Source: Synechococcus sp. M16CYN (GTDB taxonomy: Bacteria > Cyanobacteriota > Cyanobacteriia > PCC-6307 > Cyanobiaceae). From it: DNA of 64,000 nucleotides. The position numbers were made by a program, and so were the translations under genes. Location: contig NZ_AP029048.1 in the NCBI RefSeq assembly GCF_040371545.1, positions 1,426,001 to 1,490,000 on the forward strand, in the 5' to 3' direction. Numbering within the stretch: the first letter of the stretch is position 1; each line of letters begins with the position of its first letter. The notes under the pieces are model-generated. The model did no database searches. It worked only from the letters and a program-made list of their open reading frames with translations, and was not told the origin of the DNA. This document shows, piece by piece, positions 1 through 64,000 of the stretch.

Positions 1-330
1 CGCTAAGGCAGGCAACGGTAACTTGTGCTCTAAACCTGAAGCAGTAGGAAGCACTATCGTGCAAACGGGTCCATGCTCAACTTCCAGCTGAGCTATGGCA
101 GAACACAACTCAGCCGTGGGAGGCAACGGATTCACCACCATCAAGCCGCCAGGCACCTTCACAACCGTAAGTCGAATCGGCACCGCCACGTAATAAATTC
201 CCTGAAGTTGCTCAAAACCCCAGACCTGATCAGGGATCAGTTCTTTGATGTGGGTAGGACGCCGACCGTAAGGGTATAGCGGCAGCAACGGCCACCAAGG
301 CCAATGTTGATCTTGAGCGGAGACTGTCAC
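1..330 (-). CDS. DUF4336 domain protein, N-terminal part (runs off the left edge)
   Basis: The minus strand is open from a GTG at 330 to the window edge, 110 codons, with an in-frame stop (TAG) two codons before the GTG. The translation contains WPWWPLLPLYPYGRR followed by a region reading ELIPDQVWGFEQLQGIYYVAVPIRL in two pieces, and then PTASGLEHKLPLPALA near the edge. I recognise this as the N-terminus of the cyanobacterial DUF4336 family, whose members resemble metallo-hydrolase folds but have no assigned substrate. Only the first part is present, so completeness cannot be judged. The call rests on recall of the family motifs; the frame is clean with no internal stop. Confidence 0.7.
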   Translation of the reverse strand, partial: MTVSAQDQHWPWWPLLPLYPYGRRPTHIKELIPDQVWGFEQLQGIYYVAVPIRLTVVKVPGGLMVVNPLPPTAELCSAIAQLEVEHGPVCTIVLPTASGLEHKLPLPALA

Positions 331-1761
331 TAACTAGGTTCAATGTACAAGTGCAGGACTACTGCTACATGCCAGCAAGCTCCATAAGGGTCTTACTTCT
401 TTAAGATTAGGTTAAAACTTTGAACAGATCAGTGCCCAGACTTGGGCTATGATTTGGGTTACGTTAAAAAATAATATGGGAGGCAGCAATTTAGCATTAA
501 AATTCTACTCCATATTAGAAAAGTATATTGATTTATAGTACAGCAGTACTACCATAAAGACGTACCCATATTCTAATCAGAGACAATCTGATCTTTGAAA
601 AGAATTAATTGAACGTCAATGAGTAAACTACATAAAAGTTATAGAAAAATTAAGCGCCAAATCATTGTATCTGCATACAATCACAACCACTTATGTTGTA
701 AATAAGTAAAATAATGATTTGTTTAAACTTCAATTGTTGTAATTAAGAATAGAGTTTCTTATCCTAAGTCTATTTGAGGGATTGCATCAATAAAAGTCAG
801 ACTAGTGCTGATATTTATTAGGTAAATATTATTTAGTTCAGTTGAAGCAGCTAAAAGTTATTTTAGTAAACTATTTCAGGTTAAGAAATAGAGTACAAAC
901 TGTAGTTTTGTAGTGATTTCTAGTATCTTAATGTTAAGTCTCTTATTTAAGATTCTACCATATAATATAGCTCAGCTTATACTTAACGTTTAACAAGTTA
1001 GCTTTATAAGTGGATAATCACTATTTTAGAATATTACTTATAGGGTTTATTAATTTTTAAAGATGTATTTCTTTAATATATAGCTTAATACTTAATCATA
1101 AGCTAATTAATAAAAGATGTATCTTGATTTAAGTTACTAACATTAGATTTAATTCTAGTTAAGTAAATAACTTTACTTATAAAATTTTAGCATACAACTA
1201 TTCTCTTAAGCTGTTTACAATGGTATTTCAGCGAGACTAATTATATGTAATATTTAGAATATAATATTTATACTTTTTATTATAAAAAAATTAGATTTAA
1301 AATTAAAATCTACACTATATTTTTAATTTTTGTTTCCGTATTTTATTTATGCTAATTAATAAATTCCTAAATATTTAGATACAAAAAGTAAGATGGTTAG
1401 TATTTATTATTCTTATAGAAGTAAGTTTTAAAGATAATTTTTATATTAAAACAGATTAAAGTTTAAAATGTCAAATAATTGAAGAAGAAAGTTAAAATCC
1501 AATAAAATAACACATATATTTGTTATGCTGCTAGAGCCGTACACGGAAGCATAACCCAGTTCGCAGCAATGGTGCCCACTATGCTCGCTCCTAATCCCAG
1601 AAGGATTGTGTCTTTGGCCACTAATCCATCAAAAGCAGTGAGCCCAACGTATCAGTTTTTGCAGATAAAGGTGGCGATGAGTTAGCCATTCACGATGAAT
1701 TTCTATCCAACTCCCATTTCTTAAAGAACCTGAGATTGTTGTCCAATGCAGCCATAAGTCT
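331..1761. other. AT-rich gene-poor stretch
   Basis: About 1.4 kb of very AT-rich sequence between two opposite-facing genes. Stops are dense in all frames from roughly 400 to 1500. The last 250 bases (1510-1761) return to gene-like base composition and hold a short minus-strand reading frame listed separately. I see no tRNA, no clear terminator and no repeat family. Confidence 0.6.
1523..1621 (-). CDS. possible 32-residue membrane peptide or gene remnant
   Basis: A GTG at 1621 opens a 32-codon frame ending in TAA at 1523. It encodes a hydrophobic, glycine-rich segment (LLGLGASIVGTIAANWVM) consistent with one membrane span. The same frame is open for about a dozen codons upstream of the GTG to a TGA, without another canonical start, so this may equally be the C-terminal end of a broken gene. 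No clear Shine-Dalgarno sequence. Function unknown; the base composition here is less AT-rich than the flanking spacer, which is the main support. Confidence 0.25.
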   Translation of the reverse strand: MAKDTILLGLGASIVGTIAANWVMLPCTALAA

Positions 1762-2718
1762 TTGGACAATCTTGCTACGACATGGGCGATTTTTCAGGGC
1801 CTACTCCTTGAAGCAATACCTTTCCTTCTAATAGGGGTCAGCATCGCTGGCGTGACCCGATGGTTATTGCCATCCGGAGCATGGGTTAATCGGCTTCCTA
1901 AAAACCCGCTATTGGCGCCAATCATTGGCGCATTAATGGGTTTTGCTCTCCCTGCCTGCGAATGCGGCAACGTGCCGGTAGCGCGACGCCTTCTTGCCAG
2001 TGGTGCCCCTCTCGGTACTGCCTTTGGCTTTCTCTTTGCAGCGCCCGTACTCAACCCTATCGTAGTTACCAGCACCTGGGTAGCTTTTCCCAACCAACCC
2101 TGGTTATTTATCGCTCGCCCCCTAGGGGCCTTTCTGATCGCCATTTTTCTTAGCGCATTACTAGTACAACTACCAGAGTCCCAGCTCTTGGAATCAGCGC
2201 TACTGGGCGAACGACGCATGAGACAACCACTTAGTGACCTTGGCTTGCTTAAACGAAAAAGTGGGCTAATTGGGTTTGTATCGTCCGATATGGTTCCTTC
2301 AAAGTTAGAACGCCCAAAAAGTAACCAAATTTTTGAGCAGAGCAGCCGCGAATTTCTTGATTTACTAGCACTACTCGTCCAGGGCTGTCTCATCGCCGCA
2401 CAGATACAGGTTTGGTTGCCAAGAAGCTGGCTGTTAGTCATTGGCAGTTCCCCAACTGCTTCAATCTTGGCGTTAATGATGTTGGCTTTTGTGGTTTCAG
2501 TATGCTCCAGCGTTGACGCTTTTCTTGCACTGGGATTTGCGGCACAGGTTACTCCTGGCTCTCTCTTGGCCTTTCTGCTACTGGGCCCGGTGGTGGATCT
2601 CAAACTAGCGGGACTATTCACTGTGCTTCTACGTCCACGAGCTATCGCGGTTGCCGTCTTAGCTGCCAGCCTTGGTGTGCTTTTAATCGGTCAGTGGGTG
2701 AACCTATGGCTATTATGA
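1762..2718 (+). CDS. ArsP/DUF318-type permease
   Basis: A 318-residue polytopic inner-membrane protein of the permease family that includes ArsP_1 (DUF318). The N-terminal half has the family hallmark FALPACECGNVPVARRL around residues 61-77, with the conserved CxCG cysteines, followed by an APVLNPIVV membrane segment; the second half has another set of hydrophobic segments and VCSSVDAFLALGF. The duplicated arrangement is typical of the family. Start is TTG at 1762, the first canonical start after an in-frame stop at 1696; no strong ribosome site is visible. It heads a tight three-gene operon with a TIGR03943 partner 13 nt downstream. The transported substrate is not known; related proteins export organoarsenicals, but that role should not be assumed here. 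Confidence 0.8.
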   Translation: MDNLATTWAIFQGLLLEAIPFLLIGVSIAGVTRWLLPSGAWVNRLPKNPLLAPIIGALMGFALPACECGNVPVARRLLASGAPLGTAFGFLFAAPVLNPIVVTSTWVAFPNQPWLFIARPLGAFLIAIFLSALLVQLPESQLLESALLGERRMRQPLSDLGLLKRKSGLIGFVSSDMVPSKLERPKSNQIFEQSSREFLDLLALLVQGCLIAAQIQVWLPRSWLLVIGSSPTASILALMMLAFVVSVCSSVDAFLALGFAAQVTPGSLLAFLLLGPVVDLKLAGLFTVLLRPRAIAVAVLAASLGVLLIGQWVNLWLL

Positions 2719-2731
2719 GCGGAGCTTGCCT

Positions 2732-3385
2732 GTGACTAGAGGACTGCTGCTAATCCTCTGGGGTTGGGTGATGATTTGGAGTGTTGTCTCCGGACGATTA
2801 GGTCTGCTGTTACGAGAAATGTTCCACAGCCTTGTGTGGATATCTGGAGCAGCACTGATGATTGCAGGCCTCACAATTTTTTTACGTAGCTATGGCCAAT
2901 GGGAGCGAGTTTCATTGTCTTCCATGGCAGCAGCCTTGATGGCGCTTCTCGTTCTGATCATCCCACCTAATCCATCGTTTAGTGACCTAGCCACTAATCG
3001 ACCACAAGAGCTACCTGAACCACCTGAATTGGCTTTTGTGCTGCCGCCCGAACAACGCACGCTTACGGAATGGGTGCAATTGCTGCGTAACCAGCCCGAT
3101 CCTGATCTCGTGGATGGAGACCCTGTTGTTATTAGTGGTTTTGTTTGGATACAAAACGACAGGCCCCCGTTAATCGCTCGGCTCATAGTGCGCTGCTGCC
3201 TAGCAGACGCTACCCCTGCCGGACTACTTGTGGATTGGCCAGACGATGCTGAATTGAAAACTAACCAGTGGTTGAAAATTCAAGGCCAGATGAAGGTAGC
3301 CGTCCGCAATGAGCAACGGGTTGCGGTGGTCGTCCCTCAGATCATGACGCCAATTCCTCGACCAAAACGCCCTCTTGAGCCATGA
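2732..3385 (+). CDS. TIGR03943 family putative permease subunit
   Basis: About 217 residues with N-terminal membrane segments (residues ~4-40 and a third around 65-80), a proline-rich linker, and a C-terminal soluble domain containing ISGFVWIQNDRPPLIARLIVRCCLADATP and QWLKIQGQM (given in fragments of the same region). This matches the TIGR03943/YcgQ family, which is usually encoded beside the DUF318 permease, exactly as here. I place the start at GTG 2732 because GGAG at 2721-2724 sits 7 nt upstream; a TTG at 2726 in the same frame would be only one base from that site. The protein likely works with the upstream permease as a membrane complex; substrate unknown. Confidence 0.75.
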   Translation: MTRGLLLILWGWVMIWSVVSGRLGLLLREMFHSLVWISGAALMIAGLTIFLRSYGQWERVSLSSMAAALMALLVLIIPPNPSFSDLATNRPQELPEPPELAFVLPPEQRTLTEWVQLLRNQPDPDLVDGDPVVISGFVWIQNDRPPLIARLIVRCCLADATPAGLLVDWPDDAELKTNQWLKIQGQMKVAVRNEQRVAVVVPQIMTPIPRPKRPLEP

Positions 3386-4701
3386 ATCGTCGACTGGGAT
3401 TAGTGCTTTTGGCAACTGTCACAAGTGTCTTAGTGCAACAACAGGTCTTACTGCGTCGACCCCCCCGATTGATCCAGCTCGAACCTCAACATATCCATTC
3501 AGGCAGCGCAGCACTAGATCTGCGCTTTAGCAGGCCCATGCAGCTCGAAACTGTGCGTTCAGAGAGTCATCTGAACCCCCAACTTCCCCACCGTTGGCTT
3601 GGCAGCAACAACCAGCTACGGCTGGTTGTTGATACTAACACCGCCATTACTCAGCCATTACGACTTGTTGTGGCGGGACGCGATCAAAGGATGCACAAGA
3701 TGGCTTCTCAAAGCTGGTGGTGGGATCCGCGACCTTGGCTTCTCGTCACTCGAAATATAAATGCTGGCAAGCAATTACAATTACAAGACCGTCAAGGCAA
3801 ATGGCGGCCTCTCAGTCCGATTTGGGCGCATTTCAGCGCAGTAGTGCCCTTAGGTAATGGTCGTGGCGTCGCCATGGCCGTCAGTGACGACAGCCGAGTG
3901 GAACAAATCTGGTTGCAACCACTTACACCTCGCAACCTAGCCCATAAGCACAATGCCCTGGCACCGCCAGAATTACAGCCACTGCAGCAGTTAGTCCACG
4001 ACAAACTACTATTCGGCCATTTAAGTAGCAACTTAAATGGCGATCTTTTGATACAGACTGGTGGTTTTTCCCCTGACAGCGAAAGAACTGAGTTAATCCA
4101 AGCTAACGGGAAGCGTCACAATCTGGACCTGCAATCAGCTGGTCCCATGGAGTTGCTTCCAGCAGGAGGTGGATTAATTGTGCCCTCCTATAACGGACTT
4201 AACCTGCAGCCTCTCCTCAATAAAGGGCGCCCAGTTCAGTCTCTTCCGGGGAACCGTGAACTCGGTGCCTTCTGCGCTGCATCCGGACGTGTAGTGTTAA
4301 TCCGCCATTGGCCGGACTACCGTCGCTCTATTGAACTGGTCATCGCTGGATTTTCTCCCCGTCAGCTGTGGCTGGGGGAACAGGCAGTATTGGGGGTTGC
4401 CTGCGATGGCAGTGGTGAGCGGATTTGGGCAGTACTTGGCCAGTGGACTAGTAATCGAGAACAACACACGATTTTACTCATGGATAGCCAAGGTACGGAG
4501 ATGGGGCGTCGGCTTCTGACTCCTTGGGCGATGAAGGGAGGCACCCTTCTGCAATTTGATCCGGTCAGCCTTCGGTTGCTGATGACCGTGACACGGCCAA
4601 GCCAAAGAGAGGCTTACCCTGCCTTTCTAGACTCTGCCTCCCTCCAATGGCAACAGATTCTTCCTGTTGCAATAGAAGAAGCTCTCTGGCTTAACCCTTA
4701 A
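3382..4701 (+). CDS. membrane-anchored or secreted protein of unknown function
   Basis: A 439-residue protein whose ATG overlaps the stop of the TIGR03943 gene (ATGA), so the three genes are translationally coupled. Residues 5-21 form a hydrophobic N-terminal segment (signal or anchor). Residues ~30-110 look like a beta-rich domain (ALDLRFSRPM, LRLVVDTNTAITQPLRLVVAG) reminiscent of Ig-like domains of envelope proteins; the remainder is repetitive in beta-strand character, compatible with a propeller (my inference). I do not recognise a named family. Its constant position next to the permease pair suggests an extracytoplasmic accessory role. Confidence 0.7.
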   Translation: MNRRLGLVLLATVTSVLVQQQVLLRRPPRLIQLEPQHIHSGSAALDLRFSRPMQLETVRSESHLNPQLPHRWLGSNNQLRLVVDTNTAITQPLRLVVAGRDQRMHKMASQSWWWDPRPWLLVTRNINAGKQLQLQDRQGKWRPLSPIWAHFSAVVPLGNGRGVAMAVSDDSRVEQIWLQPLTPRNLAHKHNALAPPELQPLQQLVHDKLLFGHLSSNLNGDLLIQTGGFSPDSERTELIQANGKRHNLDLQSAGPMELLPAGGGLIVPSYNGLNLQPLLNKGRPVQSLPGNRELGAFCAASGRVVLIRHWPDYRRSIELVIAGFSPRQLWLGEQAVLGVACDGSGERIWAVLGQWTSNREQHTILLMDSQGTEMGRRLLTPWAMKGGTLLQFDPVSLRLLMTVTRPSQREAYPAFLDSASLQWQQILPVAIEEALWLNP

Positions 4702-6406
4702 GGTTGCTTTCCCTCAGGAGTAAGCGGTCTTGCAACAGCAGTCCGACTTACCAGCCAAGCTTTAAACCAGCCGCGAGTTAATGTGATTAAATCACTAACC
4801 ATACCTCAATATCACAATCATTCAGTACAGGTAATTATGAACCAAAGAGCGAGAAACGTCTCAAAATCGTTTAAAATTCTCAACAGCTAGTCGAACTACC
4901 CTGCTAGCTATCCAAGTAAGCCGTATCACTAGAGCAAGACATGGTTCCTGTTGTTCCGGCTGGCAGCAGTAATACAAAGATCCAGTAGAAGACCAGCTGG
5001 GGTGAGCAGGGTTTTCGTTAAAGTTGCCAAGCCCAATCCTTGTGATTGTGGCGTCAAATTTGCAAAGGGAACCGGAAGCCGATGATAGTTGTTTCGCCCA
5101 ACCAACTATGTTCAGGTCTGAGCTGATATTCTGCCGACATAATTTACTTAAAATTCTCATCGGCTCTACTCAATTTAATTAGCAGTACTGCTGATTACTC
5201 TAACTGCGTCCTTCTCCTGCTTAAGCTGGATCAACCTTGCTTGATGCCCGCGTATTCCTGGAAAGTATTTTATACGCAACAATATCCTCGCATTGACTTA
5301 GCATAGATAGCAGGTGTCTACTATGGTTGTTCCTGCTTTGCGGGGAGATCGTACTTACATAAAGGACAAGCTACAAACTTGCCTTTAAGGTTTAGCATTT
5401 TAGTTGTTTATCTAGATTTGCTCTTAAGAGATAAGGTTCAAGAAAGCCGCTGGCTGATGCGTAGGGACAGTCTTTAGATCATGTCACAAACTTGAATTGA
5501 GTCCTTTTAAAGTCAAGATCTTTGCTTCAGGGCCACAGTAGATAATGTAAAGACACAATAAAGCAAAAACAGCTTGATGATGGCTCAATCAACTGCTGCT
5601 TACATTACGATGCTATACAATAGTTTTCTAAACGCTTGTAAGCAGCCTCCTTAGTAATCGAAGCGCTGACTTTTAAATTAAGCAATGGCATGGTACATAC
5701 GAACTACCTCAGTCTCGGGTATCGATCTTTCTTGTGCGAGTTTCATCTATATCAGATATTGACCATAGGCGGAAATTAACTGGCCCAGTCTAATTTTTTA
5801 TGACTTCTCCAGTAATGCGTTAGTAAAAGTAAGGTTGCACAGGGTCACAAGATTTTGGCAGGGGTGTTCAGTCCATTTAGTTGGCAAAATCAGTTTGGAT
5901 CACTTAGATCAGTGAGGCTGGCTTCACCTATATTTCCATTATTTCCATCCAAAATAAAAGAACAAGGTACACACGCCTATAGATAAAGCTTCACTACATG
6001 GTTTTGCATTGAAGAATACTTTCTGATGTGAATAACTATCGTATTCAGTGCAGCAAGGCTCAATATTCAGTCTCTAAATAGCTATCCAGCTGAGAATAGA
6101 CAAGCATCTGAGAATTAGCTTTTTCATTCAAAAACATTAAATCTTCTAGAGAAAACGGCATTGTTATTTCTATTAATTTAAGCTAATCAGTAAGGTATTA
6201 GTAATACTAAATCCTTTTTATATTCCATCACATCAAACAATTTTGTATGGCTTTTCTACACTAAATAGACTAAAGTAAGCTACTTAAATCATATAAATTA
6301 TTAGACTTATTGATTTGTCAGCAAAAAGCTAAATTAAGAGTTTTTAACGTTACCTAATAAGATCATGAGTCTAACCCCTGATCAACAAGAGTTAATACAT
6401 CTGCAA

Positions 6407-6443
6407 CCACTCACTAATAAAGCTAAACTTTATTAGTGAGTGG
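6407..6443. repeat. perfect 16-bp inverted repeat, 5-nt loop
   Basis: CCACTCACTAATAAAG at 6407-6422 is followed by CTAAA and then its exact reverse complement at 6428-6443. The stem is 16 bp without mismatch in otherwise unstructured AT-rich DNA. There is no T-tract directly after it on the plus strand (ATAATTCCC follows), nor a long one on the minus strand, so it is not a textbook intrinsic terminator. It could be the remaining structure of a small RNA, or a recent palindromic duplication. Confidence 0.85.
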
Positions 6444-7622
6444 ATAATTCCCAAATCCAGATTAATCTTCTTAGCTAATTTTTTAGTCTTAGTCTTTATC
6501 TTAAGCTGCAATAAACCTACTCGAACCGAGTTATGCTCTCAATTAAACATTTAAATTCAATCAAAACTATAATTATTTATCAATCAAAAGCGGGTTCATC
6601 TTTCGCTGATGAAAAACAAGAATGTATTTTAATATCTAACTATATCTATTGATTATTGATTAGAGTAATCTCAAACAATGATTCTTGTTTTCAATTATGA
6701 CGAATTCAACAAGTGTTTATCAGTTAATTAATTTTATAGTAATCTAGTTCAAACATCATGATATTTAGATAGGTTACTATTACAGGTAATGATAACCATC
6801 TGATGATTAAACCTTTATCTTTTAAAAAATCTAGAAATCCCCAACTTTAGCTGATAACAAAGCCCTTAGAAAATTATTAAATGTAATGTCATAAATAAAT
6901 CTGAAAGAATCTTATATCTTTTTCCTATTTTCACTATGTAGTTAAGATTTCTCATCAAATTTTTTATTCATTAAATTTTCATCTGAATAACTAATTGCGT
7001 AACGAAAATTAGATCAAGCTTCTGATGCAATTACAAATAGTGATGCAATCATTAAGAAACCTAAACTACACTTTTGTTAGTATTCAGAAATATTATTTTT
7101 GCCTCTCAGCTAAGTTATTAACTTAGGCGAGATTAGTATTAAATATTTTGACTTATGAAAGTATATTCATATGTTAGATGATAGCTATGGATACAGAGAT
7201 AATTACAAACCCATATATTTAGAGAATAAATTAGCATTAACAATGCTATTATTCGGAACCGGTAGAAATGCGTCTCTAAGATCTGTATGTTATTTCACAG
7301 CCTTAGATATCTAGATTATAAAGATTAAAGTTGTCGCAATTATAAATAAGCCAAGTTGTTAACTAAAGTCTCAGGCAAAGAGATCACAATAGAGATCTAT
7401 CTCAACATAAATTTAACGAGTTTTGTTTACTTTAGTTTAGGACTAAAATATAAAAGTTACCCCAGTCCGACATGATGTTGCCAATCCTCTCTGCAAGCCG
7501 GTGCATTTACAGAGCTATAGGTTGGTTACCAATGGGCAAACAGTGTAGCACTCTAAATAGGTATAGAAACCTCCAATTTGCCAGAGAAGTCTGTGCGTTA
7601 ATTGAGTTTGGAATAACTTTTA

Positions 7623-7660
7623 AGTGTGCAAAAACGAGGATCATTATTTAATTGCACACT
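7623..7660. repeat. 9-bp inverted repeat with 20-nt loop
   Basis: AGTGTGCAA at 7623-7631 pairs with TTGCACACT at 7652-7660. It lies in the non-coding stretch downstream of the znuA-side relic. Nothing attaches a function to it; it may be chance. Confidence 0.4.
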
Positions 7661-7968
7661 GATTTAATTAGTACCAACCGTAAAACCCAAGTGTGAGCCC
7701 GTATAGTAACTTATTCATGTGTCGCTAGATTCCCAATTTTGTCGATACTCTAAAGATAAGAAGCAACCATTAATGATGTTTTTAGACTGTTGCTAAGATT
7801 AAAATTTACATTGCCGTTGCTAGGAGTTCAAACTATTTCAGCGGCAAAATCGTTCTTAAAGCCTTGTCTTTTGATTAGGTAGTTAAGGCTTTCAATCAAA
7901 CAAAATGACTAAATAATTGTTCAGGACACAAAGAAGCTTGAAAAACTACGTATATCGATGCGCTTGTA

Positions 7969-8297
7969 TTAAGAATCTAGGTGGTCATCATGATTATTGA
8001 GATCAATCTTGCCATAGAAGTGCTTAGATTCACCCCAAACTAGATATGCTCTCATGTTGGTTTTGATAGAAAGACTAGCGCTGGACCTCAATTCCTGTTG
8101 GAAAACCTCACCAAACAGACCGTGTGGCGAGTAATGCTCAAATTGTTTTTAAGGTTGGTTTCAAAACTTCTGTGACCTTCAAAAGGTGATCATTAGATTT
8201 AACCGGAACTCTCTAAACCCAGCAGAAAATTATCATTGCCACCATGAACTAAAATAAAACGAATTTGAATTAGAGACAACAGAAACAGAGAAAACAA
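7969..8297 (-). pseudogene. frameshifted remnant of an unrecognised gene downstream of znuA
   Basis: Three successive minus-strand segments in different frames each read like protein: from a TTG at 8297, a hydrophobic start then IRFILVHGGNDNFLLGLE; next FRVPVKSNDHLLKVTEVLKP; then GLFGEVFQQELRSSASL...RAYLVWGESKHFYGKIDLNNHDDHLDS (shown abbreviated), ending in TAA at 7969. Joining them requires two frameshifts near 8240 and 8150. Total is about 110 codons. It begins 72 nt after the znuA stop in the same orientation, and the C-terminus is rich in His/Asp, so it may have been a zinc-linked operon partner; that is inference. I do not recognise the family. Confidence 0.4.
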
Positions 8298-8369
8298 TAA
8301 GAGAATACGTGTATGAGATTAAGATAAGGGACAGAAGAATTAAAAATCAAAGAAAAACAAGCGAATAGT

Positions 8370-9302
8370 TCAATGAATCCCAACCCAGCGATTCACAAGA
8401 ATTTTTGCCGAAGCTTGATCACAAGTCTGACCTTGACCTTTCAAAATTGTGCAAATGTTTTGTACTGCAGTAGATATAGCAGATTGACCTGGAGCAATTC
8501 CTTCTCCATATAAAGGCGTTGAAGAGATAGGCAGTCCAGTACTTGTACTAATTCTTTTGAGAGTTTTATTGGCAGGTAAATATGACGTAAAAATAGTTTT
8601 AGCGCCTGATGCTTTGACTGCTTTCGTAATAGCCATAAGGCTAGATGGTTTTAACGCACCGCTGGTAGTAAAACTATCAAGTACAGAGATTTCATTGATA
8701 CCATAACGACTTGCAATATGACTATAAGATTGGTGATCAGTTACTAAAACTCGTTGCGAACTAGGCAGCTTGGAGAATTGTAAAAATGCCCAGCTCCCGA
8801 GATCGTCCATCACGCTCTCGGCTTTAGCAAAGCGTTCTGCTAAGGTTGCACGTTTATCAATAGGTAGCAATATAGAAAGGTACTTAGCAGACACCTTCAA
8901 TAGTGCAGTGGAATTGGCCGGATCATGCCAAATATGGGGATCATTACCTTTATAAAAGGGCAAGGCCAATTCTCCAACAGCAACAACAGATCCAGGACTG
9001 GTAATCTTTTTCACGGCTGGCGTGAGATCGAAACCAACGTGCAAAACCAAGGCAGATTTAGAAAGAGCTTGGCGATCACTAGGTTTAAGTCGATAACCAT
9101 GGGGATCACCACCAGGAGGAATTAAACAAGTGACATCGACTAGGGTTCCCGCCAATGTGCGGGTGAGATCACAGAGGGTGCCATCAACAGCAACTACCAC
9201 GGGCTGTGATGCTTGGGCGGGAAACTGAATACCAAAGATTGCCATAAGAGATGCCACAACAGCACTCCAGCGATAGATGAAGTCAAACAAACGACAGCTC
9301 AA
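8370..9302 (-). CDS. znuA: zinc ABC transporter substrate-binding protein
   Basis: A 310-residue periplasmic metal-binding protein of the cluster A-I (ZnuA/TroA) type that delivers zinc to the ZnuCB importer. The N-terminus has a basic/hydrophobic/small-residue pattern ending PAQA, consistent with a signal peptide of about 31 residues. Likely metal ligands are the histidines in DPHGYRLKP, DPHIWHDP and TDHQSYSHIASRYG, plus an acidic residue near LYGEGIAPG. There is no long His-rich loop of the kind seen in many ZnuA proteins. The TTG start at 9302 directly abuts a Zur box; an internal start would shorten the signal peptide too much, so I keep it. Divergent from znuC. Confidence 0.88.
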   Translation of the reverse strand: MSCRLFDFIYRWSAVVASLMAIFGIQFPAQASQPVVVAVDGTLCDLTRTLAGTLVDVTCLIPPGGDPHGYRLKPSDRQALSKSALVLHVGFDLTPAVKKITSPGSVVAVGELALPFYKGNDPHIWHDPANSTALLKVSAKYLSILLPIDKRATLAERFAKAESVMDDLGSWAFLQFSKLPSSQRVLVTDHQSYSHIASRYGINEISVLDSFTTSGALKPSSLMAITKAVKASGAKTIFTSYLPANKTLKRISTSTGLPISSTPLYGEGIAPGQSAISTAVQNICTILKGQGQTCDQASAKILVNRWVGIH

Positions 9303-9317
9303 TAATAATGATTATCA
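9303..9317. promoter_or_regulatory. Zur box (zinc-uptake repressor operator)
   Basis: TAATAATGATTATCA, a 7-1-7 palindrome that matches the cyanobacterial Zur consensus TGATAATnATTATCA at 14 of 15 positions. It sits between divergent znuA and znuC, touching the znuA start and 67 nt before the znuC start. Zinc-loaded Zur should block both transcripts here. Confidence 0.8.
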
Positions 9318-9384
9318 TTCTTTCTAGTTAACTCTCGGCTGCAACGCTGTTTGATCCGCCTTTTGAAGTGAACCAACACAACTA

Positions 9385-10086
9385 GTGACAGTGAAATCTT
9401 CGTCCATCAACAACGGTCTCCGTGCTCGGGAGATTTGCTTCAGTTATTACGGTAAGCAAGCTATTGATCACGTTAACTTTGACCTCAAACCTGGCACCTT
9501 GACTGCGCTGGTCGGACCTAATGGGGCCGGCAAATCAACTCTGCTACATCTTCTACAGGGGCGTCTTCAAAGGACAAATGGAAGCATCGAATGCGGCTGT
9601 AGCATAGCTGTGATGCCACAACGGGCAACTATCGATTGGATGTTCCCAATTAATGTGTCGCAAATGGTGGAGTTGGGAAGAAATAAAAATACAAATTATT
9701 CTACTAATCTAAATATAGATAGTTTACTGGAAAGGGTTGGTATTAAGGAACTGGGATTACGACGTTTAAGTGCACTTTCTGGAGGACAACAACAACGCGT
9801 ATTGTTAGCTAGAGCCCTTATGCAAAACACAGGCATTTTGCTTCTGGACGAGCCGTTTAGTGCAATTGATCCTCCCAGTCGTGATCATTTGTTGTCAGTT
9901 ATGCGTCAGCAAGCTGAATTAGGACAAACACTTTTAGTGAGCAGTCATGATTGGGGTAGTGCTCTTGACGTTTATGATCAAGTATTAGTATTAAATCTCA
10001 GGATCTTAGCTAAAGGTACCCCTAAAGAAGTACGTAAAAAACTCACTGATATGACATTTATGATGGAAAGTCACATTTATGAATGA
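9385..10086 (+). CDS. znuC: zinc ABC transporter ATP-binding protein
   Basis: A 233-residue ATPase that powers zinc import with ZnuA and ZnuB. Walker A is GPNGAGKST (about residues 44-52), the ABC signature is LSGGQQQR (about 132-139), Walker B is ILLLDEPFSAID (about 150-161), and the switch histidine lies in LLVSSHDWG. Start is GTG at 9385, with a second in-frame GTG six bases later. It overlaps znuB by 8 nt, so the two are translationally coupled. Expected to be repressed by Zur through the box at 9303-9317. Confidence 0.9.
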   Translation: MTVKSSSINNGLRAREICFSYYGKQAIDHVNFDLKPGTLTALVGPNGAGKSTLLHLLQGRLQRTNGSIECGCSIAVMPQRATIDWMFPINVSQMVELGRNKNTNYSTNLNIDSLLERVGIKELGLRRLSALSGGQQQRVLLARALMQNTGILLLDEPFSAIDPPSRDHLLSVMRQQAELGQTLLVSSHDWGSALDVYDQVLVLNLRILAKGTPKEVRKKLTDMTFMMESHIYE

Positions 10087-10873
10087 ATTAGAAATCTGGT
10101 GGTTTTCACCTCTTATTTTAGCCCTGCTAGTTGGAATTATCTGTCCAGCAACCGGAGTGTTACTTATTACTCAAAGACGAATTTTATTAGCCAATCTCAT
10201 GGCACATTCAGTACTGCCAGGATTAGTTTTAGCTTTAGCATTTGAATTAGATCCAACCATTGGTGGACTTATTAGCGGTCTACTAGGAGCCTTGCTAGCA
10301 GAACGCTTAAACCAAAGTTTCAAAGGACGAGAAGAAGTCTCTATGAACACAGTTTTAGCAGGCTTCACTGCCCTCGGAGTACTTTTAGTGCCACTAATGA
10401 AAGCCAGAGTAGATCTTGAAACAATCTTATTTGGAGACTTACTTACTGCGAACAGCAGTGATTTGATCAGGACACTTATTGCAACTGTGGCTTTGGCATT
10501 ACTGTTTATAATTCGATATAAAGATCTTGTTTTTATTGGAGTTGATCCAGAAGGTGCAGGCTTGGCTAAGCGTCCAGTCATGCAAATTCGCTTCATTACT
10601 ATCTTCATCACTGCATTAGTAATTATTAGCGCCATTACTGCGGTTGGAATTGTTCTTGTTATCGCACTTCTTTGTGCCCCCGTTCTTATACACTTAGACA
10701 AAAGTACCAGCCTGGTAGAATTAATTGTACGTTCATCTATGACCGGTCTTGCTTTAACCAGTGGAGGCATGATGTTGGCTGTTACTGTAGATCTTCCACC
10801 AGGGCCACTAATTGGAACTCTTTGCGTTGTACTTTTGATTATCGAAAAAGTTTCAGAATCAATCTATGCATAA
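10079..10873 (+). CDS. znuB: zinc ABC transporter permease
   Basis: A 264-residue polytopic membrane protein of the ABC-3 family. Characteristic stretches include CPATGVLLITQRRILLANLM near the N-terminus, AHSVLPGLVLA, a FGDLLT segment near residue 120, and hydrophobic helices through the C-terminus. Length and topology (about eight spans) fit ZnuB. ATG at 10079 lies inside the last codons of znuC. Completes the znuA / znuCB zinc importer. Confidence 0.9.
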   Translation: MNELEIWWFSPLILALLVGIICPATGVLLITQRRILLANLMAHSVLPGLVLALAFELDPTIGGLISGLLGALLAERLNQSFKGREEVSMNTVLAGFTALGVLLVPLMKARVDLETILFGDLLTANSSDLIRTLIATVALALLFIIRYKDLVFIGVDPEGAGLAKRPVMQIRFITIFITALVIISAITAVGIVLVIALLCAPVLIHLDKSTSLVELIVRSSMTGLALTSGGMMLAVTVDLPPGPLIGTLCVVLLIIEKVSESIYA

Positions 10874-11856
10874 AGTTCATCAATAGATGATATTGAAAAT
10901 AAAATTATATCTTTGTATTAAAATTTCGCAAAATAACTAGATAATATCCGGAATTAACCGTGGCAAACTTTCTAAAGATGTTTGAATAAACACTGAGTAT
11001 GAAAGTATTTTATTATGAATTCATAATTAATCAATAATTTACTCTACTCTATATTTAGAGTTAATAATGAAATGTATAGAGCTCTTTGGCAAGAGTGCAT
11101 CAAAATTTTAAGAAATAATTAAAATAACAAATTTTTTAAGTAACCGTTGCGCAATAGAACCTTCTAACGTCACTTCGAATTAACGTTAAAAACTGAGACT
11201 TATACAATAATAAAATAACCATAGCCTGATTCAGGCTACTAATTAATATAACTATTATTCTATATTTTATATTTAATTTAAAACTTATTTATATAACAAT
11301 TAACAAGTTTTTAGATAAACCAGTTCAGCTTAGCTATGAATCTTGCTAATTTTAGGTTAGTCCACTCTCCAATAATTGCAATTGTCCTATTTCCGATGAT
11401 TTTCTAAAGTCCTCATATTGTATATTTGCAAGTTTTACGAAGCCATATCAAAATCAAAGCGTAGATTTTATAGTGAGTGCTTTTTCTCGGCACCAAGATT
11501 ACAGGTAGATCAGACTACGGGTTCCGCTAACTTCGGTTAGAGAACAGTTATTAGACCAGCACAAGGGATGTCTGATGCATGTGCTCCCTTGACTATCAGT
11601 ATTGGAAATCAACCGATTTAATCTGCGCGCACTACAAACAACAACCCCCGTGCTACCCGGCAAAGGCGATCACAAGTGTAATTCAATACAATTAATTGAG
11701 GTTGGCTTATACACCTATCACACCCCATTGCTATGGTAAAAGGTCTATGACGGTTTCAAACGGCTAGTGGAGGAAATTATCTCGCTAAAAGTCACTGCAC
11801 CAGAAGTCACTACATCCATGAGTTTCCTAGCTAAACATTAAAATATTAATGTCCGG
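10874..11856. other. AT-rich intergenic region
   Basis: About 1 kb between convergent znuB and prs. 10874-11450 is AT-rich with small hairpins (for example ACTCTA/TAGAGT around 11041) and a 17-bp palindrome at 11222-11238. 11500-11800 is less AT-rich; a minus-strand frame of about 55 codons there matches nothing I recognise. No clear terminator with a T-tract was found for either gene. Confidence 0.5.
11222..11238. repeat. 17-bp palindrome
   Basis: TAGCCTGATTCAGGCTA is an exact 8-1-8 palindrome. It lies about 350 nt downstream of znuB, away from any gene start. It could be a protein-binding site or a short hairpin; nothing in the context decides. Confidence 0.4.
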
Positions 11857-12852
11857 TCAACGGAGCATTGAGCTCACTGAGCTTTCTTCATGAATACGCA
11901 AGATCGCTTCACCAAGCATATTGGCAACTGAGAGCACCTTAAGCTGAGGAAAAGTTCGTTCTTTCGCAATCGGAATGCTGTTAGTCACAACGACTTGTGC
12001 AAACAACCCCTCTGCAGATAAACGCTCGCACGACGGCGGAGAAAAAACAGCATGGGTTGCGCAAGCAATCACTCGATTTGCTCCCTGTTGACGTAACAAT
12101 TTCGCACCGGCACAAATAGTGCCACCAGTGTCAATCATGTCGTCAATCAAAACGGCTGTTTTTGCTGCCACGTCACCGATGACGGTGAGACTTTCTGCCA
12201 TATTGTGACCAGTTCGACGCTTATCAATGATCGCTAGAGGAGCATCGTTCATTTGCTTTGCAAAAGCACGAGCCCGTGCTACTCCTCCTACATCTGGCGA
12301 CACTACAACGACATCTCTAAGATTTTGAGTGGAAAAATAATCCACTAATACTGGTGAGCCATATATGTGATCACAAGGAATGTCGAAATAACCCTGGATC
12401 TGAGCAGAATGAAGATCCATTGCCAGGACGCGGTCCACACCCGATGTCACTAACAGGTTCGCTGTGAGTTTGGCTGTGATCGATTCACGACCGGCGGTTT
12501 TTCGATCTGCCCTCGCGTAGCCGTAATAAGGCACTACTGCTGTGATCTGTCGAGCCGATGCCCGTCGACAAGCATCCACCATGATTAGCAGTTCCATTAG
12601 GTGATCGTTGACTGGGGCACAAGTGGGCTGGATTAGGAACACATCACAGCCGCGAATCGACTCTTGTATTTGAACGTAAAGCTCTCCATCTGCAAACCGC
12701 TTAACTCCCCTTGGACCATCAGGGACTCCTAGATAAGTGGCAATTTCTCTGGCTAAGCCAGGGTTAGATGTACCGCTAAACAATCGCAATCGACGACTAT
12801 CACAAGTGATTGTCTCCTGTGCTGCCCGCGCTGCTGTCAGGAAACTGGTCAC
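11857..12852 (-). CDS. prs: ribose-phosphate pyrophosphokinase
   Basis: A 331-residue enzyme that makes PRPP from ribose 5-phosphate and ATP, feeding purine, pyrimidine, histidine, tryptophan and NAD synthesis. Visible landmarks are FSGTSNPGLAREIA near the N-terminus, PYYGYARADRK, DLHSAQIQGYF, the flexible loop VVSPDVGGVARARAFA, and the PRPP-binding loop DDMIDTGGTI. Start is GTG at 12852; the N-terminal MTSFLTAARA sequence is as in marine Synechococcus orthologues. Divergent from an unknown gene beginning 56 nt away. Confidence 0.95.
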   Translation of the reverse strand: MTSFLTAARAAQETITCDSRRLRLFSGTSNPGLAREIATYLGVPDGPRGVKRFADGELYVQIQESIRGCDVFLIQPTCAPVNDHLMELLIMVDACRRASARQITAVVPYYGYARADRKTAGRESITAKLTANLLVTSGVDRVLAMDLHSAQIQGYFDIPCDHIYGSPVLVDYFSTQNLRDVVVVSPDVGGVARARAFAKQMNDAPLAIIDKRRTGHNMAESLTVIGDVAAKTAVLIDDMIDTGGTICAGAKLLRQQGANRVIACATHAVFSPPSCERLSAEGLFAQVVVTNSIPIAKERTFPQLKVLSVANMLGEAILRIHEESSVSSMLR

Positions 12853-12908
12853 GGCGGCTGCGAAAGGCGCTCTGTTGTAATTCGATGGTAGTGGTGTGTA
12901 GGCTTTTC

Positions 12909-13439
12909 ATGTACAAAGGTTTTCCGCTGCTGTTAGGTGCCGGCCTCCTGCCGGAACTAATGATGCAACAGGCTTGCGAAACGATCGCCAAGGCATGCGG
13001 TTGTGAGTTGATCAGTCACAACTGCGGAGAGTCCCCACGCAACGTGCTGGCTTCTATCTCCACAGCAATTGGTCTGCAACGACTTTGTGGTGATGCAGCC
13101 CGTCCTCACTGCAATGGAGGAAGCTGGCTAGAAGCCCTCGCAGACTGGCGCCTTCCTGTGCTGCTCCTCGTTCCTGGTGATGCAGACGGTGGCATTCCTG
13201 GTTCCGGGCCAGCCTATGCTGCCCTTTGTCGCGAACTTAAGGTACCTTTGGTCGGTCTAGTGCAGCTTCAAGGAATCTGGGACGAAGATAGGCGTCGCAA
13301 AGATGGATTACCCTGGCTCGGTTGGATCCCAGAACCCAGCCATGTAGATCATGATGAGACGGTTGATGTTTTGAGCCTTCTGCTTTGCAAATGTGCCTTT
13401 AGTTTTGCGGCCAAAGAGGCAACGTTTGCCCAGGTTTAA
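12909..13439 (+). CDS. conserved protein of unknown function
   Basis: A 176-residue protein. I begin it at the ATG at 12909 (MYKGFPLLLGAGLLPEL), because upstream in-frame starts at 12810 and 12885 run into the divergent prs gene or give an unlikely N-terminus. The body has a hydrophobic beta-strand WRLPVLLLVPGDADGG followed by PGSGPAYAALCRELKVPLVGLVQLQG, an alternating strand-helix pattern of a Rossmann-like fold (inference). No catalytic motif is recognised. Its 3' end overlaps the convergent LCP gene by 41 nt. Confidence 0.65.
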   Translation: MYKGFPLLLGAGLLPELMMQQACETIAKACGCELISHNCGESPRNVLASISTAIGLQRLCGDAARPHCNGGSWLEALADWRLPVLLLVPGDADGGIPGSGPAYAALCRELKVPLVGLVQLQGIWDEDRRRKDGLPWLGWIPEPSHVDHDETVDVLSLLLCKCAFSFAAKEATFAQV

Positions 13440-14379
13440 TCTGCCGCAAAGTCTGACTGCCAACACGCTTGGCCAGCTGCAGTTGTGTGATATCAACATG
13501 CGTGGGACTTGCAATCAAAGCGGCCGCCAGGCCCAGTTGCTCAGAACGGCTGAGGTTCGTCTCCATTTCATCATCTAAGCGGTTCACCAAGCGCGGCAGC
13601 ATGGAAATACCACCGGGATCTTTCAACTGCTTCACCAAAGCCAAGATTAACTTTTGCTGTCGGATTCTTCGATTGGCGTTGCTCTGCTTATCCTCTCGGT
13701 AACGGGCCAGTTGTTCTGCTTTAACGCCGTTAAGGCTCTGAGGTCCCGCCTGTAGCTTCACGCTGTATGCCTGGGTTTTGTCCTCACTTTGGTAGGCCTG
13801 ATCGAGGGTAACGTCCACATTGCCAAGGCCATCTACCAAAGTGCGTAACGCGCGACGGGGCATCACCACATAACGCTGGGGTGTCCCGTCCGGCAAACCA
13901 ACAATTTCTTGAATAGCGTTGTTCAACAAGAACACACCGCCACCAAGCCAGAGACTCGACAAACTCGCAGCTTTATTACTACCTGGCAGCTGTACTGCAA
14001 GATCAATGGGTATTTGGAGCACTTGCAACGGTTCAGCAACCGCGATGCGTACCAAAAGCAATGTATCTGCATTGGCAGGGCCTAAGGGCGCCGCTTGGTT
14101 AGTCCGGTCATCGAGTTCGTTGGCATCGATGCCTACTACAAGCACCATCACGGGAGCCGCCGGGAATGGAGCCAAGTTGGCGGGATTACCAACGGTTTGC
14201 AGTGCGCCTGCGCCTTTGGCAACTTGATCTGGTTCTGGCCAAAGCATTGCGAGCAACCAGCCCGTAGCGCTGACCCCAAAAGCAGCTGCAGCCAGGTTAA
14301 GACACGTAGTGCACCTGGGACGGAATGCAAACCAGGGCGTCAAGCGCGTCTTTTCGGTGGAAGCCATTGTCCGCCCCAT
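13399..14379 (-). CDS. LytR-CpsA-Psr (LCP) family protein
   Basis: A 326-residue membrane-anchored protein. Residues about 28-47 (NLAAAAFGVSATGWLLAMLW) form one membrane span, followed by an extracytoplasmic LCP domain. Family features are NADTLLLVRI after the first strand, and the ARYREDKQSNANRRIRQQKL segment, which corresponds to the arginine-rich RxR...RxxRQQ signature that binds polyprenyl-pyrophosphate. LCP enzymes transfer glycans from undecaprenyl carriers to the cell wall. The ATG at 14379 is followed by another in-frame ATG at 14367, which could be the real start. Overlaps its convergent neighbour. Confidence 0.8.
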   Translation of the reverse strand: MGRTMASTEKTRLTPWFAFRPRCTTCLNLAAAAFGVSATGWLLAMLWPEPDQVAKGAGALQTVGNPANLAPFPAAPVMVLVVGIDANELDDRTNQAAPLGPANADTLLLVRIAVAEPLQVLQIPIDLAVQLPGSNKAASLSSLWLGGGVFLLNNAIQEIVGLPDGTPQRYVVMPRRALRTLVDGLGNVDVTLDQAYQSEDKTQAYSVKLQAGPQSLNGVKAEQLARYREDKQSNANRRIRQQKLILALVKQLKDPGGISMLPRLVNRLDDEMETNLSRSEQLGLAAALIASPTHVDITQLQLAKRVGSQTLRQIKPGQTLPLWPQN

Positions 14380-14435
14380 GCTTACAAGATGCTTAGTTCC
14401 ATGTGGCTGTTCAGTCCTTAGCGTTAGGCCTTACC

Positions 14436-15476
14436 ATGCTGCCTTCTATGAACTTGCGCCACGATTTTCGTTACCGTCCTCACGAGCAAGTGCGAATCGT
14501 GGTGTTCGGTGCCACCGGTTATATCGGTCGCTTTGTAGTCAAGGAACTAGTGGGGCGGGGCTATCAGGTAGTGGCCTTTTGTCGACAACGCAGTGGCGTT
14601 GGCGGCCGTCAGGAACGTAATCAAGTCATCGCTGATTTACCTGGAGCGGAAGTGCGCTTCGGAGAAGTGACCAATGTAAAATCATTAGAAAAGCAAGCTT
14701 TTAGTCAACCAACGGATGTAATTGTGAGCTGCTTGGCCTCTCGCACCGGAGGGCGAAAGGACTCCTGGGCTATTGACCATCAAGCGACCTTGAATACCTA
14801 TCGGGAAGGGCGTAAGGCCGGTGTTGCTCATTACGTTCTACTTTCGGCGATATGTGTTCAGAAGCCACTGCTAGAATTCCAAAAAGCGAAGCTCGCGTTC
14901 GAATCGGAATTAAGAGCCGATGGAGAGATGACTTACTCGATCGTTCGCCCTACAGCATTTTTCAAGAGCTTGGGCGGACAGGTGGAAAGTTGTCGAAAGG
15001 GAATGCCCTACGTGATGTTTGATGGGGGTGAATTGGTTAGCTGTAAACCGATCAGTGAGAGCGATTTGGCTCAGTTCATGGCGGATTGCATTACGGATTC
15101 TGACAAGTACAACCAAGTACTTCCAATCGGTGGTCCTGGCCCTGCCCTTAGCACGCGTGAACAGGGTGAGATGCTATTTCGTGCCCTTGGCCGAAAACAA
15201 AAAATATTGTCGGTACCGATTACGCTGATAGATGCTCTGATCGCGATACTGGAAGGTTTGTCAAAGCTTTTCCCCGTTCTTCAGGACACCGCCGAGTTTT
15301 GCCGGATCGGCCGCTATTACGCTAGTGAATCGATGCTTCTCTGGGATGCAGAACAGGAGCATTACGATGCTGACGCCACCCCTTCCTATGGCAGAGATAC
15401 GCTAGAGCAATTTTTTGAGCGGGTAGCACGCAACGAAATGGCAGGTCAAGATCTTGGAAATGCAACCTTGTTCTGA
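14436..15476 (+). CDS. bciA: 3,8-divinyl chlorophyllide reductase, BciA type
   Basis: About 346 residues; NADPH-dependent reductase of the 8-vinyl group of divinyl chlorophyllide, which gives monovinyl chlorophyll a. The Rossmann motif FGATGYIGRFVVKEL is near residue 24; further family stretches are YVLLSAICVQKPLLEFQKAK, SIVRPTAFFKSLGGQ and LPIGGPGPALSTREQGEM. I start it at ATG 14436; a GTG at 14403 in the same frame would add 11 residues. Marine Synechococcus carry this enzyme, while Prochlorococcus lack it and keep divinyl chlorophylls, so the gene is taxonomically informative. Confidence 0.88.
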   Translation: MLPSMNLRHDFRYRPHEQVRIVVFGATGYIGRFVVKELVGRGYQVVAFCRQRSGVGGRQERNQVIADLPGAEVRFGEVTNVKSLEKQAFSQPTDVIVSCLASRTGGRKDSWAIDHQATLNTYREGRKAGVAHYVLLSAICVQKPLLEFQKAKLAFESELRADGEMTYSIVRPTAFFKSLGGQVESCRKGMPYVMFDGGELVSCKPISESDLAQFMADCITDSDKYNQVLPIGGPGPALSTREQGEMLFRALGRKQKILSVPITLIDALIAILEGLSKLFPVLQDTAEFCRIGRYYASESMLLWDAEQEHYDADATPSYGRDTLEQFFERVARNEMAGQDLGNATLF

Positions 15477-15508
15477 AACAGCCATCCTGATGCAGAACAA
15501 GATCGCTA

Positions 15509-17071
15509 ATGGACCAGTTAGCCGCCGACCGTGCACGCACTAGCGGTGTGCTACTCCATCCCACTGCTTTACCTGGCAGTCCTGCCTGCGGTACCTTCGG
15601 GGGCGCTTGTCAACGATGGTTGCGCCAGCTGGCTGGTAGCGGGATTGGAGTGTGGCAGATGCTGCCGCTTTCGCCGCCAGATCCAACGGGTTCTCCTTAC
15701 AATTCCCCCTCTTGCTTTGCTCTAAACCCCTGGTTCCTTGATGCAACAGAACTCGCTAGTGAGCAATTCATCATTCCGAATGCCTTAAGCGATTTACCGC
15801 AAACCCCGTCAGATGCAAGAGATACCGTCCTTGACGTCCAACTGGCAGATCAACGCAGTCAAGCACTTGCAGATGCCTTGCTCGAAGCTTGGCCGCGGCA
15901 AACCGGCGAACGACGAAACGCGTTCAGGCTTTGGTGCAATAAGCAATTATGGCTTGAAGACCACGTCCACTTCAGCGTGCTGCACGCTCAACATGGCAAT
16001 GCCTGGTGGACTTGGCCGAAACCACTGGCTCAGCATCAACGCCAAGCGCTAAAAGCCTGGGCCACTAAACACAAAGAAGCTTTGCTTAAGGAGCGATTAC
16101 TTCAATGGCACTTAGATCGCCAATGGCAGGAGATCAGAATCTTGGCCAGTCAACTCGGGATTTTGCTTTTCGGAGACCTGCCCTTTTACGTTAGTACAGA
16201 CAGTGCGGACGTCTGGAGCCATAGGGGATTGTTCACCGTAAAGGAATCTGGTGAACTCACACTCCAAAGCGGTGTTCCCCCAGACTATTTCTCTGAAACA
16301 GGCCAGCTCTGGGGCTCACCGGTGTACCGGTGGGGACGACACCGTATTACACGGTTCCAATGGTGGCGCAGACGTATTGCCCGGCAACGAGAGCTAGTAG
16401 ACCTATTGCGACTAGACCACTTTCGTGCTCTTGCTGCATTCTGGGCAGTTCCAGGTAGCGACAGCACAGCCCAAAACGGTCACTGGGAGACATCTCCAGG
16501 TTACGCTCTGCTGACCAAATTAGAACAAGATGCAGACGGTAACTTGCCTTTGATTGCAGAAGACCTTGGTGTGATAACTCCGGATGTGGAAGAACTACGA
16601 GATCGCTTTGCCCTGCCAGGGATGAAAGTACTTCAGTTTGCTTTCGATGGTCAGCCGGATAACCCATACCTTCCAGAAAACATTGAAGGAAATCGCTGGG
16701 TGGTATACACAGGAACTCACGATAACCCTACAACCCTCGGCTGGTGGCAACAGCTAGATGACGCCAGTCGTAGCCGGATTTCCACACGCATTAACGGCGA
16801 GGTTTCCGCTCCAGCCTGGCACCTTTTTGACATGGCCTTTGCCACACCAGCCAAACTTGTGGTAGCACCACTTCAAGACCTGATGCATCTAGACAATCAA
16901 GCACGGTTCAACACACCAGGGACTAGTACAGGAAACTGGAGCTGGCGCCTCGCGCAATTTGATTCTGCGCTCGAGGGATCTCTTAAAGGTTATGGAGAGC
17001 GCGCCATGGTTTGGGGCCGCAATCGAAAGGGAGCGTCAGGACTTCTTAAGCGTCGAATGCTAGGAACCTAA
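15509..17071 (+). CDS. malQ: 4-alpha-glucanotransferase (amylomaltase)
   Basis: A 520-residue GH77 disproportionating enzyme acting on glycogen-derived maltooligosaccharides in the cytoplasm. Typical stretches are GVWQMLPLSPPDPTGSPYNS near residue 48, GDLPFYVSTDSADVW, LLRLDHFRALAAFWAVP with the nucleophile aspartate, IAEDLGVITPDVEELRD with the acid/base glutamate, and YTGTHDNPTTLGWW with the third carboxylate. Length is normal and all three catalytic acids are present. ATG start at 15509, 32 nt after bciA ends. Confidence 0.92.
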   Translation: MDQLAADRARTSGVLLHPTALPGSPACGTFGGACQRWLRQLAGSGIGVWQMLPLSPPDPTGSPYNSPSCFALNPWFLDATELASEQFIIPNALSDLPQTPSDARDTVLDVQLADQRSQALADALLEAWPRQTGERRNAFRLWCNKQLWLEDHVHFSVLHAQHGNAWWTWPKPLAQHQRQALKAWATKHKEALLKERLLQWHLDRQWQEIRILASQLGILLFGDLPFYVSTDSADVWSHRGLFTVKESGELTLQSGVPPDYFSETGQLWGSPVYRWGRHRITRFQWWRRRIARQRELVDLLRLDHFRALAAFWAVPGSDSTAQNGHWETSPGYALLTKLEQDADGNLPLIAEDLGVITPDVEELRDRFALPGMKVLQFAFDGQPDNPYLPENIEGNRWVVYTGTHDNPTTLGWWQQLDDASRSRISTRINGEVSAPAWHLFDMAFATPAKLVVAPLQDLMHLDNQARFNTPGTSTGNWSWRLAQFDSALEGSLKGYGERAMVWGRNRKGASGLLKRRMLGT

Positions 17072-17421
17072 TTCCCACTCAAGTCTCTTTCTGAACAATT
17101 ATGTAATCTTATTTTCATGTCTGAAAACTGGTTTCATTTATTCATATAAAGTTAGCTAGTCATTAGCTTAGAATAAAAATAAAAATTTCGACTAGGTTAT
17201 CTTAAAGTTATAAAGTATCAACAGTACCTTTATAGCATCGCTTTAGTCTATTTATTTTCAAAGACAAACAAAACACATTATAAATAAAGACATCGCAAAT
17301 GTCCTCATATACCCTACACCACCCAGCCTCATCAGACTTAAAGGTAAAAGCAGTAAGGACTACAACTTTGAAAGATCACTTTTAATTTTTATAGTTGAGA
17401 GATATATGACACGTATACAAT
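17072..17421. other. AT-rich intergenic region
   Basis: 350 bases between convergent malQ and the RodZ-like gene. Stops are frequent in all frames. I see no convincing terminator hairpin or small RNA. Confidence 0.5.
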
Positions 17422-18312
17422 CTAATTGATTGAAGACAAGGGCGCCTCGACCCGATAAAGTCCTGCGTGCTCCGGATCTTCTAGCAAAGGCGTTCCGTTC
17501 CAAAACACTACTTCAGCTTCATTTGCCGGTGGAGTAAGCGACACCCTTATGGGAGCTTCCAGCTGTAGCGTAACTGTGCCATTGTTAGCCGCAAGTCGAA
17601 GACGATCGCCGCCCCGACTTGATATTTTCAGTTGGTGCGGCTTCTTCAGCATTAATTGCAACACTCCCTCAAATTGATTTGGCACATCCGCGACCGTTTT
17701 AAGCCAATACTGGGGGGTACGCCGGCGAGCTTGCTCAAGAGGACGCAAGCGCTCCAAAATTGTCGGACCAGCTGACGGAGATGGAGGTAACGCTATGGCT
17801 TGAACGTCAGCCCGAACAGGCTCCAGGCTAAGGGCATTGCGCAAGGCTAGGTCTTGCCGCTGACGATTAATTGCTAAAAGACTGAGAAGCATCATCGCCC
17901 CGTAGATGAGGCTTCCTTGCCATGTTGTGAAGACGTCAATGCTACCGATCGTGAATCGACCCCACCCTCGACCGGATTGGCTTCGAAGAGACTCAGCCGG
18001 CGCAGGCAAAACGGGTTTCAAGCAACCCGCGGGAAGTTTGAGATGCTGCTCAATCTGGGGAAGCATCGAGGCTAGATAGGTCCTCTCTGGCAAGCGGCTC
18101 GTCCAACCCCGCTCCAAAGCTTCGATTACTGGAGTTGTGATGCGAATCTGCGCTGCCAGATCTCTCAACGTTAAGCCCAATACCTCACGTCGCTGACGAA
18201 TCATCAAGCCGATTGCCCGTGCTTGCTCCTCATAATTATTAATGAGATCCCCGGTCGGATCGGACTCGTTCGCAGATCCAAGATGCCAGAGACGCACAAT
18301 TCTCAGTCGCAT
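17422..18312 (-). CDS. RodZ-like helix-turn-helix membrane protein
   Basis: A 296-residue protein. Residues about 33-95 form an Xre/Cro-type helix-turn-helix (IRQRREVLGLTLRDLAAQIR then TPVIEALERG), a proline-rich linker follows, one membrane segment lies around 131-147 (SLIYGAMMLLSLLAIN), and a C-terminal beta-rich domain resembles the DUF4115 domain of RodZ. RodZ proteins link the cytoskeleton to envelope elongation. It lies 18 nt downstream of the pseudouridine synthase gene on the same strand. The N-terminal ~25 residues are poorly conserved in character and the start may be internal. Confidence 0.65.
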   Translation of the reverse strand: MRLRIVRLWHLGSANESDPTGDLINNYEEQARAIGLMIRQRREVLGLTLRDLAAQIRITTPVIEALERGWTSRLPERTYLASMLPQIEQHLKLPAGCLKPVLPAPAESLRSQSGRGWGRFTIGSIDVFTTWQGSLIYGAMMLLSLLAINRQRQDLALRNALSLEPVRADVQAIALPPSPSAGPTILERLRPLEQARRRTPQYWLKTVADVPNQFEGVLQLMLKKPHQLKISSRGGDRLRLAANNGTVTLQLEAPIRVSLTPPANEAEVVFWNGTPLLEDPEHAGLYRVEAPLSSIN

Positions 18313-18330
18313 GATTTATCCAATATGGAG

Positions 18331-19050
18331 TCAGCTGTTATTGAGAATGCTCATCCATTCTGTCTCGCTCAACTGGCGCCAGCACCCCTCTGTAAGATCA
18401 TTAAGGTAGAGCCCGTTGATCGCAGTTCGCTGCAAATCTAAAACCGGATGGCCAAGCAGACCGGCGATCCGTCGAATCTGACGGTTGCGTCCTTCCCTTA
18501 ACTCCACCTCAAGCAGAGAGCATGAGTGTCGTACTTGAATTCGACGCACGAGTGCTGGTTGTGTTAAACCCTCACTAAGCTCGATGCCTTGACGCCAATG
18601 ATTTAGCGCAGCGTGGCTGGGCACCCCTTTCACTAACACGCGATATGTCTTAGCATGACGGTAACGGGGGTGGGTGAGTCGCAGCGTAAGGTCCCCCCGG
18701 TCAGTGAGTAGCAAAGCCCCGCGGCTATCAGCATCTAGACGTCCAACTGGGTGAAGACCGTAGCGTTCATTACAGGGTAAATAATCCAGCACCGTACGAC
18801 GACCTTGAGGATCATGACAACTGCAAATCACCCCTGCCGGCTTGTTCAGTAGCAATACCCGAGACCCGGAGCGAGCGACCAAAGGATAGCCATCCACTTT
18901 GATCGTTTGGCACTCAGGATCTGCTCGATCTCCAAGCTTGGCCAATCGCCCATCTACTGTTACCCTGCCGGCTTCCAACCATCGCTCACTGTGTCGACGT
19001 GAACACAGCCCTGCGGCAGCTATCAACTTTTGTAGTCTTTGATAGGCCAC
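18331..19050 (-). CDS. RsuA/RluB-family pseudouridine synthase
   Basis: A 239-residue enzyme that isomerises uridine to pseudouridine in rRNA. The N-terminal S4 RNA-binding domain is visible in RLQKLIAAAGLCSRRHSERWLEAGRVTVDG; the catalytic domain has VLLLNKPAGVICS, HPVGRLDADSRGALLLTDRG with the catalytic aspartate in GRLDADS, and LREGRNRQIRRIAGLLGHPV. GTG start at 19050. The exact rRNA target (16S versus 23S) cannot be told from sequence alone. Confidence 0.88.
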   Translation of the reverse strand: MAYQRLQKLIAAAGLCSRRHSERWLEAGRVTVDGRLAKLGDRADPECQTIKVDGYPLVARSGSRVLLLNKPAGVICSCHDPQGRRTVLDYLPCNERYGLHPVGRLDADSRGALLLTDRGDLTLRLTHPRYRHAKTYRVLVKGVPSHAALNHWRQGIELSEGLTQPALVRRIQVRHSCSLLEVELREGRNRQIRRIAGLLGHPVLDLQRTAINGLYLNDLTEGCWRQLSETEWMSILNNS

Positions 19051-20342
19051 GTATAACGCGATTCCTTACAAGGTAAGCTAAGAAGCATTTAGTGGTAACC
19101 GCTGCTAGCCACTTAACGCTAGTCCTGGTTGCCGAATAGTCAAAATCCAATCCTAATTTACATTTCTTTGTCAGAAAATCGATGCTGTCAACCAAGTCTC
19201 CAAGAGCGGCTCCTGTACAACTCCTGCTTTCTTGGAGTGAGGTCACTAGCTAGCATAAAGGTCGTCACGTCATGGCGTCTCTTCAATTTATAAACAAAAT
19301 CACTCAAATTGATGTCCCTCCTGCTAAGACAACTTCGGTAATTAGCATTTTAAATGGCAATCGACGGTATATCTTTCAAATAGTATTTCTTGCACAAAAA
19401 ATTGTCGAGAATATTAAGTAAGCATTCAATCAATCATTCGATGTTTGAAAATCGAAAAGTTTGTTAACATCAGACAGCTCAAAAAATAGTTAAGGAGCGT
19501 TATAAGCAAAGCTGGCAGTTTCATCTTCACATTAGAGATGCTTTCATCCTTATGACTATGCTGTTTAGACACAAAATAAGATTTATACTTAAAGCGTGAT
19601 TTACTGCAGTAAAAACTAACACTTAAACTTACGAATCATGCAGATTCACGATTCTTATATAGCCCACAAGGTTAATTTTCTAAATCCTCTTTAATAACTA
19701 GAATCATGCGACTCGAAACCTACTTCGGATACTGCTAAAAAACAGCTTCAGAAGCCTATACTCCTTAGACGATAGACTCATGTATCATACATATTATGAT
19801 ATGATTTTCCTTCGTTTCGTTAAAGAAATAGAGATTATCATAGCTAAATATCTAAAAATTAGTCATTAGTACCCAGCATACTTGATGTGATAATCTGAGC
19901 AGCGGACTACTAGTTTCCTAATGCAGAATTTCATTAAATATTTATTTGCACTGATTAATAAATCAAGGACACGATCAGTCTCACTATTAGTATTAATTTA
20001 AGGATCATTGTGTTATTATTGAAACGATGCGTTTTTTGATAGATCCTAAAACTGTTTTAAACCTAAAAATGTTTAGCCAAATTTGAAAAAGTTAACTCGT
20101 TTTAAAGTAGAATAAATGAGTGAATTAGTTACATTAAAGTTATTAATGCGTTTAATAATCTCATGATCCTTGGTAGAGCATTTCTACTAAATATTTATTA
20201 AGTCCTATTATCTCCAGTGTTTGGTAAAGATAGCCACCGCGACAATAGGCAAGAAGACATTTATGCTAAAAACAGTTAAGGTGGTCTTGTCTAAATATTT
20301 AGATTGGGGAAACTAAATCTAATACACTTATTAATAATTAAT
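19051..20342. other. AT-rich intergenic region
   Basis: About 1.3 kb separating two minus-strand genes. It holds one small plus-strand frame (19272-19421, listed) and an 8-bp inverted repeat at 19198-19205 / 19230-19237. Sequence from 19430 to 20340 is AT-rich with dense stops; no RNA gene was recognised. Confidence 0.5.
19272..19421 (+). CDS. possible 49-residue protein
   Basis: ATG at 19272 preceded by AAAGG (19257-19261) with a 10-nt spacer; the frame ends in TAA at 19421. The translation (starting MASLQFINKITQIDVPPAK and ending QKIVENIK) has a balanced amino-acid composition, unlike the surrounding stop-rich DNA. No family recognised. It could be a genuine short protein or the intact part of a decayed one. 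Confidence 0.35.
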   Translation: MASLQFINKITQIDVPPAKTTSVISILNGNRRYIFQIVFLAQKIVENIK

Positions 20343-20774
20343 TCAAAAGAATTCATCAAAATTATCGAAGTCAACTGCCTTAAAGTTGTTGCTCTCTACC
20401 TGTTGCATCAAACGTTCTAACTGAGCAAAAAGGGCTCCCCCGGTGAGCAAAGACAACACAAAAGCCACTAGCAACGCAGCCCCGGCACTAAATCCGAAGA
20501 TTTGCAAACAACATCCGATAAAAAGAGTCACACCAATCAATATTCCCGAGAAACTTAAATAGATTTCACTTGTGGCTAAAGGTAAAAGAGGCAGTCTGTC
20601 TTGTTTCCAATTATCTAGCTTGTTTTGAACCTGGCGTCCAAATGTTAGACCACAAAGAATTCCTATCAACAGTCCCACACCCGCTATGAAGTAAGGCGGT
20701 TGGGGCAAAACTGCCATCGTCAAAAACTGGTTAAGTTGTTCATCGCTGATTTCCTTAGGTATCATTGACGTCAC
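20343..20774 (-). CDS. conserved picocyanobacterial membrane protein
   Basis: A 143-residue protein. Predicted membrane segments lie around residues 29-46 (FIAGVGLLIGILCGLTFG), 72-90 and 93-112, with cytosolic tails; the C-terminus VESNNFKAVDFDNFDEFF is a strongly acidic/aromatic tail I associate with a conserved family in marine Synechococcus and Prochlorococcus. No biochemical function is known to me. ATG start at 20774 region is unambiguous; gene order next to the ABC1 kinase (42 nt upstream, same strand) suggests co-transcription. Confidence 0.7.
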   Translation of the reverse strand: MTSMIPKEISDEQLNQFLTMAVLPQPPYFIAGVGLLIGILCGLTFGRQVQNKLDNWKQDRLPLLPLATSEIYLSFSGILIGVTLFIGCCLQIFGFSAGAALLVAFVLSLLTGGALFAQLERLMQQVESNNFKAVDFDNFDEFF

Positions 20775-20816
20775 AGTTAAAATAAAAGATATTCCAATAT
20801 TAGTCTGAGTGGGTAG

Positions 20817-22475
20817 CTAAGCTGCCATAAGAGGGTTAAGCCGCTGCAATAAGCCACCTGCAATCCGTGCCGGGCCAAATGTGCGGCCCACTAGACTAGC
20901 CAGGGCTCGCATGTCATCTGTATGCAATCGGTCATCACGAATCAACGTGAGCAAAAGTCGTTTTCTTAAACCAGCGCCGTCGCGACTAAATAAAAGACGG
21001 AGGCCGGCGCTAGCCACTGGCAATAGTTCAACACCTGGTGAGTGGGAATCTTGACCAACTACCTGTAAAAGACTTTCAAGCCGCTCGAGACGCAAGCGAC
21101 CCGATTTATCAAAAATTACCTCAAGGAGTTTTTCTCTCATTTCATGGGTATCTCCGACAAGTAGGCGTTTGGCTACATAAGGATAAGCTACAGAAATAAT
21201 CTTGAAATCTGGATCAAGTCTGAGAGCCAGTCCTTCTTGACTCACTACAGCGCGGATAATTAATGCAAAACGAGCAGGTACTCGAAAAGGATAGTCGAAC
21301 ATCAACTCGGAAAAACGATCTGTGATTGCTTTGAAATTAAACGAACCAACTGATTCGCCAAGGCTGCCACCAAGGACTTCTTCAAGTGCCGGAATAATAG
21401 GAGTAAGATCAGCTTTATGACTTAAGAATCCGAGATTTTGAAAATCCTTGGCTAATCCAAAAAAATCGCGATTGATAAGATGAACAACGGCTCCAGTTAA
21501 CGTTAGGCGATCATCATCGTTGATAGTATCCATCATTCCAAAATCTACATAGCCAACATGACCCAAATCTCCGCTTCGGCCTTGAAGAGCAAAGAGATTA
21601 CCAGGATGGGGATCTGCATGAAAATAACCGTACTCAAGAAGTTGTTGTAAACCACAGATGACACCTGTACGAATTAAGGCTGCAGGATCTAAGCGTTGGG
21701 CTAGAAGTTCTTGACTATCCCTCATTTTCGCACCATCAATCCAGCTAGTAGTTAATACCCGGGTGGAGCTTAGCCTGCGCTCTACCCGTGGTATATAAAC
21801 GGCTGGATTATCAATAAAAAGTGCATCGAATCTTTCTGCATTGTCTGCTTCTTGTTTGTAATCAATTTCCTCGAATAAACTTCGACCAAATTCATCGATG
21901 ATACTTCCAAGGCCAAAGCCAAGGTTGAGCGGGAGAAATGGCGCTGTTAAGACCCCAAGAACACGAATCAAAACTAGATCGCGTCGAAGAATAAAGGTAA
22001 GATTGGGGCGCTGTACCTTTACCGCCACCCAATAATTTCCTTCAAGGCGAGCTTTGTAAACTTGGCCAAGGCTGGCGGCGGCAATAGGAGCCGCAGGGAA
22101 ATCCTCAAATAGCTGATCGACCGGAGCCCCAAGTTCCTGTTCGATCCGCTCTAAAGCGATGGCATGAGGAAATGCGGGGAGATCGTCCTGCAACCTAGTT
22201 AACTCCTCAAGCCAGTCTCGTCGTACCAGATCTGGACGAGTGGAAAGTGCCTGACCAAGTTTGATGAAACAAGGTCCGAGGCCTGTCAGTTTATTGAGAG
22301 TGCGCCTGGCTAACCGTTGCTGAACATCAGGATTCGTACTTGACCCTTGCCACAGTAGTGCCAGCACCAAACCAGATAAAGTCCAGAGCACCTGGATCAA
22401 CCTTGGAATTGCAATCCAAGGCTGTAGCAGCAACCATCGAAAGTCCCGCCCGGAGTTGTATTGCATCGGGGCCAA
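20817..22475 (-). CDS. ABC1/UbiB (AarF) family atypical kinase
   Basis: A 552-residue protein-kinase-like ATPase of the UbiB/COQ8 family, associated with prenylquinone metabolism and membrane homeostasis. Diagnostic motifs are present in order: KLGQALSTRPDLV (KxGQ), AAASLGQVYKARL (alanine-rich loop), VAVKVQRP (ATP-binding lysine), EIDYKQEADNAERF, HADPHPGNLFAL and YVDFGMMD (DFG-like). A C-terminal segment with hydrophobic character follows. The TTG at 22475 opens the frame, but an ATG three codons in (22466) is an equally good start. Length is typical for cyanobacterial members. Confidence 0.88.
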   Translation of the reverse strand: MAPMQYNSGRDFRWLLLQPWIAIPRLIQVLWTLSGLVLALLWQGSSTNPDVQQRLARRTLNKLTGLGPCFIKLGQALSTRPDLVRRDWLEELTRLQDDLPAFPHAIALERIEQELGAPVDQLFEDFPAAPIAAASLGQVYKARLEGNYWVAVKVQRPNLTFILRRDLVLIRVLGVLTAPFLPLNLGFGLGSIIDEFGRSLFEEIDYKQEADNAERFDALFIDNPAVYIPRVERRLSSTRVLTTSWIDGAKMRDSQELLAQRLDPAALIRTGVICGLQQLLEYGYFHADPHPGNLFALQGRSGDLGHVGYVDFGMMDTINDDDRLTLTGAVVHLINRDFFGLAKDFQNLGFLSHKADLTPIIPALEEVLGGSLGESVGSFNFKAITDRFSELMFDYPFRVPARFALIIRAVVSQEGLALRLDPDFKIISVAYPYVAKRLLVGDTHEMREKLLEVIFDKSGRLRLERLESLLQVVGQDSHSPGVELLPVASAGLRLLFSRDGAGLRKRLLLTLIRDDRLHTDDMRALASLVGRTFGPARIAGGLLQRLNPLMAA

Positions 22476-22515
22476 TCTTCACAGCATCAGACTCTAAGGA
22501 AAATGAGCAGCAAAA

Positions 22516-23928
22516 ATGTCTTTGACAAAGCTCTTGCATTGTGGAGTCGGACAACCTCTCTTCCTTCCAGCCCACCAACGGGGCAAAGCGTTGCCTCAGG
22601 CTATGCGTCGTTTATTACATACAAGCCCCGGCTGGTGGGACCTACCGGAACTGCGACAAATCGGGAGCCCCCTGGAACACAACGGTGCAGTAGCCGAGAG
22701 TCAAATCAGAGCAGCCGATGCTATCGGGGCCGATCGCTGCTGGTTCGGGGTTAATGGCGCTACTGGTTTATTGCAAACGGCACTTCTGGCCATGACAACT
22801 CCGGGAGATGCTGTATTGATGCCTCGAAATTGCCATAAAAGTCTTATTCAGACTTGTGTTTTAGGTGATCTAACACCGGTGTTGTTTGATCTTCCTTACA
22901 AACACGATCGTGGTCACGCGGATGCTTTGACAGCCTCTTGGTTGCAAACAGTTCTTAAGTCCATAACCGAAGCCACACCAACCATCACAGCCGCTGTCTT
23001 GGTCCATCCCACGTACCAGGGATATGCCAGTCAGCCAGATGAACTAATCAATTTACTTCATCAGCAGGGGTGGGCAGTCCTTGTTGATGAAGCCCATGGT
23101 AGTCACTTTGCAACTGATGTAGATCCCAATCTTCCCAAATCATCACTCCGAAGCGGTGCTGATTTAGTCGTTCACTCATTACACAAATCTGCAACAGGCT
23201 TAACGCAAACGGCCGTTCTTTGGCATCAAGGCAACAGAATCGACCCAGCTTGGATTGAGCGAAGTCTTGGCTGGTTACAAACCACAAGCCCAAGCGCACT
23301 GCTCTTGGCCTCTTGTGAATGTGCTCTACAAGAATGGTTCAGCCAAACCGGTCGTAATCAGTTGCGTCGACGGCTAGTTCAGGCAAGAGCTTTGCAAAAT
23401 CAACTACGAGACGATGGGTTACCAATTCTGTCCACCGACGATCCACTAAAATTGGTTCTTCATACAGGCACGATTGGCGTGACCGGGCTAAATGCAGACT
23501 CGTGGATGCTGCAGCATGGAGTGGCGGCAGAGCTACCCGAACCGGCTACCCTCACTTTCTGTCTTGGATACGGAACTCGCAGAGGATTGCGACGACGTTT
23601 TAAAAAGCAGTGGGACGCCATGAAGGCAAAACTAGGCCAGGAGCAACCATTGCCTCTGATTCCATCCCCGCCGATACCTAAACTTAGTTGGCCATCTGAA
23701 AAACTCTCGAATGCATGGCGATGTCGATCAGAACTAGTGAGATTCGATCATGCAGAGGGAAGAATTGCCGCGGAGTTAGTTTGCCCTTATCCACCAGGGA
23801 TTCCTCTTGTTGTTCCTGGGGAAAAACTAGACCTAAAACGTATCCAGTGGATGCAATACCAAAAACAACTTTGGGGGGAGCAAATCCAAAGCCAATTTAA
23901 GGTGATGCCAATTGAAGTTACAAATTGA
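22516..23928 (+). CDS. Orn/Lys/Arg decarboxylase-family PLP enzyme
   Basis: A 470-residue fold-type I PLP enzyme. The substrate/PLP region shows FGVNGATGLLQTALLA, HPTYQGYASQPDEL, LVDEAHGSHF (PLP-pyridine aspartate) and VVHSLHKSATGLTQ with the Schiff-base lysine. The C-terminal domain is shorter than in E. coli biodegradative decarboxylases and lacks their N-terminal wing domain, as in other cyanobacterial/Gram-positive members. It probably decarboxylates a basic amino acid to a polyamine precursor, but arginine versus lysine cannot be decided. ATG start at 22516, divergent from the ABC1 kinase gene with 40 nt between. Confidence 0.82.
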   Translation: MSLTKLLHCGVGQPLFLPAHQRGKALPQAMRRLLHTSPGWWDLPELRQIGSPLEHNGAVAESQIRAADAIGADRCWFGVNGATGLLQTALLAMTTPGDAVLMPRNCHKSLIQTCVLGDLTPVLFDLPYKHDRGHADALTASWLQTVLKSITEATPTITAAVLVHPTYQGYASQPDELINLLHQQGWAVLVDEAHGSHFATDVDPNLPKSSLRSGADLVVHSLHKSATGLTQTAVLWHQGNRIDPAWIERSLGWLQTTSPSALLLASCECALQEWFSQTGRNQLRRRLVQARALQNQLRDDGLPILSTDDPLKLVLHTGTIGVTGLNADSWMLQHGVAAELPEPATLTFCLGYGTRRGLRRRFKKQWDAMKAKLGQEQPLPLIPSPPIPKLSWPSEKLSNAWRCRSELVRFDHAEGRIAAELVCPYPPGIPLVVPGEKLDLKRIQWMQYQKQLWGEQIQSQFKVMPIEVTN

Positions 23929-24073
23929 GTACCTTTCTGAATCAGGCCAAAGGATTAAACCCATATAACGGATGCAGCAGAAAGCGATCTCCAAAGCCAA
24001 CTTGCCAGACCAGCAGCCCCCGTTTCTTTTCATTGATCAGCCGACTTCATGACCTTAAGGCAGCGTTATTTAG

Positions 24074-24079
24074 TGAGGT
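24074..24079 (+). promoter_or_regulatory. Shine-Dalgarno sequence placing the cdsA start
   Basis: TGAGGT lies 9 nt before the ATA at 24089 and is more than 130 nt from the first canonical start at 24215. It supports initiation at the non-canonical codon. Confidence 0.5.
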
Positions 24080-24088
24080 CAACCTGTC

Positions 24089-24976
24089 ATAACTTCCAAA
24101 CGTTCAAACCCAGCCTCTAGCTTCCGCAAACGAGTCCTCAGTGGACTAGCCGTTGGTGGGTTCGGCTTCGTTGTCGTAATTCTTGGAGGATGGTGGTTTA
24201 CCGCCGCTGTTGGAGTGCTAGTACACCTAGGCCTAATGGAGTTCTTCCGGATGGCCCAGTTTAAAGGCATACGACCAGCCACCAAAACTACTCTAGTGGC
24301 TTGCCAGTTGCTGTTATTCAGCACCCAATTGGCTACCGTTCAGGGGGGGCTGCCGAGAGAACTCTCTTCAGCTATTTTACCCTTGTCCGGCGCAGCGATT
24401 TGCGCTTGGTTACTCCTGCAACCGGTTACTGGGTCCATCGCTGATGTGGCCGCATCTATCTTCGGTCTCTTTTACCTGGGGTTTCTACCAAGCCACTGGC
24501 TTTGCCTGCGGACCCTCAATCTAGAACAATTGGCACCGGGCACATCCAGCCTGTGCACAAGCGGGCTAGCGATCACCCTATCAGCGTGTTTGATGGTCGT
24601 GTCCAGCGACATTGGATCCTGGGCTTTTGGGCAAAGCTGGGGCCAGCATCCTTTATCTCCCATTTCACCTGGAAAAACTATCGAAGGGGCTCTTGGTGGG
24701 TTCCTTTGCGCTATGGCTACAGGAGAAGCTTGTGCCCTGGTTATGGGTTGGCCATTCTTAGGTTTACCCGGACTCGCTCTGGGGGCCTTAGTGGCGTTGA
24801 TCGCGATGGTGGGTGATCTCACTGAGTCGATGATGAAGCGCGATGCAGGAATTAAAGATTCTGGTGATATGTTGCCTGGTCATGGAGGAATTCTCGACCG
24901 GATTGATAGTTACCTGTTCACACCAGCGGTAGTCTATTACATCATTATCCTTATGAAGCCTCTTTTAATCCGATAG
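24089..24976 (+). CDS. cdsA: phosphatidate cytidylyltransferase (apparent ATA start)
   Basis: CdsA makes CDP-diacylglycerol for all phospholipids. The C-terminal family signature is clear: SDIGSWAFGQSWGQHPLSPI, SPGKTIEGALGG, and the final GDLTESMMKRDAGIKDSGDM with PGHGGILDRIDS. The first canonical start (GTG, 24215) would delete the first membrane helix. Reading upstream in the same frame restores a typical N-terminus, TSKRSNPASSFRKRVLSG then a membrane segment ending GGWW, back to an ATA at 24089; the frame then closes at a TGA (24074-24076). TGAGGT at 24074-24079 is a fitting ribosome site 9 nt before the ATA. No ATG, GTG or TTG exists in between. Confidence 0.85.
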   Translation: MTSKRSNPASSFRKRVLSGLAVGGFGFVVVILGGWWFTAAVGVLVHLGLMEFFRMAQFKGIRPATKTTLVACQLLLFSTQLATVQGGLPRELSSAILPLSGAAICAWLLLQPVTGSIADVAASIFGLFYLGFLPSHWLCLRTLNLEQLAPGTSSLCTSGLAITLSACLMVVSSDIGSWAFGQSWGQHPLSPISPGKTIEGALGGFLCAMATGEACALVMGWPFLGLPGLALGALVALIAMVGDLTESMMKRDAGIKDSGDMLPGHGGILDRIDSYLFTPAVVYYIIILMKPLLIR

Positions 24977-24995
24977 GCTAAAGAGTAATATCTTG

Positions 24996-25616
24996 TCAAG
25001 GCTTAATATTAGCATAGCCCTTAAGGTGTAGCTCTTCCCCTTGAAGAGTCGCCTTAGTGATCTCAATATCTGGATCCATTGGTAGAAAGATCGATGGATT
25101 ATCAGCTTTTTCTGGTCGAAAGCGAACAGTCCCTTGAGATGCATCAACACGAAAGCGACGGTTTGCTTGCTCATGTTGAGCAGTCAGTGATGCTTGCAAT
25201 TCGATTAGATTATTTTCAATATTTAGTTTGCCAAGCGTTGTAAGTCCCATAAGTTGTGCACTAAGCCAGTTACCAAGCCAACACCAAGGCTCAATCAGCA
25301 ATGCATCATTTAAAGCGCGACCGCTGATAGAGACCTCTCCTTGCATCTGGAAAGGGTAATGAAGAGACAACGGTTTTCCAAAGCCTAAAACCTGCATGTT
25401 CGCCTTAATTGGACCACTGTTGATTACGACATGTTGAAGCGGTAGCCCTTGAAAGTAAACATCCCTAGCCGTCAGCGTTACTCCCTGAATTTGACCTCTC
25501 ATCAAGGTGATTAAGGAGCCGTGAAGCGTGAGGTCTAAACCACCAAGGCGATCACAATGGCTGTGAATCCAAAGTTTAAGAGCTCTGGATAAAAGGCTCA
25601 GGAAGGGATCAGCCAT
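24996..25616 (-). CDS. DUF2993 protein
   Basis: A 206-residue protein of the DUF2993 (LmeA-like) family, common in cyanobacteria and actinobacteria. It is beta-rich with repeated strand pairs (VTLTARDVYFQGLPLQHVVI, MQGEVSISGRALNDALL, KATLQGEELHLKGYANIKP), in keeping with a lipid-binding tubular fold. Its start overlaps the end of the alpha/beta hydrolase gene by 8 nt, so it is the last gene of the clpC unit. The exact role is unknown; related proteins act on membrane lipids or lipoglycans. Confidence 0.78.
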   Translation of the reverse strand: MADPFLSLLSRALKLWIHSHCDRLGGLDLTLHGSLITLMRGQIQGVTLTARDVYFQGLPLQHVVINSGPIKANMQVLGFGKPLSLHYPFQMQGEVSISGRALNDALLIEPWCWLGNWLSAQLMGLTTLGKLNIENNLIELQASLTAQHEQANRRFRVDASQGTVRFRPEKADNPSIFLPMDPDIEITKATLQGEELHLKGYANIKP

Positions 25617-26475
25617 TTAAGAGAAGAGTGCGACAACGATCCGCAACTCGTTGCGGAAGATCAAGGTGAGGCAAGTGACCGCAAGCCTCAAATGTTTCTG
25701 TAAATCCGGGCAAAATAGAAAGAGCAGCCTGCTTTTGCGACTTGCTGAGAATCCTGTCTTGTCCACCCCAGATCACATGTAAGGGTTGATTAGGAAGAGG
25801 TAAACCATGGCCTGCAAATCCACCACTACGAGCAAAGGCCGCTAGAGCTTCTGCCCAGCCAGGACATTGCAGATGTAAAGAAGCGACTTGTTCTTCTGGT
25901 GCTGCTACAGAAGAATCTGGGTCAGCAAAAGCCTGTCGACAAAGTCCGCGGCGTACACTGGGACGGCTGAGGAACCAGGTGCCAAAACGATCAAGAAATG
26001 GGGGCACAATCATCGGTCGACCAGACAAACCAGCAGGAGCCAGTAATAGCAACGACTTTACGCGCTCTGGGGAGCGACGTGCCAATTCCATCGCGACGGA
26101 GCCACCCATCGATGCGCCAATCACAGCGATCGGTCTGGATTGCGGCAGATTATCTAACAGAGCCTCCAGGTGTAGCATCACGGCGTCAGGTCCATAGGTA
26201 GCCCGAGCTGGCCGCGGAGAGAAACCGAAACCGAATAGATCTGGAATAATCAGTTGAGAGTGCTCGGCAAGCAAAGGAGCTAATCGTCGATATTCCAAGA
26301 AGCTGCTATCAAAACCGTGCAGGAGTAGCAGTGGAGGTCCTTGACCGAGAACAGCTACAGGAAAAGGATCCTTAATGCCAAGGGAGGAAAGAGTCCACCA
26401 TTGCACAGCGTCCGCCAACTCTCCAGCTTGAGGATCCAATAAACCAGGCCGAAGCTGTTCAAGAAGGCTTTTCAA
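25609..26475 (-). CDS. alpha/beta hydrolase
   Basis: About 288 residues. The fold is shown by LLLLHGFDSSFLEYRRLAPLL (oxyanion-hole HG), the nucleophile elbow VIGASMGGSVAMELA (G-x-S-x-G), the acid near WGGQDRILS, and the catalytic histidine in CGHLPHLDLPQR. I use the TTG at 26475, which overlaps the stop of the preceding dehydrogenase gene as TTGA; a longer frame back to 26589 would overlap that gene by 118 nt and carries a non-family N-terminus. Substrate unknown; the context with DUF2993 hints at an ester or lipid substrate. Confidence 0.8.
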   Translation of the reverse strand: MKSLLEQLRPGLLDPQAGELADAVQWWTLSSLGIKDPFPVAVLGQGPPLLLLHGFDSSFLEYRRLAPLLAEHSQLIIPDLFGFGFSPRPARATYGPDAVMLHLEALLDNLPQSRPIAVIGASMGGSVAMELARRSPERVKSLLLLAPAGLSGRPMIVPPFLDRFGTWFLSRPSVRRGLCRQAFADPDSSVAAPEEQVASLHLQCPGWAEALAAFARSGGFAGHGLPLPNQPLHVIWGGQDRILSKSQKQAALSILPGFTETFEACGHLPHLDLPQRVADRCRTLLLNG

Positions 26476-27572
26476 AATCGGACAGAACTTTGTTTTGGTG
26501 TTCCCAATAGGGCCTCGAGAAGTGCAGTCGCAGTTACCGAAAAAGGCAGATGATGAAGATCTGATCCTTCCTGACAAGCAAAAGCGCAAACAGCTTGAAG
26601 GTCACCTTGACTAGCATGAGCAAGTCCAAGATCGTTCAGACTAACCGGGAGACCAAGACTTTTCAGCAAAGGCATAAGTTGGCGGCGGGCTTGAGCTGCG
26701 AGCCTATTGTTGCCAAGCTCCTCTTCAAGACGCAGCTGCACAAGTATTCCAAAACCTACCTTTTCACCATGGAGCATGTGGTTACAAGCCCGCAGCTGTG
26801 TTAGACCGTTGTGTACGGCATGGGCAGCAACGGTTCGGCAACGAGCACCTCCAAGGCCACCCACAATCCCCGCGGTGAGTGCACAAGCCTCAGCCGTACG
26901 AGCCCAAGCAGCACTACTCGAATCTTGGATTGCAAGGGGGCTATCAATTAATAATTGATCCCGCATCAATCGAGCCATCTGCACAGCCTGCTGTACCAAA
27001 CCGTCGCTGCTATCACCACTACTCACTGAGGCTTCGTACCACTTAGCTAAAGCATCAGCAATCCCACTGGCTAAGGTTCGCGTGGGCGCCTGTCGAACAA
27101 AAGAGTGGTCAAAAACCAACAGGTCAGGGCAACGATCAAGAGTGATATCGCTTTTGAATGCACCATCGGGTGAATACAAATTTGAAAGTGCTGTCCAACC
27201 AGCACACGTCGCCGCGCTTAAAGGGACTGTGATACATGGAAGATTGAGACGATGAGCAAGGAGTTTGCCAGCATCAAGTACTTTTCCCCCTCCTGTTGCG
27301 ACAACGGCATCACAAGACCGCACTTGTGAAACGAGACGGCAGAGATCTTCTTCGCAACAATCGAAGTGCAGACGCGCCAATGTTGGCTTAAGGTCCGCAG
27401 CCTGCAGGTCAATAATGATTTGTTTACGCAACGACTCAGTAGCTTGTGAACGACCCAACACAAGGGGCTTCTGACTCAGTTGTGCAATCCGAGAAAGTGC
27501 CTCACCCCAGGCACCCTGCCCTCGCAGCATCACTGTGGGGGCAAGTGCGTGAGAGTAAGCGGATACCACCAT
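26472..27572 (-). CDS. iron-containing alcohol dehydrogenase, glycerol dehydrogenase-like
   Basis: A 366-residue NAD(P)-dependent metal dehydrogenase of the GldA branch. The nucleotide-binding signature VVATGGGKVLDAGKLLAHRL lies near residues 90-108, then PLSAATCAGWTALSNLYS; metal-site region residues include GIADALAKWYE and the histidines in TVAAHAVHNGLTQL and HMLHGEKVGFGI. All key positions appear retained. It starts at the last base of the clpC stop codon (1-nt overlap). Natural substrate in cyanobacteria is not established; glycerol is only an analogy. Confidence 0.82.
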   Translation of the reverse strand: MVVSAYSHALAPTVMLRGQGAWGEALSRIAQLSQKPLVLGRSQATESLRKQIIIDLQAADLKPTLARLHFDCCEEDLCRLVSQVRSCDAVVATGGGKVLDAGKLLAHRLNLPCITVPLSAATCAGWTALSNLYSPDGAFKSDITLDRCPDLLVFDHSFVRQAPTRTLASGIADALAKWYEASVSSGDSSDGLVQQAVQMARLMRDQLLIDSPLAIQDSSSAAWARTAEACALTAGIVGGLGGARCRTVAAHAVHNGLTQLRACNHMLHGEKVGFGILVQLRLEEELGNNRLAAQARRQLMPLLKSLGLPVSLNDLGLAHASQGDLQAVCAFACQEGSDLHHLPFSVTATALLEALLGTPKQSSVRF

Positions 27573-30112
27573 TAGACAGAAGCACTGGCTAACTCAGGCT
27601 GAGCGTTAACACTACCTTTGTACCGCACGACGACCTTTTTATTTTCGTCAACATCTACCTCAGCGGAATCACCATCTTTTATCCGACCAGTTAGAACTTC
27701 TTCCGCCAATGAATCCTCTAACAAACGCATTACGGCGCGACGTAATGGGCGCGCACCATAAGCGGGGTTGTAGCCCTCCTCTACCAGTCGCTCTTTAAAA
27801 GCATCAGATACCGCAAGAGTGATGCCTTTTTCACCCATACGGTTGAATACTTCCTTAAGCATAATTTCTGCGACCTCCTTGACTTCATCACGACTGAGTT
27901 GACGGAAGACAATGATTTCGTCTAAACGATTGAGGAACTCAGGACGAAAATACTGTTTTAGTTCTTCATTTACAAGAGAACGAATTCTTGTGTATTGAGA
28001 ATCTTCAGCACTTTCCCCAGAAAATTCAAAACCGAGACCGCCGCCACCTTTCTCTATTACCTTTGAACCGATGTTCGAGGTCATGATTACCAAAGTGTTT
28101 TTGAAATCAACAGTGCGACCCTTGGAATCAGTGAGTCGACCATCTTCTAAAAGCTGAAGTAGCAGATTGAAAACGTCGGGGTGAGCTTTTTCAATCTCAT
28201 CAAAAAGTACAACGGTGTACGGCCGACGACGAACAGCTTCCGTGAGTTGACCACCCTCGTTAAAACCGACATATCCAGGAGGAGAGCCAATAAGCTTACT
28301 GACGGTATGTCTCTCCATAAACTCAGACATGTCAAGACGGATCATGGACTCTTCGCTACCAAAGAAGTAGATTGCTAAAGCTTTGGTGAGCTCAGTTTTA
28401 CCTACACCTGTTGGACCAGAGAAAATGAAGCTAGCGATCGGACGATTTGGATTTTTTAGGCCAACTCGTGCGCGACGAATTGCTTTTGATACAGATTTAA
28501 CGGCTTCGTCCTGACCAATCAGGCGCTGATGAAGCGTTTCCTCCATGTTGAGCAGTTTCACTGACTCACTTTCTGTGAGCTTCTGAACAGGAACACCAGT
28601 CCATGATGCAACAATCTGAGCAATGTCGTCTTCATTCAACATGGGAGTGGTATCGACAACTGCCGTTGCTACGGTAGAAGCTAGGGAGTCTTCCTGCGAA
28701 ACAGTTTCTTTTGTGGACGCAGAGCGATTGTTCTGAAGGAGGGAACGAATTTTTTCGCGAAGTTGAACTTCCTTCTCACGCAACTCACCAGCTTTAGTAA
28801 AGTCCTGATTGCGGACAGCTCCTTCTTTATCTTTCTGAACAGTACGCAATTCCTGATCAACTTCTTTAGCTTCTGGAGGAAGCTTAGAATTCAATAGACG
28901 AACTCTGGAGCCGGCTTCATCGATCAAGTCGATGGCTTTATCTGGCAAAAAGCGATCAGAAATATAGCGATCACCAAGAGTAGCTGCTGCAACTAAAGCT
29001 TCATCTGTGATTTTGAGACGGTGATGCTGTTCATAACGCTCACGCAGGCCACGCAATATTTCGATGGTGTCGTCGATGGATGGCTCTCCCACATTCACTG
29101 GCTGAAAGCGACGCTCTAAAGCTGCATCACGCTCAATATGCTTTCGATACTCATCGAGAGTTGTAGCTCCAATGCATTGCAGTTCGCCCCGAGCCAAGGC
29201 CGGTTTAAGAATATTGGCCGCATCAATCGCGCCTTCTGCAGCACCAGCACCAATCAAAGTGTGAACTTCGTCAATCACAAGGATCACATTTCCAGCTGAT
29301 TTGATTTCCTCCATAATCTTCTTAAGGCGTTCTTCAAACTCACCTCGATACTTGGTACCAGCCACTAGAAGCCCAATATCGAGGGTGAGAACACGCTTAT
29401 CCTCAAGGATGTCTGGGATATCGCCCTGTTGAATCCTTTGGGCAAGGCCTTCGGCAATAGCTGTCTTACCAACACCCGGCTCTCCAATCAAAACAGGGTT
29501 GTTCTTGGTACGTCGACCAAGAATTTGGATTACACGTTCGATTTCACTTTGGCGCCCCACCACGGGGTCGAGTTTAGATTCAAGCGCTAATTGAGTAAGG
29601 TTGTTGCCAAACTCATCCAAGGTAGGCGTCTTCTTAGAGCCCTTTCCACCGCCACCGCCACCAGAAGTGACCTCAGCGGTTTCACCCAACATGCGAATCA
29701 CTTGGGTGCGCACCTTGGCTAAATCAACCCCAAGGTTTTCGAGAACACGCGCAGCAACACCTTCGCCTTCTCGAATCAATCCCAGAAGAAGGTGTTCCGT
29801 TCCGATGTAATTGTGGCCAAGCTGGCGAGCTTCTTCAAGAGACAATTCAAGTACTCGTTTTGCACGGGGTGTAAAAGGGATCTCAACAGCAACGAAACCG
29901 GAGCCGCGGCCAATAATCTTCTCCACTTCAACCCTGGCATCTTTGAGATTGACACCCATTGATTTCAAAACCTTGGCTGCCACACCGGTGCCTTCACCAA
30001 TTAAACCAAGCAAAATCTGCTCAGTACCTACAAAGTTATGACCCAGCCGACGAGCTTCCTCCTGGGCCAGCATGATCACTTTGATAGCCTTCTCGGTAAA
30101 CCGTTCAAACAT
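27572..30112 (-). CDS. clpC: ATP-dependent Clp protease ATP-binding subunit ClpC
   Basis: An 846-residue HSP100 unfoldase that feeds substrates to ClpP. Order of parts: two N-terminal repeats ([19 protein letters not shown] and [19 protein letters not shown]), AAA1 with Walker [17 protein letters not shown] and Walker [16 protein letters not shown], a UVR/middle segment ([13 protein letters not shown]), and AAA2 with [15 protein letters not shown] and [17 protein letters not shown]. Length and architecture are normal for cyanobacterial ClpC. It is the first gene of an overlapping unit with the dehydrogenase, hydrolase and DUF2993 genes. Confidence 0.96.
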
Positions 30113-30308
30113 CGTTTAGGCCGAGGTATAGATTAGGACTAAGCTATCAGGACTTGGTGGCACTTGCGAGAAAACAATCGGCCTGTCAATCTTTTAGTCC
30201 TGGACTAGTTTCTAGCGAAATAAAAATAACAAAGAATCTGAAAAAATCCGCGGTTTCTTTTACTTTTGAGGACGGAAAACCGAACATTATGAAGCAGCTC
30301 GCTTATGG

Positions 30309-30752
30309 CTAACTGTCATTAGCAATCCGACACCACTGGATTAAAGCATCGCTTCCGTCGCTGTAATAGTTATGTCTAATGCCAGCAGTTTGAAATTTAC
30401 AGTCGGCATAGAGGCGAACTGCACTGACGTTATTGCTAGCAACCTCGAGCGTGGCGTAAATAGCCCCGTTCTGTCGTGCTCGTTGCAACAGAGCAACCAA
30501 TAAGTCTCTGCCGTAACCACGGCGTCGGACCGCTGGATCTACAGCGATCGCTGTGATGTGTAACTCATCTACTACGCACCAACCGCAAGCCACGCCCAGG
30601 AGCGCCCTGGAATCGGGTAGTCCAAGACATAGTCGATGCGGTTCCTCTAGTTCCCGGCACCATTGATTCTCGGTCCAAAGACTATCCAAAGCCCGATTAT
30701 CTAAAACCAAACAGGCGCGCAGCCACGACTTATCGAGCGTGATGACGGCCAT
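30309..30752 (-). CDS. rimI: RimI-type N-acetyltransferase
   Basis: A 147-residue GNAT enzyme. The acetyl-CoA binding motif A is AVDPAVRRRGYGRDLLVALL (RxxGxG/A), followed by LEVASNNVSAVRLYADCKFQ, the classic N-x-x-A-x-x-L-Y core of RimI-like enzymes that acetylate the N-terminus of ribosomal protein S18. ATG at 30752; divergent from lysA with only about 20 nt between the outer start codons, so their promoters must overlap coding sequence or lysA starts further in. Confidence 0.8.
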   Translation of the reverse strand: MAVITLDKSWLRACLVLDNRALDSLWTENQWCRELEEPHRLCLGLPDSRALLGVACGWCVVDELHITAIAVDPAVRRRGYGRDLLVALLQRARQNGAIYATLEVASNNVSAVRLYADCKFQTAGIRHNYYSDGSDALIQWCRIANDS

Positions 30753-30773
30753 AGCTGAACTAATCGATACGGG

Positions 30774-32258
30774 ATGAATCTCTACATTGTCTTCCTCTGC
30801 TGTAGTAGATCCGTGACCCAGGCCACCACCAGTGGAAGGACCTATGAGAAGAATCTGGACCCGGACAGTCCTAACCGGAACCTTACGCCCTTAACAACAG
30901 CATTGGATACAAAAGAACGACTTTTGGTTGGCGATTGTCTACTCAGTGACTTAGCCAAGCGGTACGGCACCCCACTCTACGTGCTCGACGAACAAACCCT
31001 GCGCGGCACGTGTCGTGCTTACCGGGAAGCATTGAAACGCCATTACCCTGGTCCATCGCTTCCAATTTACGCTTCGAAAGCCAACAGTTCACTTATGATG
31101 AGCAGCCTGGTGGCTTCCGAAGGGCTTGGGCTCGACGCTGTGTCAGCCGGTGAATTACTGACTGCACTACGAGGAGGAATGCCCAACGAGCGGATCGTGT
31201 TGCACGGCAACAATAAATCCGATGAGGAGCTCCTGTTTGCTTATAACAATAACGTGACCGTTGTTGTAGATAACCAACATGATCTGGATCGTCTGGCAGT
31301 GCTGATTCCAAAGGAAGCACCGCCTGTACAGTTAATGCTGCGCTTCACCCCAGGAATCGAATGCCACACGCACGAGTATATACGCACGGGCCATATCGAC
31401 AGCAAATTTGGCTTTGACCCCAATCAAATAGAGGCTGTGCTGCGGGGCCTTGTAGGTCAGTCGTGGGCTCGGCTCAGCGGATTGCACGCCCATATCGGCT
31501 CGCAGATATTTGAGCTGGAGCCCCACCGCGATTTAGCGGTAGTGATGGCAGAGGTTCTGAAATTGACTCGTGATCTCGGCCATCCAGTGAACGACTTAAA
31601 CGTAGGAGGTGGACTCGGAATCCGCTACGTGGAATCAGATGACCCTCCAAGCATCGACCGCTGGGTGCAGGTAGTCGCCGAAGCCGTGATCACCTCTTGT
31701 CAAAAACGAGACCTAGATCTTCCTCGACTGATGTGTGAGCCAGGTCGTTCCCTAGTCGCCACTGCAGGAGTCACCTTGTACACAGTGGGGTCAAGGAAAA
31801 CTCTCCCCGGTATCCGCACATACGTGGCCATTGACGGAGGGATGAGTGACAATCCGCGACCGATCACGTACCAATCCCTTTACACTTGCCGTGTCGCTGA
31901 GCGCCCCCTCGCAGAGCCCAATGAGGTGGTAGATCTCGTGGGCAAACATTGTGAATCAGGTGATGTTTTGCTCAAAAATCTCCCTTTACCAATTACCCAC
32001 AGCGGTGACGTCATTGCTGTGTTTGCAACCGGTGCCTACAACGCGTCAATGAGTTCGAACTACAACCGAATCCCACGACCCGCTACTGTTCTCGTAAACA
32101 ACGGTGCATCAGAACTAGTGCAGAGGAGGGAACAGCCGGATGATCTGCTGCGCTACGACGTCCTGCCAGAACGGTTCCGCGAGGTTACTTTAAATTCAGA
32201 GAAAGGAGTTAAGCCAAGTGGACGTGTTCGCGGCGGAGAATCTGCGCCTCGTTCTTGA
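30774..32258 (+). CDS. lysA: diaminopimelate decarboxylase
   Basis: Up to 494 residues; PLP enzyme for the last step of lysine synthesis. Motifs: PIYASKANSS with the PLP lysine, GLHAHIGSQIFEL, NVGGGLGIRY, MCEPGRSLVATAG, and the cofactor/substrate region KHCESGDVL and FATGAYNASMSSNYN. The family core begins near residue 35, so the first ~30 residues (with CC and cysteine-rich composition) may not be translated; a GTG at 30813 is an alternative start. The 3' end overlaps cdaA by 41 nt. First gene of lysA-cdaA-uppS-bioB. Confidence 0.92.
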   Translation: MNLYIVFLCCSRSVTQATTSGRTYEKNLDPDSPNRNLTPLTTALDTKERLLVGDCLLSDLAKRYGTPLYVLDEQTLRGTCRAYREALKRHYPGPSLPIYASKANSSLMMSSLVASEGLGLDAVSAGELLTALRGGMPNERIVLHGNNKSDEELLFAYNNNVTVVVDNQHDLDRLAVLIPKEAPPVQLMLRFTPGIECHTHEYIRTGHIDSKFGFDPNQIEAVLRGLVGQSWARLSGLHAHIGSQIFELEPHRDLAVVMAEVLKLTRDLGHPVNDLNVGGGLGIRYVESDDPPSIDRWVQVVAEAVITSCQKRDLDLPRLMCEPGRSLVATAGVTLYTVGSRKTLPGIRTYVAIDGGMSDNPRPITYQSLYTCRVAERPLAEPNEVVDLVGKHCESGDVLLKNLPLPITHSGDVIAVFATGAYNASMSSNYNRIPRPATVLVNNGASELVQRREQPDDLLRYDVLPERFREVTLNSEKGVKPSGRVRGGESAPRS

Positions 32259-33027
32259 CATTCTCCTCGCCTCCGCTATTGGCATGCTGATGATGTCTCG
32301 GGTTCGACAAGCAAGAACATTCTGGTTGCTGCGCGGTTATTTATTTCTTATTACAGCGGCTTGGTTTGTCCAACACCTTGTCAGTTTACAGCTTAGCACA
32401 CAGCTAGTCGATTCTCTTGTTCTCGCCTGCTCTGTCTCCCTCGCCATCCTTTGGCAGGGGGAGTTGCGTCGGTTCATGGAACTTTTAGGCACTGGGCGAC
32501 TGTTCGTGCTTCTTGGAAATCCTCAAAAGGAGCTTAAAGCAGCTGAAAGTATAATCGCTCAAATCTCTGAAGCAGCGGGACGGCTGTCTCAACAGCGTCA
32601 TGGAGCTCTGATTGTGGTCGATCTCGGCAGTGACCTGCGACCTGAAGACTTTTTGAATCCAGGAGTAACCATCGGCGCTCAAGTAAGCAGAGAACTACTG
32701 CTTAATGTGTTTGCTGCTGACACTCCCCTACATGACGGAGCCGTATTAGTTCGTGGCAACCGAATCGAATCCGCAGGCGTCATTTTGCCCCTGTCCCGTC
32801 ATAGTGTGAGTCGCTACGGCACCAGGCACCTTGCGGCTTTAGGCATCACCGAACGATTCGATCGTTGCGTTTGCATCGTGGTTTCTGAAGAAACTGGCAC
32901 ACTCTCTTTAGCCAATCAGGGAAAGCTGGAGCGTCCAATTACCAGTAGTCGGCTAGAGACTCTGCTGCGAGACTTATTCAGTAATACTGAAGCAAGACAG
33001 CCAGCCAGGCGTACGGTGGGGAACTAA
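32218..33027 (+). CDS. cdaA: diadenylate cyclase (c-di-AMP synthase)
   Basis: A 269-residue CdaA-type enzyme that makes the second messenger c-di-AMP. Three hydrophobic N-terminal segments (about residues 11-25, 36-55 and 62-78) are followed by the DAC domain: [14 protein letters not shown], the DGA motif in [12 protein letters not shown], and [15 protein letters not shown] where the family RHR motif reads RHL. GTG start at 32218 inside the end of lysA. Being co-transcribed with lysA and uppS ties the signal to envelope precursor supply, as cdaA-glmM operons do in Firmicutes. Confidence 0.88.
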
Positions 33028-33044
33028 TCGTCCAATTCGCTTTC

Positions 33045-33827
33045 TTGAGCCGACCGACGGCCACCAGCACTAATCTCTCACCTACATCGGTCTGCCCGGC
33101 GGAACTTGATCCAGCTCGGTTACCGGTTCATGTTGCTGTGATCATGGACGGTAACGGTCGTTGGGCGGAGTCTCGAGGGTTACCTAGGCTAATGGGTCAC
33201 CGCGCCGGTGTAGAGGTTTTGAAATCCACCCTGCGCCTATGCAGTGATTGGGGTATCGAAGCACTGACTGCCTATGCCTTTTCTACGGAAAATTGGTCGC
33301 GTCCCGGGGATGAGGTGAATTCCTTGATGACTCTATTTGAGCGGGTGTTGCAAAAGGAATTGCGGTCGTTGGAACAAGAAAAGGTACGCATTCGATTCCT
33401 TGGCGATTTGGATGGTCTACCAGAGAAGCTGCAGAACCTGATCGACGACGCCACCGAAAGGACTGCTGATAACAGTGGCATTCACTTTAATGTGTGCACC
33501 AACTACGGCGGTCGTCGAGAACTCGTGAGGGCTGCTCAGAGTCTGGCTCAAAGGGCAGCAAAAGGAGATCTCTCTCCAGAAGCCATTGATGAAAACAGCT
33601 TTTCCAGAGAGCTCTTTACCGCAGGAGAACAAGATCCTGATCTGCTGATCCGTACCAGTGGTGAGTACAGGATCAGCAATTTTCTACTCTGGCAACTGGC
33701 CTATGCTGAGATCCATGTCACCGACGTGTTCTGGCCCGACTTCAATGCAAATACCCTGAAACAGGCTCTACTGGACTATCAAGGGCGTAACCGTCGCTTC
33801 GGAGGACTTGATCCAATTACACCATGA
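33045..33827 (+). CDS. uppS: isoprenyl transferase (undecaprenyl diphosphate synthase)
   Basis: A 260-residue cis-prenyltransferase producing the C55 lipid carrier for peptidoglycan and glycan export. Signature stretches: [18 protein letters not shown] with the catalytic aspartate, [35 protein letters not shown], and the C-terminal [20 protein letters not shown] and [17 protein letters not shown] start at 33045, 17 nt after cdaA. Ends in an ATGA overlap with bioB. Confidence 0.94.
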
Positions 33828-34777
33828 CGATTCAGATCCGTCACGACTGGACCACCGAAGACATCCAGGCACTGCTGGAACTACCACTGATGGATCTGCT
33901 ATGGCAGGCCCAAACTGTTCATCGGACAGCCAACCCAGGTTATCAGGTTCAATTGGCTTCTCTTTTAAGTGTTAAAACCGGCGGCTGTCAGGAGGACTGC
34001 TCTTATTGCTCACAATCGATTCACAACAGTAGTGATATTTCAACCTTCGAAGCTCAAATGCAAGTGGAACCAGTCTTAGCGAAGGCGCGGGCGGCTAAAG
34101 AAGCTGGCGCGAAGCGTTTCTGTATGGGCTGGGCATGGCGAGAGATCCGCGATGGCGCGCCATTTGAATTAATGCTCGAGATGGTTCGTGGTGTGCGTAG
34201 CACGGGAATGGAAGCCTGCGTCACCGCAGGGATGCTCACAGATCAGCAGGCAGAACTACTCGCTAAAGCCGGTCTCACCGCCTACAACCACAACCTTGAT
34301 ACTAGTCCGGAGTACTACAGCGAGGTCGTCTCCACTCGTACTTATGAAGATCGACTCGAAACACTTCAACGAGTACGAAGAGCCGGGGTCGCCCTTTGTT
34401 GTGGTGGGATCATTGGCATGGGAGAAACTCTGCGCGATCGTGCCTCAATGCTGCAGGTGCTAGCCAACATGAACCCCCACCCCGAAAATGTTCCAGTCAA
34501 TGGCCTTGTGGCGGTGGGGGGTACACCGCTAGAAAAGCAGAAACCCTTCAAATCTCTTGAGCTTGTGCGTATGGTTGCGACAGCACGCATTTTGATGCCT
34601 TACTCTCGAGTTAGGCTAAGTGCAGGACGTAAGCAGCTCAGCCGGGAAGCACAAATCCTTTGTCTTCAGGCGGGTGCCAATTCGATTTTTTATGGCGGCG
34701 TCTTACTCACTACAGACAACCCTGCTATAGACGCAGATCGCCAGTTATTGGCTGACGCAGGGGTGCAGGTTAACTAG
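33824..34777 (+). CDS. bioB: biotin synthase
   Basis: A 317-residue radical SAM enzyme inserting sulphur into dethiobiotin. The SAM cluster motif is [13 protein letters not shown] (CxxxCxxC); other family stretches are [25 protein letters not shown] and [11 protein letters not shown]; the auxiliary cluster ligand arginine region LSAGRKQLS is present. ATG start overlaps the uppS stop by 4 nt. No other biotin gene is nearby. Confidence 0.95.
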
Positions 34778-34863
34778 CAAGAGCGCTAGCTAGGAGCATG
34801 AGGCAATTACAAGTTACTACTTTCCATAGCATTACATCGCTGAATGATGACTAAAGAAAGTCA

Positions 34864-35040
34864 CTATTTGTTTAAAAGATCTACAGCAATAACATTATTT
34901 TGGGCTCGATCGTGATTGCTAACTAAGAAATGAATAGTGCTGTCGATATTTCCGAAGTCAATGCTGAGATGGTCTAGGAAAAACTTCACTAATTCGGCAA
35001 TGAGCATTTCGAACTGCCTAAGGCGAAGTGAGGTAGACAA
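34864..35040 (-). CDS. possible 58-residue protein
   Basis: A TTG at 35040, preceded by TTAGGA about 9 nt upstream on the minus strand, opens a clean 58-codon frame ending in TAG at 34864. The translation (beginning MSTSLRLRQFEMLIAEL, ending NNVIAVDLLNK) is balanced and amphipathic and reads like protein rather than random DNA. No family recognised. It could also be a fragment of a larger decayed gene, because the frame is closed by a stop only six codons further upstream. Confidence 0.4.
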   Translation of the reverse strand: MSTSLRLRQFEMLIAELVKFFLDHLSIDFGNIDSTIHFLVSNHDRAQNNVIAVDLLNK

Positions 35041-35205
35041 CCGTGTGGGTCCTAAGTGCTAAGATGCTTTCATTGATGATTGCGATACCTCATTATAATC
35101 AAAAATCCGCAGCAGCACAGTTGCAAGTTTGTTGTAAGAAAGCCAACAGCTATTTATCAGATCGAAAATTTTGAAAAGAGAGGCAAACATTGGCGCGGCA
35201 ACATT

Positions 35206-35596
35206 TTATCGCAGTGCGTCAACAACAAATCGGTTGAACGTCATTTCAAATTGTAGCCATTCTTTATTTTTCCGACAGTCTCCCCCATGGTTATGCCCTG
35301 CGTCAATTTTCTGTGAGGTTTTATGACCGTTTCCTGGCCATGCGGAGGCAACAAGTGTATTGTACTTGGCCTTCTGATGTAGAAGCAAGAGTATTGAGCC
35401 AAAAGCCAAAGACAATACAGAGTTCACTCGAAGCAATAGTTCTAATACTATTTTTGGTTATTTCAGTCAACGAAACTCTATCTATGTTAATCATAACGGA
35501 TTGAGCTTTGACACGGGTCAATATTAGTGCACCTGTCGGCCAGGATAATACGCCGGCTCCAATCCTCAAAAACGACAAACTCTCGAATATCATCAT
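35206..35596 (-). pseudogene. possible DoxX-like membrane protein remnant
   Basis: Two overlapping minus-strand frames can be joined by one frameshift near 35400. The first starts at 35596 with FESLSFLRIGAGVLSWPTGALIL; the second contains FGSILLLLHQKAKY. Together they give a pattern (hydrophobic first helix with LRIGAG, later E-L-x-x-x-x-G-S-I-L-L-L-L) that resembles DoxX-type small membrane proteins. The resemblance is loose and the C-terminal part does not fit, so the family is a guess. Confidence 0.25.
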
Positions 35597-35650
35597 GAAT
35601 AAGTTCAGATGCGTCGACCACTACGTGCTAGGCAGCGCGATAGAGACAAG

Positions 35651-35827
35651 CTAAATCCGGCTCAGCACTTCATCAAGGGCTGAGGCTAGGGGATCAAAGT
35701 CACCAGAACCGACTAACCAAATCAGGTAATTTTATTTGCCATCGAAATCTTGTTTACTGGTTGTGTAGCGCCAACAGCAGATTGGAAAACTGAAATCGAG
35801 ATGAAAGCATTGGTGGCAATGCCTCAA
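35651..35827 (-). pseudogene. interrupted gene for a small cysteine-rich protein
   Basis: From a TTG at 35827 the minus strand reads CHQCFHLDFSFPICCWRY and so on, is interrupted by TAA at 35732-35734, and continues in the same frame as NYLIWLVGSGDFDPLASALDEVLSRI to TAG at 35651. Both halves look like one protein of about 58 residues with a CxxC...CC arrangement (possible metal site). The single in-frame stop in the middle suggests recent inactivation. No named family. An antisense frame over 35770-35900 is also partly open, so certainty is limited. Confidence 0.42.
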
Positions 35828-36292
35828 GAGTGACTCGACTATCTTGGAGTGGTTAAATCCGATTTTGAACGAGCTGATGCAGCAGCCACCTCGCTAGTTT
35901 AACTTTTTATCTATCTTGGGATCGAGGACAATTAGAATTGGATTGCAATTAATGCGAACATATCTCTAATTAACTCACTTAAAGCACGACATTATAATTA
36001 AAAATGTTATTTATTTGCTATATTCTTAACAGTAACCGGTAAACAAAGTCCATGAAGGCTCTATGTTATAGATGCATAAGCTTTTGTTGTTTCTTGAGAG
36101 ATTAATCAACAGCAGTCGACCCTCCTGCTTTGTGGTTAGGTGCGACGACCGCTGGTGGACTATCTATCCTCCGCGTTTATTGGGTCTTTGCCAAATACGA
36201 CTGTACTATTGACTGCTCCTCAGTGAAAACAGCCGCGTCCCTAAAATGAAGTAGTCTGAGATAATAGGGGAAAGACTAGATTCCAAGTCTGA

Positions 36293-36790
36293 ATGCTTGA
36301 ACAACTGGAAGTCCAGGCTCGTGATCGTGGACTGATACTACGTATACAGGTCAAGCGTCCCGTCGGTCTATGGAATATGCGAGTGGTAGTAGCACACCCA
36401 ATTGGCAAGAACCGATTGCAGTTGCTTGGTGAGATGAAAGGTTGGGCCTACTCAAGTGCAAAAGGTCTCCAACTAGACACTATGCGTGTGATGCCTTCAA
36501 GATTAACAGGCATCGGTGATCTGATTTGGGCAGCCACAATGGCCTGGGCACTGGACACCACCCCCTGCAAAAGGGCTCGGCTATTAGCAATTCGTGATGA
36601 TGAGCGTCAACACCGGCGTTTACGCCGCTACTTTCGAAAGAGAGGATTTAATACCGTACGCGAGATAGAAGCAGCACCGCTGGATCTGCCCCTCCGCATG
36701 TTCTGGGGAGGGGCAGGTGCATTAATGACAGGGGAAATTGCAACTGTTCTGCAACGCAGCGTTAGGGGTTGGAATCAATCGGCAGCATGA
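36293..36790 (+). CDS. conserved protein, GNAT-like fold
   Basis: A 165-residue protein. The stretch [27 protein letters not shown], followed by [25 protein letters not shown], has the layout of a GNAT acetyltransferase core (strand, G-x-G turn, long helix, strand, then Y/F...RGF helix), but the acetyl-CoA loop is degenerate. Function unknown. ATG start at 36293. It ends 16 nt inside the convergent lipA gene. Confidence 0.65.
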
Positions 36791-37674
36791 TAACTGCTGC
36801 GGACCAGTGGACCACTCAATACCTGAATGAAACCAAGTTGCTGGGCAATCGCTCCAAGTTCGTCGAATTCCTGAGGAGTCCAATAGCGCTGAACTGGTAA
36901 GTGAGCCAGCGAAGGGCGTAAATACTGCCCAAGGGTGAGTCGCTGGCAATCCACTGCTCGAAGGTCACGCATCGTAGCGATTACTTCCTCTTTAGTTTCA
37001 CCTAGCCCGAGCATGAGGCCAGATTTGGTGGAAATCGTTGGTGCCAGCTCTCGAGACGCCGCCAGTAACCTTAAAGAACGCTGATAAGTGGCACCGCGCC
37101 GTACTTGGTCCTGAAGCCTGGATACGGTTTCGATATTGTGATTAAAACAAATTGGCTCAGCTGCGAGAACTACCATCAATCGCTCCCGTTGAGCAGTTAC
37201 AGCCTGTTCTACATTCGTGAAACCTCCCCAAAAATCAGGGGTAAGAACTTCGATCGCAACCGATGGATTACGGGCCCGGATTGCAAGCATTGTGGAGCTA
37301 AATAGGTTGGCGCCATGGTCACTAAGGTCGTCACGAGCAACTGCTGTTAGGACCACGTAGCGCAAAGACATCGCCTCGACAGCATCAGCGATGCGATTAG
37401 CTTCAGTGAAGTCGATGGCCATGGGCGCTGAGCCTTTTTCTACTTGACAAAATGCACAACTGCGAGTACAAATAGAACCGCCCAACAGGAACGTAGCAGT
37501 TCCTGCCGCGTAACATTCCCCTCGGTTTGGACAACGCCCTTCCTCACAAATGGTGTGCAGACGGTTCTGTTTCACTAATCTCTGAACGCGTCCAAGCTCA
37601 GAGACATTACCAATCGGCCGGCGTAACCATCCCGGCAGCCGTTCAGATGGGATAATTGAGCTGTACTGATTCAT
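36775..37674 (-). CDS. lipA: lipoyl synthase
   Basis: About 299 residues; radical SAM enzyme that inserts two sulphurs into octanoyl groups of 2-oxoacid dehydrogenases and the glycine cleavage system. The auxiliary cluster motif is [12 protein letters not shown], the SAM cluster motif is [10 protein letters not shown]; further landmarks are [24 protein letters not shown] and [16 protein letters not shown] choose the ATG at 37674; a GTG at 37713 would add 13 residues of non-family sequence. Convergent with the upstream-strand GNAT-like gene. Confidence 0.94.
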
Positions 37675-37745
37675 CCAAATTGCGACCTGTAAAGGTTTTG
37701 ATCGGTAAAGCACAATTCCATAATCGATCTCGCAACCACTTACGG

Positions 37746-38324
37746 TTAATCCATGAGGCGACGGCCCTCAAGTGCCCTACTGAGAGTGACTTCGTCGGCA
37801 TACTCCAGTTCGCTACCCACTGGCAAGCCATAGGCTATTCGGCTCGCAGAGCAAAATGGTTTAACTAGCCTTGCCAAGTAGAAACTTGTCGTATCACCTT
37901 CAACACTTGGCGTGAGGGCGAGAATCACTTCTTTGATTTCTTCCTGAGCAATGCGTTCAATTAGTGGTTTAACGTTGAGTAGTTCTGGACCGATGCCATC
38001 CATCGGAGAAATCAACCCTCCCAAGACGTGGTAACGACCTCGAAACTCTCTCGTACGTTCTAAAGCCAACAGATCTCGCGATTCGGCAACCACACAGATC
38101 AACCCATTGTTGCGTTCAGGATTACGACAAATCTCACAGAAAGAATCCTCGGAGAGGTGGAAGCAACTCTGACACTGCCCCACCTGGGATCGTGCAGTCA
38201 ATAAGGCATCAGACAATTGTTGCACCTGCTCTTTTGGTTGATTCAGCAGATACAAAGCGAGTCGTTGTGCTGTTCGCGGGCCAATGCCGGGCAATCGTTG
38301 AAACTGACCGATCAACCGCGCCAA
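37746..38324 (-). CDS. recR: recombination protein RecR
   Basis: A 192-residue component of the RecFOR pathway. It has the helix-hairpin-helix [17 protein letters not shown], a four-cysteine zinc finger [16 protein letters not shown], and a Toprim domain with [13 protein letters not shown] and [13 protein letters not shown]; the C-terminal [16 protein letters not shown] is typical. TTG at 38324 is the only canonical start available after an in-frame stop about 15 codons upstream. Lies about 70 nt upstream of lipA on the same strand. Confidence 0.92.
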
Positions 38325-38404
38325 CGGTCGGGTAAAGCCGCTCAGGGATTTGACACTACTGAGAAGACTCTAGGCAGAATGAGAGGTGAATTGCCCCGTT
38401 ATTG

Positions 38405-38959
38405 ATGCGGCTGCTTCGATCGCTCACTCGTCTGTTCGCCTGCATCGCACTAACCTTCACACTTGGGGCCTGTGCTGCAGGATCTACAGCAGGATTGCAG
38501 TCGTACCAGAGTCCAGATGGGCGTTTCGCATTCCTTTATCCCACAGGATGGATTCAGGTGCAGGTGAGCAACGGACCGCGAGTGGTTTTTCACGATCTCA
38601 TTCACAGTGATGAAACTGTGAGCCTGATGGTGAACACGGTAGATGAAAACAACGATCTCAATGATCTTGGTAGTGCAGTGGCTGTTGGTGAACGATTGCG
38701 CCGTGAGGTGATCGCTACTGCAGGGAGTGGCCGCACCGCCGAATTAATCGAAGCAGGGGAACGGGAGATCGATGGACATACATTTTACGACCTCGAATAC
38801 GCTGTCCACCTTGAGGATCGTGACCGCCACGAACTCGCTACAGTAGTGGTAGATCGTCGCCGACTCTACACCCTGGCTACCAGCACAAACGAGGAGCGTT
38901 GGCCGAAGGTAAAAGATCTTTTTGGCCGTGTGGTGCACTCACTCAACCTACTGATTTAA
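38405..38959 (+). CDS. CyanoP / PsbP-like photosystem II lipoprotein
   Basis: A 184-residue lipoprotein. The N-terminus has a signal peptide ending in the lipobox LGAC (cysteine at about residue 23), so it is anchored to the thylakoid lumen face. The mature part has the PsbP fold: YQSPDGRFAFLYPTGWIQVQ, VVFHDLIHSDETVSLMVN, and ERWPKVKDLFGRVVHSL at the end. CyanoP assists photosystem II assembly. ATG at 38405 is used; a TTG directly before it is in frame. Divergent from recR. Confidence 0.86.
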   Translation: MRLLRSLTRLFACIALTFTLGACAAGSTAGLQSYQSPDGRFAFLYPTGWIQVQVSNGPRVVFHDLIHSDETVSLMVNTVDENNDLNDLGSAVAVGERLRREVIATAGSGRTAELIEAGEREIDGHTFYDLEYAVHLEDRDRHELATVVVDRRRLYTLATSTNEERWPKVKDLFGRVVHSLNLLI

Positions 38960-39990
38960 ACTTAACCTCGGCTTGGACACCCAAATTGTCCTACAGATAT
39001 CCGGATAATAGAAGTATTTTATGAAATTTTAACTAGATCCTAGCTGATCACCTTGCTGCTGCATCTGGTTGTGATGTTGACGATTAAAAAATAATAATTA
39101 GTGTTGTATGCAGCAAAAAATTGACCCGAATTTAACTACCATGCTGAAGCATGATTAATAACAGAAAAAATTAATCTGAACTACTTACAGGTATTAGCTA
39201 TTAACCAAAAAATCTGGGATTTGCCGCTGCTGCAATAATATGTTATATCATTGACGCTTGTTTCCTAAAAAGTCTTGACAGCCAATCTAATAAAGTGTCT
39301 TTCTCGAACACTTTGTCAACTATTCTTTAAAGATTAGTTTTATGGTGACCGTTGCTAATATAATCAGAAGAAATACTATTCAGCATAGTTTAGAGTCAGT
39401 AGACTTGCCTAGTATTGGGATGAGAAGAATCATTGTCAAGAAAGCTGCTACAAATTTATGTATCGTTCACGACTGTGTTCATTGATTAATGAAACCGGAC
39501 TCTTACTACATAATCACTCTGTCTAACATTAAAGTCGTGAATTAGAAGTAACTCTAACTCCTTTTAAGGCTAACGAACCAAGCTAGTGAATGAGATACAT
39601 GAAAAAATTGAAATAGACGGCACATGACCCTACAAGAAATCATGTACCCTTTGACCCAAGCTTTTCAGCAAAGTAGAATTTACTACCGAATCTTTTAAGT
39701 ACAACTATTAATAACTTTTCTCACCCATAAATTTAGCTGCAAGAGACGCTAGTATGAGAGTCCATTATCAATAATGGCATTGGTCTAGATAACGGATTAT
39801 TTCCTAAAGTTACTAGTAAAATAAATGTTGTAATGAACAATAACAAATCAAATAAATATTGTGGACACTAATCTTGCTTTAGTTCTAACTTAGACTAATA
39901 TTGTCCAGTCTTGGGAGAACTGAGGGTATAGGAATCAGCTAATATGCTAGAGCTCCCAAAACACTTACTTCACCTAACAAAGATAATGCG
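38960..39990. other. AT-rich intergenic region
   Basis: About 1 kb between convergent genes. Mostly stop-rich. A 47-codon plus-strand frame at 39342-39485 is open but unsupported. TTGGGAG and CTCCCAA around 39911 and 39952 could pair but lack a T-tract. Nothing else seen. Confidence 0.45.
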
Positions 39991-41799
39991 CTATTTAGAG
40001 GTCACAGATTCCTCACCAGCTTGGACTTGCCAAAGATTTCGATAAATCCCACCAAGAGCAATTAAATCATTGTGACAACCCTGCTCGACAATTCGTCCTT
40101 TATCCATTACCACAATCCGATCAGCATTACGCACCGTGCTCAAACGATGAGCGATTACCAGCGTAGTGCGGCCTCGGGTGATTTGCTCTAAAGAGCGTTG
40201 GATAGCAGCCTCAGTATCATTATCTACGGCCGCAGTGGCCTCATCAAGCACTAAAATTGGAGCATCCTTGAGAATTGCTCGCGCTAGGGCGATTCGCTGA
40301 CGCTGACCACCGGATAGACGCTGGCCACGTTCCCCTACCAGTGTGTCGTAACCCTCTGGGAGCTTATCGATAAACCCTGTTGCTTCTGCCAAGCGTGCAG
40401 CTCGCTCGATATCTTCCCGTTTTGATTGAGCTATACCGTAAGCGATGTTCTCCGCAATTGTGCCGTGGAAAAGATAAACGTCTTGGCTTACTAAAGCAAT
40501 CGAACGGCGTAGATCTTCTAGGCACAATGTTTCGATTGGATGACCATCCAACAGGATTCTTCCGGCAGAATGTTCATAAAGACGGAGCAGCAGTTTTACC
40601 AATGTGCTTTTGCCTGACCCTGTAGAACCAACAATGCCCAGAGTGGTCCCGGCCGTAACTGTCAGATTGAAATCACGGAGTAGAGTATCACGTCCGGTAT
40701 AAGCAAATTTTACATTTTCAAAACAAAAACTACCTCGCACACTGGCGATTGGTAATGGAACCAAGCCCCCATGAATGTTGATCGGAGTGTCGATTAGATC
40801 AAGTACACGCTGGGTTGATGCCATTGAACGTTGGTATTCATCAAGAATGCGTCCTAGGGTTGTGAGCGGCCAAAGCAAGCGCTGTGTGATGAACACCAGC
40901 GTGCTGTAAGTCCCGACGGCTAGCTGGCCAGCTACAGCTTGAAAGCCTCCTATTAAAAGGATTGCAAGAAATGCGAAGAGAATAGCAAAGCGAATTAACG
41001 GAATAAAGGCAGCTGATAAACGAATCGTACGGGCATTGCTATCCTGATAAGCCCTACTTTCTATGCCCAGTCGTCTAAGTTCAATCGCTTCTGCTGTGAA
41101 GCTTTTAATCGTTAACATACCGCCTAAGTTATTTGCTAATCGAGCTGACAGATCACCGGCACGGGTCCGCACTTCACGGTAGCGGGGTGCGAGCTTTCTT
41201 TGAAACCGCAGCGAACACCAGAGAATCACAGGAATGGGCAAAAAAGCGAACAAGGCAACCTCGGGAGCCACCATCGCCATGCCAATGCCCACAACAAGCA
41301 CCGTGGTTATCAGCTGCAGAACCTGGTTGGCTCCATGGTCAAGGAAGCGTTCCAGCTGGTTGATATCGTCATTGAGTACCGAGAGGAGACGACCGCTGCT
41401 GTCATGCTCGAAGAATGTAAGCTCTAGTTGTTGTAAATGGGCATAAGCTTCAAGGCGCAGGTTATGTTGCACGCTTTGTGCCAGGTTACGCCAAAGCACG
41501 TCGTAGAGGTATTCAAATAACGACTCTGCTGCCCAAATTAAGAAAGTAAGCAGGGCTAGCACCCAAAGCTGTTGTGTCACTGGCTGAATGCCATATCCAG
41601 CCAACCAAGAATATTCACGACGAACCACTACATCGACAGCCAAACCAATCAGAGTAGGCGGAGCTAGATCGAACAGCTTGTTTAGTAGCGAGCAGCTTAC
41701 GGCGGCCCAAACTAACCGGCGTTTAGGCGCCAAGTGACGAAGCAGACGACTCAGGGAAGATGAAGTACCCAAAACTTCGCTGCGGGTTGGCTGTACCAC
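39991..41799 (-). CDS. ABC exporter, fused permease and ATPase
   Basis: A 602-residue half-transporter of the ABCB/MsbA type that works as a dimer. The N-terminal half holds six membrane spans (for example VLALLTFLIWAAESLFEYL, VLQLITTVLVVGIGMAMV, FAILFAFLAILLIGGFQAV); the ATPase half has Walker A GSTGSGKSTLVKLLLRL, signature LSGGQRQRIALARAIL, Walker B PILVLDEATAAVD and the switch histidine in LVIAHRLSTV. Substrate unknown (lipid, peptide or drug). Stands alone with spacers on both sides. Confidence 0.88.
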   Translation of the reverse strand: MVQPTRSEVLGTSSSLSRLLRHLAPKRRLVWAAVSCSLLNKLFDLAPPTLIGLAVDVVVRREYSWLAGYGIQPVTQQLWVLALLTFLIWAAESLFEYLYDVLWRNLAQSVQHNLRLEAYAHLQQLELTFFEHDSSGRLLSVLNDDINQLERFLDHGANQVLQLITTVLVVGIGMAMVAPEVALFAFLPIPVILWCSLRFQRKLAPRYREVRTRAGDLSARLANNLGGMLTIKSFTAEAIELRRLGIESRAYQDSNARTIRLSAAFIPLIRFAILFAFLAILLIGGFQAVAGQLAVGTYSTLVFITQRLLWPLTTLGRILDEYQRSMASTQRVLDLIDTPINIHGGLVPLPIASVRGSFCFENVKFAYTGRDTLLRDFNLTVTAGTTLGIVGSTGSGKSTLVKLLLRLYEHSAGRILLDGHPIETLCLEDLRRSIALVSQDVYLFHGTIAENIAYGIAQSKREDIERAARLAEATGFIDKLPEGYDTLVGERGQRLSGGQRQRIALARAILKDAPILVLDEATAAVDNDTEAAIQRSLEQITRGRTTLVIAHRLSTVRNADRIVVMDKGRIVEQGCHNDLIALGGIYRNLWQVQAGEESVTSK

Positions 41800-42035
41800 T
41801 ATTTCTTAATGATCAAGCTGAAACGCGACAGGGGGGCTTGCAGCAAACCCTTCCAAGCAGCTTAGATATTTGGTGCATCAAAAGCACCATGGTATCAAAA
41901 TTGCTCCAGCCAAACTAAGAGATCTCCACCAAACCGACAGTAATTTAGGAGAGTCGATCATTAGCAAAGTCAACTGAACAGCCCTTACAGCTGAGACAGC
42001 GTCACAACGAAGCTGCCAAACAACCAAGCTCAATC

Positions 42036-42320
42036 CTAACCGCGGTATCCACCGCCACCACGTGAATCGCCAGAGCGTTCTCTTGGGGTGGCTTTACTCA
42101 CGCGAATCATGCGTCCCATCCATTCGACGTCTTGAAGGTCATCTATGGCCTTCTGCTCTTCAGCATCGTTCACCATTTCTACGAAAGCAAAGCCGCGCTT
42201 ACGACCGGTCTCACGATCAAGAGGGAGGCTGCAGTTTTTGACTTCACCGTATTCAGCGAATAAATCAAAGAGATGCTCTTGTTCTGCTTGGAAGGAAAGA
42301 TTGCCGATGTAGATGGTCAT
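42036..42320 (-). CDS. cyanobacterial RRM RNA-binding protein
   Basis: A 94-residue protein with one RNA recognition motif: RNP2 is IYIGNLSF at residues 3-10 and RNP1 is KRGFAFVEM at about 41-49. A short arginine/glycine tail (RSGDSRGGGGYRG) follows. Cyanobacterial Rbp proteins of this type accumulate in the cold and localise certain mRNAs at the thylakoid. ATG start at 42320; monocistronic. Confidence 0.9.
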   Translation of the reverse strand: MTIYIGNLSFQAEQEHLFDLFAEYGEVKNCSLPLDRETGRKRGFAFVEMVNDAEEQKAIDDLQDVEWMGRMIRVSKATPRERSGDSRGGGGYRG

Positions 42321-42527
42321 GGACCGTGGAACCGTTAAATGAACTCAATCGCGTGAACCGGTTCCGAGAACGAAATTCGGAATTGGCCGGTGGTCAGGCG
42401 TCATCCGCCAAACGTCACACCTGATATTCTAACAGAATAATATAAGAACCCAAAGCAATCCTGAAGAGCTGAGCGTTTTTTGTCAAACCGCTTCATTGTC
42501 AGAGGATCACAATATGGGGAACCAAAA

Positions 42528-42761
42528 ATGACGGTTTTAACGTCTTCAAAAGATCGCGATGGAGAGACCAAGACGACATCCCTGCACCTGCAGTCAATGC
42601 GCTGGACTTCCGATGGTGAACTCGACGAAGCCGATCGCATCGTCTTGCTCGACACACTGATTCCTCAGTGTGTTCCTGCCGCTCAGATCGAACTGATCCA
42701 AACAATGGAACGTATCGCGCTAAGACAACCTGCATTGACAGCACAAGTCAGCGAGGCCTGA
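42528..42761 (+). CDS. conserved picocyanobacterial small protein
   Basis: A 77-residue acidic protein (ending RQPALTAQVSEA) without transmembrane segments. GGGGA at 42516-42520 sits 7 nt before the ATG at 42528, which favours this start over a TTG at 42480. The amino-acid composition and helix-forming second half (ADRIVLLDTLIPQCVPAAQI) look genuine. No function known to me; it is one of the unnamed proteins shared among marine picocyanobacteria. Confidence 0.6.
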   Translation: MTVLTSSKDRDGETKTTSLHLQSMRWTSDGELDEADRIVLLDTLIPQCVPAAQIELIQTMERIALRQPALTAQVSEA

Positions 42762-42785
42762 AGTGAATCTAGGGCTGAACCATGG

Positions 42786-43034
42786 TCAAAGCTGATAAGA
42801 ATCGACGACACGTTGTTTACACGCTTTGCGAGCCAAGTCAACCCTTACACCGTTTGCAAACTCATTCAAAAAACAAGTGCATGTTTCCTCCCCCATACCC
42901 TGGGGAGGCGTTTCACCAGCCCGAGCCATGGCTGCCGTGAAAGCCGTGAGGCAAAGGCTTTTTAGCACCTTGCTCTCTTGGCTGCTGCTAATGAATGAAA
43001 CTACAATTGCACCGGTCATTAGGATAGGAACCAT
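42786..43034 (-). CDS. small secreted or membrane protein
   Basis: An 82-residue protein. Residues 2-17 form a hydrophobic N-terminus and residues ~25-80 hold a cysteine-containing soluble part (GEETCTCFLNEFANGVRVD, LARKACKQ), resembling small exported picocyanobacterial proteins with paired cysteines. Its ATG overlaps the deaD stop as TGATG, so translation is coupled to the helicase. Function unknown. Confidence 0.6.
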   Translation of the reverse strand: MVPILMTGAIVVSFISSSQESKVLKSLCLTAFTAAMARAGETPPQGMGEETCTCFLNEFANGVRVDLARKACKQRVVDSYQL

Positions 43035-44827
43035 CAGGAATCTATGGCAATTTGCAGTTCGCGATTCATCACACGGAGACTGCGCAAACTGTTGAAAACG
43101 TCTTCAGGCATACCAGCAGGTAAATCGACAAGGCTGTAATTATCAAAGATTTGGATTCGGCCAATCATCCCTCCCTGCAAACCGGTCTCGCCGGTAATAG
43201 CGCCAACAAGATTGCCAGGTTTCACCCGGTCACGATGACCAACTGCAACGCGATACCGCTGCATATTTTCGTCAGGAAAACGGGCTGGACGGCCGTTGTG
43301 ACGCTCTCGGCGTTCACTGCGCTCCTTCCTATGGCGATCAATACGTTGGGTGTTCTGAATCCAATCGTCATCGTCCTGACGCAACAGCGGATTAGGACCG
43401 ACGGCTAACTCTAAGGCCGCTAGCGCTATCTGCTCGGAGGTGAGCTCAAATTCCATAGCCACCTCCTGCATCAGCTTCCTCAGTAGCACATCTTCATTCG
43501 CATGAAAACGTTCAGTCTTGGCAGCCTCACCAAGCTGTTTACGTAATCGATCCAAACGTTCTTGATTAATCACTTTGTTATCTGGCACCTCCACCAATTC
43601 GATTAGCTGACTAGTCGCCCGTTCTAGATTGCGGATAAAACGTTTTTCTCGAGGAGTTACAAAGACAACGGCCTCACCGGTACGTCCGGCCCGGCCGGTG
43701 CGCCCGATACGGTGGACGTAAGCCTCGCTATCGAATGGCATGTCGTAGTTGACCACCAGTCCAATACGCTCAACATCCAAACCACGGGCTGCTACGTCGG
43801 TGGCCACTAAGATGTTGACAAATCCGCTGCGCAGGCGTTCAACAGTCCGCTCTCTCTGATTTTGGGGCACATCACCATTCAAAACAGCCACCTGATGACC
43901 ACCGGCTTCTAGCGTTTCAAACACCGTCAACGTGATGGCTTTGGTGCGGGCAAAAATAATCACCCCTTCGCCACCGTAGACATCCAAAACCCTTTGTAGA
44001 GCTTCAAGCTTGTGACTGATTGGCACTACGATTGCTCGCTGCCGGATGCGCTTGCTTTCCCGATCTTTGGTTTGAATTGTGACTTCTACTGGATTATTGA
44101 GATAACGCTTTGATATGCGACGAATCTCTTGCGGCATCGTGGCCGAGAAAAGAATTACCTGTCTTTCCTCAGGCAACTTCTCAAGGATCCACTCCACATC
44201 GTCGATAAAACCCATTCGCAACATCTCATCGGCTTCATCAAGCACAAGGCTAGTGAGACCGGAGGTGTCGATTGTGCCCTGTCTCATATGATCCATCACA
44301 CGCCCAGGTGTTCCAACCACCACATCAACGCCTCGACGAAAAGCACTGATCTGAGAGCGAAAATCAGTTCCGCCATAGATCGCAGTGACTTTCAAACGAG
44401 GATTGCCGGCGGCGTAGGCCTTAAATGAATCGGCTACCTGCATAGCTAACTCTCGGGTCGGAGCCAGTACCAAAACCTGAGGAATTTTCTGACCGGTCTT
44501 CAGTCGCTCGAGCAGGGGGATTGCAAAGGCCGCCGTCTTACCTGTACCAGTCTGGGCCTGACCTACTAGGTCGCGGCCTGACATCAATTCTGGAAATGCT
44601 GCTTTTTGAATGGGGGAGGGTTCGCTGTATCCCTTATCAGCAAGTGTTTTGAGTAAAGAGTCGCTGAAACCAAATCCCCGAAAACCGGATTCAGATTGTT
44701 GAGTGACTTCAACCATCTTGGCGAACACCTCGCCTTCTTTTTTTTCCTTTGGTAATGCAGAAGTGGAAAAATTAACTACGCACGAGGATTCTTTGTGCTG
44801 TTGCTGATGTTGCTGCTGCTCAGTCAT
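43034..44827 (-). CDS. deaD: DEAD-box ATP-dependent RNA helicase
   Basis: A 597-residue helicase. After a Q/H-rich N-terminus come the Q-motif (FSDSLLKTLADKGYSEPSPIQ), motif I AQTGTGKTAAF, Ia PTRELAMQ, Ib TPGRVMDHM, II DEADEM, III SAT, V ATDVAARGLDVE and VI HRIGRTGRAGR. The C-terminal part has a DbpA-type RNA-binding domain (IGRIQIFDNYSLVDLPAGM). This is the CsdA/DeaD arrangement, involved in ribosome assembly and cold adaptation. The 456-nt upstream spacer may be a long leader. Coupled to the downstream small gene. Confidence 0.93.
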   Translation of the reverse strand: MTEQQQHQQQHKESSCVVNFSTSALPKEKKEGEVFAKMVEVTQQSESGFRGFGFSDSLLKTLADKGYSEPSPIQKAAFPELMSGRDLVGQAQTGTGKTAAFAIPLLERLKTGQKIPQVLVLAPTRELAMQVADSFKAYAAGNPRLKVTAIYGGTDFRSQISAFRRGVDVVVGTPGRVMDHMRQGTIDTSGLTSLVLDEADEMLRMGFIDDVEWILEKLPEERQVILFSATMPQEIRRISKRYLNNPVEVTIQTKDRESKRIRQRAIVVPISHKLEALQRVLDVYGGEGVIIFARTKAITLTVFETLEAGGHQVAVLNGDVPQNQRERTVERLRSGFVNILVATDVAARGLDVERIGLVVNYDMPFDSEAYVHRIGRTGRAGRTGEAVVFVTPREKRFIRNLERATSQLIELVEVPDNKVINQERLDRLRKQLGEAAKTERFHANEDVLLRKLMQEVAMEFELTSEQIALAALELAVGPNPLLRQDDDDWIQNTQRIDRHRKERSERRERHNGRPARFPDENMQRYRVAVGHRDRVKPGNLVGAITGETGLQGGMIGRIQIFDNYSLVDLPAGMPEDVFNSLRSLRVMNRELQIAIDS

Positions 44828-45283
44828 AGAAAGTGGCCCCGGCCCGATTAATCTCTGAAATCAGGCTCACAACCCCTTGCAATACAACAGATTGCACTCT
44901 GGCTGCGTTGCCTACGCTTCAAAGGTTAGTGGTTAAGCTATCACTGGACCATAAGTTACCCAAGCAGGCGTTACGACATCCCCCTTCTGAAATAAGATCA
45001 TTGCCGTGTTGAACCTCAGTGGTCAAAAAGTTACGGATTGCCGTTGTATCCGTAACACATCGCATACATTGGAACATGCTTACACCAGTTCAGAAACTAC
45101 CTCGACCCACCGGTTTTTAACATAACGGAGTCTGTCCCCCTTATCAGCTAACATCACCACCTAACCTTAATATTGTGACGTTAATGTTGCATTATGACGG
45201 TTGCTCGCTTTCGAACACCGGCCGGATATTTCCTTGCCTGCAAGCAAATTCTCGCATTAACCTACGGGTTCTTTAAACGAATA
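44828..45283. other. spacer between recD and deaD, possible leader of deaD
   Basis: 456 bases upstream of deaD and downstream of recD on the same strand. Base composition is mixed, not AT-rich like other spacers, which fits a transcribed leader for deaD (cold-shock helicase genes often have long leaders). I found no hairpin that I can defend and no RNA family. Confidence 0.4.
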
Positions 45284-46846
45284 TCACGGTACGCTTACCA
45301 GTTCAAGTCTGATACGCGCACGTGTGATTGCTGTATATAAGAGGCGACGGTCGTGGTCGTTTCTATTAGCAGAACTGAGTGGTTGTGGCCAAAGCACAAA
45401 CACGATATCGGCTTCGCTACCCTGCGCCCGATGAATAGTTAGGGCTACGGCTGGTTCCAATTGGCGCAACCGCGCCGGATGAAAACGTTTCACGTGAATC
45501 TGGCCATCGTCTGCTAATGCCCGAAACAGTAAGCGTCCTTGATTTCCAGATCCGATTGTTATCCCCAAATCACCGTTCGCTAAACCTAGTTCAGGCTGGT
45601 TTGCACCACAAATAACCGGAAAACAACTAGGCCAATGTAGCGGACTCTCGAGTACAGTCTCCCCAAGTAGAGAGCGATGCACATCATTAAGGCTCCAAGG
45701 ACCACGCCGATGGGGACATAACACCAAATGTGTTTCAAGAGCCTTCAATAGAGGTTCTGCCTTCTGGCTTAACGTTTCCTCAGCACAATGTTGTAGACCC
45801 CGCGACAGGTGGAGGAGGACATTGTGATGTTCTGCCCAATGATCGCACAACAACGTTGGAAGTCGTAACGGATTGCAGCAATGGAGTCGTACGTTCGCGT
45901 CAGATGACAGTTCTGAAAGTTCCCTCTGAAACCCCGTCATCTTCCCATCCCTCAATTGGTTCGCTAACCGAGCTATAGCGCCGCGGTTGCGATACATTTT
46001 CGTCAGATGAACAGCACTTGCTCCAAAGCGGCTCCTAGTATCACTTTGCTGTAACCGGTGCCACACGGCACCAGTTCTAACTGGGGGTAGCTGAGCTGGA
46101 TCCCCGACAAGCACAAGACGACATCGAAGCGGTATCGCTTCCAGTAGAGCTTGCATGAGAGTCAAGTCCAACATCGACATCTCATCGATTACCAGTAGAT
46201 CTAGGTCTAGCGGTCGCTCACTGTGGCGGCCAAACCCATGGGGACCGGCCTCAAGCCAACGGTGCAACGTGTTGCAAGGCAACCCTTCTAAACGAGGACG
46301 CACCGCATCACCTAATCTTCGGGCAGCCTTCCCAGTGGGTGCAGCCAGCCCAACGCGCAGCCCCGGATCCCGTAGCCGTGCTCGATGCAGAATCTCCACT
46401 ACGATGCTCGTTTTCCCAGTGCCCGGACCACCGCTGAGCAGCACAACCGATGCTTGGTCCAAGACCATCACTGCCGCACGCTGCTCGCGATTTAAATTCT
46501 GCGATGGCTCGGGAACTTTAGTTTGTGTCGGGGCTAATACTGGAACCATGGCCCGCTCTACAAGGGTATGTACAACGTCATCCATTGCTTGCAACCAACG
46601 ACGCCACCCCAGTTGATTTCCTTGTAGTAATAGGGGCGAAGCCTCGCTCTCTAGCCAGCCGCTCTCTTTGACAAGCTGTGCCTGCTCGGGAGTCAGCAAT
46701 ATAGTTAATTCACCTTGCTCAAGTGCCTCAGTTAAAGCAATGATGAGCTGTTCCAGTTCGCGACTGTTTTGCTGTGGCGGTATTCGGCGTAGTAACGCAG
46801 CATGCAAACCAAAGGCGAAGGATGCGGGCCAATCAGAACCGTTCAT
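45284..46846 (-). CDS. recD: RecBCD subunit alpha
   Basis: A 520-residue 5'-3' helicase subunit of exonuclease V. Walker A GGPGTGKTSIVVEILHRARL is near residue 141; DLLVIDEMSMLDLTLMQALL is motif II; LVLVGDPAQLPPV is motif III; ALTIHRAQGSEADIVFVLWP and LLYTAITRARIRLELV are the C-terminal helicase motifs. Shorter than E. coli RecD (608), as in other cyanobacterial versions. ATG overlaps the recB stop by one base (TAATG). Last gene of recC-recB-recD. Confidence 0.93.
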   Translation of the reverse strand: MNGSDWPASFAFGLHAALLRRIPPQQNSRELEQLIIALTEALEQGELTILLTPEQAQLVKESGWLESEASPLLLQGNQLGWRRWLQAMDDVVHTLVERAMVPVLAPTQTKVPEPSQNLNREQRAAVMVLDQASVVLLSGGPGTGKTSIVVEILHRARLRDPGLRVGLAAPTGKAARRLGDAVRPRLEGLPCNTLHRWLEAGPHGFGRHSERPLDLDLLVIDEMSMLDLTLMQALLEAIPLRCRLVLVGDPAQLPPVRTGAVWHRLQQSDTRSRFGASAVHLTKMYRNRGAIARLANQLRDGKMTGFQRELSELSSDANVRLHCCNPLRLPTLLCDHWAEHHNVLLHLSRGLQHCAEETLSQKAEPLLKALETHLVLCPHRRGPWSLNDVHRSLLGETVLESPLHWPSCFPVICGANQPELGLANGDLGITIGSGNQGRLLFRALADDGQIHVKRFHPARLRQLEPAVALTIHRAQGSEADIVFVLWPQPLSSANRNDHDRRLLYTAITRARIRLELVSVP

Positions 46847-49800
46847 TAACTGACCCGAGACAAAGCACGGTCGAGGGCTAAGATACGTTGCAGAGGAGCC
46901 GGTTCAACAATTCGTCCAGGCCCTACCATCGTCTGGAGTTGATCCGAAGACTTGGCTGTGATCCCCGGCATACCTCGCAGGAAAACATAGACATAACCAC
47001 CTAAATGATGTTCAGGTTTGTAAGCCGGCAAACGCCAACTCAGATGGCGGTGCAAGGCTAATAGGTAAATATGGGCCTGTAGCGGGTAGTGGTGACGGAT
47101 CATTTGTTGCTGCATCGCTTCTTGGTGATAGTGACGAGGTCCACATAGGTTGGTACCTTCTTCCGAGCCTCGTTCACCGATCCAGTTGCTCTTCCAATCC
47201 AAAACCCACCAACATGACTGTTTGAGGTCACAAAACACCAGATCAATCGAACCAGTAAGAAAGCCTCGACTATCTATTGCTAGCGTGGCGAGCCGATCGA
47301 TGTATACGCCCCCGAAACGGGCATTAGGCTCACACCGAAAAGCTTTCACTAAGTCACTAGTGCGTATGTGATCTACCGGAAGATCAAAGTTCAGTTCATG
47401 ATGGCGTTGCTGAAAGCCCAGCTGTTTTAGCTGTAACTGTGCTAGCGGACCTCCTAGTTGTGTAGTCAACACAAGATCAAGCCCTTCCATCACTATCGCC
47501 CGTAGATCACTATCCAGACCAGCGCGCTTTAGCTCGGTATCGATTATTGCTACCCGTATGTCTTCCGCTTCAGATTTGTCACCAACTTCAAAAGGGATTT
47601 GCTCGAGGATGCGATGGAGGCAATCACCAGCCACAGCGCCACGGGGAAAGTCAGAGAGAGGACCTTTCTCGGGCCAGAGATCTGCTTCAGTGCTACTGCC
47701 CCTCTTATCGGTAAGATCGGGATCTCGGCCTTGCCCATGTAGTACAAAGCCAGTAGATGCTGCGACCCAAGCTGAGTAACTCGCCCGTCCCCAGCTCTGG
47801 TCAATTTTTCCAGGGGTCGCACCAAGAGCGAGAGGGTCATCATTACACTGTGGTGGATGCCAACGCTGGTCATCAGCGAGAGGATCAGGTAGGGGACGGT
47901 GCAGGATTGATACATTCCGCTCCGCAAGAACCCTGAAGAGGCGCTCTCTGGTAAATGTCTCAACTGCGTCATCCACGGCCTCTGCACCAAAAAGCCAACT
48001 AGGTAATGGCGCTCCCTCCTGGTCCGTGGAACGTGCCCACACCAAGAGCAGCTGAGAGCGGGCGCGGGTGGCCGCGACGTAAGCTAGACGTTCCGCTTCG
48101 GCCATAGCAGCATCGAACGCCTGTTGTTTAGCGCGATGCCCAGCGCCCCAATGGGGATCAACCGCAATCAGCCAATTTCCTTCTCCAACTTGTCGCCAAA
48201 GCGGACCAATCTCTTGGCGTGGTGCCTGCCAGAGGTAGGGACATATTACAACAGGATATTCAAGCCCCTTGCTGTGATGAACAGTAACCACAGCTACAGC
48301 ACAATCAGCTTGATCACTATGTGGTTGACGCATCTCCGGCACTGGTGTGGTGGGATGCAGGCGTTCCCGCCGCAACCAATCCGCTGCTGTGGCAACATCT
48401 AATCCGTGGCGATACATGGTGTCCTGCACCAGCCGACCCACCTGCTGCAGATCGGCTAGCATCCGGCCCTGTTCAGACAAATTGGCAACCTGTTCTTCTT
48501 TCAAGAATTTGGATAGGCAACCCATTAAGCCCAGCTTGGGCATGGCGCTCCCCCAGAGCCGTAATTGCTCCGCAAGTTGATTTAATTTCTCTTCTTCGTC
48601 CATGGAGTCCAACGACCAATCAAGAAGCCATGAGCAAGCGAATAACCTCAGTAGGCGAGCATCACTGGGATCTACTAGGGCATCCAACAAACGCTGGATA
48701 ACAAGAGCAGCTTCACTCTCAAATACATCACACTGGGTAACCAACCGGGTGGGAATGCCACAAGCACTAAGGGCTCGGCGCAGATCAAGCGCTTGTTGGT
48801 GGCGACTCACCAAAATACAAAGGTCAGCAGGATCAAACCCTTCACGATTTTGTAGCAGCTCGAACACCACAGCTGCAACATGCTTGGGCAATACCTCCTC
48901 TAAATAGGCTCGTGATGTTATGGAATCAGTTTTAAACTCCAGTAGCTGGAGCGGAGCCCCCCACTTGGGGGCTGGCACTTCGCTGCGAGCCTCGACTGCA
49001 GGAATCTCCAACCCGGACCGAGCCATTCCTGGCTCCATCAATTTGTTCAACCCTTCCATGAGAAGAGGAGTTGTACGGAAATTATCAAGCAAATAATCGA
49101 TGCGATCGACCTGTGCCCGAGCACTGAAATAGGTGCCGAGATCGCCTCCTCGAAAGCGATAAATTGCTTGCTTTGGATCCCCAACCATTAGTAGGAGGTG
49201 GCGCGAACGATCTCCAAAAGTCCGCCGCAGCAAACGCCATTGCACTGGATCCGTATCTTGAAATTCATCTACCATTACGGCGCGATAACGCTCTTGCAAG
49301 GGAATAAGCCAGTCAGCCTCGTCTTCACCTGGATCCATTGCTGCCAAGAACCCAGCGAAAGTAATCGTTCCGCGAGAGCGACGCCTATCGTCAAGTTCTT
49401 TCAAACCGCGCTCCAGTAAATATCGCCAAACCTGCTCTAATGGTTCATCCCAGAGTGCAGCTATAGCGGTTTGCAAGGCCGGAGCCACAAGACTGGGATT
49501 CTTTTCACCGCACTTGCGAGCCACCCGAGACCAACTACCGGGATGGAAATACTCCTTCAAAGGCTTCTCAATAGCTGCGATCGCTGCCAGAGAGGGCACA
49601 CCATCTTGTGTTGCAACCCATCGGTTGATCATGGCACAGCGATCAGTTCGTGGCTGTGCGCTGTAGGGCGCCGTGAAGCGATAGCCTTGAGCTTTCCATA
49701 GCTCAGCTGCAAAGCGAAATCCACTCTCGAGGGTCTCGCAATCCTGTTTCCAGAGAACTTGGAACTCTTGCCAGAGCCCCTTTGTACAGATTCGTAACTG

Positions 49801-50466
49801 ATCGTGCAAAGGTGACTGGAAATCGAACCGGATTGGATCACCAGCCAATTGTGGATGGGGATCTTCTTCCAGTCGAGCGAGAGCATCACATAAGCTTCTT
49901 GGCGACAACCCGCGCAGTCGTAAACCTCGGAGTTGCTTCTCTGGGAGCGACAACAATTCTTGCTGCCAAAGGTCTTGCACCACCTCAGCCCGAAGCGCCG
50001 CAGCGTTACCCTCTAGTTGAGGTTCTATCGCTGCTCCGTTATCGAGAATCAGCCGCTGTAGGCTGCGGCGGCAAAACGCATGGATCGTGACGATGTCAAC
50101 ACCTTCTAGTCGCTCAAGAGCCACCAACAACTGACGGATCCATTGACGGCGTTCTAGAGGATCCGTGCACTGCGCCCACCATTCAGCCAAAACGGGGTCT
50201 GGTGCCTGCGGATATTCTTCATTCTCCAACTGCTCCAACCCAAGCAGCCCCTGCTGCAACCGTCGACCAATACGAGAGCGCAATTCTTTTGCAGCTGCCT
50301 CGGTGTAAGTCACCACGAGCAAAGCTTCGGGAGGATGGCTGGCCTCAGTGATTAGCCGCAGCGCGAGGTGGGCTAACACAAATGTTTTTCCCGTACCAGC
50401 ACTTGCTTCCAGCAACCGAACTCCAGGTTTCAGCGGATATGTATTAGCGTTGAAGGGTTGGACCAT
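46846..50466 (-). CDS. recB: RecBCD subunit beta (helicase-nuclease)
   Basis: A 1206-residue UvrD-like helicase with C-terminal nuclease. Walker A EASAGTGKTFVLAHLALRL is near residue 20; VMVDEFQDTDPVQWRLL is motif II; MVGDPKQAIYRFRGGDL is motif III; VVTVHHSKGLEYPVVI and AYVAATRARSQLLLV are later motifs. The nuclease domain near residue 1080 shows GSIDLVFCDL and WVLDWKSNW, the D...DxK active site. Length matches E. coli RecB. Starts 9 nt after recC. Confidence 0.95.
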   Translation of the reverse strand: MVQPFNANTYPLKPGVRLLEASAGTGKTFVLAHLALRLITEASHPPEALLVVTYTEAAAKELRSRIGRRLQQGLLGLEQLENEEYPQAPDPVLAEWWAQCTDPLERRQWIRQLLVALERLEGVDIVTIHAFCRRSLQRLILDNGAAIEPQLEGNAAALRAEVVQDLWQQELLSLPEKQLRGLRLRGLSPRSLCDALARLEEDPHPQLAGDPIRFDFQSPLHDQLRICTKGLWQEFQVLWKQDCETLESGFRFAAELWKAQGYRFTAPYSAQPRTDRCAMINRWVATQDGVPSLAAIAAIEKPLKEYFHPGSWSRVARKCGEKNPSLVAPALQTAIAALWDEPLEQVWRYLLERGLKELDDRRRSRGTITFAGFLAAMDPGEDEADWLIPLQERYRAVMVDEFQDTDPVQWRLLRRTFGDRSRHLLLMVGDPKQAIYRFRGGDLGTYFSARAQVDRIDYLLDNFRTTPLLMEGLNKLMEPGMARSGLEIPAVEARSEVPAPKWGAPLQLLEFKTDSITSRAYLEEVLPKHVAAVVFELLQNREGFDPADLCILVSRHQQALDLRRALSACGIPTRLVTQCDVFESEAALVIQRLLDALVDPSDARLLRLFACSWLLDWSLDSMDEEEKLNQLAEQLRLWGSAMPKLGLMGCLSKFLKEEQVANLSEQGRMLADLQQVGRLVQDTMYRHGLDVATAADWLRRERLHPTTPVPEMRQPHSDQADCAVAVVTVHHSKGLEYPVVICPYLWQAPRQEIGPLWRQVGEGNWLIAVDPHWGAGHRAKQQAFDAAMAEAERLAYVAATRARSQLLLVWARSTDQEGAPLPSWLFGAEAVDDAVETFTRERLFRVLAERNVSILHRPLPDPLADDQRWHPPQCNDDPLALGATPGKIDQSWGRASYSAWVAASTGFVLHGQGRDPDLTDKRGSSTEADLWPEKGPLSDFPRGAVAGDCLHRILEQIPFEVGDKSEAEDIRVAIIDTELKRAGLDSDLRAIVMEGLDLVLTTQLGGPLAQLQLKQLGFQQRHHELNFDLPVDHIRTSDLVKAFRCEPNARFGGVYIDRLATLAIDSRGFLTGSIDLVFCDLKQSCWWVLDWKSNWIGERGSEEGTNLCGPRHYHQEAMQQQMIRHHYPLQAHIYLLALHRHLSWRLPAYKPEHHLGGYVYVFLRGMPGITAKSSDQLQTMVGPGRIVEPAPLQRILALDRALSRVS

Positions 50467-50475
50467 TCGTGCGTA

Positions 50476-53400
50476 TCAACTCCGCTGTGCTTGAAGCAAT
50501 GGGCCATAGAGGGCTGAATAGGCTTCACGGAATCCCGGAGCTTTCAACAGTTCATCTGCGTCTACTTCTGCGCCAAAACAAAGATGAAGAGCCGGCGACC
50601 AACGCTCCTTTTGCCAACTGCTGCGGAACCATTCAAGACCTGTCCCTGGCCTGCGTTGCTCTTGCCAGGCCATCTGCCAACCGCTCTTTGGGGGTACAGG
50701 CCAACAGCGCTCCATTCCTCGCTGAGCCAGCCGTTGCAATGAGGTAAGTTGCCTTTCTGCCTCTGCGGTAGACAAAGGGTCCCAGAGTAGATAAGTCTCT
50801 GCACCCATGATACCGGTGCTGCGAGCAATCACCGCTGTAGGGGTTGGGGTTGTGGCGCATAGATAGAGATGATGAAGCCAGCCACGCATTACGCCAGCTG
50901 TGCTGAGCATTCCCGCTTGCACTACTACCTGAGTTTCCCCCGCGAACAAGAGAGGCCGCAAAGCACCTGCGAAAACAATATTATCGCGATGGCATGAACC
51001 AAGAATGTTGAGCTGGTGCATTAAGGCTTGCCAGCGCTTTGCTAGTTCCCTCTGCTCGAGGGCTGCTCCAGCCCCCGCAGGCAAAATACCCTGGCCTGTC
51101 AACATAGCTGGCCAGTCTGGAACACCCCCAGCGGCGAGCTGCTGTTCAAAGTTGCGATTCAGCAGCTGGTACCGCTCAAGAGCATTGAGCTCCAGTGGAT
51201 CAAAATCCTCCACTGCTTCAAATGTTTCACCGGGGTGGAGTCCCCTCGAGCGCAACCAAGCCATCTGTGGCTGACGCATCCAGTAGAGGAGATTTTCGTA
51301 TACCATGGAATCATTCAATTCCGTGGACTCGTTAGAATCGTCTGTCGGATTAGCCCATTCAAGTGGCCATGACAGAGCAAACTTCGGTTCCGGACGTTTC
51401 CGATCTAGCCAACGCCTCACTTCTAATTGACGACGGTCACAACTCAATGGCGCTTCAACACGGAAATTGCTGCGAGCCAAAGGATTCGCCGCTGGGGTAA
51501 GCAGTAAACCTTCAGTACTGCTGTTCGACAGCTCCTGTTGCAGTTGCAACAACCATTGTTCTACTGGAGCCGCAGGAGGTTGATTCTCTCCTGTGCGTTC
51601 ATTGCGGCTACACCAACTAACCAACAGATGACGGCGTGCCGATATCAAGGATTCGAGTAGTACATATCGGTCTTGATCACTCTCACTTGGATCCCCGAGC
51701 CGTTGTTCCTGCTCCAGTAGATGAAATCCGGGGCGCTTGGTTGAACGAGGAAATGCTGCATCATCAAGACCCATCAAGACGATCACCTTGTACGGAATAG
51801 CCCACATCGGCTCCAACGCACTGATAGTTAGCGAGCTGGTGCAGTGCCCAAAGCGACCGCTATCAACCGACAATGCTTCGTTTAACACTTCAATCACCAA
51901 GGTGATATCAAGCTCCAATGAGCAATTAACGGTATGTAACCGCCAATCTTCAAGAGCTGTGATCCAGTGCTGCAATTCATAACTCCAAGCCCAGCCATTT
52001 CCAAACAACTCTTGTAAAACCGATCGCAGCAAGTCCACCCAAGCGCTGCATGTTTTTGGCCGCCTGAATTGCTGAATCATTCGTGCCAACCGATCCAAAA
52101 ACGTCCACCAACGCACCAAACGATCCGGATCAAGTTCCCAATTAAACGGCGCTGTATTCAAAGGCGCCAAACCCTCGTTCGAGGGCAAAACCAGTCCCAA
52201 CAACCAACGATCTAGACACCAGCTTAAACTGTGGGTTTCGTCACCACCGCGTTCTGTCGCATCCAAACCCCAACGGAAGCCGCTTCTCTGCAGCACCCTG
52301 GTCATCAACACGCATTCTTCCGAGGACAGAGCCTGCAATTGCTGAAGAATTGGATGGGTTAAAAATTGTTTTAAACCTGTGGCAGTAAAACGACCAGCCG
52401 CCAACTCCAAGAGATTCAGCATCACTCTCGATATCCCTAAACTGCTTTGGCAGCTTTGACTTGTGAGACGCCAAGGAATATGAACACCGGTTGCATCGTA
52501 GTCATTAAACACCGAGTTCAACAGGGGAGCGTAACGATCAATTTGCGGAGTCATTATCAGAACATCACGTGGAGCCAGATCGGAATCTGCAGCTAACCAC
52601 TGGAGAATCCGATCCCGTATCAACTGCACCTCGCGCCATGGTCCAGGCGCGGCTTGAAAAATGACGGACTGGTCGTTCGGCAATCGTTGTAAAACAACTG
52701 ACTGACCGGGATTAACAAGCTGCTCCTGCAGTTGTTCTAAGAGCGTTGCTGATCGGTTGCTCTGGGTAGCCGTGCGAACGGGTGTCGCAAACAGATCCTT
52801 ATCCCAATGTTCCTCTAGTTCCACAGCGCCCGAACCCTCTAGCAATTGCTGGAACTCAGCTCCCATTCGACCAAGCTTCGCTTCAAGCCGTGGTGCAGCC
52901 TCAAGCCAAGTTCCATCCATCGGTTCTAACCACGCCTTCTGTAGAAGTTTTCGTCGACTACTACATAGTTGCCATAAGTCTGGACATGAAGTGAGAAGAT
53001 AGATCTCCACATCCGTGACACTTGACAGAGCCTGAATCAATTCAACTTGCACCGGTGCAAGGGCGCTTATGCCAAATAAGCGAAGTCGATCAGGCAGGGA
53101 CGCGTTTGAAACAGTACCGCTACGCAATCGACCGATGGCTTCACGAACCTGCAGTCCAAAGGGGAGACTGTGCAACCGACCAGCCAGTAGCCGCCAAAAC
53201 ACTGGCTGCCAATCCTGGTACGTGAATGAAGGTGATGCGCTCCACTCAGTCAATACATCAGGGCGATAGAGGGCATAATCGTCAAATGCGTCAGCAATCG
53301 CCCGAGCCAGCTGCCAGCGATCCCGGCTAAGCGTTAGTCTCTGTTTGCTTCTCTCACGTCCGTTCAACCAACGCTGTAAAGGCAGCGCCACATCCTGGTC

Positions 53401-53751
53401 AAGTAGCTCGGGCAGCGTCTTAAGAACAGGCCATATTAAATGTTTAGCCCGCCATGGGTCATTTTCTTTTGAAGGAAGACCCAAGACTTCACGCACCAAT
53501 TGACGTAGGTAACTGTTTGGATAGGGAAACCTCACCAGCGAAGTGATGCCGTTGGCAACGGCGACTTGTTCACCCAACCAGCTTCCTGTCGGTCGAGTGT
53601 TCACCATCACCTCCAGTACTTCTAGGGGGCCGGGTTTTTGCTTAATCAACTGTTGGGCCAGCAACTGAGCAAGCAACTCAGCCCGGTTGCTCCGATAAAG
53701 TTTTAACAATGCCCCGAATTGCGAGCCGGTATAACCGGTATAGGCACCCAC
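50476..53751 (-). CDS. recC: RecBCD subunit gamma
   Basis: A 1091-residue RecC subunit, which in the complex recognises Chi and splits the duplex. N-terminal region begins LYRSNRAELLAQLLAQQL; family stretches are RFPYPNSYLRQLVREVLGLP, RLFGISALAPVQVELIQALS, DVLIMTPQIDRYAPLLNSVF and IPYKVIVLMGLDDAAFPR. It has no functional Walker motifs, as expected. First gene of the recCBD operon, with a decayed gene and ycf54 upstream. Confidence 0.93.
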   Translation of the reverse strand: MGAYTGYTGSQFGALLKLYRSNRAELLAQLLAQQLIKQKPGPLEVLEVMVNTRPTGSWLGEQVAVANGITSLVRFPYPNSYLRQLVREVLGLPSKENDPWRAKHLIWPVLKTLPELLDQDVALPLQRWLNGRERSKQRLTLSRDRWQLARAIADAFDDYALYRPDVLTEWSASPSFTYQDWQPVFWRLLAGRLHSLPFGLQVREAIGRLRSGTVSNASLPDRLRLFGISALAPVQVELIQALSSVTDVEIYLLTSCPDLWQLCSSRRKLLQKAWLEPMDGTWLEAAPRLEAKLGRMGAEFQQLLEGSGAVELEEHWDKDLFATPVRTATQSNRSATLLEQLQEQLVNPGQSVVLQRLPNDQSVIFQAAPGPWREVQLIRDRILQWLAADSDLAPRDVLIMTPQIDRYAPLLNSVFNDYDATGVHIPWRLTSQSCQSSLGISRVMLNLLELAAGRFTATGLKQFLTHPILQQLQALSSEECVLMTRVLQRSGFRWGLDATERGGDETHSLSWCLDRWLLGLVLPSNEGLAPLNTAPFNWELDPDRLVRWWTFLDRLARMIQQFRRPKTCSAWVDLLRSVLQELFGNGWAWSYELQHWITALEDWRLHTVNCSLELDITLVIEVLNEALSVDSGRFGHCTSSLTISALEPMWAIPYKVIVLMGLDDAAFPRSTKRPGFHLLEQEQRLGDPSESDQDRYVLLESLISARRHLLVSWCSRNERTGENQPPAAPVEQWLLQLQQELSNSSTEGLLLTPAANPLARSNFRVEAPLSCDRRQLEVRRWLDRKRPEPKFALSWPLEWANPTDDSNESTELNDSMVYENLLYWMRQPQMAWLRSRGLHPGETFEAVEDFDPLELNALERYQLLNRNFEQQLAAGGVPDWPAMLTGQGILPAGAGAALEQRELAKRWQALMHQLNILGSCHRDNIVFAGALRPLLFAGETQVVVQAGMLSTAGVMRGWLHHLYLCATTPTPTAVIARSTGIMGAETYLLWDPLSTAEAERQLTSLQRLAQRGMERCWPVPPKSGWQMAWQEQRRPGTGLEWFRSSWQKERWSPALHLCFGAEVDADELLKAPGFREAYSALYGPLLQAQRS

Positions 53752-53909
53752 TTAGGAGTAGCCAGCCTAGGTTCGGGCACGTTCACCACAAACTTACCTT
53801 CCCTTGTAGATATAAGACAGCCGCTACCTAAAAACACAGCAATTAAATGAAAGTACGTCTAATATCAGCCGCATATATCACCCGCCTGACACTACTAGCA
53901 TCCAATATT

Positions 53910-54105
53910 CTACTCAGCCATGGACAGATTCTGATGCGAGTAAGTGGAGATTTGCCAGGTCACTGAACATCGATGCACGATGTCGACCGCGGCCTTACCA
54001 TTAGTGTAAATAGCCAAGTCCTACCGGCTTTTCCACGCCATCGACAATTTGAACTGGTAGAGCGATTTGCTTGGAGACTTGGAGAGAGTCGGGGCGCGTT
54101 AGACG
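53910..54105 (-). pseudogene. frameshifted relic following ycf54
   Basis: Directly after ycf54 the minus strand reads SLQVSKQIALPVQIVDGVEK then PVGLGYL, and one base later (frameshift at about 54006, an extra C) continues TNGKAAVDIVHRCSVTWQIS and on to TAG at 53910. Joined, it is a coherent ~63-residue product. There is no ATG, GTG or TTG at the expected beginning, so both start and frame are lost. Family unknown to me; it was probably the third gene of a pdxJ-ycf54 unit. Confidence 0.55.
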
Positions 54106-54419
54106 TTACTAGATGTAGCATCGGGAATAATTGAGGTTGGAGCCTCGAAACGACCAACGACTACATATTCCAGTCGCAATTTTAAAAATGTGATAAAAGT
54201 TTTGTCTGTAGATATAATTGCCGCAGCGGGCTGTGGTACTTGACTTGCCAGACTAGATAGCCCTGGAGCTTGAAGAAAAGCCGGACGTCGAATCAACCAG
54301 AAATCGATCTCTTTATTCGTTTCGACGTAATTGCGCTGACGCTCCCTTAAGACTTCTTCAAGAGGTTCATCAACAATGAGAAACTGCTCGCTCGCGGCAA
54401 CGAAGTGATAAATAGTCAT
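54099..54419 (-). CDS. ycf54: Ycf54 (MgPME cyclase accessory protein)
   Basis: A 106-residue protein of the DUF2488 family required by the aerobic Mg-protoporphyrin IX monomethylester cyclase in chlorophyll synthesis. The sequence [18 protein letters not shown] at the N-terminus, then [18 protein letters not shown] and [20 protein letters not shown], and a FEAP segment near the end are characteristic. ATG overlaps the pdxJ stop by 4 nt (ATGA). Together with bciA it supplies late chlorophyll enzymes in this window. Confidence 0.9.
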
Positions 54420-55165
54420 CCAATTGTCTGTCCGAATAAAAAACTGGGTCGAGGATTCTGGATCAAAGCTTTCATTTCCCGAACCGCTTGTTGAAGTCCA
54501 ACGGCAACAGCACGGGCAACAACCGTGTGCCCAATGTTAAGTTCCTCCATCCCAGGGATGGCCGCCACAGGCTCAACATTTTGATAATTAAGGCCGTGAC
54601 CAGCATTGACTCTCAAACCAAATTGACGGGCGATTGCTGTGCTCTCATTAAGGCGAGCCAACTCATAGGGCTGCTCCTTCCACTCGGCTTCCGCATAGCG
54701 GCCGGTATGGAGTTCAACCCAACGTGCTCCAGAATCACGACAAGCCTCTAATTCCGTAGCGTCAGGATCAACAAACAAACTTACTGGGATATTGCTGTTA
54801 TGAAGTTTTTCTACCATCGCAGCCAGTGTAGATAATTGAGCCACTACGTCTAGCCCCCCCTCCGTCGTCACCTCTTGGCGGTTCTCCGGCACTAACGTGA
54901 CCATATCTGGTTGGACCCTTAGAGCGACAGCCATCATCTCTTCCGTAGCTGCCATCTCCAGATTTAAGCGAGAACGGACAGTCTGGCGTAGCAACTCCAC
55001 ATCACGATCCTGAACATGACGCCGGTCTTCTCGAAGGTGAACTGTGATTCCATCAGCACCCCCGAGTTCCGCCAGCATTGCCATTGGCACGGGATCCGGT
55101 TCTACCGTGTGGCGAGCTTCACGGATGTTGGCGATATGGTCAATATTGACGCCTAGGCTGGCCAT
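54416..55165 (-). CDS. pdxJ: pyridoxine 5'-phosphate synthase
   Basis: A 249-residue TIM-barrel enzyme that condenses 1-deoxyxylulose 5-phosphate with 3-amino-2-oxopropyl phosphate in vitamin B6 synthesis. Landmarks: [17 protein letters not shown] at the start, [42 protein letters not shown], and [20 protein letters not shown] then [13 protein letters not shown]. All typical phosphate- and substrate-binding positions look intact. Overlaps ycf54 by 4 nt. Confidence 0.95.
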
Positions 55166-55249
55166 AAAGGCTGTTGTTGATGGCCAAATCCTATGCAGAA
55201 CGACTTCCAGGCTTTAAATTCTTAAAGACTTCCTGACTGATGTTCTCCG

Positions 55250-55951
55250 TTGGCCGCGGCACAGGCGACCCGTGAAAATGCCCTAAGGGTGGGGGTTGAT
55301 CAGTTTTGGGCTCCCTTGGCTATGTTGGCAACCCAAAACATTGCGCTGCCACTGCAGTTTCGTGAGCGTCTCGTTCTTCACCCTGAGCGACTGCCTCATT
55401 GTGGTTCAGTACTTCTGGCACCAACACATCGTGCCCGTTGGGATGCATTGATGCTAACCATGGCCGCTGGTCGACGTGTAACAGGTCGCGATTGTCGCTT
55501 CATGGTCACCACCACAGAAATGCGAGGGTTGCAGGGATGGTTCCTTCAACGTTTGGGCTGCTTCCCCATAAATCAGGGACATCCATCGATGACAACACTA
55601 AGGTTGGCTATTGACTTACTTGCCAACAGGCAACAGCTCGTGGTATTCCCAGAGGGACGAATTCAACGCATTGATCGGCCGATTCAGGTGCGGGCCGGGC
55701 TCGTGCGCCTAGCCCAGCTTGCACAAAGCCGCGGCGTTCAAGTACCTGTGATTCCAGTCGGCTTAGGCTATAGCCAAGCGTTTCCACAGTCGGCCGGTCG
55801 AGCTGCTGTGTGTTTCGGGAAGGCTCTTAAAGTGCCAACAACCACGGGTAAGGAAGCAGCGCAGCAGTTCAACCACAAACTCACAAGAGCGATGCATGTG
55901 GCTGAACGATCGGCTCGTAAGGCTGTCGGGCGGCCGCTTCAAACCTTTTGA
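55250..55951 (+). CDS. PlsC-like 1-acylglycerol-phosphate acyltransferase
   Basis: A 233-residue membrane-associated acyltransferase. The HX4D motif is THRARWDALM; block III is VFPEGRIQRIDRPIQVRAGL with the EGR substrate-binding arginine; block IV is VPVIPVGLGYS. This fits AGPAT enzymes that make phosphatidate, the substrate of CdsA encoded elsewhere in the window. TTG start at 55250 is used because no ATG is in frame nearby. Divergent from pdxJ. Confidence 0.85.
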   Translation: MAAAQATRENALRVGVDQFWAPLAMLATQNIALPLQFRERLVLHPERLPHCGSVLLAPTHRARWDALMLTMAAGRRVTGRDCRFMVTTTEMRGLQGWFLQRLGCFPINQGHPSMTTLRLAIDLLANRQQLVVFPEGRIQRIDRPIQVRAGLVRLAQLAQSRGVQVPVIPVGLGYSQAFPQSAGRAAVCFGKALKVPTTTGKEAAQQFNHKLTRAMHVAERSARKAVGRPLQTF

Positions 55952-56217
55952 GTTCAGTCAAAATGCCTTGGATTTGGCCCCATGGGTCGTCACTTCTTCA
56001 ACTAACAGCCTTCGCTTTAGTAGCCACTTCCACCCTTATCCATTCGAGTTTAATAGTTTTCCAGCAACGGGATCCCAGCTCAAGCGCGACAGTGGCTTTA
56101 GTCTGTCGGCCGTTAAAATTGCCGTCTCCTGCGGCGGTGCAGCGGCCTATAGGGGAGACTTCGTTCGCGCCCACAGAAACCACAATAAAAACCAGGCGAG
56201 GCATTCAGAACAGCTAG
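55948..56217 (+). CDS. small exported protein of unknown function
   Basis: Up to 89 residues. A TTG at 55948 overlaps the acyltransferase stop (TTGA), and an ATG at 55963 gives an 84-residue alternative beginning MPWIWPHGSSLLQL. Residues ~10-32 of the longer form are hydrophobic (LLQLTAFALVATSTLIHSSL), like a signal peptide or anchor, followed by a polar, proline-rich remainder. No family known. Opposite-strand and other-frame readings of the same DNA are also open, so the gene is uncertain. Confidence 0.4.
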   Translation: MSSVKMPWIWPHGSSLLQLTAFALVATSTLIHSSLIVFQQRDPSSSATVALVCRPLKLPSPAAVQRPIGETSFAPTETTIKTRRGIQNS

Positions 56218-56556
56218 TCTTAATTTTACGAAGATCTCGGCACGGCTTTGATGAATTAGTTCTGCATAGACACAAATAATCCCAAAATAGAAAGCCCCTA
56301 GGCTGGGTTACTTATTGAGTCTGATCTGTAGCTAGCTGCATTGTTTGTCCTAGAGGTAGAATCAACCAAAAACTGCCGTTTTTGCTTTGTATCAAAGTTG
56401 GCTAAGGCTGGTGACTTGACCTAAAAATCACAGAGTTCGCAGGGGAGTTTATCAAAGTCTCCTAAAATTCAGCTCCGTAAGACTGAATTCAAGGGTGTTT
56501 TGCGACCAGGCAGCTGGGTTCATCTGTCAGCATCGTTTGATCGTAATCTATTCCCC
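56218..56556. other. intergenic region
   Basis: 339 bases before bolA. Mixed composition; no reading frame of interest, no tRNA. The promoter of bolA-grxD must lie here, but I cannot point to it with confidence. Confidence 0.4.
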
Positions 56557-56790
56557 ATGATACAGCTATCCGCGGTCGAGTCTGCGATTCAACGTGTCAT
56601 CCCTGATGCCAGGGTGACTGTTGAAGATCTCACCGGTGGTGGTGATCATCTTCAAGTGAGTGTGGTCTCTTCAGCCTTTAGTGGATTGTCGCGGATTCGC
56701 CAACACCAAATAGTCTATGGAGCACTGCAGCAGGAGCTGGCCAGCGAGGCAATTCATGCGTTGGCACTCAACACTTCTATCCCTTCCTGA
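56557..56790 (+). CDS. BolA-family protein
   Basis: A 77-residue BolA protein. Landmarks: [20 protein letters not shown] at the N-terminus, [12 protein letters not shown] with the conserved histidine, and [17 protein letters not shown] with the helix-turn-helix-like RxxRHQ segment. I use the ATG at 56557, the family start; an upstream in-frame start at 56500 adds 19 alien residues. BolA proteins partner with monothiol glutaredoxins in iron-sulphur handling; grxD follows immediately. Confidence 0.88.
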
Positions 56791-56814
56791 TCTTCACGAC
56801 ACCTTCCCTTAATT

Positions 56815-57138
56815 ATGGACACTTCTACTAAATCTCGTATCGAAAGCCTGATCGCTTCGAGCCCAATCTTTGTATTTATGAAGGGCTCCAAATTGATGCC
56901 GCAATGCGGCTTCTCGAATAATGTTGTACAGATTCTCCACTCGATCGGCGTCGCATTCGAGACCTTTGATGTTTTGTCGGACGTGGAGATACGACAAGGA
57001 ATCAAAGAATTCTCTAATTGGCCCACGATTCCCCAAGTTTATGTAAAAGGGGAGTTCATGGGTGGATCTGATATCTTAATTGAGATGTACAACGAGGGTG
57101 AGCTTCGCGAAAAGTTAGAAATTGCGCTTGCTAGTTAG
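56815..57138 (+). CDS. grxD: monothiol glutaredoxin, Grx4 type
   Basis: A 107-residue CGFS glutaredoxin that carries a [2Fe-2S] cluster with glutathione. The active-site motif is MPQCGFSNNVVQIL at about residue 29; the glutathione-binding WPTIPQVYVKGEFMGGSDIL is complete. Separated from bolA by 24 nt, so the two are probably co-transcribed, consistent with a BolA-Grx complex acting in iron sensing or cluster delivery. Confidence 0.95.
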   Translation: MDTSTKSRIESLIASSPIFVFMKGSKLMPQCGFSNNVVQILHSIGVAFETFDVLSDVEIRQGIKEFSNWPTIPQVYVKGEFMGGSDILIEMYNEGELREKLEIALAS

Positions 57139-57158
57139 GTCGTCATGTTTGGCAACCG

Positions 57159-57422
57159 TTATGGGTGTTTCGCGTAAAGAGCGCTCACGCTCCCGTCCGG
57201 CCCGATAAAGCTCGATGGATCCAAAATCCAGCGATCAATCAATTGCTCTAGCCGGTGCTGTTGACGTAAATCGAGAGAGCCGGATCTGCGCAAAGCGTGG
57301 AGGTATCCGTCCGCGTAGAGACGCAGTTCAGAGGCAGTGTGATAACGCGTGGTGAGCTCCTGGCACGCATCACAAATTGATTGAAAATGACGGATGGCCT
57401 GTGGGTCATCGAGTGACGTCAT
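57159..57422 (-). CDS. DUF6761 family protein
   Basis: An 87-residue soluble protein conserved in cyanobacteria. The stretch CDACQELTTRYHTASELRLY followed by ADGYLHALRRSGSLDLRQQHRLEQLIDRWI and DPSSFIGPDG is characteristic of the family. It is mostly helical. No function assigned. Convergent with grxD (20 nt between stops) and divergent from the response regulator gene. Confidence 0.8.
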   Translation of the reverse strand: MTSLDDPQAIRHFQSICDACQELTTRYHTASELRLYADGYLHALRRSGSLDLRQQHRLEQLIDRWILDPSSFIGPDGSVSALYAKHP

Positions 57423-57496
57423 TGGTTGATACAGCAGCTCTCGCTACCAGCGCACGATGAAATTGGTATTAGCCTAGTCGTGCCTAGATCGATCCA

Positions 57497-58264
57497 GTGA
57501 CCTCAACGCCGCAAGACCTGGTTACCGAGTCGGGTACTCCTTCCGACCAGGCACTCACCATGCCGGTATCCAGAAGTGGTCTTGAGCCCTCGCGGGTTTT
57601 GGTCGTCGAGCCACATCCCACGCTGCGCACAGTCCTTGTACAACGCCTTCGACAAGATGGTCATTTGACTGCAGCGGTGGGCCGAGCCGCAGAAGCCCTC
57701 GATGTCTGTCAGGAGCAATCTCCCGATCTTTTGGTGAGCGCTGAGATTCTGGAACAAGGTTCTGCCCTGCGCTTGGCTGGACAACTTCGTTGCCCTGTGA
57801 TTGTTCTTACTGCAAGAAGTGGTGCAGATCCGGTCATTGGCTTACTCGACGATGGTGCCGACGATGTGCTGCGCAAACCCTTTGGTCTCGAAGAGCTTGC
57901 GGCTCGCTGCAGGACTCTTTTAAAGCGAGGACGTAGTGGTTTACAGGAACGGGTCACAGTGGGGCCCCTTGAAGTCCATCTGTTAATGCGGCAAGTTACT
58001 CTCCGCGATAAGCCGGTGGAATTGAGTCCGCGTGAGTTTGCTCTGCTCTGCGCCTTACTCATGCCTCCAGGACTGGTGCGTAGCCGCCAAGAATTATTGC
58101 GAATGGCCTGGCCCCCGTTCAGTGGCGGTCCCCGCTCTGTAGATACGCAAGTGCTGACTCTTCGTCGTAAGTTGGAACAAGCCGGCCTTGGTGAAGGTGG
58201 CGGAGTTACTACTGTTCGTCAACGCGGCTATCGCTTCAGTCTGGACAACTTGCCGGCAACTTAA
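57497..58264 (+). CDS. OmpR-type response regulator with aspartate-less receiver
   Basis: A 255-residue protein with a receiver domain (about residues 33-145) and an OmpR/PhoB winged helix (about 155-250, ending TVRQRGYRFSLD). The expected phospho-acceptor position after PDL reads PDLLVSAEILEQ, with no aspartate there, and the acidic pair near the start reads VVEPHP instead of VxDD. The threonine in VLTARSG and lysine in LRKPFG are kept. So it probably binds DNA without classical phosphorylation. GTG start at 57497. No kinase gene is adjacent. Confidence 0.82.
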   Translation: MTSTPQDLVTESGTPSDQALTMPVSRSGLEPSRVLVVEPHPTLRTVLVQRLRQDGHLTAAVGRAAEALDVCQEQSPDLLVSAEILEQGSALRLAGQLRCPVIVLTARSGADPVIGLLDDGADDVLRKPFGLEELAARCRTLLKRGRSGLQERVTVGPLEVHLLMRQVTLRDKPVELSPREFALLCALLMPPGLVRSRQELLRMAWPPFSGGPRSVDTQVLTLRRKLEQAGLGEGGGVTTVRQRGYRFSLDNLPAT

Positions 58265-58273
58265 GACCTAATA

Positions 58274-58798
58274 TTAAGTAATAAGTCCTTCCGCAATCGC
58301 CACACCTGTAGCAAGCTCTCCCACGATCATTAGGATCGCCAATACTGCAAGTACCTGATACGTCCATGGAGGTGTGAGCCGGCCGATCCCTTTGGTTGAA
58401 ACCAAGGTACGCTCACGCAACACGTCCAAGAAGCGGTCAAATCGAGCAATGCGTTGAGGTAGTAACTGGTGGCGACAACCAGTCGCCTTCAGATAGTACA
58501 CAGTTCCCCCTTGGCTTGTGCCAACTGGGACAAGGGCACGAACATCACTCCAGGCCATGAACCAACTCCGACGGAACAGCCAACTAATCCAAGGTGGGTA
58601 ACGTACCCGTAGACCGTCGGCATCGGTTTCCACCTTCTCACTGAGCAATCCCAGAATCAATAGAAAGCCAAGGAGTAAAATACCGATCGTCAATGGTCTG
58701 AGCTCCTGAGGAGCGAAGAAAGGTAATGGCAAAACTAATGCGACGTACAGGCTGAGCAAAGTGAAGAAGATCAGAGGAGAGAGGCCGAAACGTTCCAT
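58274..58798 (-). CDS. conserved cyanobacterial membrane protein
   Basis: About 174 residues. Two hydrophobic segments lie near the N-terminus (LIFFTLLSLYVALVLPLPFF and LTIGILLLGFLLILGLL), a soluble PH-like strand-rich part follows (ADGLRVRYPPWISWLF, WSDVRALVPV), and another membrane segment ends the protein (YQVLAVLAILMIVGELATG). I use the ATG at 58798 (MERFGLSPL); a TTG at 58837 is possible. Function unknown. Convergent with the response regulator, 9 nt between stops. Confidence 0.68.
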   Translation of the reverse strand: MERFGLSPLIFFTLLSLYVALVLPLPFFAPQELRPLTIGILLLGFLLILGLLSEKVETDADGLRVRYPPWISWLFRRSWFMAWSDVRALVPVGTSQGGTVYYLKATGCRHQLLPQRIARFDRFLDVLRERTLVSTKGIGRLTPPWTYQVLAVLAILMIVGELATGVAIAEGLIT

Positions 58799-59122
58799 AC
58801 CGTTCAGTGATAAGTGATAGCCTGATGTTCTAGCCAACAGTTTGATTTCAGTTGTACAAACGCGTAGGCGTCGCCGGATATTTTAGTTTTCTCATCTTTC
58901 CAAAAACCAACGGGTTGCATCAGGCCCGGCATGGGTTTTTGACTATCGGCAATATGTACCTAAGAGGCCATATTGTTTCTAACTTCTCCAAGACTACATT
59001 ATAAAATACCTGCATTCAGCACCGCTACCCCATTTTAGGGTACTCACATTAGCAGATGCAGACAAAGTGTGAGGCTTTGACATCACTGTAATTCAGAGTC
59101 TAGGAGCTTACTAAACAGCCAA
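58799..59122. other. intergenic region
   Basis: 324 bases between two minus-strand genes. No reading frame, repeat or RNA gene of note; moderately AT-rich around 58970-59050. Confidence 0.4.
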
Positions 59123-60673
59123 TCAAGTTGGTAAGTTCCAAGGGTTAAGACCCAAGTCGGCTCCTACCCTGTGTGCGCACGCGAAGCCACTGAAGGCAAC
59201 GGCGTTCAGGCCCTGCCCAGGAAAACAGGAATCTCCGACACAATACAGGTGTTTCACCCCAGTGCGATTGAAGGGCATCGGTAACAGGCCTGGCAGCGGC
59301 ATGGCCGGAATCGGACCATAACTACCCTGGAAACGGCCGAGGAAACGTCGGTGACTTCGTGGCGTTCCAATCTCTTGATGAGTAATGGAATCCGATAATC
59401 CTGGAAGAATCGCCTCAAGTCGCTGAATTATTCGCGCCGCATCTTTATTTTTTTTGGATTTGTACTGAGAAGGACTTAAATTCTGCCAGGTTTGTATCGA
59501 CGAGGGCGTGAACGTATGTACAATGTGATGTCCTGTCGGGGCCAAGTCTGGATCTAGCAGAGATGGCATCGACACAAAGATCACACCTTGCTCCTCTTCC
59601 ATCTGGTTCCAATCCTCCAGAAGTAAGTGATGGCAGTGGGTCCCCATGGGAATAAGATCGCCTCGTACGCCGAGATGCAGCGATAAAAACGACGGCGAGG
59701 GTATATAGCGGCGACGCCAGATCCGTTCGTTGGCAGGTGTGTGATCTTCGTCTACTAGCGCTTGGCCAGCGCTTTTGTCAATACCAACATTGCTAGAGAA
59801 GGTATCCCAACGGGTAGCGTTAGAAATTACTCGTTTGGCGCGAACAACTTCACCATTAGCCAAAAGCACACCAACAGCCTGGTCATTTTCAATCAATACC
59901 TTGGTAACGCGAGTCTTGTATCGGATATGACCACCGTGGCGTCTAAGACCATCGACCAACTTTTTGGCGATCATCCCCACACCACCCTTAGGGTAATTAA
60001 TCCCACCAGCATGTCGATCGGAAAACACCATGCCCGCATTAATCACCGGAGTGCGATCTGCCGGCATGACCGACCAGCAGAAGCACTCAATATCAATGAA
60101 CTTCAGTAACTGCTCATCCTTGATGTGCTGTCGGGCTACGGCACCCACGTTGAAAGGCAACCAGCGCGCCAAACCCAAACAAGCTAAAGGAGCTTTAAAA
60201 AAGACCTTAGTGAGATAAGCAGGGTCTTCTAGCGACAATAACGGCATCGCATCAAGACAGTTAAAAACCTGCCAGCAGGTACCGTAGAAGCGACGAATGC
60301 CTGAGGCTTCGTGGGGAAAGCGGGCTGAGAGATTAGCGATGAATCGCTCGTAGTCGCGGTCTACGGTTATATTTAAACCACCAGGTATGTGGTATTCCAG
60401 CTGCGTCCGATCGGGAATAGTTTCGCAGCGTTCCCCAACATCCGCTAAAGCACGTGTAAGCAGATTGGTGTAGCCCTTTTTACCAAACCCAAAGATCATG
60501 GAGGCACCCACATCAAATGTATAACCGTTTCGCTGAAATGCGCCTCCACTTCCCCCAGGGACAAGATATTGTTCCAGCACGAGTGTCTTCGCTCCTTTAA
60601 CCGCCAACTGACTGGCCGTTACCAAACCACCAACCCCGGAGCCGATTACGACAGCGTCCCATTGCCCGCCCAT
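59123..60673 (-). CDS. crtH: carotenoid isomerase (prolycopene to all-trans-lycopene)
   Basis: A 516-residue FAD-dependent CrtISO. The dinucleotide-binding motif is VVIGSGVGGLVTASQLAVKG at residues 8-27; other family stretches are LVPGGSGGAFQRNGYTFDVG, GGINYPKGGVGMIAKKLVDG, MPSLLDPDLAPTGHHIVH and the C-terminal YCVGDSCFPGQGLNAVAFSG. It acts after phytoene/zeta-carotene desaturation in carotenoid synthesis. ATG start at 60673, length normal. Stands alone, with spacers on both sides. Confidence 0.93.
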   Translation of the reverse strand: MGGQWDAVVIGSGVGGLVTASQLAVKGAKTLVLEQYLVPGGSGGAFQRNGYTFDVGASMIFGFGKKGYTNLLTRALADVGERCETIPDRTQLEYHIPGGLNITVDRDYERFIANLSARFPHEASGIRRFYGTCWQVFNCLDAMPLLSLEDPAYLTKVFFKAPLACLGLARWLPFNVGAVARQHIKDEQLLKFIDIECFCWSVMPADRTPVINAGMVFSDRHAGGINYPKGGVGMIAKKLVDGLRRHGGHIRYKTRVTKVLIENDQAVGVLLANGEVVRAKRVISNATRWDTFSSNVGIDKSAGQALVDEDHTPANERIWRRRYIPSPSFLSLHLGVRGDLIPMGTHCHHLLLEDWNQMEEEQGVIFVSMPSLLDPDLAPTGHHIVHTFTPSSIQTWQNLSPSQYKSKKNKDAARIIQRLEAILPGLSDSITHQEIGTPRSHRRFLGRFQGSYGPIPAMPLPGLLPMPFNRTGVKHLYCVGDSCFPGQGLNAVAFSGFACAHRVGADLGLNPWNLPT

Positions 60674-61351
60674 AGCATCTGACTATACTCGAAATAACGC
60701 TAAGGAACAGCCTGCAGACTTGGATCTGGACAACGAGCCGAGGTCGGCGCGAAGATGCTAATCTCGGAACGCCAGGATCTATGGAGCGTTTTGCTGCTTG
60801 CACTATGCTTGGACTAACAAGCCATCAAATCTTCTCGTATCAACACCGAACTCATCAGCAGAATAAGTAGGGCATTGGCAACTAGGAGGACAAGCCAGGC
60901 TCCAGTCTATGGAATTCTCGACAATACCTATTGAGCTTAAAACTAGTGTCCGTAGCCGATTTAGACTAAGATATTACTGCAGGCATTATGTGAATCAACT
61001 TATAACAATGACTGGGATAAAACTAGTGGATTGCAGTCCTATTAATAGCACTCAGATTATGATCGGTGGCATTCTGAGCTTTTCAAGTACAAAAGCAAAA
61101 CTGCGACACTAGGCATTTAGCCTGTTTATAAGACTGCTTACCGAGCATCTAATCAGTACAAGTCACTTAAGCCACTATTGTGCATGATGAGGACTGCCTA
61201 ACTTTCGTAAGCCGTATACTAGTCCTAGTTTAGAGACCAAGTGGCATTGTGACCAATAAGCTGATAACCGGAAATAATTACCGTGTAGAGACCCCTCTGT
61301 TTAGCCATAACGGCTCAAGGCAGTTAGGTTCTTTCAATTCTATTTATTTAG
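60674..61351. other. gene-poor intergenic region
   Basis: About 680 bases. A 27-codon minus-strand hydrophobic stretch near 60814-60905 (LVLLVANALLILLMSSVLIR) is open but has no start codon, and a 67-codon plus-strand frame at 60909 has no ribosome site; both may be remnants. No RNA gene recognised. Confidence 0.4.
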
Positions 61352-62752
61352 TTACTTAGTCATGGCGGCCTCCGCCATCATGCAATCATACGGTTGAGGA
61401 AGAAGGCATCGGATTGGTTCAAGATCAGCCAAAGCACGGTCGCGGTAAGCGCCATAACGGACTTGTTTATCGCGAATACGTCCCGGCAGATCAGGCAGAA
61501 GTCCGAAATTGGGGGGCATCGGCTGAAACTTTGCTGTTGGCGCCTCACTCACAAAGTGAGTAAGTGCGCCGCTCATCGTGGTCTCCGGTAAATCAATCGG
61601 ATTCAATCCATGCGTGAGTCGGGCTGCATTTGTCCCAGCCAGCCAGCCTCCGGCTACCGCTGCCGCATAGCCCTCGGTCCCAGTTATCTGTCCCGCAGCC
61701 AACAGATTGTGCCGCATACGAAATTGTAATGTCGGATCAAGCAGCTGAGGCGATTCCAGAAAGGTATTACGATGCATTACACCAAATCGGACAAATTCCG
61801 CATTGGACAACCCAGGAATCATCTGCAAAACACGTTCTTGATCGCCCCACTTGAGGTTTGTTTGGAAACCAACCAAATTCCATAAACGTCCGTCTTTATC
61901 CTCTTGACGAAGCTGCACAACTGCATAGGCACGCTTTGCTCGCCTGACATCAGGGTCGTTTATATCTCCCCAGCGAGAATCCCAGAGTCCAACTGGCTTA
62001 AGGGGACCATAACGCATCGTGTTCTCCCCTCGACGCGCCAATTCTTCGATGGGGAGACATCCCTCAAAAAATTTAGCTCTTTCCCGATCATAACCCTTAA
62101 GTTTTACCTGCTCCGCTCCAAGTAGAGCCTCACGAAATGCGAGATACTCCACCTTGTCCATTGGGCAATTTATGTAGTCTGCGCCACCTTTGTCGTACCG
62201 GCTAGCCCGGAAAGCCAGATCGAGATTTATGCTCTCTCCATGTACGATTGGGCTTGCCGCATCAAAAAAATGGCAGTCAACACGACCTGTGAAGCAGCGT
62301 AAATCCTTTGCTAAGGACTCACTTGTTAGAGGACCTGTGGCTAGAACCGTGATTGCGTCAGCCCTAGGCAAATGCAATTGCTCACGACGTTCGACCGTGA
62401 TCAGTGGGTGCCGATCAATTACCTCCGTCAAGCTAGCACTATAACGGCCGCGGTCAACAGCGAGAGCACCACCTGCTGGCACTGCGTGTTGATCTGCGGT
62501 GCTGATTACAAGAGAGCCAAGTCGCCGTAGCTCTTCCTGCAACAAACCAGCCGCACGATCACTACGCAGAGCACCAAAACTATTACTGCAGACCAGTTCA
62601 GCAAAATCACCGCTGTGATGGGCTGGCGAACGACGCATAGGTCTCATCTCAACCAACCTGACGGGAATGCCCGCTCGAGCAATTTGCCAGGCTGCCTCCG
62701 TGCCAGAGAGTCCCGCCCCCACTACGGTAACGGTTTTGTTATCAGGCAACAT
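61352..62752 (-). CDS. trmFO: tRNA m5U54 methyltransferase, folate-dependent
   Basis: About 466 residues; TrmFO uses methylenetetrahydrofolate and FAD to make ribothymidine at position 54 of tRNA. The FAD motif is [21 protein letters not shown]; further landmarks are [39 protein letters not shown] and [19 protein letters not shown] with the conserved cysteine region. I use the ATG at 62752; a TTG at 62773 adds seven residues. Lies 45 nt downstream of the PsbY-like gene on the same strand. Confidence 0.93.
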
Positions 62753-62797
62753 GGCAGCTTGAGCAAGCTTCAATTTGCGAACTCTGAAAACCTGGAT

Positions 62798-63010
62798 TTA
62801 GACGCGACTTTGCTTCAGCAACAACTGGACTTGGCCCACAGCAGCACGACCGATGTTAAATGTCGCCCAGCTGAGAGCAGCAAGAATCGGTGCCACTACA
62901 AGGAAAACGCGTGCATCGATACCAAGAACCTGACCAGTGGTGATCACACTAAAGGCCGAGTAACCGACGATGGCAAGTATCAGGACCAGGCCAAGAGCAA
63001 CTCGGGTCAT
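62798..63010 (-). CDS. psbY: PsbY-like photosystem II peptide with N-terminal extension
   Basis: A 70-residue protein with two predicted membrane spans. The C-terminal 40 residues (ARVFLVVAPILAALSWATFN, then IGRAAVGQVQLLLKQSRV) match PsbY, normally a ~40-residue one-span subunit at the edge of photosystem II. At the position where PsbY usually begins (M-D), the codon here is ATC (Ile-Asp). The only canonical starts lie upstream, ATG at 63010, giving an extra hydrophobic segment (ALGLVLILAIVGYSAFSVIT). Either the extension is real or the native start is lost and initiation has moved. Confidence 0.55.
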   Translation of the reverse strand: MTRVALGLVLILAIVGYSAFSVITTGQVLGIDARVFLVVAPILAALSWATFNIGRAAVGQVQLLLKQSRV

Positions 63011-63090
63011 GTTAAGGGCAAGAGAATTTACTTGATGATCTTAAGGACTTCTTACTAAATATCTCGAATCGTTCCCTCATGATACGGAAC

Positions 63091-63624
63091 CTAATTCGAC
63101 GGACTCCAACCAGGCACTGCATGCTGCGCATGCCGTTGAGCCAAGTCTGCGTAACGGTAGGCATGAGTGTGCTGCTCACTAACAGACTTCAACGAAAGTT
63201 CTCAGCAGGCCTTAGCAGGAACTCCCGTACCATCATTCTTGGTGAAACATCCTTAGTTATCGCCGAACCCGCCGCAATGAGCGCCCCCTCTCCAACAGTG
63301 ACACCATTTAGAACGATCGCATCGATACCCACCAAGCACCCGTCCGCTAACGTAGCCCCGTGGCCAGCAGTTATGCTTTCTCCAATGCAAACCGGCTGCC
63401 CAGGACCGCCATACGGTATCACACCATCCTGAATGTCACTAAAAGGCCTAATGTTGATGGGCGATAGGTCACCCCGTGCCACAGCAGTGGGCCAGAGACT
63501 ACTCCCTTGATCCATGTGGACAGCACCAATCACAACAGTACTGGGGGGCTACCCAAGCAGTCGAAACAATGAAAGGACCGGGCAAAGGGGCCAGCTCTGG
63601 TATAGCTGTAATGTCGTTATCCAT
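63091..63624 (-). pseudogene. gamma-carbonic anhydrase-like hexapeptide protein, multiply disrupted
   Basis: Starting from ATG at 63624 the product reads MDNDITAIPELAP... to TAWVAPQ, then shifts frame at a G6 run (63543-63548); removing one base gives TAWVAPSTVVIGAVH and the main hexapeptide block GSSLWPTAVARGDLSP...GATLADGCLVGIDAIVLNG (shown in parts). A second shift near 63228 (after PRMMV) leads into TGVPAKAC, a TGA at 63202, then ELSLKSVSEQHTHAYRYADL to TAG at 63091. Total ~178 codons, the normal family length. An in-frame loss within the GHGATLADG region removes a zinc-ligand histidine. Confidence 0.8.
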
Positions 63625-63697
63625 CGATTTCCTGAATTAGTGACAGACCAAGTGATACTCTCCACTAGTGCCCGAGACAGCATGCTCAAGAGGGAAA

Positions 63698-63769
63698 GGG
63701 TCGCTAGCTCAGCGGTAGAGCATCCGGCTTTTAACCGGCTGGTCCTGAGTTCGAATCTCAGGCGACCCA
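63698..63769 (+). tRNA. tRNA-Lys(UUU)
   Basis: 72 nt cloverleaf: acceptor GGGTCGC pairs with GCGACCC, D-arm contains AGCTCAGCGGTAGAGC, the anticodon loop is CTTTTAA with anticodon TTT, and the T-arm loop has GTTCGAATC. Discriminator A at 63769; CCA is not encoded (TCC follows). The variable loop is short, as expected for class I. Confidence 0.95.
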
Positions 63770-63865
63770 TCCTCGCCGAATGATGTCGTCTCATGACCCA
63801 TCGTCATTTGGCATTTGCTAGCTGTTATAAAACTAAGAATTCATGGTTCCGGCCGAAAATTGCGA

Positions 63866-63958
63866 ATGGCTTATTTCATTTTTTTCGGGGTCACGATTCT
63901 ACTTGCATTATTAGGTGGGCTTTTCTCCAGAGTTGCAGCAGAGCGCTACTGGATGTAA
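63866..63958 (+). CDS. possible 30-residue single-span membrane peptide
   Basis: ATG at 63866 opens a 30-codon frame ending in TAA at 63958. The product is hydrophobic over residues 3-20 (YFIFFGVTILLALLGGLF) and ends in a polar RVAAERYWM tail, the layout of the small subunits common in photosynthetic complexes. It does not match a subunit I can name, and no clear ribosome site precedes it. Lies about 100 nt downstream of the tRNA. Confidence 0.45.
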   Translation: MAYFIFFGVTILLALLGGLFSRVAAERYWM

Positions 63959-64000
63959 TTGCAAATCGTGAATAAGTTTGGTCCTGGCAGGGGGCTGGGT

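Follow-up and report, generated by a model that had tools for sequence, protein, structure and literature searches.

How is a response regulator controlled when its receiver domain has no aspartate to phosphorylate? This question is raised by the gene P0001 in a 64,000-nucleotide stretch of Synechococcus sp. M16CYN DNA, which is called the window here. A sequence-only reading of the locus had assigned the protein to the aspartate-less receiver group, and had proposed that it is regulated by a ligand, a partner or dimerisation rather than by a histidine kinase. The features of the gene, in window coordinates, are the following.

57497..58264, forward strand: the P0001 gene, encoding an orphan OmpR/PhoB-type regulator of 255 aa with a GTG start (ORF, Pfam, orthologs)
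57593..57931, forward strand: receiver (pseudo-receiver) domain, residues 33-145 (Pfam Response_reg at 34-137; AlphaFold model)
57608..57613, forward strand: codons 38-39, Glu-Pro replacing the two metal-binding acids (sequence, alignments)
57740..57742, forward strand: codon 82, Ala replacing the acceptor Asp (sequence, alignments, AlphaFold model)
57809..57811, forward strand: codon 105, the conserved switch Thr (sequence, 111-row alignment)
57866..57868, forward strand: codon 124, Val replacing the K-3 Tyr of the Y-T switch (alignments, ortholog residues)
57875..57877, forward strand: codon 127, the conserved Lys (sequence, 111-row alignment)
58010..58237, forward strand: winged-helix DNA-binding domain, residues 172-247 (Pfam Trans_reg_C; residues 155-248 highly conserved)

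The protein matched Response_reg (PF00072) with 48.9 bits against a Pfam cut-off of 30.2 and, C-terminal of the receiver, Trans_reg_C (PF00486) with 55.5 bits against a cut-off of 26.2. A PF00486 winged helix after a receiver marks it as an OmpR/PhoB response regulator, and the PDB fold matches agree. In an AlphaFold model built from a 77-sequence alignment (mean pLDDT 81.6; block means of 88-97 for residues 31-140), residues 1-28 were unstructured. The receiver alone matched PDB structures with TM-scores of 0.83-0.85 by target length, and structures of RitR, CosR and HP1043 were among the fold matches.

Pro76-Leu91 aligned without a gap to canonical and family sequences, and this alignment put Ala82 at the acceptor position. 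The acceptor aspartate of receivers lies at the end of strand beta3, and Ala82 was the final residue of beta3 in the model. Thus neither the alignment nor the model placed an aspartate there, which confirms the loss of the acceptor read from the letters. We also tried Ser81 as the acceptor and rejected it; it needs a gap that the gap-free alignment does not support. The sequence-only reading had further noted one missing acidic pocket residue (VVEPHP) and an intact switch Thr and Lys. Both observations held in the alignment, where the acidic pair was Glu38-Pro39, and Thr105 and Lys127 were present. That reading had overlooked a further loss: in the Y-T switch the aromatic K-3 residue acts together with the Thr, and this Tyr is also gone from P0001, which has Val124.

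With a PF00072 match, and with Ala82 and Pro39 in 111/111 rows of an alignment of picocyanobacterial orthologs, P0001 is an aspartate-less receiver, or pseudo-receiver, by the definition in section 5 of PMC12632262. It is probably a DNA-binding regulator independent of aspartyl phosphorylation: judged by its sequence, the receiver has lost not only the Asp but also the acid at the second metal-binding position and the Tyr of the Y-T pair. Since metal site, acceptor and switch Tyr are all absent, control by a kinase is very unlikely, as had been proposed. Four HisKA matches were found in the genome, none of them in the window; the nearest of these HisKA-type kinases lies about 112 kb away, in line with the earlier remark that no kinase is nearby. 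Six receiver matches were found in this small genome, five above the Pfam cut-off and one weak, and P0001 should not be counted among its two-component systems. The sixth match (L006, G000:C1:1125446-1125616) is partial, scores 24.3 bits, under the cut-off, and is possibly another degenerate receiver.

Ala82 is not a private mutation of P0001, as seen across its orthologs. Besides P0001 and L007, the copy of it in its own genome, the 111-row alignment drew on 109 further loci, whose record titles include Synechococcus, Prochlorococcus and Cyanobium; some strains may be present twice, one row (L034) is cut short near residue 240, where its contig stretch stops, and another (L035) contains an X. 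Ala82, Pro39, His40, Glu83, Thr105, Val124 and Lys127 were invariant (111/111), so that all picocyanobacterial orthologs examined lack the Asp. Position 38 was Glu in 105 rows, Asp in five and X in one; position 81 was Ser in 109 and Cys in two; and the K+2 residue was Phe (F129) throughout (111/111). On the alpha4-beta5-alpha5 face, the charged positions were mostly kept (Asp122 in 108, Asp123 in 110, Glu133 in 111, Arg137 in 111 and Arg144 in 110 of the 111 rows), and positions 118, 119, 126, 132 and 140 set this group apart from the remaining family. Residues 20-30 were variable between orthologs.

Strong orthologs with open frames were found in 30 of the 36 genomes of the window's family; the six genomes without one (G010, G012, G015, G018, G030 and G035) are each 53-85% complete. 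We compared ten neighbourhood proteins by median identity to the window proteins. The regulator ranked highest at 81.0%, followed by glutaredoxin (79.4), DUF6761 (67.5), crtISO-like (67.3), trmFO (66.5), pdxJ (65.2), bolA (58.2), plsC (58.0), RecC-like (37.6) and a 187-aa membrane protein (34.0%), using 57 loci that hold all seven compared genes, with the last five named, outside the seven, scored where found. This top rank places the gene under strong purifying selection and, with Ala82 invariant as well, shows that it is not decaying. Among 13 family members, median pairwise identity was 82.3% for receiver residues 33-145 vs 94.7% for residues 155-248, and the DNA-binding domain is intact, as had been read. 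A scan of viral contigs by short exact peptide patterns gave no relative of P0001 that would point to a phage origin.

Beyond the window's family, P0001 had best matches of 35-41% identity in 16 genomes. A profile of 21 rows found good orthologs in 112 of 126 class genomes (at least 294 bits, vs at most 238 bits for paralogs). The other 14 genomes gave no match (nine), paralog-level matches only (three), a partial match (G043) or a doubtful one (G106); the 112-row tree left out L271, which is truncated by the end of its contig, as well as L272, doubtful at 238 bits. One neighbour, which lies outside the proposed mechanism, served as an anchor of orthology.

57159..57422, reverse strand: divergent DUF6761 gene, a conserved neighbour (Pfam; synteny)

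DUF6761 stands beside the regulator in 79/80 near loci, and bolA and grx do so in 73/80, some of the contigs being short. At distant loci, a divergent DUF6761 gene lay within 1.4 kb in 8/14 regions, and bolA plus grx were present in 3/14. A 128-row tree, obtained by a short search and having long branches, split the 112 orthologs from 15 paralogs and one NblR-like row (L150, which scores under the NblR cut-off) with branch support 97. The window's family formed one clade in it (support 100); in the 112-row tree the branch of this family is very long, which makes its exact place there unsure. By synteny and tree, P0001 is a member of a cyanobacteria-wide family.

The phosphorylation site varies strongly across this family. 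A complete site (two acids, Asp, Ser/Thr and Lys) was found among the 112 orthologs only in family f13 (5/5), which includes genome G047. The second metal-binding position had no acid in 106/112. The acceptor residue was Asp in 82 orthologs, Ala in 15 (13 from the window's family and two from f11), Ser in nine, Glu in four and Asn in two. The four Glu acceptors are all non-picocyanobacterial and fit a phosphate-independent state. The assignment to the aspartate-less group therefore stands for picocyanobacteria and does not extend to the family at large, where most orthologs keep the Asp.

With the key columns left out of tree building, the minimum number of changes was seven for Asp/non-Asp, two for the second acid and one for the K-3 Tyr, the last falling in the window's family. 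We infer, with one outgroup lineage, that the metal site was lost first and the Asp afterwards and repeatedly. The ancestor would have been a phosphorylatable receiver, retained in f13. The second metal-binding acid would have gone first, then the Asp in several lineages, among them the ancestor of the examined Prochlorococcus, marine Synechococcus and Cyanobium proteins.

If phosphate does not set the output of such a regulator, the amount of protein made may do so, and the upstream region bears on this. Canonical NtcA-activated promoters carry GTAN8TAC centred near -41.5 and a TAN3T -10 box, with 22 nt between them at one class II site (PMC3898017). Two elements were predicted upstream of P0001.

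57434..57447, forward strand: degenerate NtcA-like site GCA-N8-TAC, GCAGCTCTCGCTAC (consensus match; predicted only)
57470..57475, forward strand: TAN3T-type -10 element TAGCCT, 22 nt past the TAC half-site (predicted only; spacing shared with relatives)

The window thus has the 22-nt spacing of a class II NtcA promoter and GCA-N8-TAC in place of its GTAN8TAC. When all spaced dyads were counted in 50 non-redundant regions that precede orthologs from outside the picocyanobacteria, GTAA-N6-CTAC turned up in 34, and no dyad exceeded eight in shuffles. GTAN8TAC, which this dyad contains, was present in 47/50 of these regions (mean 4.2 and maximum 9 over 200 shuffles), and in 74/77 when some genomes were counted twice; the three regions without it belong to L125, L132 and L303. 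Of these 47 regions, 42 have TAN3T exactly 22 nt further on and four have it at 23 nt; in the f13 region L120, GTAN8TAC was present and TAN3T was missing at the right distance. Upstream of paralogs, GTAN8TAC occurred in 2/16 regions and never with the TAN3T spacing (0/16). The shuffles permuted two-base blocks and keep dinucleotides only roughly.

Four genomes, with 73 Trans_reg_C matches between them, were compared for the full pattern: it stood upstream of the ortholog in 4/4 and of one other OmpR gene, the matches being assigned to genes by eye from coordinates. Genome-wide in these four genomes, the full pattern was no commoner than a reversed control. The other gene (L322, G127:C1:3187900-3189200) has GTAN8TAC-N22-TAN3T upstream in G127, and is presumably RpaA-like, a name given by sequence resemblance. 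RpaA is listed among NtcA-bound genes in Anabaena (PMC3898017).

Among picocyanobacterial intergenics, GTAN8TAC was found in 1/109, and with the TAN3T spacing in 0/109. TAC-N22-TAN3T was present in 38/109, including the window, with a left half that was always GCA or GCT; the remaining 71/109 lack it. In 43 non-redundant picocyanobacterial regions it occurred 12 times (300 shuffles: mean 1.1, maximum 5). A sigma-70 scan of 57000-58700 gave no promoter-like site (shuffle mean 1.1) and one terminator-like site (mean 1.4). Three freshwater-type relatives (L094, L098 and L101) share an upstream intergenic block, GGCATCGCCTGATAC, which reads GCA-N8-TAC and may be a regulatory element.

These observations suggest that, in the wider family, the amount of the P0001 orthologs is probably set by NtcA through a predicted class II promoter, which makes synthesis the likely control point there. 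The left half-site is changed in picocyanobacteria, and any control by NtcA has therefore probably weakened or been lost in them.

The reading we lean towards, with a little more confidence than doubt, is that P0001 is an aspartate-less pseudo-receiver protein that dimerises without phosphate and was ancestrally under NtcA-dependent dosage. Dimers would form through the alpha4-beta5-alpha5 face, the mode reported for ChxR and HP1043, and the output would depend on the amount of protein made. Across the wider family, this amount would be under the nitrogen regulator NtcA, which responds to 2-oxoglutarate and would act through the class II promoter. In picocyanobacteria the changed left half-site would have weakened or removed this input. 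The mostly kept charges of the face fit phosphate-free dimerisation as in ChxR, HP1043 and GlnR, and section 18 of PMC12632262 names such dimerisation and regulation through synthesis as mechanisms of pseudo-receiver proteins. The differing positions 118, 119, 126, 132 and 140 of the face speak against this reading. The same section reports that Phe at K+2 biases CheY toward inactive conformations, and F129 counts mildly against an active-state-biased receiver in P0001. The dosage argument is weakest in picocyanobacteria themselves (1/109 and 38/109, as above); the lack of genome-wide enrichment of the promoter pattern in the four genomes, and the exceptions L125, L132, L303 and L120, also count against it. 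Of the regulation first proposed for P0001, independence from a histidine kinase is thus upheld, and the evidence we gathered points to control of amount rather than to a ligand or a partner.

A wider history can be offered tentatively, and we think it less likely than not. A phylum-wide cyanobacterial orphan regulator would have turned stepwise from kinase-driven to dosage-driven, losing its metal site and then, several times, its Asp. NtcA would have taken over meanwhile, so that the regulator passed on the nitrogen status of the cell; it could be NrrA/Rre37, which regulates glycogen and carbon catabolism. The NtcA site would then have changed as well in Prochlorococcus and marine Synechococcus.

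A different possibility is that the pseudo-receiver is gated, with DNA binding switched either by a small molecule that occupies the altered pocket or by a protein docked to the alpha faces. This was the main proposal of the sequence-only reading; we consider it unlikely, though it is a serious alternative. The receiver fold is intact by the AlphaFold model and its PDB matches, the domain has stayed conserved (82.3% over 33-145) though the gene could have dropped it, and Glu83 and Pro39-His40 show no variation and are specific to this lineage. However, neither a partner nor a ligand was found, and conservation is lower in the receiver than in the DNA-binding domain.

Picocyanobacteria-specific cysteines could instead set the oligomeric state as a thiol redox switch, which we judge quite improbable. 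Cys71 and Cys185 were present in 111/111 rows, Cys138 in 108/111 and Cys99 in 101/111, and they are nearly absent from the remaining family. The conserved neighbourhood includes a gene for a monothiol glutaredoxin, and the oligomeric state of RpaA, RpaB and Rre1 reportedly responds to redox (PMC9321951). Yet the receiver cysteine usual in the remaining family (99/101 rows) is Ala, Ser or Gly here, and the glutaredoxin neighbourhood is also found around distant orthologs that lack the picocyanobacterial cysteines.

There is little chance that P0001 is still phosphorylated elsewhere, for example on Ser81, or by a Ser/Thr kinase. Thr105 and Lys127, the phosphoryl contacts of receivers, are kept, and position 81 is nearly always Ser (Cys in 2/111), but the second metal-binding acid and the Asp are both missing, Ser81 reaches the acceptor position only through the unsupported gap, and no HisKA kinase lies within 112 kb. 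That P0001 is a degenerating gene on its way to loss, as the vanished receiver residues and changed promoter site could be taken to mean, is barely credible against open frames in 30 strong orthologs, the top median identity of ten neighbourhood proteins (57 loci) and a DNA-binding domain at 94.7%.

Returning to phosphate-free dimerisation under dosage control, we compared P0001 with known regulators. An aspartate-less receiver on an OmpR/PhoB regulator is an already well-described kind of protein (ChxR, HP1043, NblR); 609 OmpR-type examples are given in PMC4395418, and the mechanisms of pseudo-receivers are reviewed in PMC12632262. ChxR, HP1043, CosR and RitR share with P0001 an orphan OmpR/PhoB architecture and an incomplete phosphorylation site, and phosphate-free activity is described for ChxR and HP1043 (PMC12632262 section 18; PMC3960148; PMC8345958). 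RitR is described as a cysteine redox sensor (PMC5965902). However, these four belong to another phylum and family, and unlike them, the P0001 family has a series from complete to missing sites among its orthologs together with an NtcA-type promoter. GlnR of actinomycetes is also an atypical OmpR/PhoB protein, regulates nitrogen genes and forms a dimer without phosphorylation (PMC12632262 section 18; PMC3087709). It differs in that section 18 describes its Asp as needed for the dimer, whereas P0001 has Ala.

NblR of Synechococcus elongatus is likewise a cyanobacterial OmpR-type regulator, described in PMC12632262 as not requiring phosphorylation, and it had been suggested for comparison. It turned out to be a separate paralog: P0001 scored 72.9 bits on NCBIfam NF045914 against a cut-off of 300, and G045, G053 and G058 each hold an above-cut-off NblR and a separate P0001 ortholog. 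An identity with Sll0396/Rre28, prompted by a single Cys65, was dropped as well; sll0396 is called an nblR ortholog in PMC2491639.

NrrA (Anabaena All4312), or Rre37 (Synechocystis Sll1330), is a nitrogen-induced OmpR-type regulator, and NtcA binds the nrrA promoter (PMC4295605, PMC3898017, PMC4390870). The length of 250 aa and the Cys at position 66 given for it in PMC4361706 Table 2 fit the P0001 family. An NtcA-type promoter was seen in 47/50 relatives within this family, and in the window only GCA-N8-TAC. The other cysteines of Rre37 (33 and 116) were not matched in the comparison. A second OmpR family (L313, L325 and L327) fits the length and Cys66 equally, and GTAN8TAC was not found in the stretches of it examined. 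Among the eight Trans_reg_C genes of G166, a possible Synechocystis relative, none had the Rre37 cysteine pattern. As compared by descriptions of All4312 and Sll1330, NrrA/Rre37 may be the named member of the P0001 family.

The on/off switching of pseudo-receivers is termed a mystery in the 2025 review (PMC12632262). The P0001 family is a natural series within one phylum, from a complete site to none, along which the promoter change can be traced in parallel and each step can be tested through receiver and promoter swaps. Titles and abstract openings of the literature searched, which covered few subscription journals, gave no description of this stepwise loss or of its NtcA link. Many orphan regulators are reported in Prochlorococcus and Synechococcus (PMC6365647). 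If the wider history above is right, Prochlorococcus and marine Synechococcus would be left with a highly conserved regulator that receives neither of the known inputs, in cells whose regulatory repertoire is among the smallest of any free-living ones.

Some further observations concern the locus and its copies. A contig filed as a Rubripirellula MAG (L040, JAAXJB010000076.1) carries a copy of the P0001 gene that is 87% identical; the copy is cyanobacterial, and the MAG is therefore probably contaminated. Downstream of P0001 lies the convergent gene of the 187-aa membrane protein (window 58274-58837), which had no Pfam match above the cut-off and was the least conserved neighbour compared (median 34.0%, 31 loci), next to the best conserved one. 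The order plsC, bolA, grx, DUF6761 (reversed) and regulator (window 55250-58837) is common to picocyanobacteria and some distant cyanobacteria. Grx4-BolA pairs are Fe-S partners. In the distant regions L159, L165 and L167, the three of 14 with bolA and grx, plsC is present in two.
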